From Acidipila sp. (GTDB lineage Bacteria > Acidobacteriota > Terriglobia > Acidiferrales > UBA7541), in contig JAAFGT010000036.1 of the NCBI GenBank assembly GCA_010365215.1, positions 1 through 37,985 on the forward strand: a DNA stretch of 37,985 nt. The letters run 5' to 3'. Below, piece after piece: positions 1 through 37,985 of this stretch. How positions within the stretch are numbered: the stretch's first letter is position 1; each line of letters starts with the position of its first letter. The notes beneath the pieces are model-generated. The model worked only from the letters and a program-made list of their open reading frames with translations, had not been told where the DNA came from and did not search any database. A program made the translations under genes and the position numbers.

Positions 1-307
1 CATCCAGGCGGACGGTCTGATACTTAATCACCGCATCGGAAACTTTCAGGCGCCGTTCCAGCTCGTGAATCATGTCGGTGCGCGTGCCGCGCAGAATCAC
101 CAGGACGTAGGAGCCCTCGCGATGCTTGCTGACGCGGTAGGCCAGCTTGCGCGTGCCCCACTTTTCCACTTTATCTACTTTGCCCCCGCGCTCCGCGGTC
201 ACCTGCTCCACCATAGAGATCAGCTTGTCGATATCCTCTTCCGGCGTGGCCGGCCGGCAGATGAAAATCAAGTCGTACAGCCGTTCTTGCATCAGTTGCT
301 CTTCCAT
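1..307 (-). CDS. rpsF: 30S ribosomal protein S6 (3' part missing)
   Basis: Component of the small ribosomal subunit platform, partner of S18. The visible 102 residues start MEEQLMQERLYDLIFICRP and continue through a WGTRKLAY segment and a GSYVLVILRG strand, the usual S6 order (beta strand, helix, WG.R.LAY, beta hairpin). The ATG is preceded by a clear GAGGAA ribosome binding site a few bases upstream; an internal Met at residue 7 is a possible alternative start. The gene leaves the window at its left edge, so the C-terminus and the genes that usually follow (rpsR, rplI) cannot be seen. It is the last visible gene of the leftward block ispE-prs-rplY-pth-rpsF, and pth lies 88 bases upstream. 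Confidence 0.95.
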   Translation of the reverse strand, partial: MEEQLMQERLYDLIFICRPATPEEDIDKLISMVEQVTAERGGKVDKVEKWGTRKLAYRVSKHREGSYVLVILRGTRTDMIHELERRLKVSDAVIKYQTVRLD

Positions 308-395
308 ATTTCCTCTTTTTGGCGGTGCAGCCACTTTTGGCTGTGCGCCGGATTCCACATCTTGCCGCGCGGCCCGTCCGTGCTGTTCGAGTGCG

Positions 396-992
396 CTACT
401 TGCCTTTCAAATCCGTTTGCTCCGGCGAAACGCGGCGGTTGTAGCGGGACATCGCCGTCTTTATATCCGTCGCCAGCACGCATTCCACTGCTTCCACTGC
501 CGTCTCCACCATCTCCCCCGCGCTCTTTTGCTCCGACTTGCGCATGGGGTGCAGCACATACGCTGCCAGGTCGCCCACCGGATGCTCAGGCTTGATTCCC
601 AGCCGCAGCCGCAAAAATTCATCCGTACCCAGCGCGCCGATAATGGACTTCAGACCGTTGTGTCCGCCGGCGCTGCCGCGTTCGCGCAGCCGCACGTTGC
701 CCCAAGGCAGCGCGACTTCATCCACAATGATCAGAGTCTCACCCGGCGTCGCTTCCGTGCGTTGCGCCAGCTCGCGAACCGCCAGCCCGCTCAGGTTCAT
801 GTAAGTCTGCGGTTTCGCCAGCACCACATCGTGTCCGGCGATTTTGGCCTTGCCGATATACGACTTGGCTTCCGGCCGGTCGACGTGCGCCCCGAACCGC
901 TCGGCCAGCCGGTCAATTACCAGGAAGCCCAGGTTATGAGGCGTCCAGGCAAATTCGTATCCCGGGTTACCGAGTCCAACAATGAGCCACAT
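396..992 (-). CDS. pth: Peptidyl-tRNA hydrolase
   Basis: Hydrolyses the ester bond of peptidyl-tRNAs released by stalled ribosomes, recycling tRNA in the cytosol. At 198 residues it has normal family length. The active-site set is intact: N9 in VGLGNPG, H19 in the TPHNLGF motif, the KPQTYMNLSG segment around M65/N66, D91 in VDEVALPWG, and N112 in SAGGHNGLKS. These match the E. coli N10, H20, M67/N68, D93 and N114 positions. No strong ribosome binding site is visible before the ATG. It lies 63 bases downstream of rplY and 88 bases upstream of rpsF, an arrangement found in many bacteria, so co-transcription is likely. Confidence 0.97.
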   Translation of the reverse strand: MWLIVGLGNPGYEFAWTPHNLGFLVIDRLAERFGAHVDRPEAKSYIGKAKIAGHDVVLAKPQTYMNLSGLAVRELAQRTEATPGETLIIVDEVALPWGNVRLRERGSAGGHNGLKSIIGALGTDEFLRLRLGIKPEHPVGDLAAYVLHPMRKSEQKSAGEMVETAVEAVECVLATDIKTAMSRYNRRVSPEQTDLKGK

Positions 993-1055
993 GGACGTAA
1001 GCCGCGCGAGAGAAGAATCCGCGCCGATAACACAGCAAGGCGCGAAGCGCGAAGA

Positions 1056-1805
1056 TTATTTCTTCTCCTTCTTCTCGCTCTTTTCGCTCTTTTCGGGCTT
1101 CGCGCTCTTTTCTGGCTTCGCGCCTTCTTCGGCCTCTTCGCCTTCCTCGTCCTTCTTGCCCTTCTTGATGACTTCGGGCTCGGCCGGCGTCGCCGTGGTC
1201 GCCGCCGCGGCCGCGGCCGCGTCCGGCGCGACTTCTTCTTCCTTCTTGAGCATGACCACGTGCGCGATCAGAATCTTCGGATCGCTGATCAGCCGCATCT
1301 TTTCCGGGTCAAGCGGAAGATCGGCCAGGCGCAGCGACTTGCCCAACATCAGCCCGCTCACGTCCACGCGAAACTCCTCGGGAATATCCGCTGGCAGGCA
1401 TTCAACCTCAATCTCGCGCGTGACCATTTCGAACACGCCACCTTGCTGCTTCACGCCGGCGGGCTCGCCGAAGGTGTGCACCGGGACTTTCACGCGCATG
1501 CGCACGTCCATAGCCACGCGCAGCAGGTCCACGTGCAGCAGATTCCCGCGCACCGGGTCCACCAGCCAGTCTTTCAGCAGCGCTTTTTCGTCGCCGCGGC
1601 CGGCTACCTGGATGTTCAGGATGGCGTTGTGCCCCGCTTCCGTGCGGAACAGCAGGCCTAGATGTCTGGCGTTGAGCTCGAGAGCCACCGCGCCGTCCTT
1701 GCCCCCGTAGAGAATGCCGGGCACATGGCCGGACTTGCGGATGCGCCGCATGGCGTTCTTCCCGCGCTCTTCGCGTACTTTCCCTTCCACTTGAATCTGC
1801 TGCAT
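1056..1805 (-). CDS. rplY: 50S ribosomal protein L25/general stress protein Ctc (long form)
   Basis: 5S rRNA-binding protein of the large subunit. The 249-residue product is the long Ctc/TL5 form: an N-terminal L25 domain (about residues 1-95, with the RIRKSGHVPGILYGG motif) followed by the TL5 beta domain (about 100-190, including VPVHTFGEPAGV and a VECLPADIPEEF segment). The last ~50 residues are a low-complexity alanine- then Lys/Glu-rich tail made of short PEKS/SEKK repeats, probably disordered. The open frame extends further upstream, but that part overlaps prs and does not resemble L25. The chosen ATG has a GGGGGGA-type ribosome binding site and lies 14 bases after the prs stop, so the two are surely co-transcribed. 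Confidence 0.95.
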   Translation of the reverse strand: MQQIQVEGKVREERGKNAMRRIRKSGHVPGILYGGKDGAVALELNARHLGLLFRTEAGHNAILNIQVAGRGDEKALLKDWLVDPVRGNLLHVDLLRVAMDVRMRVKVPVHTFGEPAGVKQQGGVFEMVTREIEVECLPADIPEEFRVDVSGLMLGKSLRLADLPLDPEKMRLISDPKILIAHVVMLKKEEEVAPDAAAAAAATTATPAEPEVIKKGKKDEEGEEAEEGAKPEKSAKPEKSEKSEKKEKK

Positions 1806-1819
1806 GGGTCCATCCCCCC

Positions 1820-2764
1820 CTAGATAAAAAGCTCGCTGATCGAAGTCTCTTCGTGAATCGACTGAATGCCGCGCGCGAACAGATGCGCCACGCTGAGCAC
1901 AGTAATCCTGCCGCAGTCGCGCGCCGCGGGCGTCAGCGGGATCGAATCCGTCACCACCACTTCCGTCAAGCGCGACTTGCAGATGCGGTCGACCGCCGGC
2001 CCGGAAAGTACCGCGTGCGTGCACGCCGAATAGACTTCCGTGGCGCCATGCTCGTGCAGCGCTTCCACGGTCTTCACCAGTGTTCCCGCGGTGTCGATCA
2101 TGTCGTCGATAACCAGCGCCGGCCGGCCTTTCACATCGCCGATCAGGTTCATCACTTCGGCTACGTTCATGTCCACGCGGCGCTTATCCACGATGGCCAG
2201 TGGCGCGTTCAGTTTCTTGGCGAAGTAGCGCGCGCGCTCCACGCCGCCGGCGTCCGGAGAGACCACGGTAAAATCACCCAGGTTTTTCTTCAAAAAGTAA
2301 TCCACCATCACCGGGGTAGAGTAAAGATGATCCACCGGGATATTGAAATATCCCTGAATCTGCGGCGCGTGCAGGTCCAGCGTCAATGCGCGGCTGGCTC
2401 CCGCAGTTTCGATCAAGTCCGCCACCAGCTTGGCGGAAATCGGAACGCGTGGCTTGTCTTTGCGATCCTGCCGCGCGTAGCCGTAATACGGAATCACTGC
2501 GGTGATCCGCCACGCTGACGCGCGCTTGAACGCGTCCATCATCATCAGCAGCTCTACCAGATGCTGGTCTACCGGGTGCGAGCAGGGTTGCACCACAAAA
2601 ACATCCGCGCCGCGGACGTTTTCCAGAATCTGAAAATAGATTTCTCCGTCGCTGAACCGGCCCAGCACCGCCCGCCCGAGCGCGACGTTCAAATCCCCGG
2701 CGATGGCCTCCGCCAGTGGACGATTCGAGCTGCCGGAAAAAATTTTGAACTTATCGTCGTTCAA
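1820..2764 (-). CDS. prs: Ribose-phosphate pyrophosphokinase (PRPP synthetase)
   Basis: Makes 5-phosphoribosyl 1-diphosphate from ribose 5-phosphate and ATP, feeding purine, pyrimidine, NAD, His and Trp synthesis. The 314-residue class I enzyme shows the FSDGEIYFQI motif (38-46), the YYGYARQDRK flexible region (93-102), the catalytic DLHAPQIQGYF segment with H131, KRR at 194-196 and the PRPP loop VIDDMIDTAGT (218-228). The start codon is TTG, giving (M)NDDKFKIFSG, with a GGGGGA ribosome binding site upstream; no ATG fits the conserved N-terminus. It is followed by rplY after 14 bases and preceded by ispE after 57 bases, the common ispE-prs-rplY-pth order. Confidence 0.98.
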   Translation of the reverse strand: MNDDKFKIFSGSSNRPLAEAIAGDLNVALGRAVLGRFSDGEIYFQILENVRGADVFVVQPCSHPVDQHLVELLMMMDAFKRASAWRITAVIPYYGYARQDRKDKPRVPISAKLVADLIETAGASRALTLDLHAPQIQGYFNIPVDHLYSTPVMVDYFLKKNLGDFTVVSPDAGGVERARYFAKKLNAPLAIVDKRRVDMNVAEVMNLIGDVKGRPALVIDDMIDTAGTLVKTVEALHEHGATEVYSACTHAVLSGPAVDRICKSRLTEVVVTDSIPLTPAARDCGRITVLSVAHLFARGIQSIHEETSISELFI

Positions 2765-2821
2765 CGAAATTCCCCCGGTTCCAGACTAAGGACCTCACGG
2801 ACGCCCGAAAGTCCCCCAATA

Positions 2822-3739
2822 TCAATGACCGATTCTTCGCCCCAGGGGCGGGGCCAGCGCCCGGCGATACTCGTCCCTCGAAAGGGTTTTTACGACGAAG
2901 ACCTGGTCGTTCGGGAACTGCTGTGCGGCACGGCGCGCCTTCGCTGGGGAGGGAAAAATTCCAAACACCGCCGAACCGCTACCCGCCAGCGCGACTTCTG
3001 CGGCTCCGTGCAGGAACAGTGCCCGCTTGATGCGGGCCAGCCGGGGATGGCGCTTAAAGACCGCCCCCTCAAAATCGTTGTGGAGAGGGCCCCCCTGCTG
3101 GTTCCAACAAAGAGCACAGAAACGCTTAAGTGTAGATTCCATGCGCTGTTTTGTCAATCTGGAAGTCACCCAGCCATAGGCTTTACGCGTGCTGACGGCC
3201 ACGTCCTTCGGAGAAACCACCAGCAGCCTCAGCCTGGGCGTCTCCGGCAGAGGATAGATTTCCTGGCCGCGGCCTACGCCCAGCGCACGCCCGCCCAGCA
3301 GGAAAAAGGGCACGTCGGAGCCCAGCGCGGCAGCCAACTCCAGAAGCTCTGCGGCTGGCAATGTGCGCCGCGCGAGTCTCATCACCCCGAGCAGCGCCAC
3401 CGCAGCATCGCTCGAGCCTCCGCCCAGGCCGCGCTCCACCGGAATGCGCTTTTCCAGGCGGATGTGCACGCCGGCCCTCAGGCCCAGGCGTTTGCGCATC
3501 GCCGTTGCCGCGCGCCACACCAGGTTTTGGCGCCCGCTGGGCAGCGTTGGGTCGTCGCATTCGAGTTCCACCGCGGCGCGGCGAATCATTGAAAACTCCA
3601 ATGTGTCGTGCAGCGAGATGGTCTGGAAAATCGTACGCAGCTCGTGGTAGCCGTCAGGCCGCCGCCCCAGAATGTAAAGGCAGGTATTAATTTTGGCAAA
3701 GGCGGGCAGGCGCAAGCTAGGCTTCGGCAGGGAACGCAT
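2822..3739 (-). CDS. ispE: 4-diphosphocytidyl-2-C-methyl-D-erythritol kinase
   Basis: GHMP-family kinase of the non-mevalonate (MEP) isoprenoid pathway; phosphorylates the 2-hydroxyl of CDP-methylerythritol. The 305-residue product has the N-terminal PAFAKINTCLYILGRRPDGYHE signature (K16 is the expected catalytic lysine), the GHMP ATP-binding loop VERGLGGGSSDAAVAL (101-116, D111 the expected catalytic aspartate), and the third GHMP motif in a glycine-rich LAGSGSAVFGIF stretch near the C-terminus. The start lies 11 bases after the TPR gene stop, with only a weak AAGG-type site upstream. First of the core genes in the leftward operon ispE-prs-rplY-pth-rpsF. Confidence 0.97.
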   Translation of the reverse strand: MRSLPKPSLRLPAFAKINTCLYILGRRPDGYHELRTIFQTISLHDTLEFSMIRRAAVELECDDPTLPSGRQNLVWRAATAMRKRLGLRAGVHIRLEKRIPVERGLGGGSSDAAVALLGVMRLARRTLPAAELLELAAALGSDVPFFLLGGRALGVGRGQEIYPLPETPRLRLLVVSPKDVAVSTRKAYGWVTSRLTKQRMESTLKRFCALCWNQQGGPLHNDFEGAVFKRHPRLARIKRALFLHGAAEVALAGSGSAVFGIFPSPAKARRAAQQFPNDQVFVVKTLSRDEYRRALAPPLGRRIGH

Positions 3740-3750
3740 GGAGACCTTGC

Positions 3751-5850
3751 TTACTGCTTCGGTTCAGCCGGCGACTGTTGCGCCAGGCTGTGCTTTACGG
3801 ATTCAAGCTTCTTCTCGATCGCCGCAACTTTATCGGGCTCGTAATCGGAAGGCAGGGCGTGCTTCCAGAATTCCAGCGCTTTGTCCCACTCCGCCGCGGC
3901 CTGTCGGGGATGGCCCATGCGAAAGTAAACTTCGCCCATATGCTCGCGGATGGTGGGGTCCTGCGGGTTGCGCGCGATCGCCTTGCGCAAATAATTCTCC
4001 GCGTCACGCAGATGGTTCTGCTGGCCATAGGCCCAGCCCAGGCTGTCGAGGTAAGCGCCGTTGTAGGGATCCGACGCCAGGGCGCGCTCCAGCATGGACA
4101 CGGCTTCGTCGAGGCGCACGCCGCGGTCGGCCAGCATGTAGCCGTAATAGTTCAGCACCGCGGCATTGCGCGGATTCTCCGCCAGCAGCTTCTTGAACTG
4201 TTCCTCGGCCAGGTCGAATTTCTTCTGCCGCTCGTAAATGGCGCCCAACACGAACGCGGTCATCCCTCCGCCGCCCTGCGCGGTTAAGAACTTTTCCGCT
4301 TCGTGCACCGCCTGCTCGGCTTCGGGATAACGCCGGCTGCGGTCGTAAACTTGAGCGATGCCCAATAGAATCTCGCCATCCTCCGGAGTGCCATGCAGCA
4401 GCTTGCGAAGGAGCGCAATGCCCTGGTCCGCCTCGTTCTTTTCAACCAGCAGCATGGCATGGCTCAGAACGAAGGAGACGTCGGTGGGATAATCGGCCAG
4501 CGCGCTGCGCGATTCTTCCAGCGCGGGCTCCAGTTGGCGGCTCATGCGGTAGGTGTCGATCAAGAGTTCACGCGCGCGTTTTTCATGATCCAGGCCCAAG
4601 GCGCGCAATTCCTTGAAAGTCTCGATCGCGGCGGGGAATTTTTCCACGTCGCGGTAGAGCATGCCCAATTGCTCGTACAGGATGGCCAGCGCGGACTGCG
4701 AATCGGGAAGCGACTTGGAAACTTTTGTCTCCGCGATGGCGTCGGAGAGAACGCGTATAGCGTCCTCGAAGCGGCCCTGCGCGCTGTAGGTGAGCGCTTC
4801 GTTGTAAATCACCTCCAGGCTGCCGGGCGCGCCATTCTTCGCGCGCAGCAGGCTTTCCTCGGCCTTATCGAGCTGGTTCAACCGCCGGTAGATCAGCGCC
4901 TGGCGAAGATAGTATTCCGGCTGGCCGGGCTCGAGTTCGGCCAGGCGCTTATATTGCTCCAGCGCCGGCTCGAATTTTTCTTCCACCAGCAGCGCCTGCG
5001 CCAGGCAGCGCCGCGCCGGAAGGTTCTCGACCTCGAGAGTGAGGCCCCGGCGGCAGGATTTTTCCGACGCGGTGAAATCACGCGCGCGCGCCTGCGCTTC
5101 TCCCAGCAGAACCCACCACTCAGCGCGCGCGCCGCGCGTGGCCAGCGGCTCCAGGAGCGCGATGGCGTCCGCCGGCCGGCTGTCTTCCATATAAAGTTGC
5201 GCGAGTTGGCGGATGGCGTCTTCCTGGTCCGGCTGCCGCGAAAGCACTTCGCGCAATGCGGCCTCGCCCTTTTCCGTTTCGCCGTGCAGGCGGTAAAGCC
5301 GCGCCAGCCACATGGATGATTCCAGATCGTCGGGATCCAGGCGCACGATTTCGCGATATTGCTCCAGCGCGCGCGTTACCGTTTCGCGCGGCGCCGAGGC
5401 AGTATCCGTATCGCCCAGCGTGCGCACGTAAATGCGCGCCAAAATCCGTCGCGCCGGCAGGTTGTCCGGATCGGACTTCAGGATTCCCTGCGCTTCCAGC
5501 ACCGCGTCACGAATGCGTTGCGACTTGGCGTAGGTTTCCGCCAGCCGTTCTCCGATCACGTCAGAGCGCGGATCTTTCTCGTATGCCTTCTTGTACGACG
5601 CAATCGCCTGTGTGGCGTAGTCCGCCTTCCCGCTGAAGTCGTACAGCTCTTCGTAGAAGCGCCCCAGTGTGAAGTCGTAATACGCCGCGCTTCGGCTATC
5701 CACGTCAGGTTGGGTAAGCACGGACGGTTCGGACTCCGGCGCACTCAGCCGCGCAGGCGGAGTGGCCGGAGCAGGAGCGCGTTGCCCCGCAGCCGGCACG
5801 GCGGCAACGAACAGCACCAACAGGATAGGCAGCAGTCTGGTGGGAGTCAT
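3751..5850 (-). CDS. Exported tetratricopeptide-repeat protein
   Basis: A 699-residue protein that begins with a signal peptide (hydrophobic LLPILLVLFVAAVPAAG at about 6-22, no lipobox cysteine) and a Pro/Ala-rich linker, then is built almost entirely of TPR helices from about residue 50 to 665. Clear repeat units include a YDFTLGRFYEELYDFSGKAD unit near the start and a final series with LNYYGYMLADRG, YLDSLGWAYGQ and IREHMGEVYFRMG. No enzymatic domain is visible. It is probably a periplasmic or outer-membrane-associated scaffold, like the large TPR proteins often placed upstream of ispE in this group. GAGAGG lies just upstream of the ATG, and the stop is 11 bases from ispE, implying one transcript. 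The partner is unknown. Confidence 0.85.
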   Translation of the reverse strand: MTPTRLLPILLVLFVAAVPAAGQRAPAPATPPARLSAPESEPSVLTQPDVDSRSAAYYDFTLGRFYEELYDFSGKADYATQAIASYKKAYEKDPRSDVIGERLAETYAKSQRIRDAVLEAQGILKSDPDNLPARRILARIYVRTLGDTDTASAPRETVTRALEQYREIVRLDPDDLESSMWLARLYRLHGETEKGEAALREVLSRQPDQEDAIRQLAQLYMEDSRPADAIALLEPLATRGARAEWWVLLGEAQARARDFTASEKSCRRGLTLEVENLPARRCLAQALLVEEKFEPALEQYKRLAELEPGQPEYYLRQALIYRRLNQLDKAEESLLRAKNGAPGSLEVIYNEALTYSAQGRFEDAIRVLSDAIAETKVSKSLPDSQSALAILYEQLGMLYRDVEKFPAAIETFKELRALGLDHEKRARELLIDTYRMSRQLEPALEESRSALADYPTDVSFVLSHAMLLVEKNEADQGIALLRKLLHGTPEDGEILLGIAQVYDRSRRYPEAEQAVHEAEKFLTAQGGGGMTAFVLGAIYERQKKFDLAEEQFKKLLAENPRNAAVLNYYGYMLADRGVRLDEAVSMLERALASDPYNGAYLDSLGWAYGQQNHLRDAENYLRKAIARNPQDPTIREHMGEVYFRMGHPRQAAAEWDKALEFWKHALPSDYEPDKVAAIEKKLESVKHSLAQQSPAEPKQ

Positions 5851-5934
5851 GAACCTCTCATTATGCTACACACCGCCAGCAGCGCCAAACACCGCCAAAG
5901 TGACCGGCTCCGGCTCGGTTAGCTTCGGCCGCCG

Positions 5935-6786
5935 CTATTTCTTCGAGGATCGCTGTCTCGAACCCAAGTGGTAGAGGTTGGCGACGGTATAGGTGACGCC
6001 GGCAAAAACAGTAAACCGGGGCAATTGCCCGTAGGCCGCAAAGTACGCTCCGGCATCCAGCACCAGTCGGGGCGTCATATTGTACGTGGCGGCATTTAGC
6101 AGCGTCATGGTTGCCCCCGTGGTTGCGTTCTGCCGGCTATATCCCGCAATCTCGCCCGTATATCCCCACTTACCCTTTATGAGAAGAGAATAGGCGAGCG
6201 CGGTGAAATATCGACGGTCAAAGCCGGCGCGGTCCGGCCTTCCCACAAACTGCACGCCTTCGTTGATGTCAAAGTGATGCTTGCCGAAATCTTTGCTCGC
6301 CAGGATTTGCGCCAGGTGCGCCATCGCTCCACCGCCCAGTCCGTGGCTCGCCGTCGGCAACGTCGCTATGTAGAGAATTCCCAGAGTCGGCCGCTTCCTG
6401 GCCTGCGCGAAAAATTTATACTTCAAGCCCGCTCCGCAGTCTCCCAGCCCTCCCACACCCGCGTCGCGCGCGATGGGATTGTGAAGAAACCACAGCTCGA
6501 GGTTCTTTACCGCTCCCCACTTCAGCAGCCCGTTGATGTTCTGGTGCCCCTTCGCCGCCTCGAATCCATATTCAATCTCGAACACGCCCGGCTTCACCGT
6601 CTCCGCCGTGCTTGCAAAAGTGGGGCGATTCGGCACCGCGGTTACCTGTTCGGCGTTGGGGTTTTTGTCCGCGCTTGCTGGCGTAGTCTGGGCCGACGGC
6701 GCGGGCGAATCCTGAGCCTGGCCGCGCGCATTTGCTGTAGTGAGCAGCCCCCAACCCGCTACTGCCATAAGCACCGCAATCCGCAT
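5935..6786 (-). CDS. Putative outer-membrane beta-barrel protein (MetA-pathway/transporter-like)
   Basis: A 283-residue exported protein: signal peptide at 1-23 (AVLMAVAGWGLLTTANARGQA), a Pro/Ala-rich linker, then alternating amphipathic strands rich in aromatic and glycine residues. The segments PTFASTAETVKPGVFEIEYGFE, LPTASHGLGGG, FDINEGVQFVGR and a C-terminal FTVFAGVTYTVANLYHLG resemble the 'transporter/phenol MetA degradation-like' outer-membrane family in layout (VKPGVFEIEYGFE near the start, a barrel of about 12 strands). The ATG has AAGGA seven bases upstream. It is monocistronic or loosely linked to neighbours (84 bases before the TPR start). The substrate cannot be inferred. Confidence 0.65.
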   Translation of the reverse strand: MRIAVLMAVAGWGLLTTANARGQAQDSPAPSAQTTPASADKNPNAEQVTAVPNRPTFASTAETVKPGVFEIEYGFEAAKGHQNINGLLKWGAVKNLELWFLHNPIARDAGVGGLGDCGAGLKYKFFAQARKRPTLGILYIATLPTASHGLGGGAMAHLAQILASKDFGKHHFDINEGVQFVGRPDRAGFDRRYFTALAYSLLIKGKWGYTGEIAGYSRQNATTGATMTLLNAATYNMTPRLVLDAGAYFAAYGQLPRFTVFAGVTYTVANLYHLGSRQRSSKK

Positions 6787-6944
6787 CCATTAATCCTTCT
6801 GAGGCGCGCGCCTGAGTTCCACTTCATTCTAGCAATCATCGCGCGAACACGCTTCGCCCTGACGCCCTCGCGCCGGGCGCTGGCTCGCCGCGTTCTGGCC
6901 TGTCTGGCGGCACAGCTTCGCTGCGTCGTACCAAGCAAGCAGCG

Positions 6945-7475
6945 CTATTCCTCGGGAAGTTTATCCTCGAGTTCACTGGCCAGCGCGTGTACGTCCGTAG
7001 TTTTACTGAATGACTGAACCTCTTGCCTCGAGGAGTCCACGTTAACGCCCATGTGCTGGCACAGTTTCTGCAACATCTGCAGGATGGTGGTCAGTTCCTG
7101 CTCAGAAAGCATGCCCACTTGAAGATCCAGATGCGAGCGCCGCTCGGATTGCCGGGCCATGCGAGTTTGACTGATGAGTACGAAGATGGTCAGGAACACG
7201 CTTTCGGAAGAGACCACCAGCGCCAACACACCGAAAGGATAGGGATCAAACGGTTTCACGCCCGGGATGATGTGCAGATTCGCCAGGCACCACCCCGCAA
7301 TCAGCGTCACATGAGCAAGTAGAAATCCAATATTGCCGACAAGTTTGGTGATAGCGTCGCTCACTCGCTCGGTGGCCGTACGGCGGCCCAGCGCGTCATG
7401 CTCCAGCTTGGCGATCGCATCGATATTATTCTGCGTGGGATTCGCAGCAGCTCGGCGCGGCAATGGATCGTTCAT
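6945..7475 (-). CDS. DUF1003-family membrane protein
   Basis: A 176-residue inner-membrane protein with the DUF1003 layout: a charged N-terminal helix, two transmembrane segments (about 47-67, NIGFLLAHVTLIAGWCLANL; and about 78-102, PFGVLALVVSSESVFLTIFVLI) separated by a short loop with a conserved PFDPYPF motif, then a helix (SQTRMARQSERRSHLDLQV) and a C-terminal coiled coil (EQELTTILQMLQKL). The start ATG follows AGGAG by about six bases. DUF1003 proteins are widespread small membrane proteins without an established biochemical role, so no function is proposed. Confidence 0.88.
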   Translation of the reverse strand: MNDPLPRRAAANPTQNNIDAIAKLEHDALGRRTATERVSDAITKLVGNIGFLLAHVTLIAGWCLANLHIIPGVKPFDPYPFGVLALVVSSESVFLTIFVLISQTRMARQSERRSHLDLQVGMLSEQELTTILQMLQKLCQHMGVNVDSSRQEVQSFSKTTDVHALASELEDKLPEE

Positions 7476-7799
7476 GGCTAGCTCCTGGGGATCGTCCTCG
7501 AAGATATTGAATCATCGACGGAACGCCGGATATCTTTACTTTCCCACGAAACGTGACCACCGGCTAATCGACGATCTAATTTCGATGAGATCTCAGTACC
7601 TGCGGCGACTGGAAGGAAAAATCTATCGCGCGGATGAATTCTTTCGATTGGACTTCAAATGCTGCGGCTGCCAAAGTCGACCCACGTGACACCTCCCCGT
7701 GTCATTTAGTCAGGGGCGTGACGGTGTTGAGCGCGCCGGCGCGCCCCCATAAATACCAAACCAGGTAAACCAGACGGGCGGCGATTTCGCGTGCCGCAT
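7476..7799. other. Intergenic region without a supported gene
   Basis: About 320 bases between the leftward propeller gene and the leftward DUF1003 gene. It contains a perfect 6-bp inverted repeat TGACAC/GTGTCA with a 6-base spacer (7687-7704), without a T-tract. A 34-codon rightward frame from ATG 7585, with a CCGC cysteine cluster near its end, has no visible ribosome binding site, so I do not call it. The promoter of the DUF1003 gene would instead lie at the right end of the previous intergenic segment. Confidence 0.5.
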
Positions 7800-8927
7800 T
7801 TACTGCACGGCAAAAACCAGAACCTCTGCGGGAGTCTGTCCATGCGGCGGCACGGCGACAAAATATTTTTTCATTGCCGGGATAAGCAGCCCGGTCTTAC
7901 CCAGCGGGCCGGTGGCAATTTTCCCCAGGGACTGGTAGTGATCGGCATCAACCTGGTGATACACGTTCACGAACCCCTCGCCGCAGGCCACGTAAATTCT
8001 TTGGCTTGCCGGGTCGTAGACCATGTCGTCGACCCCGGTTGAGATCGGCAGAGTTTGCAAAGTTTTGCCCGAGTCGGAATCCAGCACCGCAAGATTCCCA
8101 TCACGGCACGCCACGAACAGCCGGTGACGGGCTTCGTCGATCGCCACGCTCGCATTCACATGGCATCCCGCCGCCGGCCAGGTGGCCACCACGGCCTGCT
8201 TGTCGCGGTCGATCACGGCGATAGCGTTCTTCTCCGTGGCATTCAGGAATAGCCTCGGGCCTGATTTTTCCAGCACCATGGATTCCAGTCGGTTGGAATC
8301 GATCTTGATGTCGCCCACTCGCGTCCCCGTAGTCGTATCCACCACGCTCAGCAGCCCATAATTGAGGCCCGCATCCAGGCCGCCGTTGGCGATATAGAGA
8401 TAGTGAGAGGCAGGGTCATAGCCGGTAGCGTCCGCGTCCGTCAAAAGTTTTATGCTTTTCAACGATTGATAAGTCGTTCCGTTGACGATGTGCAGCGAGC
8501 CTTTGGAGCCATCGGTGACAAAAATCCGGTCAATGTCCTCGCGATAGACCACCGAGTGGCCCACGCCGATTCCTGGGATACTATGAATAAATTTGCCAGA
8601 ATTTATATCGTAGACTTCAATGGTCTTGTGATCTTCGGGAACCACAAACAGCCGGCTGTTTTTCAGATCGGCGGTCAAGTGGTCGAAATGATTCTGCACG
8701 CCCGGCATGCGCGTCGTTTTCAGGTTCTTCGCCAGTTGCTCAGCGGAAACATCGGGTTCGCCGCTGCGAATATCTGTCAACTCGATGGTCTGAACCAGTT
8801 TTAGTGGCGGCAGCTCCTGAGCAGACACTGAGGTGCGTGGCCCGACGCACGCAACAAAGACCAGTGCAGCGAAACAGAAGCGATACCGGCGCGTCATTGT
8901 CCGCATCATTCGTCGCATAGCCCGCAT
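7800..8927 (-). CDS. Exported YncE-like beta-propeller protein
   Basis: A 375-residue secreted protein. I start at the ATG preceded by GGGGAGG; a longer frame exists but adds residues before a normal signal peptide (basic MRAMRRMMRTMTRRYR, then a hydrophobic CFAALVFVACVG, then a cleavage region ending SVSAQ). The mature part repeats a blade pattern typical of YVTN/YncE seven-bladed propellers: DLKNSRLFVVPEDHKTIEVYD, VVYREDIDRIFVTDG, DPASHYLYIANGG, EKSGPRLFLNATEKNAIAVID, DEARHRLFVACRDGNLAVLD and DPASQRIYVACGEGFVNVY. It is probably periplasmic and involved in binding or sensing; no catalytic motif is visible. Divergent from the amidase gene. Confidence 0.85.
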   Translation of the reverse strand: MRAMRRMMRTMTRRYRFCFAALVFVACVGPRTSVSAQELPPLKLVQTIELTDIRSGEPDVSAEQLAKNLKTTRMPGVQNHFDHLTADLKNSRLFVVPEDHKTIEVYDINSGKFIHSIPGIGVGHSVVYREDIDRIFVTDGSKGSLHIVNGTTYQSLKSIKLLTDADATGYDPASHYLYIANGGLDAGLNYGLLSVVDTTTGTRVGDIKIDSNRLESMVLEKSGPRLFLNATEKNAIAVIDRDKQAVVATWPAAGCHVNASVAIDEARHRLFVACRDGNLAVLDSDSGKTLQTLPISTGVDDMVYDPASQRIYVACGEGFVNVYHQVDADHYQSLGKIATGPLGKTGLLIPAMKKYFVAVPPHGQTPAEVLVFAVQ

Positions 8928-8980
8928 AATTGCCTCCCCACGTATCGGCGGCAAAAGACACCGCAACAAAAACAAAATGA

Positions 8981-8999
8981 TAGCACGCCGCTCGTGCTA
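8981..8999. repeat. Perfect 7-bp inverted repeat in the divergent propeller/amidase region
   Basis: TAGCACG and CGTGCTA separated by five bases (CCGCT), lying between the divergent start sites of the propeller protein and the amidase. It could be an operator for either promoter or a hairpin in the 5' leader of the leftward transcript. Only the symmetry is seen; any binding protein is inference. Confidence 0.4.
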
Positions 9000-9106
9000 C
9001 TAGCCGACCACCGGGTAGTGTTCATAGTGGCCGACGAACTCTTATTTCATCAGCTCGCCTGCCGGTGATATGGTTCCCTGCATCTAGCGAACCGAGGGGG
9101 AATTGA

Positions 9107-10675
9107 ATGAGTGCTAAATTAACGCGACGCGACGCTCTCAAGCTTGGAACCACCGTCGCAATGTCCGCTGCCACTCCGTTGTTATCCGCCTCCATCAAAA
9201 AAGTCGTGGACGCCACCGGACGAGCCCCGCTCATCGCCTCGCCAGCCGCGCCGCCCAGCTCCTCGGATGAGATCTGCTTTATGCGCGCCGTGGACATGCT
9301 GGATTCGATCCGCAAAAAGAAGCTCTCCGCGCGCGAAGTCATGCAGGCGCACCTGAAACAGATCCAGCGCGTGAATGAAAAAGTGAATGCCATTGTCACG
9401 CTGCTTCCCGAAGAAAAGTTGATGGCGCAGGCCGCCGCCGCAGATGAAGCGCTTGCCAAAGGCAAATGGCTCGGCCCGTTGCACGGCCTGCCCGTGGGCG
9501 TCAAAGATCTGCACGAAACGGCCGGCATCCGCACTACGTTTGGCTCCCCACTCTTTAAGGATCATGTGCCGGACTTCGATTGCCGTCTGGTCCAGCGCGA
9601 AAAGGAAGCGGGCGCAATCGTCATCGGCAAAACCAACGTCCCCGAATTTGGCCTGGGCTCACAAACTTTTAATCCCGTCTTCGGCCCCACGCGCAATCCC
9701 TACGATCTGACAAAAACCTGCGGCGGCAGCACCGGTGGCGGCTCCGTCGCCCTCGCTTGCGGAATGGTTCCGCTCGCCGACGGCAGCGACATGGGCGGCT
9801 CGCTGCGCAATCCGCCAAATTTCTGCAACATTGTCGGCATCCGCCCCTCGCCGGGTCGCGTTCCCGACGTGCCCAGTAGTTTAGGCTGGTTCACGCTGGC
9901 AGTTCCCGGGCCGGTCGCGCGCAACGTCACCGACTGCGCTTTTTTCCTCAGTGTGCTCGCAGGATTCGATCGCCAGTCGCCCATCTCCATCGATCAGACC
10001 GGCGCTCAGTTTGCGCAGTCTCTCGGTGGACGCAGCTTCAAAGGCGTTCGCGTGGCCATGTTCAAGGACCTCGGGCTGCCCTGGGAGCCCGAAGTCAAAA
10101 CCGCCGTGCAAGCACAACGCAAAGTTTTCGAATCTTTGGGATGTATCGTGGTGGACGCCGAACCCGATTTCCAAGATGCTAATGAAAGCTTCCTGGCGTG
10201 GCGGCACTGGGCCACGGAACTCGCCTTCGGCGACATGCTCTCCACGAAGGGCGATCAGCTCAACGAATATATCCACTGGCACGTGGAAGAGGGCCGCAAG
10301 CTCACCGGTCCTTATCTCTCGCGCATCGAGGCCAAGCGCACAGCTCTCTACCAGCGCTTGTGTGACTTCAAGGGAGAGTACGATTTTTTTATTCTGCCGG
10401 TAAATCAGGTGCTTCCCTTCGACGTGAACACGCACTACCCAACGGAAATTGCCGGCGTGAAAATGGAAAACTACATCGCCTGGATGAAGTCCGCTTATTA
10501 CATCTCCGCGGCAGGCAACCCGGCCATGTCCGTGCCCTGCGCATTTTCAGCCAGCGGCCTGCCAATTGGAATTCAGATCGTAGGGCGCCACCACGACGAC
10601 TGGGGAGTTTTGCAACTGGGTTACGCCTTCGAGCAGGCCACCGGAGTCGGCAAGCGACGCCCGGGCATCGTTTAA
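9107..10675 (+). CDS. Tat-exported amidase-signature hydrolase
   Basis: Amidase-signature family enzyme (522 residues) that would hydrolyse an amide through a Ser-cisSer-Lys triad. K133 (in LPVGVKDLHE), S208 (CGGSTGGGS) and S232 (DMGGSLRNPP) are in the expected places. The usual second serine of GGSS is threonine (T209) here, a substitution tolerated in parts of the family. The N-terminus MSAKLTRRDALKLGTTVAMS is a twin-arginine signal, so the enzyme is probably exported. A GGGGGA ribosome binding site precedes the ATG. It is not GatA: no gatB or gatC lies nearby and GatA has no export signal. The natural substrate (aryl or aliphatic amide, or peptide amide) is unknown. Confidence 0.9.
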   Translation: MSAKLTRRDALKLGTTVAMSAATPLLSASIKKVVDATGRAPLIASPAAPPSSSDEICFMRAVDMLDSIRKKKLSAREVMQAHLKQIQRVNEKVNAIVTLLPEEKLMAQAAAADEALAKGKWLGPLHGLPVGVKDLHETAGIRTTFGSPLFKDHVPDFDCRLVQREKEAGAIVIGKTNVPEFGLGSQTFNPVFGPTRNPYDLTKTCGGSTGGGSVALACGMVPLADGSDMGGSLRNPPNFCNIVGIRPSPGRVPDVPSSLGWFTLAVPGPVARNVTDCAFFLSVLAGFDRQSPISIDQTGAQFAQSLGGRSFKGVRVAMFKDLGLPWEPEVKTAVQAQRKVFESLGCIVVDAEPDFQDANESFLAWRHWATELAFGDMLSTKGDQLNEYIHWHVEEGRKLTGPYLSRIEAKRTALYQRLCDFKGEYDFFILPVNQVLPFDVNTHYPTEIAGVKMENYIAWMKSAYYISAAGNPAMSVPCAFSASGLPIGIQIVGRHHDDWGVLQLGYAFEQATGVGKRRPGIV

Positions 10676-10716
10676 TTCATTCGCAGTGAGAAACACTACG
10701 TAGGTAGAGCTGCGTC

Positions 10717-12309
10717 TCAGTGCCGGAAGTGCCGTACGCCGCAGAAGACCATGGCCATCCCCGCCTGGTCGGCGGCGGCGATTACGTCGGCGTCGCGCAC
10801 CGATCCTCCCGGCTGGATCACCGCCGTGGCGCCAGCCTTGGCCGCTTCTTCCACACCGTCAGGAAACGGAAAAAAAGCATCGGAAGCAACAACACTTCCC
10901 TGGAGCGCCCGCTGAGCCTGCTGCGCTTTCATCACCGCGATTTTCACGGAGTCCACCCGGCTCATCTGGCCCGCGCCAATACCCACGGCCTGTCCCGGCC
11001 GCGCAAAGACGATAGCGTTCGACTTCACGTGTTTGCAAACTTTCCAGGCGAATAGCATCGTCTTCATCTCTTCGGCTGATGGCGCGCGCTTGCTCACCAC
11101 CGTCAGGTCGCTCTGCGCCAGCCGCCGCAAATCCGGCTCCTGCACCAGCACTCCCCCCGAAATGCGCTTGAGTTCCAGCGCGCTCTCATCGTTGCCCGCC
11201 GGCATCTCCATCAGGCGAAGATTTTTCTTTCCCGCGAGCTGTTCCAACGCCGCGGGCTCGTAGGCGGGCGCAGCCACGCACTCCACAAATAGTTTTGCCA
11301 GCTCGGTCGCGGTAGCGGAATTAAGCGGCCGATTAAAGGCAATCACGCCACCGAAGGCTGACACCGGGTCGCACTCCAAAGCGCGCAGGTAGGCGTCACG
11401 CAAGTTTTCCTGTTCCGCCGCGCCGCACGGATTGTTGTGCTTGATGATAGCCGCCGCCGGCTTGCCGAATTCGAGCGCCAGGCGCCAAGCTGCGTCGAGG
11501 TCCACCAGGTTGTTGTAGGAAAGCTCTTTGCCCTGCAACTGCCGCGCCCCCGCCAGTCCCACGCCCGCGCGACCGGCAGCCGCGGCCGGCCTTGCAGAAA
11601 CGTAGAGCGCCGCTTTCTGATGAGGGTTTTCCCCATAGCGCATCGCCTGTTTCCGCTCAAGCGCCAGATGCAAACGGGAGGGAAGCTCCGGCGCAGTCCC
11701 CAGCGCCAGCGCCTCGTCATTTGCCGTGAGTCGCTCGAGCTCAGTGGCAATCATTCCGTCGTAGCGTGAGGTCAGCGCAAAAACTTTTCGCGCCAGATCC
11801 AATCGCGTGCCCAGGCTCAGCTCGCGGCCTCCCGCCAGCTCCGCCGCGACGCGCGCGTAATCGCCCGGATCGCAGACCACGCAAACACTCTCAAAATTCT
11901 TCGCGCCCGAGCGCAGCATGGTCGGACCACCGATGTCGATATTTTCGATCAGCTCCGCCGCCGTCAGCTCTTTCTTGGCCGCGGTGGCTTCGAAGGGATA
12001 CAGATTCACCACCACCAAATCGATCGGCACAATTCCATGAGTTCCAATCGCTTCGCGGTCATCCGCCCGCTCGCGGCGATAAAGAAGGCCGCCATGGACT
12101 TTGGGATGCAGCGTCTTCACGCGTCCTCCCAGCATCTCCGGCCAGCCGGTCAGCTCGGAGACGTCGCGCACCGGCATTCCGGCGTCACGCAAGAACTGCG
12201 CGGTGCCGCCCGTGGAAATGATTTCAATACCCAGCGCCACGAGCGCGCGCGTGAACTCCGCAACACCCGTTTTGTCATAAACACTGATCAGCGCTCGTTC
12301 GATGGCCAA
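10717..12309 (-). CDS. purH: Bifunctional AICAR formyltransferase/IMP cyclohydrolase
   Basis: Catalyses the last two steps of de novo purine synthesis: formylation of AICAR with 10-formyl-THF, then ring closure to IMP. The 530-residue protein has the N-terminal MGS-like cyclohydrolase domain (about 1-190; [36 protein letters not shown]) and the C-terminal transformylase domain, including the catalytic [11 protein letters not shown] motif (K290, H291) and FFPFPDG near the end. The start codon is TTG, (M)[11 protein letters not shown], preceded by GGAGG. Stand-alone gene between a rightward amidase and a leftward coiled-coil gene, as is common for purH outside a pur cluster. Confidence 0.98.
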
Positions 12310-12419
12310 GCCTGCCTCCGCGCCACATTTTCAAGAGCGCTCATTCTACGCGGGCAGAGCGGAATCGAGAAGCAGAGGTTAGGACGATGGGGAACGCGGA
12401 AAAAATGGAGTGGCAGAAT

Positions 12420-12451
12420 CTGAAACGGAGTGTGAGGAACTGAAACGAAGT
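12420..12451. repeat. Imperfect 20-bp-spaced direct repeat
   Basis: CTGAAACGGAGT (12420-12431) recurs as CTGAAACGAAGT (12440-12451), one mismatch in twelve with a 20-base period, immediately beside the stop codon of the leftward gene ending at 12453. It may be a chance duplication or part of the 3' untranslated region; no hairpin or T-tract is associated with it. Confidence 0.4.
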
Positions 12452-12452
12452 A

Positions 12453-13064
12453 TCAGGATTTCACGCGCGCTTTCAACTTCACCTGCCCCGCTTCCAGCTG
12501 GATGGCGTATTCCACTTCCTCGCAGCTATTCTGTTCGCGTAATTGCGCGGTCTTCTGCTTCACGAAGGTCTGGAAATTATCGAGTGTCATCGAGCCGGTA
12601 TCTTCGCCGGCTTTCTGCTTGGCCTCCACCAGCACCCGGTAGAGAGTCTCCACCTTTTGCTTTTCATTGTCGGGGTTCGAGCAGGCCACCACATAACCAC
12701 CGGGGCGGCCTACCAGTTCCGTAGCGCTGGGGGGAGGCGGAGCGTTGCGCAGGCGTTCCGCCTCGATGGCCTTTGCCGCCGCGCCGAAGTGCCGCTGCAC
12801 TGCGCCTTCCTCTTTCTGCTTCACCTTTTTGCGCCAGATGTCTTGATATTTCGCGTAGGTCTGCGCCAGGTTGTTGTAGCGGAACCTCTGCCCATAGCTC
12901 ATATCCGCGCTGCGCTCGGCGTGGCGCTTGATCAGCTGCTCAATGCGCCACTGCGTATCGTTGGGCGGACGCGGGCGCCCGCCGCCGAAGTACTGTTCGT
13001 ACTCGATTTTAAGAACGCGGAGGTCGCGCTCGATCTGGCTGAGGTCTTCGTCGATGCTGGCCAT
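12453..13064 (-). CDS. Coiled-coil protein resembling the MXAN_5187 C-terminal domain
   Basis: A 203-residue soluble protein without signal or membrane segment. The N-terminal half is helical and basic/acidic: SIDEDLSQIERDLRVLKIEYEQYF, then an FGGGRPRPPNDTQWRIEQLIKRH turn, then YGQRFRYNNLAQTYAKYQDIWRKK. A proline-rich linker (NAPPPPSA) leads to a second helical domain (VETLYRVLVEAKQKAGED... DNFQTFVKQKTAQLRE) and a final beta segment (EVEYAIQLEAGQVKLKARV). The layout matches, from memory, the C-terminal domain family named after MXAN_5187 of Myxococcus, found in Deltaproteobacteria and Acidobacteria. The function of that family is not established. It sits 143 bases before the purH start and is divergent from selA. 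Confidence 0.7.
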   Translation of the reverse strand: MASIDEDLSQIERDLRVLKIEYEQYFGGGRPRPPNDTQWRIEQLIKRHAERSADMSYGQRFRYNNLAQTYAKYQDIWRKKVKQKEEGAVQRHFGAAAKAIEAERLRNAPPPPSATELVGRPGGYVVACSNPDNEKQKVETLYRVLVEAKQKAGEDTGSMTLDNFQTFVKQKTAQLREQNSCEEVEYAIQLEAGQVKLKARVKS

Positions 13065-13231
13065 AAGTTAAAGGGTAGAGACATCCTAGACTGGCGGATG
13101 GACGTAGGTCAACCATGCGCGCGGGCCGCGAACGCGAGGTCTTTCCAATCGGTCAGTCGCCAGCGCTACTCGCTCAGCGTTCCTCGGCAAGCTTGCGAGC
13201 AGCTAAACCACTATGATGAAATAGCTGGTAG

Positions 13232-14653
13232 ATGACCCCGTTGCCAAATGAATCGGCCTCCGCCGCGCTATACCGCCGGCTTCCCGCGGTGGACGATCTA
13301 ATGCGCCGACCTGAGCTGTTTGCCCTCGAGCCGCGCCTGCCGCACGCCTTGGTGATGGACGCGGCGCGCAGCGTCATGGATGATTTACGCGCGCGCATCG
13401 CCCGCGAGCCTGCAATCTCGGAAGAAGATTTAACCCCCGGGCGCATCGCCGCGCAAATTCTGCTGCGCCTGGAAGCCGGGCTAGCCTACTCCCTGCGCGC
13501 GGTAATTAATGCCACCGGTGTAATTCTGCACACCAACCTGGGCCGAGCTCCGCTGGGCGAGCCCGCGCTCGAGCACGCCCGCCAGGTTTCGACGCAATAC
13601 TCCAATCTTGAATATGACCTCGCCGCCGGCACGCGCGGTAAACGCGATGTTCACGCTGGCCGCCTGCTGGAGCGCGTGCTCGGCGCCGAATCGGCGCTGG
13701 TCGTCAACAACAACGCCGCTGCCGTCTACCTGGTCCTGCACACGCTGGCGCGCAGCGGCGAGGCGATTGTCTCTCGCGGCGAGCTGGTCGAAATCGGCGA
13801 TGGCTTTCGCATCCCCGACATCATGGCGGAAAGCGGCGCTACTCTGCGCGAAGTGGGCACCACCAATCGCACGCGTCTTGCCGACTACGAGCACGCCATC
13901 AGCGAGCGCACGCGCCTTCTAATGACCGTGCACCCGTCGAACTTCAGCATCGTGGGCTTCACCGGCCGGCCCACCCTGGCCGAGTTGGTGGAGCTCGGGC
14001 GCCGCGTGCATCTCCCCGTCTACGAGGATCTGGGCTCAGGATGCCTGGTGGATCTCTCGCCGTGGGGGCTGAAAGAGCCGCTTGCTCAGGCCAGTTTGGC
14101 CGCCGGCGCCGACGTCATCACTTTCAGCGGTGATAAATTGCTGGGCGGCCCGCAAGCCGGGCTGATCGCCGGCCGTCGCGATCTGCTCGAGCGTATCCGC
14201 CGCAATCCGCTCTACCGTGCCTTGCGCGTCGATAAACTTACCCTCGCAACTCTCGAGTCCACGCTCAGCGCAATTCTCCGCGGCGCGTTCGATGAAATTC
14301 CCGCCTTGCGCATGATTCGTATGCCCGCCGAAGAAATTGAGCGCCGCGCGCACTCTTTCGCGCTCACTCTCGGCGCCGGCTATTCCAGCGGTGAATTGGA
14401 AGTTGACGTCGCCATGGGTGAATCCCTGGTGGGCGGTGGCTCGACACCCACGCAGCATCTGCCCACGTGGCTGCTGAGGCTGGCTAGCCTGCGCTTTTCC
14501 GCCGCGCAAATCGAAGAGCGGCTCCGCGGGCCCGCCAGCGGTCTGCCGGTTATCGCACGCGTCGAAGCCGACCGCGTAATCCTCGACCTCCGCACGGTTT
14601 TCCCCGAGCAGGAATCCGCGCTCGCCGCCGCTCTCGATGCAGCGTTGCGCTGA
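13232..14653 (+). CDS. selA: L-seryl-tRNA(Sec) selenium transferase
   Basis: PLP enzyme that converts seryl-tRNA(Sec) to selenocysteinyl-tRNA(Sec) using selenophosphate, forming a decamer in most bacteria. The 473-residue protein has the diagnostic VINATGVILHTNLGRAPL segment (91-108), SNLEYDLAAGTRGKRD (124-139), the VNNNAAAVYL phosphate region (158-167) and the PLP lysine K302 in TFSGDKLLGGPQAG. Length is normal. The ribosome binding site before the ATG is weak. Seventeen bases separate it from the following dehydrogenase gene, suggesting co-transcription. The selB, selD and selC genes are not in the window; the nearby tRNA is Ser(UGA), not Sec. Its presence implies that the organism makes selenoproteins. 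Confidence 0.97.
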   Translation: MTPLPNESASAALYRRLPAVDDLMRRPELFALEPRLPHALVMDAARSVMDDLRARIAREPAISEEDLTPGRIAAQILLRLEAGLAYSLRAVINATGVILHTNLGRAPLGEPALEHARQVSTQYSNLEYDLAAGTRGKRDVHAGRLLERVLGAESALVVNNNAAAVYLVLHTLARSGEAIVSRGELVEIGDGFRIPDIMAESGATLREVGTTNRTRLADYEHAISERTRLLMTVHPSNFSIVGFTGRPTLAELVELGRRVHLPVYEDLGSGCLVDLSPWGLKEPLAQASLAAGADVITFSGDKLLGGPQAGLIAGRRDLLERIRRNPLYRALRVDKLTLATLESTLSAILRGAFDEIPALRMIRMPAEEIERRAHSFALTLGAGYSSGELEVDVAMGESLVGGGSTPTQHLPTWLLRLASLRFSAAQIEERLRGPASGLPVIARVEADRVILDLRTVFPEQESALAAALDAALR

Positions 14654-14670
14654 GTCGCGCTGACCACGTC

Positions 14671-15696
14671 ATGCTCGCCGCAGTCGTTCACGGTAAATCA
14701 CTACGCCTTCAGAAGAAGCCGCTGCCGCGCCTGGTCCCCGGCTGGGCCTTGGTGCGCGTACGACTCGCCGGCATCTGCAACACCGATCTGGAAATTCTGC
14801 GCGGCTACCACAATTTTCGCGGCACTCCCGGACATGAGTTTGTGGGCGAAGTCGTGCGCACCGCGGCGTCGCCTGGCCACAACCAAAAAGCCGCAGACGG
14901 CTGGATTGGCAGACGCGTCGTCGGCGAAATCAATGTCACCTGTCTCGGCTTGGGACTACTGCCGCCGTGCGCCACATGCCGCCGCGGCTATACAACGCAC
15001 TGCGAAAAACGGCGCGTCCTGGGAATCATCGGTCTCGACGGTGCCTTTGCCGAGTACCTAGCTCTGCCGCTGGTCAATCTTCATCGTGTACCGGAAAACG
15101 TGCCCGACGAAGTAGCCGTGTTTGCCGAACCACTCGCCGCGGCATGCGAGATTCTGGAGCAGGTAGACCTGAGGAAATGCAGTTTCGCCGCAGTGCTCGG
15201 CGATGGCAAGCTCGCGCAATTAATCGCGCGTGTGCTAGCGGTGAGCGGGTTGGAAGTGACCATGTACGGGCGGCACGCTTCGAAACTGGCGGTAGCCAGC
15301 GACGCCGGAATTAAAACCAGACTCGTCTTGCGCGCTCGCAATTGGAAAACTCCGGAAAATGCCCACGAACTTGTGGTCGAAGCAACAGGTTCGCCGCAAG
15401 GACTCGCCCAGGCCATCACCATGACCGCGCCGCGCGGCACGCTCGTGCTCAAGTCAACATTTCATGGGGCAGCGCAGCTCGAAACCTGGCCCATCGTCGT
15501 CAAGGAAATTACCGTAGTAGGCTCCCGCTGCGGACCATTCGGTCCCGCCATCAAATTGCTAGCTTCTCGCGAACTCGCTCCTGGCAAGATTGACCCTCGG
15601 CCGCTCATCACGCGCGTCTTCCCGATTCGCGACGCCCCCGCCGCGATCCGTGCTGCTCAGGAGAAAGAAGTGCTGAAGGTGCTGCTGAAGCCTTGA
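14671..15696 (+). CDS. Zinc-type MDR alcohol dehydrogenase-like protein
   Basis: Medium-chain dehydrogenase/reductase of 341 residues with an N-terminal GroES-like and C-terminal Rossmann domain. Catalytic zinc ligands are in place: C36 in AGICNTDLE, H55/E56 in TPGHEFVGEV, and E153 in FAEPLAAACE. The structural-zinc loop is atypical: C100, C103 and C111 keep the normal CxxC(x7)C spacing, but the first cysteine is leucine at 97 and the nearest alternative is C91. The Rossmann loop VLGDGKLAQLIARVL departs from the textbook GxGxxG. It probably oxidises a polyol or alcohol with NAD(P); the substrate is not known. It lies 17 bases after selA and converges on larB. Confidence 0.88.
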   Translation: MLAAVVHGKSLRLQKKPLPRLVPGWALVRVRLAGICNTDLEILRGYHNFRGTPGHEFVGEVVRTAASPGHNQKAADGWIGRRVVGEINVTCLGLGLLPPCATCRRGYTTHCEKRRVLGIIGLDGAFAEYLALPLVNLHRVPENVPDEVAVFAEPLAAACEILEQVDLRKCSFAAVLGDGKLAQLIARVLAVSGLEVTMYGRHASKLAVASDAGIKTRLVLRARNWKTPENAHELVVEATGSPQGLAQAITMTAPRGTLVLKSTFHGAAQLETWPIVVKEITVVGSRCGPFGPAIKLLASRELAPGKIDPRPLITRVFPIRDAPAAIRAAQEKEVLKVLLKP

Positions 15697-15726
15697 GGGA
15701 GCCGATCCGTCCGCTTAAGGCGCGCA

Positions 15727-16482
15727 CTACAGCCTGTTAATACAACTCGCCACGCACGCCGCGCCGAACCCGTTATCAATATTCACCACACTTACGTTTG
15801 ACGCGCAACTGTTCAACATTGCCAGCAGCGCCGCCAGGCCGCCAAAACTCGCGCCATAACCGACGCTGGTAGGCACCGCAATCACCGGCACACTCACCAG
15901 TCCGCCTACCACGCTCGCCAGCGCGCCCTCCATGCCAGCCACGCAAATAATCACGCGCGCCTCGGTCATGTCTTTGCGGCTCTCCAGCAGGCGATGCAGT
16001 CCTGCCACGCCCACATCGTAGATCGCCGTGGCGCGATTTCCCAGCGCCTGCGCGCTCACCAGCGCTTCCTCGGCCACGGGGATGTCGCTGGTGCCCGCGG
16101 AAACCACCAGGATGGTTCCCTTGCCGGAAATTCCACCGCCGCGCGGCACCACAATCGCGCCTGACAAAGGATGGAACTTGGCTTTGGAGTTGAGCCTGCG
16201 CACCGCCTGGTACATGCGCCGGTCCGCGCGCGTGATGAGAATATTATTTTTGGCGATCTTCTGGCGCAGCATTCCGCGCACGATCGCCGCCACCTGCTCA
16301 GGGGTCTTGCCGCGCCCGAAAATCACCTCTGCGAACCCCTGCCGCAGCCCGCGATGATGATCGATCTTGGCAAAACCCAAGTCTTCAAACGGCAGATCAC
16401 GCAGCCGCTCGAGCGCCTGCTCGACGGTCAGCCCGCCGGACTTCAGCTGCTCCAACAATCCCCGAATGTCGCCTTCTCGCAT
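15727..16482 (-). CDS. larB: Pyridinium-3,5-biscarboxylic acid mononucleotide synthase
   Basis: LarB carboxylates and hydrolyses nicotinic acid adenine dinucleotide in the first step of nickel-pincer nucleotide (NPN) cofactor synthesis. The 251-residue protein has the family's N-terminal helical part ([28 protein letters not shown]) and the PurE-like C-terminal domain, with [15 protein letters not shown] (127-141), [28 protein letters not shown] (180-195) and [25 protein letters not shown] (203-227). The MLNSCA cysteine, C226, is my candidate for the catalytic cysteine described for the Lactiplantibacillus enzyme. larC, larE and larA are not in the window. It converges with the dehydrogenase gene, with a 30-base gap between the stops. 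Confidence 0.95.
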
Positions 16483-16592
16483 CGCCGCTAGATTCTACCC
16501 GAACCCCGGCCAAGTCCTGGTAAGTCAGATTACCTACAAAGGCCGGACCAACGCTCGCTTGTTGCAGCAGCAGGAATATCACCCAACAATTG

Positions 16593-16631
16593 CAAAAACA
16601 AAGGGCGCTTGTAAGAATCACAAGCGCCCTT
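16593..16631 (-). terminator. Rho-independent terminator, leftward
   Basis: A perfect 12-bp stem, AAGGGCGCTTGT at 16601-16612 and its complement at 16620-16631, with a 7-base loop. Read leftward, it is followed at once by TGTTTTTGC. It sits more than 100 bases upstream of the larB start, so it cannot terminate larB; it would end a short leftward transcript begun between 16632 and about 16790, or act as an attenuator in a long larB leader. Confidence 0.7.
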
Positions 16632-16660
16632 CATTTAAATCAATTCGTCGAATACCTCAG

Positions 16661-16673
16661 GGATCACCTCCTT
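16661..16673 (-). promoter_or_regulatory. 13-nt perfect Shine-Dalgarno (complement of the 16S rRNA 3' end)
   Basis: Read leftward the sequence is AAGGAGGTGATCC, exactly complementary to the conserved GGATCACCTCCTT end of bacterial 16S rRNA. Ordinary ribosome binding sites in this window match 5-6 bases. No ATG lies at the usual distance; the first downstream ATG is at 16634. On the opposite strand the sequence would be an anti-Shine-Dalgarno mimic in the leader of the gene at 16798, if transcription started that far upstream. Confidence 0.5.
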
Positions 16674-16797
16674 CTCGACAAGTGTGTCGATTGAAGACTT
16701 AAACTATTTTTATCACGGTGAATCCCTGCATGTCTACAACACCGGGATTCGCTTGTCCGCGGCGCTACGAATGGCCGACCGGTGGTACACTGCGCAT

Positions 16798-17271
16798 ATG
16801 GCCACCAAAAAGAAAACCAAGAAGAAGCAGACTAGCAGGCGGATTACGCGCAAGAAGGCAGCGCCCAAGAAGAAGGCCAAGGCTGCTAAAAGACATTCGC
16901 AGAAGAAGAAGCCCGCTCTGAAAAAGGCCAGCGTAAATACAAAGGCCCGCGGCAGCAAGGCGCCCGCCCGGAAAGCGGCGCGCCCAGTCACTAGACAGGC
17001 CCGCGGCAAGAGCCAGATCGTCGACCAGGTAGTATTCGCAGCGGAAGGCTTGCGCCCGCGGTCCGGCGGCCAGTCGGGAGATTTGCAGGGTCTCTCCAAC
17101 ATGGAAAGCGCGGATTCGGAAAGTGTCGACGAGCTGCTCGAGGAAGGAAACGCCTTCGAAGCCGAAGTGGTAAAGGGCGTTGAAGACGCCGGCGACGCCG
17201 ACGAAGGCGAAGTCCACACCCACGAAGTGCAGCCAGACGATGTTCCCGGCGAATACCGCCGCAAAAAGTAG
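16798..17271 (+). CDS. Small protein with histone-H1-like basic N-terminus and acidic C-terminus
   Basis: The 157-residue product starts MATKKKTKKKQTSRRITRKK. Its first ~75 residues are almost entirely Lys/Arg/Ala/Pro in the AAPKKKAKAAK style of bacterial histone-H1-like proteins. After a middle stretch (SQIVDQVVFAAEGLRPRSGG), the last ~50 residues are sharply acidic: SADSESVDELLEEGNAFEAEV, then VKGVEDAGDADEGEV, then HEVQPDDVPGEYRRKK. The open frame begins earlier at 16684, but the residues before this ATG look unlike the rest and the K-rich start is natural; no strong ribosome binding site is visible. It is probably a nucleic-acid-binding protein; the acidic module may be a separate interaction domain. 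I do not recognise a named family. Confidence 0.7.
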   Translation: MATKKKTKKKQTSRRITRKKAAPKKKAKAAKRHSQKKKPALKKASVNTKARGSKAPARKAARPVTRQARGKSQIVDQVVFAAEGLRPRSGGQSGDLQGLSNMESADSESVDELLEEGNAFEAEVVKGVEDAGDADEGEVHTHEVQPDDVPGEYRRKK

Positions 17272-17329
17272 CGATTAAAATCGCTAGGTGCATATTTCGG
17301 TTGATTAGCTCTGTTCGCCAAGCCTCCAC

Positions 17330-17374
17330 TTGCTTACCGAGGGGGAATCGTATACTGTAGTCTCGGTAACCGAG
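17330..17374 (+). promoter_or_regulatory. Promoter and palindromic operator of the PadR-ADOP unit
   Basis: A 13-bp palindrome CTCGGT-A-ACCGAG (17362-17374) sits just before the padR ribosome binding site. A further half site TTACCGAG at 17334-17341 forms a longer inverted repeat with CTCGGTAA at 17362-17369. Between them is TATACT (17351-17356) as a -10 candidate, with TTGCTT (17330-17335) as a poorly spaced (15 bases) -35. PadR proteins usually repress their own promoters through such palindromes, so autoregulation is the natural inference. Confidence 0.6.
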
Positions 17375-17382
17375 GAGAGTCT

Positions 17383-17718
17383 GTGAGCAAACCGTCTGAC
17401 TTGGTCCAGGGAACCCTGGACTTGCTGGTCCTGAAAATCCTGGCCTTGGAGCCATTGAACGGCTGGGCGGTCAGCCAGCGTTTGCGCCAGATATCGGGCA
17501 ACATCCTGCAAGTCAGTGACGGCTCGCTATATCCCGCGTTGCACAAACTGGAGCAGCAAGGATGGATCACCGCCGAATGGAAGCTCAGCGAAAATAATCG
17601 CCGCGCGAAGTTCTATTCCCTCACACCGCCCGGCCGCCGCCAGCTTGAGAAGGAAGGAGCCAGTTGGAACCGCCTATCCACGGCCATCTCGCGAGTGATG
17701 CGGCTCGAAGAGGTCTGA
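17383..17718 (+). CDS. PadR-family transcriptional regulator
   Basis: A 111-residue winged-helix repressor with the short PadR form: N-terminal [30 protein letters not shown] (helix 1-2), the recognition region [18 protein letters not shown] (46-63), the wing [23 protein letters not shown] and one C-terminal dimerisation helix. The GTG start follows CGAGGAGAG. It precedes the permease gene by two bases, the standard pairing of PadR with ADOP-type permeases in Acidobacteriota. A palindromic site directly upstream (17362-17374) suggests autoregulation. The inducing ligand is unknown. Confidence 0.95.
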
Positions 17719-17720
17719 CT

Positions 17721-20387
17721 ATGCGCCTCCAACGCTGGTTATTCATGGTGCCACTGTGGTTGCGGTCGCTGTTTCACCGCCGCCAGCTCGACCAGGATCT
17801 CGACGATGAGTTGCAGTATCACCTAGAGCAGAAAACGCAGCAGTTCATCGACGCAGGACTCCCGGCTGACCAGGCGCGCTTTGCCGCGCTGCGCGATATG
17901 GACGGCATCGAGCAGCGTAAAGAGGAGTGCCGTGACTCCCGGCGCGTGCGCCACCTCGAACAACTGCTGCAGGACCTGCGTTATGGCGCGCGCACTCTGG
18001 CCAGAAATCCCGGCTTCGCCACCATTGCCGTACTCACCCTGGCGCTGGGGATCGGCGGCAACACGGCCATCTTCGGGCTGGTGAATACGGTGTTCTTCAG
18101 CCCGCTGCCCTTTCCCGATTCCAATCGCATTCTGCGCCTGCTCGACTCCTTTCGCGGTCCGGACGGCCAGCAACGCACTTTCGGAATGCACAGCCAGAAT
18201 TTCGCGATGATTCAGCAGGACGGCCGATTCTTCGATCAGCTCGTCGCCGTTTTCGGTGACGATGTCACCTTATCCGGCGGGGAATCGCCGAAACGGCTCA
18301 CCGCGATCTACCGCAGCGACGGCTGGTCGTCCACCCTTCACGTTTCGCCCGTGATTGGTCGTGACTTTACGCCCGAAGAAGAAAAACAGGGGGTGGCCAG
18401 CGGGGTCGCTATCATCAGCTACGCTCTCTGGCAGGGACACTTCGGCGGCGTCCCCACGATTCTCTCGAATTCCATGATTCTCGACGGGCGTCCCTACCGC
18501 GTTGTCGGCGTGCTTCCGCAGGGCTTTAATTTTCCTTACGACGGCGAAGTGTGGATCCCTTATGTCGTGGATCCGGCCAACAAGGCTCGCGACTTCGCCG
18601 TGTTCGGACATCTGCGTCCCGGCATTACCGAGGCTCAGGCGCGCAGGGGACTGGAGTCCATCACTGCGCGAATCCGTGAACAGTACCCCGAAACCGCGCC
18701 GGGCTACGCGCTGGCGTCGATCACTCTTCGCGAGAATCTGATTGATAATCAGAATGGCACGATGCTCGCCCTGCTTTCCTTGGTCGGATTTCTGCTCCTG
18801 CTCGCTTGCGTCAACGTGGCCAACCTGCTGCTCGCGCGCTCTACCGCGCGTGGAAAAGAATTTGGCATTCGCGCTGTATTGGGTGCAAGCAGAGCAAGGC
18901 AGTTTCGGCAACTGCTCACCGAAAGCCTGCTGCTGGCTTCGCTGGGCTGCGGCTTCGGGCTGCTGCTCGCGGTTTGGCTAGGCCGGTTTTCCGCGTCCCT
19001 GCTGCCGGGCAACTTTACGACGCAGCTGGGCATGTCCGCGCGCGGATTCGACGTTCGCGTGTTTGGTTTCGCGTTGCTGATTTCATTCCTCTCCGCCGTT
19101 CTGGCGGGAATCGTCCCGGCACTGAGCAGCCTGCGCAATCACCCCGAAGCCGTTTTGCGTCAAGGAGGACGCACCGGTGGTTCCGGCGGGCAGCGCAGCA
19201 GCCGGCTGATTGGCGCGTTTGTGATTGCTGAAACCGCGCTGGCGCTGGTGCTGTTGAGCGGCACGGGTCTGATGATCCGCAACTTCGATCGTCTTCAGCA
19301 TCGTGCTCTCGGCTTTGAGGCTCACCACCTGCTGATGGTGCAAATGACGCCCTCTCTCACCACCTATCCGCTCGGAGCGACCCGCGCCCGCCTGCTTGAG
19401 CGCATCCTGGAAAAAGCGCAGAGCGTGCCCGGCGTCAAATTGGCCGCCGCAACCACGGTAAACCCGCTCGGTGGTGGCAATTGGGGAGCCTCTGTAGTCA
19501 TTGAAGGCATGAACGAGGATGTGAGGAGCGCGGGGTTCAATGTGAATCATCGCCTGATTAGCCCTGAGCTGTTTCGCGCCATGGGTATTCCGCTGCTTCG
19601 CGGACGGGCATTCACCAGCTCGGACGATCAGAATGCGCAGCCGGTGGCCATTGTCAGCGAGCAGATGGCCAGCCGATTTTGGCCGCGTGAAGACGCTCTG
19701 GGAAAGCGCGTTCGCAGCGTTCGCGCCCATGAGCCGTGGCGGACCGTCGTCGGCATCGTAGGAAATGTTCGGGATGCCGGAGATCCGGGAGACCCCGTTG
19801 AGACTTGGTATCTTCCCTACGCGCAAGAGGCCGCGACCCCGGCCGCAGAAAACTTATCCTTGATGATCCGTACCCCGGGCGACCCGGCGACGATCGGCCG
19901 GGCAGTTCAGCAATCGTTGCTCCAGCTCGACCGCTCGCTAGCCACCTATAACATTTCTCCCATGGATCGTTACTATTCGCAGTCTCTCGAACGCGAACGG
20001 CTCGGCGCCGTGATCATGGTCGTCATCGGCGCCTTTGGCCTGCTTCTTGCCGCGCTGGGCGTTTATGGCGTCATGGCTTTCGCCGTGATTCAACGAACGG
20101 GCGAGATCGGTGTGCGTCTGGCGCTGGGCGCGATACGAGGAGACATCCTCTCGCTGATACTTCGGCGAGGGGTTCGGCTCACGGCGGTTGGGCTGGTCCT
20201 CGGAGCGACTGCCACCATCGTACTCAATCGCATCCTGGCCAGTTTTCTTTCCGAGGTGCGCCCCCTCGAGCTCCCCACTCTCGCGGGCGCGTCTTTGATC
20301 TTGCTGCTGGTCGCGCTGGTAGCCTGCTATCTGCCTGCACGGCGCGCTTCGCGCCTCGATCCGCTTGCCGCTTTGCGATACGAATGA
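17721..20387 (+). CDS. ADOP-family ABC transporter permease (MacB/FtsX-like, duplicated)
   Basis: An 888-residue inner-membrane protein. The start chosen is the ATG two bases after the padR stop; an upstream in-frame ATG would overlap padR. Order of domains: an N-terminal cytoplasmic helix ([27 protein letters not shown]) and the typical [34 protein letters not shown] first segment; a periplasmic MacB-type domain; a three-helix FtsX domain ([34 protein letters not shown]); then a second copy of the whole unit ending in an FtsX domain ([20 protein letters not shown]) and [10 protein letters not shown]. No ATPase is adjacent, as usual for these orphan permeases. The likely role is export or mechanotransmission; the substrate is unknown. 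Confidence 0.95.
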
Positions 20388-20532
20388 CACAACATCGCGA
20401 TTGGGTCCCCGCCGAAAGCCCCCATGCTCTGCCCTGGCTAAAACGGACATTCTCACTTTGCGGCCACACAGGGAGTTCGGGGACTGTCACTTAACACGGC
20501 TGTAAGTTAAGATGTTTCAGGCAGTTAAAATC

Positions 20533-20622
20533 GGAGGAGTGGCCGAGTGGTTGAAGGCGGCGGTCTTGAAAACCGTTAGACCCGGAAGGGTCTCGGGGGT
20601 TCGAATCCCTCCTCCTCCGCCA
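20533..20622 (+). tRNA. tRNA-Ser (anticodon UGA)
   Basis: A 90-base tRNA with encoded CCA. The acceptor stem GGAGGAG (20533-20539) pairs with CTCCTCC (20612-20618), followed by discriminator G. The anticodon stem GCGGT/ACCGT encloses the loop CTTGAAA with anticodon TGA, reading UCA. A long variable arm and the T-loop TTCGAAT make it a class II tRNA. The acceptor stem has seven pairs and the anticodon is UGA rather than UCA, so this is not tRNA-Sec. Confidence 0.97.
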
Positions 20623-20925
20623 CCGTCGAAACCCACGGCGAGCAGCGAGCGCCTCCGGGCTAAATATCTTCCAAGCTAGAACCTGATTTCTCAGCTCAGT
20701 AGGCTGTGTTTTCTTACGTTGTAATCGCGCCAAGGTAGTCCTGCGGTCCCCTTCCTGTTCCGGTCTGCCGGTAAACTTTAGGTCTATTGCCGGGGCGACC
20801 GACGCCCCATATCCTTCCCCCTATAGGTCCGAAAACCACTGCAGCGCAAGGCGTGATGTGAACTAGTAACTGATTCAGTGTATTGCTGCGGCCCGATACT
20901 CTGGTCTGCGGGAAATCAAGTTAGG
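20623..20925. other. Intergenic region after tRNA-Ser
   Basis: About 300 bases before the histidine kinase. It holds a GC-rich hairpin, GGGGCG/CGCCCC with a 5-base loop, at 20792-20808. No T-tract follows, so it is not a clear terminator, and I recognise no riboswitch family. Just before the tRNA, CTTAAC/GTTAAG (20490-20511) is another short inverted repeat. No gene is supported; a leftward open frame here is the antisense of the tRNA. Confidence 0.5.
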
Positions 20926-22734
20926 ATGCAGGAACTCGGTCGGCCGGTGAACCCTACTTCTACAAATCGCGTGATGATGGCAGCCTGGACGCTCCTGCTT
21001 GGCGGCAGCGTGCTGGCTTGGGCGGTGCTTCCGCACAGCTCCGCGCTCGGGCCGCTCACCACTTATAGCGACCTCTCTCAATGCCTGGCCCCGCTGCTCG
21101 CCAATGCAGGGTTGTTGTTGAACGCGTCCTCGCCCCACTGGCGCAAGAATACATTCTGGATGCTGCTGGCGCTGGGCTGCACCATGTGGATGTTCGGGCA
21201 GTTCTGGTGGGTTTATTTCGAGCTGGTGAAGCAAGTTGCAGTGCCCAACCCGTTCGCCGGGGACGTGATCTATTTTCTACACGTCGTCCCCATGATTGCA
21301 GCGGTCACCTTGCAGCCCGACCGGCGCTTTGAGGACCGCAATCTTCGTTATGGCTTGATCGACTTCTCGCTGCTCCTGCTTTGGTGGATGTATCTCTATC
21401 TGTTCGTGGTGATTCCGTGGCAGTACGTGGCCCCGGACGAGATGATCTATGGCAACAGCTTCAATCATCTCTACCTTTTTGAAAGCCTGGTCTTGACCTT
21501 GGGATTCGGCGTGCTTTGGTGGCGGGCGAAGGGAACCTGGCGCGTGGTCTATGCTCATCTGTTCGGCGCGGCTTTGACCTATACCACCGGATCCTTTCTG
21601 ATTAACAAAGCTATCGACAACCACCACTACTATTCCGGCAGTCTCTACGACCTGCCGCTGATCGCTTCCTTCGCCTGGTATGGCACCGCCGGAGTGATCG
21701 CGTTTCAGCGCGTACCGGAGCGCGAGGAGCCCGTACAGGGCGGCGAACGGCGCGAGGAAAACCCGTGGCCTGCACGCCTGGCCATGGGAGCGGTGGTGTC
21801 GCTGCCACTATTCGCCATCTGGTCGCTGCTTTGGAGCGACGCGCCAGAAGCGGTGCGCACTTTCCGTGAAGAAATGACCCTTGGCGCGATGGTGCCGCTC
21901 AACATTCTGATTTTCTGGCGGCAGCATTTAGTGAACCGCGAGCGCATGCGGCTTTTCCGCGCTTCGCAGGAGTCGGTGGAGAACCTCAAGCGCCTGCAGA
22001 CACATTTTGTGCAGGCGGAAAAACTTTCCTCGCTCGGCCAGCTCGCCGCCGGTGCGGCTCATGAGATCAATAATCCTTTGACCGCCATCCTCGGCTATTC
22101 CGATCTGTTGCTGGGCGATGCTGCGCTGGCCGCGCGGCCGCGCAGCCTGGCAGATAAGATCCGCGCCCAGGCGCTGCGCACCAAGTCTCTGGTGAACAGC
22201 CTGCTCAGTTTTGCGCGCCAAGTGCCCGCTGAGAAAATCCTGCTGGATTTGAATCCTATTCTGCAGAGCGCCGTGCAACTCCGTTCGCTCGACCTGCGCG
22301 ATAAAAATGTGAAGATCGAAATGGATGTGGAAAGCGTGCTGCCCGGCGTGCGCGGCGATCCCAACCAGCTGCTGCAAGTTTTCTTCAACATCATCAGCAA
22401 CTCGGTGGACGCCATGGAAGAGATTGGCGGAGGCGTGCTGACCGTGCGCACCGCGCGCGTTGGCGGCAATGCGCTCATTGAATTTTCCGACAACGGCCCC
22501 GGCATTCGCGAGCCTGGCCGCGTGTTTGATCCCTTCTACACCACCAAGCCCGTGGGCAAGGGCATCGGCCTGGGGCTGAGTATTTGCTATGGCATCGTGC
22601 AGGAGCATGGCGGGCAGATCAATTGCTACAACCGCGCCGAGGGGGGCGCTACCTTCCGCGTGGAACTACCCACGCTGCCGGTAAATTTTCCTCAGCAGTC
22701 CGGCAACCTGCTCCTCACCAGCAAAGTTTCTTAG
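20926..22734 (+). CDS. Membrane-bound sensor histidine kinase
   Basis: A 602-residue kinase (start taken at ATG 20926; 20878 and 20971 are possible). The N-terminal ~330 residues are a multi-pass membrane sensor of roughly ten hydrophobic segments, e.g. MMAAWTLLLGGSVLAWAVL and LIDFSLLLLWWMYLYLFVVI, resembling other uncharacterised membrane-sensor kinases. A coiled linker leads to a HisKA domain with the phospho-acceptor H379 in GQLAAGAAHEINNPLTAI. The HATPase_c domain has the N box QVFFNIISNSVDAM, G1 FSDNGPGI, F box FDPFYTTK and G2 GKGIGLGLSI. No response regulator gene is adjacent, so it is an orphan kinase with unknown signal and partner. Confidence 0.92.
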   Translation: MQELGRPVNPTSTNRVMMAAWTLLLGGSVLAWAVLPHSSALGPLTTYSDLSQCLAPLLANAGLLLNASSPHWRKNTFWMLLALGCTMWMFGQFWWVYFELVKQVAVPNPFAGDVIYFLHVVPMIAAVTLQPDRRFEDRNLRYGLIDFSLLLLWWMYLYLFVVIPWQYVAPDEMIYGNSFNHLYLFESLVLTLGFGVLWWRAKGTWRVVYAHLFGAALTYTTGSFLINKAIDNHHYYSGSLYDLPLIASFAWYGTAGVIAFQRVPEREEPVQGGERREENPWPARLAMGAVVSLPLFAIWSLLWSDAPEAVRTFREEMTLGAMVPLNILIFWRQHLVNRERMRLFRASQESVENLKRLQTHFVQAEKLSSLGQLAAGAAHEINNPLTAILGYSDLLLGDAALAARPRSLADKIRAQALRTKSLVNSLLSFARQVPAEKILLDLNPILQSAVQLRSLDLRDKNVKIEMDVESVLPGVRGDPNQLLQVFFNIISNSVDAMEEIGGGVLTVRTARVGGNALIEFSDNGPGIREPGRVFDPFYTTKPVGKGIGLGLSICYGIVQEHGGQINCYNRAEGGATFRVELPTLPVNFPQQSGNLLLTSKVS

Positions 22735-22867
22735 ATCTTCCCTCGTCAAACTGGAACTCCTCGACGGATCAAGCTGATCAAACTTTCCTTCCGCCTTGCG
22801 CCTATTGGACGCGTGCGCTAGAGTCGCGCGATCGTGCTGCGATAATCTGATGCACCGGGGAAAAACA

Positions 22868-25147
22868 ATGAAGCGTTTTGCCACCCGCAAGCTGCTGTTA
22901 TTGCTGACTTCCGTGATGTTGTGGCAGGCTGCCACTGCTACCCAACTTCTTGCGCAGGACTGGGAACAAGTGATGGCCGCGCCTGGGGTCACTGGCTACG
23001 AAACCGCGCCGGGCGGAATCATTGACCTGCTGCACCAAAAGCTTAAGGAACAATCCCCGCAGACCGACAATCTCGGGAACATCTGGGTAACGCTCGGACA
23101 AGGCGCGCCGCATCGGCTGTTCGTCGCGCCGATGGACGTGCCTGGCTACGTGGTAAGCCGCATCACCGCCGACGGATATTTGCGCGTACAACGCTTGCCG
23201 CAGCGCTCGCCGCACGAGTCATTTGACGCCTTATGGTTCGCCCAGCCCGTGGTGATATTCACCCGCGAAGGCAAGCGCGTGCCCGGCGTTGTGGCAGCGA
23301 CTTCCGTGCACCTTCAGCCGGGACGCCGCGAAGCGCCGCACATGAATCATCCCGACGATATGTTCATCGATATCGGAGCCGCCAGCGAGAGCGAAGCTCG
23401 ACAGGCAGGAGTGGACGTGCTCGACCCGGTGGCGCTCAGTGACGAAATAAATAGAATGGGCGCGTTATCCGGTGCGCTTGCCGGGAACGGCGTGGGCGAT
23501 CGCTTCGGCGCCGTAACGCTGCTCGACCTGCTGGCCCATGTGGATGCCGCTCACCTGAAGGGAACGCTTACGGTTGCGTTTGTCACGCAGCAGTGGCTCG
23601 GCTCGCGCGGATTTGAGCGCCTGTTGAACGAGATCCACGCCGACGAGTTGGTTTATGTCGGACGATTCTGGCCGCGCCGCGGGGCCGCGGCGGAACTTCC
23701 AGCTTTAAAGGCTGCTGCGCGGGCTGTCCCAGGAAACGGAGTGCTGATTGCATCCGCGGAGCCCGAAAAACCGTTAGATGGTCTGCCCGCTGAAATCAGA
23801 CAAATGTCGGCTGAGGGAAAGCTATCCACTACGGTTGAGTATTCAGCTCCGATACCGCGCGGTGGCTACGCCAAAGCTCACGAGCTTCCCAGTCGTTTTG
23901 CCCACGTGGGAATTCCGATCGCGTGGCCGGTGACCCCGGCGGAATTCGTCATGGAGCATGACCTCGCCGATCTGCAAGAACTGCTGCGGCGATACGTGAG
24001 CGGGGCCGTGCCTGAGAGGCCCACAAGCGGCATGCCGCGCTCGCAACCAGGAAACTCGCGGTCGCGGCCGGAACAGGCGCCGCCGGTCACCATGATCGTT
24101 CAGGAATTGGTCGAGACCTACGGTGTGAGCGGGCACGAAGAAGCCGTGCGTAACAAAGTCGCGTGGCTCCTGCCGCCGTGGGCCAAGCCGGTGACCGACA
24201 AGGCGGGCAATCTGATCCTGCATCTCGGAGTAGCTGTCGGGAGCGCGCCGGCGGGCAAGCCCGTGCCGCGGATTGCTGTGGTCGCGCACATGGACGAAAT
24301 TGGATACATCGTTCGCAAAATCCGCGATGATGGCCGCCTTGAAGTTGAGGTGCTTGGCGGGGGCAACGAACAGTATTTCGCGGGTCACGCCATGCTGGTG
24401 CACAGCGCAAATGGCGATCACGCCGCGGTCATGGAGCTGCCGGCGGGCTGGGACGCCCCCAACTTTGTCTGGCCGCAGGAAGGGCCGAAGGGCGAAGCGA
24501 TCGCACCCGTTGATGCCGGCGCGCGCAGCCGCGAGGAGGCGGAAAAACTTGGCATTCGCGTCGGTGACACGATCACGATCCCGAAAAAATTCCGGCAACT
24601 GGCAGGCACGCGGGCCAACGCCCGCAGCTTTGACGACCGCAATGGCTGCGCCGCACTGATTGCGGCTGCGTGGGCGTTGGGGCCGCAGGTGAAGGGCCGC
24701 GACGTCACGCTGGTCTGGTCCACGGAAGAAGAAGTCGGTTTATTTGGCGCGAATCATTTTGCCGAGGATGCAGCGGCGGCAGGGCGCGTGCCGGATTATG
24801 TTTTCGCTGTGGATACTTTCGTAAGCGCGGATTCTCCGCTCGAGCTCGATCGCTTCGCCGGCGCACAACTGGGGAAGGGCTTCGTGGTACGCGCCATCGA
24901 CAACTCCAACATCGTGCGGCGCGACCTGGTGGCGCGCGTGGTCAGCCTGGCGCAAGTGCATGGCATTCCCGTGCAGTATGGCGTTACCGGCGGAGGAAAC
25001 GACGGTTCCGTGTTTACGCGATTCGGTTCGGTGGATGTGCCGCTGGCATGGCCGTTGCGCTACGCCCACTCGCCGGCCGAAGTGATCGACACGCGCGACC
25101 TGGAGGCGCTGGCGCGGATCGTTACGGTGATCGCGCAGAATTGGTGA
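22868..25147 (+). CDS. Exported tandem M42-type aminopeptidase, N-terminal copy degenerate
   Basis: A 759-residue secreted protein with two M42 domains in tandem; family members normally have one of about 350. A signal peptide (KLLLLLTSVMLWQAATATQLLAQ) follows an ATG preceded by GGGGAAA. The C-terminal copy (about 405-759) keeps the co-catalytic metal site and base: H474 in VVAHMDEIGY, FDDR at 588-591, E620-E622 in TEEEVGLFG, D649, and H734 in YAHSPAEV. The N-terminal copy (about 30-380) aligns with it but has P88 for the first His, VGDR for FDDR, TQQWLGSRG for TEEEVGLFG, G265 for D649, and lacks the YAH before its TPAE. Only the second copy should be active; the first may be structural or substrate-gating. 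Confidence 0.9.
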   Translation: MKRFATRKLLLLLTSVMLWQAATATQLLAQDWEQVMAAPGVTGYETAPGGIIDLLHQKLKEQSPQTDNLGNIWVTLGQGAPHRLFVAPMDVPGYVVSRITADGYLRVQRLPQRSPHESFDALWFAQPVVIFTREGKRVPGVVAATSVHLQPGRREAPHMNHPDDMFIDIGAASESEARQAGVDVLDPVALSDEINRMGALSGALAGNGVGDRFGAVTLLDLLAHVDAAHLKGTLTVAFVTQQWLGSRGFERLLNEIHADELVYVGRFWPRRGAAAELPALKAAARAVPGNGVLIASAEPEKPLDGLPAEIRQMSAEGKLSTTVEYSAPIPRGGYAKAHELPSRFAHVGIPIAWPVTPAEFVMEHDLADLQELLRRYVSGAVPERPTSGMPRSQPGNSRSRPEQAPPVTMIVQELVETYGVSGHEEAVRNKVAWLLPPWAKPVTDKAGNLILHLGVAVGSAPAGKPVPRIAVVAHMDEIGYIVRKIRDDGRLEVEVLGGGNEQYFAGHAMLVHSANGDHAAVMELPAGWDAPNFVWPQEGPKGEAIAPVDAGARSREEAEKLGIRVGDTITIPKKFRQLAGTRANARSFDDRNGCAALIAAAWALGPQVKGRDVTLVWSTEEEVGLFGANHFAEDAAAAGRVPDYVFAVDTFVSADSPLELDRFAGAQLGKGFVVRAIDNSNIVRRDLVARVVSLAQVHGIPVQYGVTGGGNDGSVFTRFGSVDVPLAWPLRYAHSPAEVIDTRDLEALARIVTVIAQNW

Positions 25148-25183
25148 GCTAGCACGGGGTTCAGCGAGGCTTGCGCAGCAGGG

Positions 25184-25492
25184 CTAATCGCCCGCGTCAA
25201 CGTAGTCGTTTATGAGCTTGAAGTCCTGCGGCGAAATTTCCGTAAAGCGTATGCCCATGTACGCTCCCGGGCTGACGTGCTGCACCACCCCGGAAATGGC
25301 GAGCTTCGTGCCCGTGCCCGGTAACTCGAAGCGCAAGCGGATGGCCTCACCCTCGCGCAAGGTGTGCGTGGTGCGGATCAGCATGCCGCCCGCGCTGATG
25401 TTGCGGGCCTCTGCCGTGTAAGCGACGTCGCCCGCCTCGCCCTCGATATGAGCGTCCATCGGAACGCGCCGGAATTTTCGTTTTTCTTCCAT
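25184..25492 (-). CDS. PilZ-domain protein
   Basis: A 102-residue single-domain PilZ protein. Both cyclic-di-GMP contacts of the family are visible: an arginine-rich KRKFRR near the N-terminus and NISAGGM, matching (D/N)xSxxG, at about 31-37. The fold's beta strands follow (AIRLRFELPGT, LAISGVVQHVSPGAYMGIRF). An in-frame GTG two codons upstream of the ATG is an alternative start. It converges with the M42 gene, with only 36 bases between stops. It is probably a c-di-GMP-dependent adaptor; the partner is not evident. Confidence 0.93.
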   Translation of the reverse strand: MEEKRKFRRVPMDAHIEGEAGDVAYTAEARNISAGGMLIRTTHTLREGEAIRLRFELPGTGTKLAISGVVQHVSPGAYMGIRFTEISPQDFKLINDYVDAGD

Positions 25493-25607
25493 GGTCACTC
25501 AAGAATTCTTACGGGGAGCCATCCTAGCATGAACTATCGGCGGCCCTGCCGCTCTACCTGAATAGAATTTCCAGCCGGTGCGGACAAAGTAAACGGCGAG
25601 AACCAAG

Positions 25608-25645
25608 CCGCTGCGGAACCAAAGCAGCGGAGGGTTTGCTATAAT
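25608..25645 (+). promoter_or_regulatory. Inverted repeat followed by a consensus -10 element
   Basis: A perfect 7-bp inverted repeat, CCGCTGC and GCAGCGG with a 9-base spacer (25608-25630), precedes TATAAT at 25640-25645. The -10 would place the transcription start within a few bases of the ATG chosen for the kinase (25656). No good -35 is visible at the right distance; the inverted repeat occupies that position, as an activator or repressor site would. Confidence 0.45.
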
Positions 25646-25655
25646 GCGCCCGGCA

Positions 25656-26327
25656 ATGAGCGGCTCCGCCACCTCTTCCCGCAAATCTCCGGCGTTTCGC
25701 CAGCCGCGCTACATCGCTCTGGAAGGGCCCATCCGCGTGGGCAAGAGCACGCTGGCGAAGATCCTGGCGGAGCGGCTGCACGCGCGGCGGATTTTTGACG
25801 TCGAAGACAATCCTTTTCTCACCGAATTCTACGAAGAAAAACCGGGGGCGGCGTTCCGCTCGCAGATGTATTTTCTGCTGGAACGCCACGCGCGGCTTCG
25901 CGAACTGCGGCCCGAAGACCGGGCCAGCGCCGTGGTGAGCGACTTCGTCTTCGAAAAGGACAAGATCTTCGCCTACATCAATCTGAACAATGAGGAGTTG
26001 CGGCTCTACGAGCGATATCACCAGCTGCTGGCGGGAAACCTTCGCGCGCCCGATCTGGTGATCTATCTGCAAGCCAGTCCCGAAGTGCTGCGGCAGAGAA
26101 TTGCCAGAAAATCGCACGCCGAGGAATCCAGCATCTCGCCGCAATATCTCGAAGCGGTGGTGCGCGCCTACGAGCATTTCTTTTTTCACTACAGCGCGTC
26201 GGATCTGCTGGTGGTGAATACTTCGGAGATCGATTTCGTCGAGCGCGACGCGGATCTGCAGCAGCTCTTGCGCCGTCTGCAGGAGCCGGTCAAGGGCACG
26301 CAATATTATCTGCCGCTGGGCAGCTAG
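25656..26327 (+). CDS. Deoxynucleoside kinase family protein
   Basis: A 223-residue P-loop kinase of the dNK/deoxyguanosine kinase family, phosphorylating deoxynucleosides for the salvage of dNTPs. The Walker A motif is GPIRVGKS (about 24-31) in the sequence RYIALEGPIRVGKSTLA. The family's lid/DRY-like segment appears as VVSDFVFEKDKIFA, and the substrate pocket as EDNPFLTEFYEE. An arginine-rich lid, LRQRIARKSHAEE, follows. An ATG four codons earlier overlaps the TATAAT and is a less likely start. It leads the rightward run with the asparaginase gene, with a gap of 33 bases. Base preference cannot be told. Confidence 0.88.
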   Translation: MSGSATSSRKSPAFRQPRYIALEGPIRVGKSTLAKILAERLHARRIFDVEDNPFLTEFYEEKPGAAFRSQMYFLLERHARLRELRPEDRASAVVSDFVFEKDKIFAYINLNNEELRLYERYHQLLAGNLRAPDLVIYLQASPEVLRQRIARKSHAEESSISPQYLEAVVRAYEHFFFHYSASDLLVVNTSEIDFVERDADLQQLLRRLQEPVKGTQYYLPLGS

Positions 26328-26360
26328 AGCGAGTGGGAATCAGGAACGGGGGGAACAGCG

Positions 26361-27515
26361 ATGAAAGATATTACGCGCAGGAAATTTTTTCTGGGCACGT
26401 TTTTAGCTGGGATTGCTGCCAGCGCCCGCGGCGCGCTGGGCGCGGCAATTCCGGAGGGGATGCGGCTTCCTGGCATCTCGCCACAAGCGGCGGCGAAAAG
26501 CGCGCGCCCGCTGATTATCTCCTCCGCGAACGGCGTCAACGCCTTGGGCCGCGGAATGGACATCCTCAAGAGCGGGGGCGACACGCTCGATGCGGTTCTA
26601 GCGGTGGTGAACGTGGTCGAGGACGACCCCAACGATGATTCGGTGGGCTACGGAGGCCTGCCCAATGAGGACGGCGACGTGGAGCTCGATGCCTCGGTGA
26701 TGCATGGCCCCACGCGCCGCGCCGGCTCGGTGGCTTCGATTCGGCAGATCAAGAATCCTTCGAAGGTGGCGCGCGCAGTGATGGAGCGCACCAACCACCT
26801 GATGCTGGTGGGTCCCGGGGCGCTGCGATTCGCTCAGGCCGAAGGGTTTGAGGCGATGATCCTGCTCACCGACCGTTCGCGCCTGGCCTGGCTGGCCTGG
26901 AAAGCGCAAACCACAAAAAACTGGGCGCCGGGGCTGGATAGCCCGGAGTGGAAAGAAAAACTGTCGATGATCCTCGACACGCCGGAAAGACTAGCCTGGG
27001 CGAGCCACATCCGCGACGTCGTTTTGCGGCCACCCACCGGCACCATCAACTGCCTGGCGGTGAATCAAAAAGGTGATATTTCCGGGACCACCACCACTTC
27101 GGGTCTCGCGTGGAAAATTGCCGGGCGCGTGGGCGATTCCCCAATCATCGGCGCCGGACTTTACCTGGACAACGACATCGGAGCTGCCGGATCGACCGGC
27201 AAGGGCGAGGAAAACATCAAAATCGCCGGCGGGCACACCATCGTCGAAATGATGCGCAAAGGCCTTTCGCCCACCGATGCCTGCCTGGAAGCTCTTCATC
27301 GCGTGGCGCGGAACTACAACAACGACAAACGCAAGCTCGACAAATTTCATATTTTCTTTTACGCGCTCAATAAAGACGGCGTCCATGGCAGCGCAGCGCT
27401 TTGGGAGAAAAGTTACGACGGCAAGACTCGCTCGCGCTACGCGGTGCACGATGGCTCGTCGGCGCGCGAGCTCGAGTGCGCCTATCTGTACGAGGGCGGC
27501 TCGATAGAAGATTAG
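26361..27515 (+). CDS. Tat-exported N4-(beta-N-acetylglucosaminyl)-L-asparaginase (Ntn hydrolase)
   Basis: Glycosylasparaginase/isoaspartyl-peptidase-family enzyme (384 residues), normally made as a precursor that cleaves itself to expose an N-terminal threonine nucleophile. T228 is in PTGTINCLAVNQKGDISG, followed by the substrate loop TTTTSGLAWKIAGRVGDSPIIGAG. The motif before the nucleophile is TGT rather than the classical HDT. The N-terminal KDITRRKFFLGTFLAGIAASARGALGA is a twin-arginine signal, so the enzyme should be exported, where it could release asparagine-linked GlcNAc or other beta-aspartyl bonds. Follows the kinase by 33 bases and precedes the hydroxyglutarate oxidase. Confidence 0.92.
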   Translation: MKDITRRKFFLGTFLAGIAASARGALGAAIPEGMRLPGISPQAAAKSARPLIISSANGVNALGRGMDILKSGGDTLDAVLAVVNVVEDDPNDDSVGYGGLPNEDGDVELDASVMHGPTRRAGSVASIRQIKNPSKVARAVMERTNHLMLVGPGALRFAQAEGFEAMILLTDRSRLAWLAWKAQTTKNWAPGLDSPEWKEKLSMILDTPERLAWASHIRDVVLRPPTGTINCLAVNQKGDISGTTTTSGLAWKIAGRVGDSPIIGAGLYLDNDIGAAGSTGKGEENIKIAGGHTIVEMMRKGLSPTDACLEALHRVARNYNNDKRKLDKFHIFFYALNKDGVHGSAALWEKSYDGKTRSRYAVHDGSSARELECAYLYEGGSIED

Positions 27516-27582
27516 CCCGGTGGAAGAATATGGCCGGCAAGAATAAAAGGACGAGTGCGTTATCGCGAACGATCTAGCCAAC

Positions 27583-28767
27583 GTGGTGGTTGTCGGCGGC
27601 GGCGTGGTGGGCTGCGCCGTAGCCTGGAAGCTCGCGGAAAAATATTCCGACGTCTTTCTGCTCGAGCAGATGCCCAAGCTGGGTATGGGCGCCAGCTCGC
27701 GTAATAGCGGCGTGCTTCACTCCGGCATCTACTACCCGCCCGGGTCGCTCAAGGCCCGGCACTGCGTCGAGGGCAACCGCCTCACTGCGGAATTTTGTGC
27801 TGCCCACAATGTTCCCTTCCGCCGCACGGGCAAGCTGGTGGTGGCCGCTACCACGGGGGAGGAGCCGCGACTCGCTGCACTGGCGCGCCGCGGCGAAGAA
27901 AACGGCGTGGCCGGCCTGAGGATGCTGGATCGCGCGGAAATTCGCGCGCGCGAGCCGCACATTGAGGGCCGCGCCGCGCTGGAAGTTCCCTCCGCCGGCC
28001 TGGTGATGAGCGAGGAGCTGGTAAAAGCTTACGCACGCCTGGCGCGCGACCTGGGAGCCAGCGTGCTCACCTCGGCGAAGGTCACGCGCATTGAGCCCGC
28101 CGGCGACACGATTACCGTCACCAGCGCATTGGGAGAGATCACCACCCGTTGCCTGATCAATTCTGCCGGTCTTTTCGCCGACGATGTCGCGGCGCTGGCC
28201 GGCAATCATCGCTACCAGATTTTTCCCGTGCGCGGCGAATATTGCGAAGTCGTTCCGGCAAAAACGCATCTGGTGCGCGGCCTGGTGTATCCCCTGCCGC
28301 ACCCGCAGGGCTTGTCACTCGGCGTGCATCTGACGAAAACCCTTTGGGGCACGCTGCTGGTGGGCCCCACCGCGCGCCTGATCGATAGCAAGACCGATTA
28401 CGAAAACAATCGCTATACTCCCGGTGATTTTGCGGAAAGCGCTCGCACGCTCTTGCCGGAAATCAGCGAGGAAGATTTGGTGCTGGCGTATTCCGGCATT
28501 CGCGCAAAAGTTCGCTTGCCCTCGTCCATGCAGCATTCGCAAGCTTCAGCGGGGAATGCGCCGGCGGGTCAAGCTGGGAAAGCCAGGCAAGCTAATAACG
28601 CTGAGCAGGCGGTGAGCCGCGACGAGTGGCCGGATTTTGTGATCGAGCGCGATCCGGCTCACGCGGGCATCATCCATCTGGTGGGAATGGAATCTCCGGG
28701 ACTAACTTCCGCGATTTCTCTAGCCATTCACGTGGCCGCGATGGTGGAGGAAACGCTCGGCGCATAG
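27583..28767 (+). CDS. lhgO: L-2-hydroxyglutarate oxidase (DAO family)
   Basis: FAD-dependent oxidoreductase converting L-2-hydroxyglutarate to 2-oxoglutarate, delivering electrons to oxygen or the quinone pool. The 394-residue product has the dinucleotide-binding VVVGGGVVGCAVAWKLAE at its start, GMGASSRNSGVLHSGIYYPPGSLKARHC (34-61, the DAO motif), VRGEYCEV (216-223), and GLVYPLPHPQGLSLGVH (233-249). The N-terminus is uncertain: no ATG lies in frame, GTG 27583 starts right at the FAD motif with a ribosome binding site far upstream, and ATG 27530 with GGTGGAAG is in another frame. Residues about 314-349 form a low-complexity Gln/Ala insert before PDFVIERD, unlike the usual family. Confidence 0.9.
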   Translation: MVVVGGGVVGCAVAWKLAEKYSDVFLLEQMPKLGMGASSRNSGVLHSGIYYPPGSLKARHCVEGNRLTAEFCAAHNVPFRRTGKLVVAATTGEEPRLAALARRGEENGVAGLRMLDRAEIRAREPHIEGRAALEVPSAGLVMSEELVKAYARLARDLGASVLTSAKVTRIEPAGDTITVTSALGEITTRCLINSAGLFADDVAALAGNHRYQIFPVRGEYCEVVPAKTHLVRGLVYPLPHPQGLSLGVHLTKTLWGTLLVGPTARLIDSKTDYENNRYTPGDFAESARTLLPEISEEDLVLAYSGIRAKVRLPSSMQHSQASAGNAPAGQAGKARQANNAEQAVSRDEWPDFVIERDPAHAGIIHLVGMESPGLTSAISLAIHVAAMVEETLGA

Positions 28768-28784
28768 CGCGCGGAATTTCCACG

Positions 28785-29927
28785 TTAACGTTGCACAATT
28801 TCGGAAGCTCGCACCAGCCTCACTCCCCGCACTTCGAGATCCGGCAGAGCATCCGTCAGCACGTTGATGGTGACGCGGTAGGGATGCCCGATGGCCACGG
28901 CCCAACCCGTCTCTTTCGCGCGGCGCTCGGCCCGCTCCAGTTGCGCCAGAATCGCCGACGGCTCCTGAACGTCGTCCAGAAACTCCGTGCGGTACGCAGC
29001 AGGAAGTCCGGCGGCGTGCGCAGTTTCGAAAGCCACGCTGGTGGCGGCCGTGCGGCTGTCGATCAGAAACAGGTGGCGCGCCGCCAGCGCGGCAATTACA
29101 TGTTTCATCAGCGCGGAATCCGCGGTAGCTCGCGATCCCTGGTGGTTATTGACTCCCACCGCGCCGGGCACCGTGGCCAGCATGGCGTCAAGCATCCGGG
29201 AAGTTTCCCCGGCGCTAAGGCCGGTGCGCAATTCAATGGCCTCCGCTGGACTCTGCGCGTTTTCCGATTGCATCGGCAGGTGCAGCAGAACTTCAAAGCC
29301 GCGCCGCCCGGCCCGCGCGGCCACTTCGCTGGAATTCGCCAGGTGCGGCAGTACGGCCACGGTCAGTGGAAAGGGCAAAGCCAGCACGCGCTCCGCGGAG
29401 GGAATGTCATAGCCCAGGTCGTCGATGATTAGGGCAAGACGCGGTTCGCTCGAACCTGCGCCGCGCTTGCGGGTGGTTTCAGTCGCATCACCCGCGAACA
29501 CAACCTGGATGGAGTGCGTGGGCTGGCCTTCGAAACGGCAGAGAAAGCGCACCAGCCGAGGGTTCGAGGAGTTCTTAAGCAATTCAAGGCCGTGCGCGCG
29601 CGCGACGCCCTGCCAACCGGCTTCCACGGCGGCAAGACTGCCGGCATCGTGCAAGGTCACCTGCAACCGTTCCGGCGGCGCGCTGGCAGCCTCACCCACT
29701 CGCGCGGTCGCGTCTTGCGCTCGCGAACCAAAAACGCGAATCTCCGCGGAGCCGCCGGTCGCCTTGCGCGCCGCTTGGATCAATTCACCAGTAACGGAAT
29801 CGAGTTCGAGGTGCGCCCGGGGTTTGGGCCCGCAGGCGGATAGAATTGCCAGGAGCGAGAACAGGGAGACAAGGCAGGTAAATTCAAGTGAAGTGGGGCG
29901 ATAGGTAGAAACGCGATGGGCCAGCAC
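28785..29927 (-). CDS. YibQ-type divergent polysaccharide deacetylase, lipoprotein
   Basis: Divergent polysaccharide deacetylase (DUF610/YibQ) domain, linked in Gram-negatives to envelope peptidoglycan or divisome functions. From GTG 29927 the product (about 380 residues) starts with a lipoprotein signal, LVSLFSLLAILSAC, with a lipobox LSAC. The deacetylase domain, about the last 240 residues, shows LALIIDDLGYD, LPFPLTVAVLPHLANS, EVLLHLPMQSE and a VGVNNHQGSRAT segment before FLIDSRTAATSVA. An alternative GTG at 30041 overlaps the end of the CtpA-like gene and would add 38 basic residues before the signal. The usual partner gene, a C-terminal protease, is directly upstream. Confidence 0.85.
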   Translation of the reverse strand: MLAHRVSTYRPTSLEFTCLVSLFSLLAILSACGPKPRAHLELDSVTGELIQAARKATGGSAEIRVFGSRAQDATARVGEAASAPPERLQVTLHDAGSLAAVEAGWQGVARAHGLELLKNSSNPRLVRFLCRFEGQPTHSIQVVFAGDATETTRKRGAGSSEPRLALIIDDLGYDIPSAERVLALPFPLTVAVLPHLANSSEVAARAGRRGFEVLLHLPMQSENAQSPAEAIELRTGLSAGETSRMLDAMLATVPGAVGVNNHQGSRATADSALMKHVIAALAARHLFLIDSRTAATSVAFETAHAAGLPAAYRTEFLDDVQEPSAILAQLERAERRAKETGWAVAIGHPYRVTINVLTDALPDLEVRGVRLVRASEIVQR

Positions 29928-29979
29928 GTGGCGCGCGCCTAGTAGACCAGCAGGCAGAAGGCGAGAAAATCGGCGGCGC

Positions 29980-31230
29980 CTAGACAAGAGCGCTGGAGAA
30001 AAAAACTTCCAAGGATGCGCTGCCGCTCTTTTTCGGTTCACCCTTCAAAATCTCGATGGCCTTTTTCAGCACCAGATCTTCCCGCGGCTTGGACGCTTCG
30101 GGTGCGCCCGAGAGCGGTTCTCCGTCGAGCTCGAGCGGCTCATCCACGGTGCTGTGTACTTCCGCTCCCGGAACCACGCCCTCGGCGGAAATCGATTTCC
30201 CATTCGGCGAATAGTAGAGCGCCACGGTCAACACCAGCGCTCCGCCGTCTTCGAGCTGCATTATCTTCTGCTCCGATGCGGCGCCGAAGGTGCGCTCTCC
30301 AACCGTTTCCGCGCGCTTGTTGTCGACCAGAGCGGCGGCGAGGATTTCGGCAGGACCCGCGGTGCTCGTCGAGGTCAGCACGGTGACCGGCGACGACCAC
30401 ACCTGCTTCGCCGCAGCGGCGGAGGATTCCTTGGAGGATACGGACTGTCCGCGCAAGGTGGTAATCGTGCCGGCACCCAAAAATAGTTGCGCTGTGTCAA
30501 TCGCTTCCGAAGCATCGCCAGAGGCGCAGTCCCGCAGATCGAGCACCAGTTTGTGCGCGCCCTGGCGGCCGAGTTCGACCAGCTTTTCGCGAATCTCCGC
30601 GGCGCGTCCCGCGCCAAACGTGGGCACGCGCATGTAGGCGATGTCTCCCTCGAGGCGGTCGGTTAGCAGGCGCGGCGCCGGGATTACGGCGCGAACGACG
30701 TCCACCTCCTGCGCCTCGGTTTTCCCGCGGCGCACTTCCGACATTTTCACGCCGGTCCCGGGCTCCCCAGCCAGCAATAGTTGCGCCTGTCGAATGGCCA
30801 TCTCCCGCGTGGTAAATCCGGCAATGCTCTCAATCAGGTCGCCGCTGTGCAGCCCGGCTTTTTGCGCAGGGCTATCCGGCAAGGTAGCCAGGACGACGAT
30901 GTAACCAAAACGCTTGCTGAGGATCGCTCCTACGTCGCCGCGAGCCGGCTTCTCGGAGCGCTTCTTGAAATCTTCGTACTCGCGGGGACTCAGGTAACTG
31001 GATTGTGAATCGAGAGACTCGAGCAGCCCGTGCAGGGCGCCAAGCGTTACCACTTGCATGTTGGGGTCATCCACGTATTCCTGCTGCACGCGCTGCAAGA
31101 CTTCCCCGAACACACCCAGGGAATGGTAGGTGCGGTCCCCGGAGGTCTTGCCCAAGGCATGACCAACGGCGATGTAAGAAAGAACGACAGCGGATAAGGT
31201 TAAGACGGCAAGTTTCGTAGCGCGATTCAT
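29980..31230 (-). CDS. CtpA/S41-family C-terminal processing peptidase homologue, catalytic residues missing
   Basis: A 416-residue envelope protein with signal/anchor (KLAVLTLSAVVLSYIAVGHALG), a helical domain (YHSLGVFGEVLQRVQQEYVDDP), a PDZ domain (about 97-180, GDVGAILSKRFGYIVVLATLPDSPAQKAGLHSGDLI) and an S41 fold. Catalytic Ser and Lys of S41A proteases lie in SASASEI and FGKG; here the aligned stretches read STAGPAEI (G292 at the serine position) and TFGAASEQ (A317 at the lysine position), with the same 25-residue spacing as in E. coli Tsp. The LDLRxNxGG motif is also degraded to LDLRDCASGDA. It should therefore be proteolytically dead, perhaps a binding or regulatory subunit. GAGGAAG precedes the ATG. 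The deacetylase gene follows in the same direction. Confidence 0.9.
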   Translation of the reverse strand: MNRATKLAVLTLSAVVLSYIAVGHALGKTSGDRTYHSLGVFGEVLQRVQQEYVDDPNMQVVTLGALHGLLESLDSQSSYLSPREYEDFKKRSEKPARGDVGAILSKRFGYIVVLATLPDSPAQKAGLHSGDLIESIAGFTTREMAIRQAQLLLAGEPGTGVKMSEVRRGKTEAQEVDVVRAVIPAPRLLTDRLEGDIAYMRVPTFGAGRAAEIREKLVELGRQGAHKLVLDLRDCASGDASEAIDTAQLFLGAGTITTLRGQSVSSKESSAAAAKQVWSSPVTVLTSTSTAGPAEILAAALVDNKRAETVGERTFGAASEQKIMQLEDGGALVLTVALYYSPNGKSISAEGVVPGAEVHSTVDEPLELDGEPLSGAPEASKPREDLVLKKAIEILKGEPKKSGSASLEVFFSSALV

Positions 31231-31640
31231 TCTTCCTCGCTAGAAGGGTCCCCGGCTGAAAAGTCCCTCGGTAAATCCGGCTCAGCCTCGGTCAGGCGAA
31301 TCCGAGATTATAGCATCGCGAAGCGGGCGGGGGCAGTACTGAGTTCGCGTCTGCCACTAGGTTCGCCGGACTTTGCGTTGCGAAGCTCGGGCCGAAGCGG
31401 AGCTACGGACCTGGCGAAGCTTAAGACCCACAAAAATAGGATGCGGAAATCACCACCCGCGGTAATAAGCTGGCGCGCCGGACGCGGAGCCGTCACGCTG
31501 TGTGCCCCGGTCGCAAATGTGGGCCGCTGTGCGTATCGTGCGACGCGCGAGCTTTGGGTGGGCCTGAGACAGGCCTGAGAGGGGTACGATAGGCAACCTC
31601 ACCGTCTGCATGCGGCGGAAAAGCGGAGGTTTTGAAGCGT
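31231..31640. other. Intergenic region between the CtpA-like and DUF4337 genes
   Basis: About 410 bases without a supported gene. Read leftward, a TATAAT (31307-31312) fits a -10 about 75 bases upstream of the CtpA-like start; a -35 is not convincing. The remaining ~300 bases contain short repeats of GCGAAGC and similar words but no clear inverted repeat or RNA structure that I can support. The DUF4337 ribosome binding site GGAGG lies at its right end. Confidence 0.45.
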
Positions 31641-32183
31641 ATGAATGAGGAGCTGCAAGAATTGAAAGAACGCGCCGAGGAAGCACGGGAAGACCGCAGC
31701 CTCGCTCCGGTGACTTTGACCATGGCGATCCTGGCCGTGCTGGTGGCCATCGTCACACTGCTCGATCATCGCGCGCACACCGAAGAGCTGCTGCTGCAGA
31801 GTAAATCTACTGACCAGTGGGCTTTCTACCAGGCCAAAAACATTCGCCGGCATTCCTACGAAATGTTTCTCGATCTGCTTAGCATCTCTTCGCCGAAAGA
31901 TCCGGCCGCGGCGGAAAAGATGAAGGAAAAATACAGCGCGCAGGTCGAGCGCTACAAAGACGAACAAAAAGAAATCGAGGCGGAGGCGCGGAAGTTTGAA
32001 GCAGAAGTCTCCACGGAGGGCCGCAAGGCAGCGCATTTTGGACTGGGCGAAGTGCTCCTGGAGGTGGGTCTGGTCGTAACCTCGATCACGCTGCTCACCA
32101 GGCGAAAAGCTTTTTGGATTTTCGGACTCGGCCTGGCGACAGCGGGATTGCTAGTGACCGCGCTGGGTCTGTTGATCCACTAG
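31641..32183 (+). CDS. DUF4337 family membrane protein
   Basis: A 180-residue membrane protein. Layout: charged coiled coil (NEELQELKERAEEAREDRS), transmembrane segment 1 (about 25-42, PVTLTMAILAVLVAIVTLLD), a soluble helical part with the family signature LLLQSKSTDQWAFYQAKNIRRHSYEMFLD (about 50-78) and coiled coil EKYSAQVERYKDEQKEIEAEARKFEAE, then two C-terminal segments (VLLEVGLVVTSITLL and FWIFGLGLATAGLLVTALGLL). This matches DUF4337 proteins, whose role is not known. A TTG three codons earlier is too close to the GGAGG ribosome binding site; the ATG is preferred. Confidence 0.88.
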   Translation: MNEELQELKERAEEAREDRSLAPVTLTMAILAVLVAIVTLLDHRAHTEELLLQSKSTDQWAFYQAKNIRRHSYEMFLDLLSISSPKDPAAAEKMKEKYSAQVERYKDEQKEIEAEARKFEAEVSTEGRKAAHFGLGEVLLEVGLVVTSITLLTRRKAFWIFGLGLATAGLLVTALGLLIH

Positions 32184-32331
32184 CGCTCTCCGCTTCGCGG
32201 GCCGCGAACCTCGCCGAAATTTATTTGCTGCTAGTGCACGGCCGCGCCGGGACGCGCTTGCCGACGCACCTGCATGACCCTTAGAATGGGGCTCCCCCGT
32301 CACCGCATCCTCTGGGGAGAGAAAGGCGCCC

Positions 32332-33696
32332 ATGAATCTGACCGACTACATCGAATCGCATCGCAACGAACATCTCGCCGAGCTTAAGCAGTTTCTAAAA
32401 ATTCCCAGCGTCAGTACCAAGGCGGAAAACAAGGCGGACGTGGAGCGCGCCGCACAGTGGGTGGCCAACAAGCTTCGCGGCTCGTTTTCACACGTGGAAG
32501 TTATTCCCACCAAAATGCACCCGCTGGTCTATGCGGAGTCGCTGCACGACGCCTCCAAGCCTACGGTACTTTTTTACGGCCACTACGACGTGCAGCCGCC
32601 CGAGCCGCTGGAGCTGTGGACCTCGCCCGCGTTCGAGCCCACGGAGCGTAATGGAAATCTCTATTGCCGCGGCTCGGTGGACGATAAAGGGCAGGTGCAC
32701 ATCCACCTGGCGGCGTTCGAAGCTTTGCACAAGACGCTGGGCAAACTGCCTATCAACGTGAAGGTGCTGATCGAGGGCGAAGAAGAAGTGGGCAGCGAAA
32801 GCCTCTACGAATTCGTCAAGGGCAATAAGCCCAAGCTGAAAGCCGATGCCCTGGTGGTTTCCGATACGGGAATGCTCGGTCCCGGCGTGCCCTCGGTCAC
32901 CTACGGCTTGCGCGGCCTGAATTATTACCAAATGGAAATCTCCGGCCCGGCCCAGGATCTGCACTCCGGAGTTTTTGGAGGCGCGGTTCCGAATCCTCTG
33001 ACGGTGCTGTGCGAGCTGTTCGCCAAAATGCACGACAAGAACTTTCACGTCACCGTGCCGGGTTTTTATGATGACGTCGCCGCTCTTTCCAAAGCCGAGC
33101 GCAAGGCGCTCAATTCCTTGCCGTGGAAAGCGAAGGATTTCAAAAAGACGGTAGGCGCGCCGGAACTGTGCGGCGAAAAAGGATTTTCGATTGTCGAGCA
33201 GGTGTGGTGCCGGCCCACGTTTGAATTAAACGGACTGTGGGGCGGCTACATGGGCGAGGGCGCGAAGACGGTGATCCCCGCGAAAGCCTGGGCGAAATTT
33301 TCGACGCGTCTGGTGCCCGACCAGGATCCCGACAGAATTGCCAAACAGGTAGAGAAGTACATTCGCAACTTGCTGCCGAATACCGTGGAATGCACCATGT
33401 TCGAAACACTGAGCAAGGGCAAACCCTGGGTGGCGCCGTTCACCCATCCCTATTTCAAGGCCGCGCAGCGCGCGCTGGAGCACGGCTTCGGCAAGAAAGC
33501 GGTATTCATCCGCGAGGGCGGCTCCATTCCGTTTGTCACCGACATGCACGACACCTTCAAGGTTCCCTGTATTTTGATGGGCTTCGGACTGCCGGATGAA
33601 AACGCTCACGCGCCCGATGAACACATCTCCCTGGAAAATTATTTCGGCGGCATCAAAGCAGTGGCGAATTTCTATCAGGACCTGGGCACGGTCTAG
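32332..33696 (+). CDS. M20-family dipeptidase
   Basis: Zinc metallopeptidase of the ArgE/DapE/Acy1/CPG2/YscS type; the closest described relatives are cytosolic dipeptidases such as CNDP2. The 454-residue enzyme has H84 and D86 in FYGHYDVQP, D117 in YCRGSVDDKGQV (bridging metal), E151 (base) and E152 (ligand) in EGEEEVGSESL, a dimerisation domain in the middle, and a C-terminal HAPDEHISLENYF with the last metal-binding histidine. No signal peptide, so cytoplasmic. GGAGAG lies upstream of the ATG. It probably cleaves dipeptides in nutrient recycling. It precedes sthA by about 127 bases. Confidence 0.95.
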   Translation: MNLTDYIESHRNEHLAELKQFLKIPSVSTKAENKADVERAAQWVANKLRGSFSHVEVIPTKMHPLVYAESLHDASKPTVLFYGHYDVQPPEPLELWTSPAFEPTERNGNLYCRGSVDDKGQVHIHLAAFEALHKTLGKLPINVKVLIEGEEEVGSESLYEFVKGNKPKLKADALVVSDTGMLGPGVPSVTYGLRGLNYYQMEISGPAQDLHSGVFGGAVPNPLTVLCELFAKMHDKNFHVTVPGFYDDVAALSKAERKALNSLPWKAKDFKKTVGAPELCGEKGFSIVEQVWCRPTFELNGLWGGYMGEGAKTVIPAKAWAKFSTRLVPDQDPDRIAKQVEKYIRNLLPNTVECTMFETLSKGKPWVAPFTHPYFKAAQRALEHGFGKKAVFIREGGSIPFVTDMHDTFKVPCILMGFGLPDENAHAPDEHISLENYFGGIKAVANFYQDLGTV

Positions 33697-33823
33697 CCGC
33701 TCCGTGAGGCAGCCGGAAGCGGAGCGTGGCAGGACCCAAAAGGGCAACATCCGCACCGCCCACGCCGCGGCGCCGGTTCGCCCGGCCATCATTCCGAAAC
33801 CACGCCGGGAAAAGGTGCGGTGA

Positions 33824-35212
33824 ATGAGCTCGCAAGAGTTCGACCTTGTCGTGATCGGTAGCGGCCCGGCGGGACAAAAAGCCGCCATCTGCGCGGCCAA
33901 GCTCGGAAAGCGTGTGGCCATCTCCGACCGCAATCGCATGGTCGGAGGCGTCTGCGTTCACACCGGCACGATCCCCAGCAAGACTCTTCGTGAAGCGATC
34001 CTGCACCTCACCGGGTTTACCCAGCGCACTTTTTATGGGCGGGATTATTCCCTCAAAGAAAATATCTCCGTCCAGGATCTGACCAGCCGCGTGAATATGA
34101 TCGTCTCGCGCGAAGCCGAAGTGATCCGCGCGCAGCTCAAACGCAACGGCGTTGCGCTCTTCGAAGGAGCAACACGATTTACCGGCGCGCACTCCCTGGA
34201 AATCGAGGGGGAGGATGGCGCCAAGGCGGTGCAGAGCGCGCACATTACCATCGCGTGCGGCACGCGCCCCGCGCACAGCCCGGAAATACCTTTCGATAGC
34301 AAGCGCATCCTGGACACGGATCAGATTGCCTGCCTGCAACGCGTTCCCAGGGAGGTGATCGTGGTGGGCGCGGGCGTGGTGGGGCTGGAGTACAGCTCGT
34401 TCCTGGCGGCTCTGGGCGCGAAGGTAACGCTGATTGACCAGCGACCTACCATGCTTGATTTTGTGGATCGAGAAATCCTCGAGGCACTAACCTACCATTT
34501 GCGGCGCATTGGAACGACTTTCCGGCTCGGCGAGAAAGTTATCGCAGCGGGCATCGACGCGGAGCGCGACCGCGTCTTCGCGGAGTTGGAGAGCGGAAAA
34601 AGGGTTAACGCCGATGGGCTGTTATACGCCGTGGGACGCCAGGCCAATGGCGACCTGCTAAATCTGGAAGCGGCCGGGCTACAGGCCGACGCACGCGGTA
34701 GAATCCAGGTTAATCAATTCTTCCAGACCAGCGTTCCTCACATCTACGCGGTGGGCGACGTCATCGGCTTCCCCGCGCTGGCCAGCACGTCCATGGAACA
34801 GGGACGCTTGTCGAGCTGCCATATGTTTGGGATCCCGGCATTGGCCATGCCCGAGCTGTTCCCCTATGGGATTTATACGATACCGGAGATTTCCATGGTG
34901 GGTCCCACCGAGGAGCAATTGACGGCCGCCAAGGTGCCCTACGAAGTGGGAATTGCAAAATATTCCGAGCTGGCAAAGAGCGTGATGCTGGGAGACGAAA
35001 ACGGAATGCTGAAAATCCTGTTTGAGCGCAAGACGTTGAAGCTGCTGGCCGTACACGGCATCGGGGAGCGCGCCACTGAGATCATTCACATCGGCCAGGC
35101 GGTGATGTATTACGGCGGTACCATAGAATATTTCCGCGACATGGTCTTCAATTATCCCACGCTGGCGGAAGCCTATAAGGTAGCGGCGCTTGCGGGCTTG
35201 AATAAACTTTGA
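33824..35212 (+). CDS. sthA: Soluble pyridine nucleotide transhydrogenase (Si-specific)
   Basis: Flavoprotein that transfers hydride between NADPH and NAD+, balancing the two pools in the cytosol. The 462-residue protein is of the disulfide-reductase fold: FAD motif VVIGSGPAGQKAAICAAKLG (9-28), NAD motif VVGAGVVGLEYSSFLAALG and YAVGRQ / IYAVGDVIG. The active disulfide of related lipoamide dehydrogenases, CxxxxC, here is C44 followed by T49 (GVCVHTGTIPSK), the loss of the second cysteine that marks SthA. The C-terminal dimerisation domain ends in YGGTIEYFRDMVFNYPTLAEAYK. ATG start; it probably has its own promoter in the 127-base gap. Confidence 0.93.
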   Translation: MSSQEFDLVVIGSGPAGQKAAICAAKLGKRVAISDRNRMVGGVCVHTGTIPSKTLREAILHLTGFTQRTFYGRDYSLKENISVQDLTSRVNMIVSREAEVIRAQLKRNGVALFEGATRFTGAHSLEIEGEDGAKAVQSAHITIACGTRPAHSPEIPFDSKRILDTDQIACLQRVPREVIVVGAGVVGLEYSSFLAALGAKVTLIDQRPTMLDFVDREILEALTYHLRRIGTTFRLGEKVIAAGIDAERDRVFAELESGKRVNADGLLYAVGRQANGDLLNLEAAGLQADARGRIQVNQFFQTSVPHIYAVGDVIGFPALASTSMEQGRLSSCHMFGIPALAMPELFPYGIYTIPEISMVGPTEEQLTAAKVPYEVGIAKYSELAKSVMLGDENGMLKILFERKTLKLLAVHGIGERATEIIHIGQAVMYYGGTIEYFRDMVFNYPTLAEAYKVAALAGLNKL

Positions 35213-35320
35213 ACAAGCGAACTGGTTGATGGCAGGGACGGTTACGCTTGGACGGGAACGGCGGTTTTTTGCTTTCGCCGGGCGAACCTCAAAATCCCGC
35301 GTATCCACTAAGGATTTTGC

Positions 35321-35349
35321 TTGCGTTACTCTCTTTGCACGGCTATAGT
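35321..35349 (+). promoter_or_regulatory. Promoter of the HU-like gene
   Basis: TTGCGT (35321-35326) as -35 and TATAGT (35344-35349) as -10, separated by 17 bases, about 80 bases before the ATG of the HU-like gene. Spacing is ideal and the -10 is one base off consensus. Separate promoter usage from the preceding sthA gene is inferred. Confidence 0.6.
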
Positions 35350-35430
35350 GCCGCGCGTGCCGGATATCCCGGCGACTTTCCCGAACGACCCGTACGACTA
35401 AACGAATCGATAAGAGGAGAATCAAGATCA

Positions 35431-35730
35431 ATGGCAAGCAAGCCGATGAGCAAGAGCAAGGTTGTAGCGACCCTGGCCGAGAAGAGCGGAATGACCAAAA
35501 AGGCCACGGCTGAATTTTTCGACGAACTGTTGGCGTTGGCCGCCAAGGAATGCAAAGGCCCCGCCGGCAAGTTCATCATCCCGGGCCTCGGCCGCGCCGT
35601 GAAGCGTCACCGCGCCGCGCGCATGGGCCGCAATCCGCAGACCGGTGAGGCCATCAAAATCAAGGCCAAGACCGTGGTAAAGCTTCTCGCCGCCAAAGCG
35701 TTTAAAGACGCCGTCCTCGGCGCGAAGTAG
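35431..35730 (+). CDS. HU/IHF-family DNA-binding protein
   Basis: A 99-residue nucleoid protein. Start taken at the ATG with AAGAGGAG upstream, despite a longer open frame. After a short Lys/Ser-rich lead (ASKPMSKSKVV), it has the HU fold: helices ATLAEKSGMTKKATAEFFDELLALAAKE, strands KFIIPGLGRAVKRHRAARMGRNPQTG, and EAIKIKAKTVVKLLAAKAFKDAV. The DNA-binding arm GRNPQTGEAIKI is the canonical one. The arm-proximal RAVKRHRAARM is more basic than most HU proteins. It carries its own promoter and terminator, as expected for an abundant architectural protein. Confidence 0.95.
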   Translation: MASKPMSKSKVVATLAEKSGMTKKATAEFFDELLALAAKECKGPAGKFIIPGLGRAVKRHRAARMGRNPQTGEAIKIKAKTVVKLLAAKAFKDAVLGAK

Positions 35731-35763
35731 TTCCCGCCCGAAAGGGATCTTTTAATTTTACGG

Positions 35764-35819
35764 ACCCCCGGAATCGCCCCGCTGCTAAGCAGGGCGGCGC
35801 TTCCGGGGGTTTGTCTTTT
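35764..35819 (+). terminator. Rho-independent terminator after the HU-like gene
   Basis: Stem CCCCCGGAA (35765-35773) with TTCCGGGGG (35801-35809), containing an inner hairpin in the GCCCCGCTGCTAAGCAGGGC loop, followed by TTTGTCTTTT. It ends the HU-like transcript about 35 bases after the stop. The same element, read leftward, would lie beyond the NHL gene stop at 35895. Confidence 0.85.
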
Positions 35820-35894
35820 GCAGGGAGTCCACAGGACGGGAAGCGCTAAATCGTTAAGTTGCCAGCGTAGTTGAATAGTTTCAAACGGCGTGGC

Positions 35895-36899
35895 TCACGG
35901 GCCGGGCATAAATTTCTGGACGCGTTGTCCAAGAATGTCTCCGACATACACTGCGCCATCGCGGCCGACGGCGATGTCGTGGCCCCAATATATCTGCCCG
36001 TCGTAATTCCCGTAGGACGACCATTGATCGAGAATCTTTCCTGTAAGGTCGACCTTGAGAATATGAGAGCGGTCCGGAGGCGAAAGCTTCTGGTCGCCGC
36101 CGTCCACGACGTAAGCATAACCGTCGCTGCCGATAGCCACGGCCCACGGGCGCCCCAACGCGGGACTCTTCCACTCGGTAATAAATTTTCCTTCAGGTGT
36201 GAAAACCTGAATGCGCGCGTTCCCCCGGTCCGCGACGTAAACACGGCCCTGCGCGTCGAGCGCGACGGCGTGAACCAAATCGAACTCGCCCGGCCCGGAC
36301 CCCTTCTTGCCCCAGTCGAACAGAAATTCGCCGCTCGACGAAAACTTGGCGACGCGGCTGTTGTCGTAGCCGTCGCTCACATAAATTGAGCCGTCGCGGG
36401 CGACCGCGACGCCGGAAGGACCTCCGAAGTGCCGGCCATCCGACGCCAGTACGCCTCTTTCGCCGAGCGTGAGCAACAACTTGCCCTCGTGGGAATACTT
36501 GAAGACCTGGTGCCATTCTCGCTCTGTTATCCAGAGATTGTTTTCGCGGTCAGCTGTGATGCCGTGTGGCAGGCGGAATTCACCCGCTCCCCACTGCGCG
36601 ACGAGTGCGCCGGTGTCGCCATCGAAACACAGGACCGTGGCATCGGGAATAGTGCCATCCAGTTTCGGCGGAATTCTGGAAGATCGCGCCGTGCGGTGGA
36701 ATACGAAGACGTGATTGTGCGAATCCACGGTGACGCCCGAAACCTGTCCTAAGACGTAACCCTGCGGAAGCCGGGGCCAGCCACGCACCAGGTGATATCC
36801 GGCCGGCGGAGCCGACGTCTGCCCATCGATCCGCATCGTTGAAACGAGTAGTGCCGCGATCAACAGCAAAAGTGGAAGTGCTCTACCGGAATTTTTCAT
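35895..36899 (-). CDS. Exported NHL-repeat (six-bladed beta-propeller) protein
   Basis: A 334-residue secreted propeller: signal peptide (ALPLLLLIAALLVSTMRIDGQ), then about six NHL blades, for example GEFRLPHGITADRENNLWITERE, FGGPSGVAVARDGSIYVSDGYDNSRVAKF, GEFDLVHAVALDAQGRVYVADRGNARIQVF, PWAVAIGSDGYAYVVDGG and WGHDIAVGRDGAVYVGD. The layout resembles the bacterial relatives of peptidyl-alpha-hydroxyglycine lyase, but no zinc-site cluster can be confirmed by eye. It follows the cytochrome c gene in the same direction with 32 bases between, so the two are probably co-transcribed and may act together in the periplasm. Confidence 0.87.
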   Translation of the reverse strand: MKNSGRALPLLLLIAALLVSTMRIDGQTSAPPAGYHLVRGWPRLPQGYVLGQVSGVTVDSHNHVFVFHRTARSSRIPPKLDGTIPDATVLCFDGDTGALVAQWGAGEFRLPHGITADRENNLWITEREWHQVFKYSHEGKLLLTLGERGVLASDGRHFGGPSGVAVARDGSIYVSDGYDNSRVAKFSSSGEFLFDWGKKGSGPGEFDLVHAVALDAQGRVYVADRGNARIQVFTPEGKFITEWKSPALGRPWAVAIGSDGYAYVVDGGDQKLSPPDRSHILKVDLTGKILDQWSSYGNYDGQIYWGHDIAVGRDGAVYVGDILGQRVQKFMPGP

Positions 36900-36931
36900 C
36901 GTGCCCCGCGATGCGAGTTTAGACTTTATTG

Positions 36932-37315
36932 TCAGAGTGACTTTATATAGGCGACCACGTTGTGCATCTCTTCCGGGGAGAGGGTTTGCTTAAATCCAGG
37001 CATGGTCTTGCTGCCGTTTTCGATCCAGGTGCGCAAACTTTCATCAGTGATCTTTTCGCCGCTCGCAAATGTTTTTCTTTTTCCCAGCCCCTTCAATCCG
37101 GGGCCAATCTTCTTCTCGGTGCTGGCGTTAAGGTGGCAGAGAGAACAATACCGGGTAAAGACAGCCTCGCCGGCCTTAATAGCAGCCGGACTGGCACCGG
37201 TTTTGCCACGGACAAGAAGCTTTTTATGAGTAGATTTCGCCGGCTCCTGTGCGGACAGCGGAGTTACCAGCGCGGACAAAATTGCGCACAACAAAATATA
37301 GCGACGCATGTGCAT
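36932..37315 (-). CDS. Exported mono-haem cytochrome c
   Basis: A 127-residue periplasmic class I cytochrome c. Start chosen at an ATG (MHMRRYILL) with GGGAGA upstream; a TTG seven codons earlier is possible. The signal peptide (RRYILLCAILSALVTPLSAQ) precedes the haem site CSLCH in GEAVFTRYCSLCHLNA. The axial methionine is in the usual GSKTMPGF motif, and the C-terminal helix is EEMHNVVAYIKSL. Its electron partner is not evident. It is the first gene of a pair with the NHL propeller. Confidence 0.95.
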   Translation of the reverse strand: MHMRRYILLCAILSALVTPLSAQEPAKSTHKKLLVRGKTGASPAAIKAGEAVFTRYCSLCHLNASTEKKIGPGLKGLGKRKTFASGEKITDESLRTWIENGSKTMPGFKQTLSPEEMHNVVAYIKSL

Positions 37316-37396
37316 CGTGCGATTCTCCCAGGACAAACTTAACTTTGATTCCGCGTTAGCGGCGTATCTGTTCGCATGCGATCGCCGGTTCCTGAA

Positions 37397-37985
37397 TCAA
37401 ACCTGACTGGATTTTGCCTGCTGCGGTGACACCAGAGCATTATAGAGCCACATCAGCAAGGCAGTAGCGAAACCGATGCCGGAGATCACCCACCACATTT
37501 GCCCAGGCTTATGGGCGATCTCGCCAAAATGGTGCAGCAGGTGCCCGGCGAGGACGCCGCTGACGAAATAACCGATGGCGATGGGCAGAAATGCGTAGCC
37601 CATGAACATGCCTTCCTGGCCGGGCGGGGCCAGGCGCGACACATATTCGTAGTAGCGCGGCGATTGGGTCATCTCGCCCAGCGCCACCACGACCAGCGCC
37701 AGCACTACCATCGGCGCTGCGGGATCGATCACTACGGCTTTACCAAACAATTGAAATACCGATGCCATGGCGGCGGCCGCCCCCGGGGAGGTGGGGTGCA
37801 CCGCCAGAACGATCCAGGACAGGCTGGTAATGACAATCCCCAGCGTGATCGCCGGCACCGCAGGGATTTTGCGCGTGAGAAAACTTACCAGGATCTGGAA
37901 AAAAATTACCGTGGCTGCATCGGCGGCAATCCACAGATCCACATTCCCTTGAGGGCTTACGTAACTGCGAATGAACAGCGGCATG
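37397..37985 (-). CDS. MFS transporter, C-terminal part (gene cut by window edge)
   Basis: At least 195 residues of a major facilitator protein that begins beyond the right edge; the Met at the edge is not the real start. About six transmembrane segments are visible, including ATVIFFQILVSFLTRK, AITLGIVITSLSWIVLAV, PMVVLALVVVALGEMTQSPRYYEY and GYAFLPIAIGYFVSGVLAGHLL, and a final GIGFATALLMWLYNALV. The pattern with GEMTQSPRYYEYVSRLAPPGQEG resembles peptide-MFS (POT-like) carriers, but the substrate cannot be inferred from this half. Confidence 0.85.
   Translation of the reverse strand, partial: MPLFIRSYVSPQGNVDLWIAADAATVIFFQILVSFLTRKIPAVPAITLGIVITSLSWIVLAVHPTSPGAAAAMASVFQLFGKAVVIDPAAPMVVLALVVVALGEMTQSPRYYEYVSRLAPPGQEGMFMGYAFLPIAIGYFVSGVLAGHLLHHFGEIAHKPGQMWWVISGIGFATALLMWLYNALVSPQQAKSSQV

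Follow-up and report, generated by a model that had tools for sequence, protein, structure and literature searches.

The gene at the ctpA position of an Acidipila sp. window (the whole stretch of DNA analysed, 37,985 nucleotides) encodes what is almost certainly a maintained pseudoprotease, and its catalytic inactivity is strongly supported. The protein has the fold of the C-terminal processing peptidase CtpA, with Gly and Ala at the positions of the catalytic Ser and Lys. We found the corresponding protein dead in 263 of 267 acidobacterial loci, which span 69 family codes plus five named-record loci; three loci, all of family code f29, keep Ser-Lys-Gln, and one is unreadable. Together, these findings suggest that the protein in the acidobacterial ctpA slot binds proteins rather than cuts them.

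The window protein has the CtpA fold

Features of the gene and its neighbour are collected in Table 1. We found a Peptidase_S41 domain (PF03572, E 1e-36) with an inserted PDZ domain, the PDZ_6 match being weak (E 2e-5, 24.7 bits, slightly below the 27-bit gathering score). As a fold family, this arrangement is that of the S41A, or C-terminal processing, peptidases. The best NCBIfam model was TIGR00225 (C-terminal processing peptidase), at 202.7 bits and thus below the curated cut-off of 218.6 bits for the prc subfamily.

Among solved structures, P. aeruginosa and H. pylori CtpA were the top sequence matches. The AlphaFold model (mean pLDDT 84.3, pTM 0.80, from a 49-row alignment) matched H. 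pylori CtpA best (9jr1_A, Z 39.7, 351 residues aligned, 2.7 Å), followed by P. aeruginosa CtpA (8sxe_B, Z 39.1). Hence, the modelled fold is intact and CtpA-like, in line with the initial annotation. That annotation had also called the PDZ domain and the signal intact. The PDZ domain holds as a fold only, two activation residues in and beside it being replaced by R97 and A154, and the N-terminus resembles an uncleaved membrane anchor more than a cleaved signal, judging from a low-confidence helix of the model in which S13 and G23 are conserved across the family.

Table 1. Position of the pseudo-ctpA gene, its domains and key residues, and the adjoining yibQ gene in the window
Feature	Position	Strand	Basis or remark
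pseudo-ctpA	29980..31230	(-)	416-aa open ORF; membrane-anchored PDZ + S41, catalytically dead (strongly supported)
N-terminal helix, residues 3-30, probable inner-membrane anchor	31141..31224	(-)	DSSP H3-30 in model, low pLDDT
PDZ domain, residues ~97-186	30673..30942	(-)	Pfam; structural PDZ-only matches at residues 95-186
Peptidase_S41 core domain, residues 196-357	30160..30645	(-)	Pfam
R97, at H. pylori CtpA Phe105 (required for active state)	30940..30942	(-)	alignment
A154, at H. pylori CtpA Arg162 / B. subtilis CtpB Arg168 (sensor of the substrate C-terminus)	30769..30771	(-)	
C235, Asn position of RxNxGG	30526..30528	(-)	alignment
G292, replaces catalytic Ser	30355..30357	(-)	alignment
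A317, replaces catalytic Lys	30280..30282	(-)	alignment
Q321, catalytic Gln retained	30268..30270	(-)	alignment
yibQ/sddA, divergent polysaccharide deacetylase	28785..30041	(-)	longest ORF; PF04748, E 1.8e-69
Polysacc_deac_2 domain of YibQ	28794..29432	(-)	Pfam

The catalytic site and the activation switch are dismantled

The catalytic triad of H. pylori CtpA is given as S300/K325/Q329 (PMC12749690). In the window protein, where we verified the residues T290-A291-G292-P293 and F315-G316-A317, G292 and A317 align with the catalytic Ser and Lys of both P. aeruginosa and H. pylori CtpA and lie 25 residues apart, as in active enzymes. The protein therefore lacks the Ser and Lys of an active CtpA/Tsp and retains the third triad residue, Gln321. 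The alignment thus agrees with the initial reading of a replaced Ser-Lys pair at preserved spacing. The LDLRxNxGG motif, described there as degraded, indeed reads LDLRDCASGD (N235>C, G237>S), so that the oxyanion motif RxNxGG has become R-D-C-A-S-G. The alignment columns examined show no conserved Ser/Lys pair that could substitute.

The switch that activates CtpA is replaced as well. In H. pylori CtpA, Arg162 (Arg168 of B. subtilis CtpB) is described as the sensor of the substrate C-terminus, and Phe105 as interacting with it; R162A and R162E abolish activity, and F105R yields a hexamer whose protomers are all in the resting state (PMC12749690). The window protein has neither residue. In the set used for the tree (below), an aromatic residue occupies the Phe105 position in 20/22 active rows vs 0/94 dead rows, one of the two active exceptions being the engineered F105R crystal construct, and Arg or Lys occupies the Arg162 position in 20/22 active vs 39/94 dead rows. 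Position 97 is Asp in 3/3 f29 proteins with an intact triad. Hence, loss of the aromatic residue is not by itself a mark of the dead state, and the f29 proteins may be switched differently or be inactive.

The intact triad is rare across Acidobacteriota

A match to the window protein was found in 89/89 searched genomes of family code f1 (E <= 1e-3, paralogues included). At E <= 1e-44, matches were found in 86/95 genomes of the window's order and in 215/396 genomes drawn over the phylum. Set a comprises 85 loci of the order (f1-f3), three short pieces having been left out of the 88 places listed. Set b holds 99 other acidobacterial orthologues, namely 94 from the 215 matching phylum genomes, taken best-scoring first with some skipped, and the five named-record loci. 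Since a dead protein was the query behind both sets, loci were also chosen by yibQ, whose profile (PF04748) matched in 141/396 phylum genomes; this set c has 90 loci picked irrespective of the state of ctpA, the 30 best plus 60 for family diversity.

In set a, position 292 is Gly in 85/85 loci and Ser in none, and Lys is absent from position 317 in all 85. The residue at 317 varies in the order, being almost anything except Lys. A question raised at the outset was whether Gly and Ala are conserved in relatives: Gly292 is and Ala317 is not. With the same residues lost in 85/85 loci and no intact dyad among close relatives, an isolated mutation or sequencing error is ruled out. Position 292 in set b is Gly in 89/99 and Ser in 5/99 (L034, L182, L213, L231, L232), and Lys317 occurs in 2/99 (L213, L224).

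An S41 gene lies directly upstream of yibQ on the same strand in 83/90 set c loci, and none was detected in the other seven (L242, L244, L277, L299, L311, L316, L321). Ser-Lys-Gln is present in 2/83 (L284, L301), Ser alone in L292 and L305, and Lys alone in L243, L248, L252 and L254; L312 is unreadable at the site, and L310, L319, L320 and L322 align at 292 only, with Gly there. With only 2/83 intact among loci chosen by yibQ, the idea that a dead query merely finds dead proteins is rejected. In the comparison set, which consists of the 47 remaining homologue-search loci (from other phyla for the most part, L048 being acidobacterial) and the paralogue in the window's own genome, Ser, Lys and Gln are each kept in 48/48.

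Gln321 is kept in 84/85 of set a, 92/99 of set b and 17/83 of set c; hence, Gln too is mostly lost from the yibQ-linked families at greater distance. Two of the more divergent yibQ-linked S41 proteins, L254 and L285 (f18), read N-K-S and D-Q-F at the three triad positions, so that the Gly/Gln pattern is also gone. Separately, L166 (G004:C3) and L142 (G004:C128) come from one genome, which has a second, divergent dead copy (Gly-Asp-Arg) that groups on the tree with f5 proteins and not with its own family.

The dead gene family is under purifying selection

Across 36 independent pairs of relatives, the median dN/dS of the slot gene was 0.087 (range 0.034-0.176); the window gene is in no pair, since it is too distant from its relatives (at most 59% identity). 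The slot gene had a lower dN/dS than yibQ in 16 of the 17 pairs with both genes readable, a comparison in which the YibQ stretch includes a variable N-terminal part that favours the lower slot-gene value. Gene order is also kept over the 32 family codes of the yibQ-linked set. Hence, catalytic residues are lost across orthologues and, in the relatives, the dead protein is under purifying selection, which are the marks of a pseudoprotease. The relatives' dN/dS rules out a decaying gene. With relatives also dead and the modelled fold intact, the initial view of a maintained pseudoprotease has held up.

Catalysis was lost more than once or regained

We built a 119-row tree (94 dead, 25 intact) from an alignment stripped of the columns for catalysis and activation (154, 235, 237, 292, 317 and 321). 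On it, the intact or dead state requires at least two changes, and the three intact f29 rows are nested among dead rows with starred support; the rows nearest to them are L224 (Gly-Lys-Arg), L252 (Gly-Lys-Gln) and L291 (Gly-Arg-Gln). These f29 proteins (L213:3001-4179, L284, L301) keep both Ser-Lys-Gln and RxNxGG, and their near relatives are dead.

A single basal loss without regain was rejected: a tree uniting the intact rows fitted worse in a 48-row subset (LG+G4, log-likelihood difference 145, p-AU 2e-117), in a test that used a simpler model and a group defined only once the first tree was known. Hence, the triad was either regained in f29 or lost more than once. If regain is forbidden, the best tree requires 12 losses. 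The f29 Ser codons are TCA, TCC and TCC, and TCN is two steps from Gly; six other rows have Ser at 292 without the full triad, four with AGC and two with TCN. Because the f29 codons are TCN, some sisters keep Lys and RxNxGG is present in f29, we lean towards repeated loss rather than regain, on a tree whose deep branches are weak. f29 is thus a good place for studying the loss or regain of catalysis.

The slot lies beside yibQ and EnvC-like genes

The pairing of ctpA with yibQ proposed in the initial annotation is real, yibQ lying directly downstream on the same strand as expected for the order envC-ctpA-yibQ. Its longest ORF overlaps pseudo-ctpA by 62 bases in a different frame (29980-30041), with possible later starts at 29987 (TTG) and 29927 (GTG). 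The Asp/His motif residues of YibQ (IDD, HLPM, NNHQGS) are retained in 65/67 rows. The envC part of the order is missing from the window: the upstream ORF (31632-32183) is on the opposite strand, and of the two M23 proteins found in the genome neither is clearly EnvC.

Elsewhere in the phylum, an EnvC-like M23 gene lies upstream on the same strand in 51 of the 60 longer yibQ loci; counting only the 55 with S41, it does so in 47. In set b, M23 is upstream in 16 loci, close by in all except L171, and EnvC is the best NCBIfam model for five of these M23 proteins, below its equivalog cut-off. yibQ follows the S41 gene in 63 set a loci (62 f1, 1 f3). In many orthologue loci (f4 and others), no yibQ was seen within ~1.5-3 kb. 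One gene cluster follows the orthologue in 29 f4/f5 loci (28 f4, 1 f5), and its tested member, L095, is a transglycosylase (PBP1-like), so the downstream neighbourhood is still a cell-wall context; neighbour clusters were named by Pfam from one member each, and some of their ORFs are antisense shadows.

The operon also occurs with an intact ctpA. M23-ctpA-yibQ with the protease intact was found in the armatimonadote L080 and in two alphaproteobacterial replicons (Methylobacterium L325, Sinorhizobium L327), and the P. aeruginosa order is reported as envC-ctpA-PA5135 (PMC12569750), which bears out the earlier statement that the order is conserved elsewhere with a protease in place. Three of the 16 plasmid-collection records with a YibQ match were examined as the control from other phyla; in the third, Sulfurovum L326, neither M23 nor S41 was found within 4 kb by the profiles used. 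In thirteen further comparison-search loci, which their titles or tree labels mark as clostridial, M23 genes precede an S41 gene that is intact. Hence, within these controls, the acidobacterial trait is the dead protease inside the operon, not the operon itself.

Some loci depart from the common arrangement. In L277, L299, L316 and L321, the yibQ locus includes an EnvC-like M23 gene and no S41 was detected, so ctpA appears to have gone from its slot or to be too divergent to recognise. A large ORF precedes the EnvC-like gene in L220, L221, L225 and L229, and its end resembles, by eye, an alkaline-phosphatase-superfamily enzyme; gpmM is in the envC operon of E. coli. The S41 genes of two records titled 'uncultured Acinetobacter' (L057, L059) fall in one tight tree cluster with those of Gastranaerophilales L051 and L083, and the Acinetobacter titles look wrong.

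Many slot proteins end in -AA

A C-terminal -AA was found in 72/84 proteins of set a (one locus without a readable C-terminal end being excluded), 59/99 of set b and 37/83 of set c, or 168/266 in total. Among active-set homologues the tail occurs in 2/48, and among ORFs from 11 neighbouring gene clusters in 3/257. Rather than -AA, the C-terminus of the window protein reads ...KKSGSASLEVFFSSALV (...SSALV), unlike that of most relatives in its order; residues 364-381 and 401-416 are low-confidence stretches of its model. The intact f29 proteins also end in -KKAA; hence, the tail marks the slot family and not its dead members. The C-terminus of the window YibQ is -VQR, which is not a classical CTP ligand.

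Proposed role of the pseudoprotease

We infer a binding or regulatory role for the window protein. A CtpA without the residues for cutting, probably barred from its active conformation and retained in this gene set, may be a scaffold or a sequestering regulator of septal remodelling, a reading we favour tentatively and at a little under an even chance. The protein would face the periplasm from the inner membrane as a CtpA-like oligomer locked in its resting state, and its PDZ domain and groove would hold, without cutting, a partner in septal peptidoglycan remodelling. Candidate partners are YibQ/SddA, a peptidoglycan hydrolase or, in genomes that have one, an EnvC/amidase complex. Such a regulator would act where other phyla use regulated proteolysis, on the same clients as active CtpA, and the flexible -(K/R)AA tail of many relatives could be a ligand for the PDZ domain, either its own or that of active CtpA.

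SddA/YibQ is reported to deacetylate denuded strands, the products of the amidases, and to work on septal peptidoglycan in E. coli, its gene being co-expressed with envC (PMC12440217). Active P. aeruginosa CtpA, with its partner LbcA, is described as degrading cell-wall hydrolases (PMC12569750, PMC8764530). Against the scaffold reading, the window operon lacks EnvC and the window tail is not -AA. The carboxylate-gripping PDZ residue is also gone from the window protein, so its PDZ domain may not bind C-termini as usual; the wider dead family retains Arg or Lys there in 39/94 rows. Further points against it are the -VQR end of the window YibQ, the many orthologue loci with no yibQ seen nearby, and the intact f29 proteins, which share both the -AA tail and the loss of the aromatic residue.

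A regulatory subunit of active CtpA is an unlikely alternative, in which the dead protein would join the active S41 paralogue from its own cell in a mixed assembly, as a protomer that never leaves the resting state. H. pylori CtpA is reported to have one active subunit per dimer (PMC12749690), and the window's genome does hold an intact S-K-Q paralogue (L002, C17:44360-45391). However, identity to this paralogue, which lies in a 544-aa open frame, is only 31% (query residues 8-349); it is on another contig, and its place on the tree is among the intact rows, in a group with L048 and L062, rather than with the slot family.

Slightly less likely still, the -(K/R)AA tail would make the dead protein a bait or timer, a substrate of an active periplasmic CTP protease on whose activity it would report or which it would titrate. 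The enrichment of -AA in slot proteins over active-set homologues and neighbours is in keeping with this, and ssrA-type tails also end in AA. CTP proteases are described as acting on the substrate C-terminus (PMC12749690). However, the tail is absent from the window protein and from 46/83 yibQ-linked members, and it is present in the intact f29 proteins.

That another residue took over, so that the protein still cuts or does other chemistry, we consider improbable. Gln321, Glu295, Asp231 and Arg233 are conserved in the window's family, and Cys235 and Lys322 are frequent, but no Cys or Lys candidate is universal (C235 in 31/105 and 39/83, K322 in 64/105 and 10/83), and a substitute dyad was rejected for want of any universal candidate. 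D231, R233 and E295 are equally conserved in the active set and so look structural. Finally, a relaxed leftover that has lost its function and is decaying, as the replaced catalytic and activation residues and the divergence of some families might hint, is scarcely credible given the low dN/dS in 36/36 pairs of relatives and the conserved gene order.

Relation to known systems

The window protein shares its fold and PDZ insertion with P. aeruginosa CtpA (PDB 7rpq, 8sxe-h) and, according to PMC12569750, its gene slot between envC and yibQ. That CtpA is an active Ser-Lys protease working with LbcA, whereas the window protein lacks the Ser, the Lys, RxNxGG and the activation Arg and Phe. Its best structural match, H. 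pylori CtpA (PDB 9jr1, 9ku0, 9ku3), is described as active and switching between resting and active subunits (PMC12749690); the window protein is dead and naturally carries the change made in the laboratory as F105R together with Ala at the Arg162 position.

The same partner genes form the EnvC-SddA(YibQ) pair of E. coli, in which SddA is reported to modulate septal amidases (PMC12440217); unlike the acidobacterial loci, E. coli has no ctpA between envC and yibQ in the account of PMC12569750. ATU2773, encoded in an envC operon of A. tumefaciens, is a YibQ that lacks Zn ligands and is regarded as an inactive, regulatory member of the gene set (PMC12440217). That case has a dead deacetylase, whereas in the window it is the protease that is dead, and YibQ retains its motif residues.

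The retinoid-binding vertebrate protein IRBP/RBP3 also has an S41-type fold, with a structural match (7jti_D, Z 20.5) lower than those of CtpA and, unlike the window protein, no envC-ctpA-yibQ operon. IRBP is an S41-type protein in a non-proteolytic role, and pseudoproteases are a known kind of protein. Among the open-licence PMC papers listed in our searches, we found no published description of a dead CtpA in a division gene set across most sampled families of a phylum; the name ctpA is also used for a copper ATPase (PMC10490939).

Implications

The Pfam and NCBIfam models that match these dead proteins carry peptidase names, which is a warning for annotation. If a phylum retains CtpA beside EnvC and YibQ but dismantles its catalysis, CtpA in this slot must have a task other than proteolysis. 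In the acidobacterial dead ctpA, nature has run an experiment on a gene set common in bacteria, one relevant to the control of the amidases and deacetylase that split the septum. It is possible, and we hold this more doubtfully than the role proposed for the protein itself, that in most acidobacterial lineages, and perhaps in several independent events, a PDZ scaffold of septal remodelling with no proteolytic role has replaced the protease in the ctpA slot. If this is true, the essential job of the slot would be binding, including an unrecognised binding role of active CtpA in other phyla.
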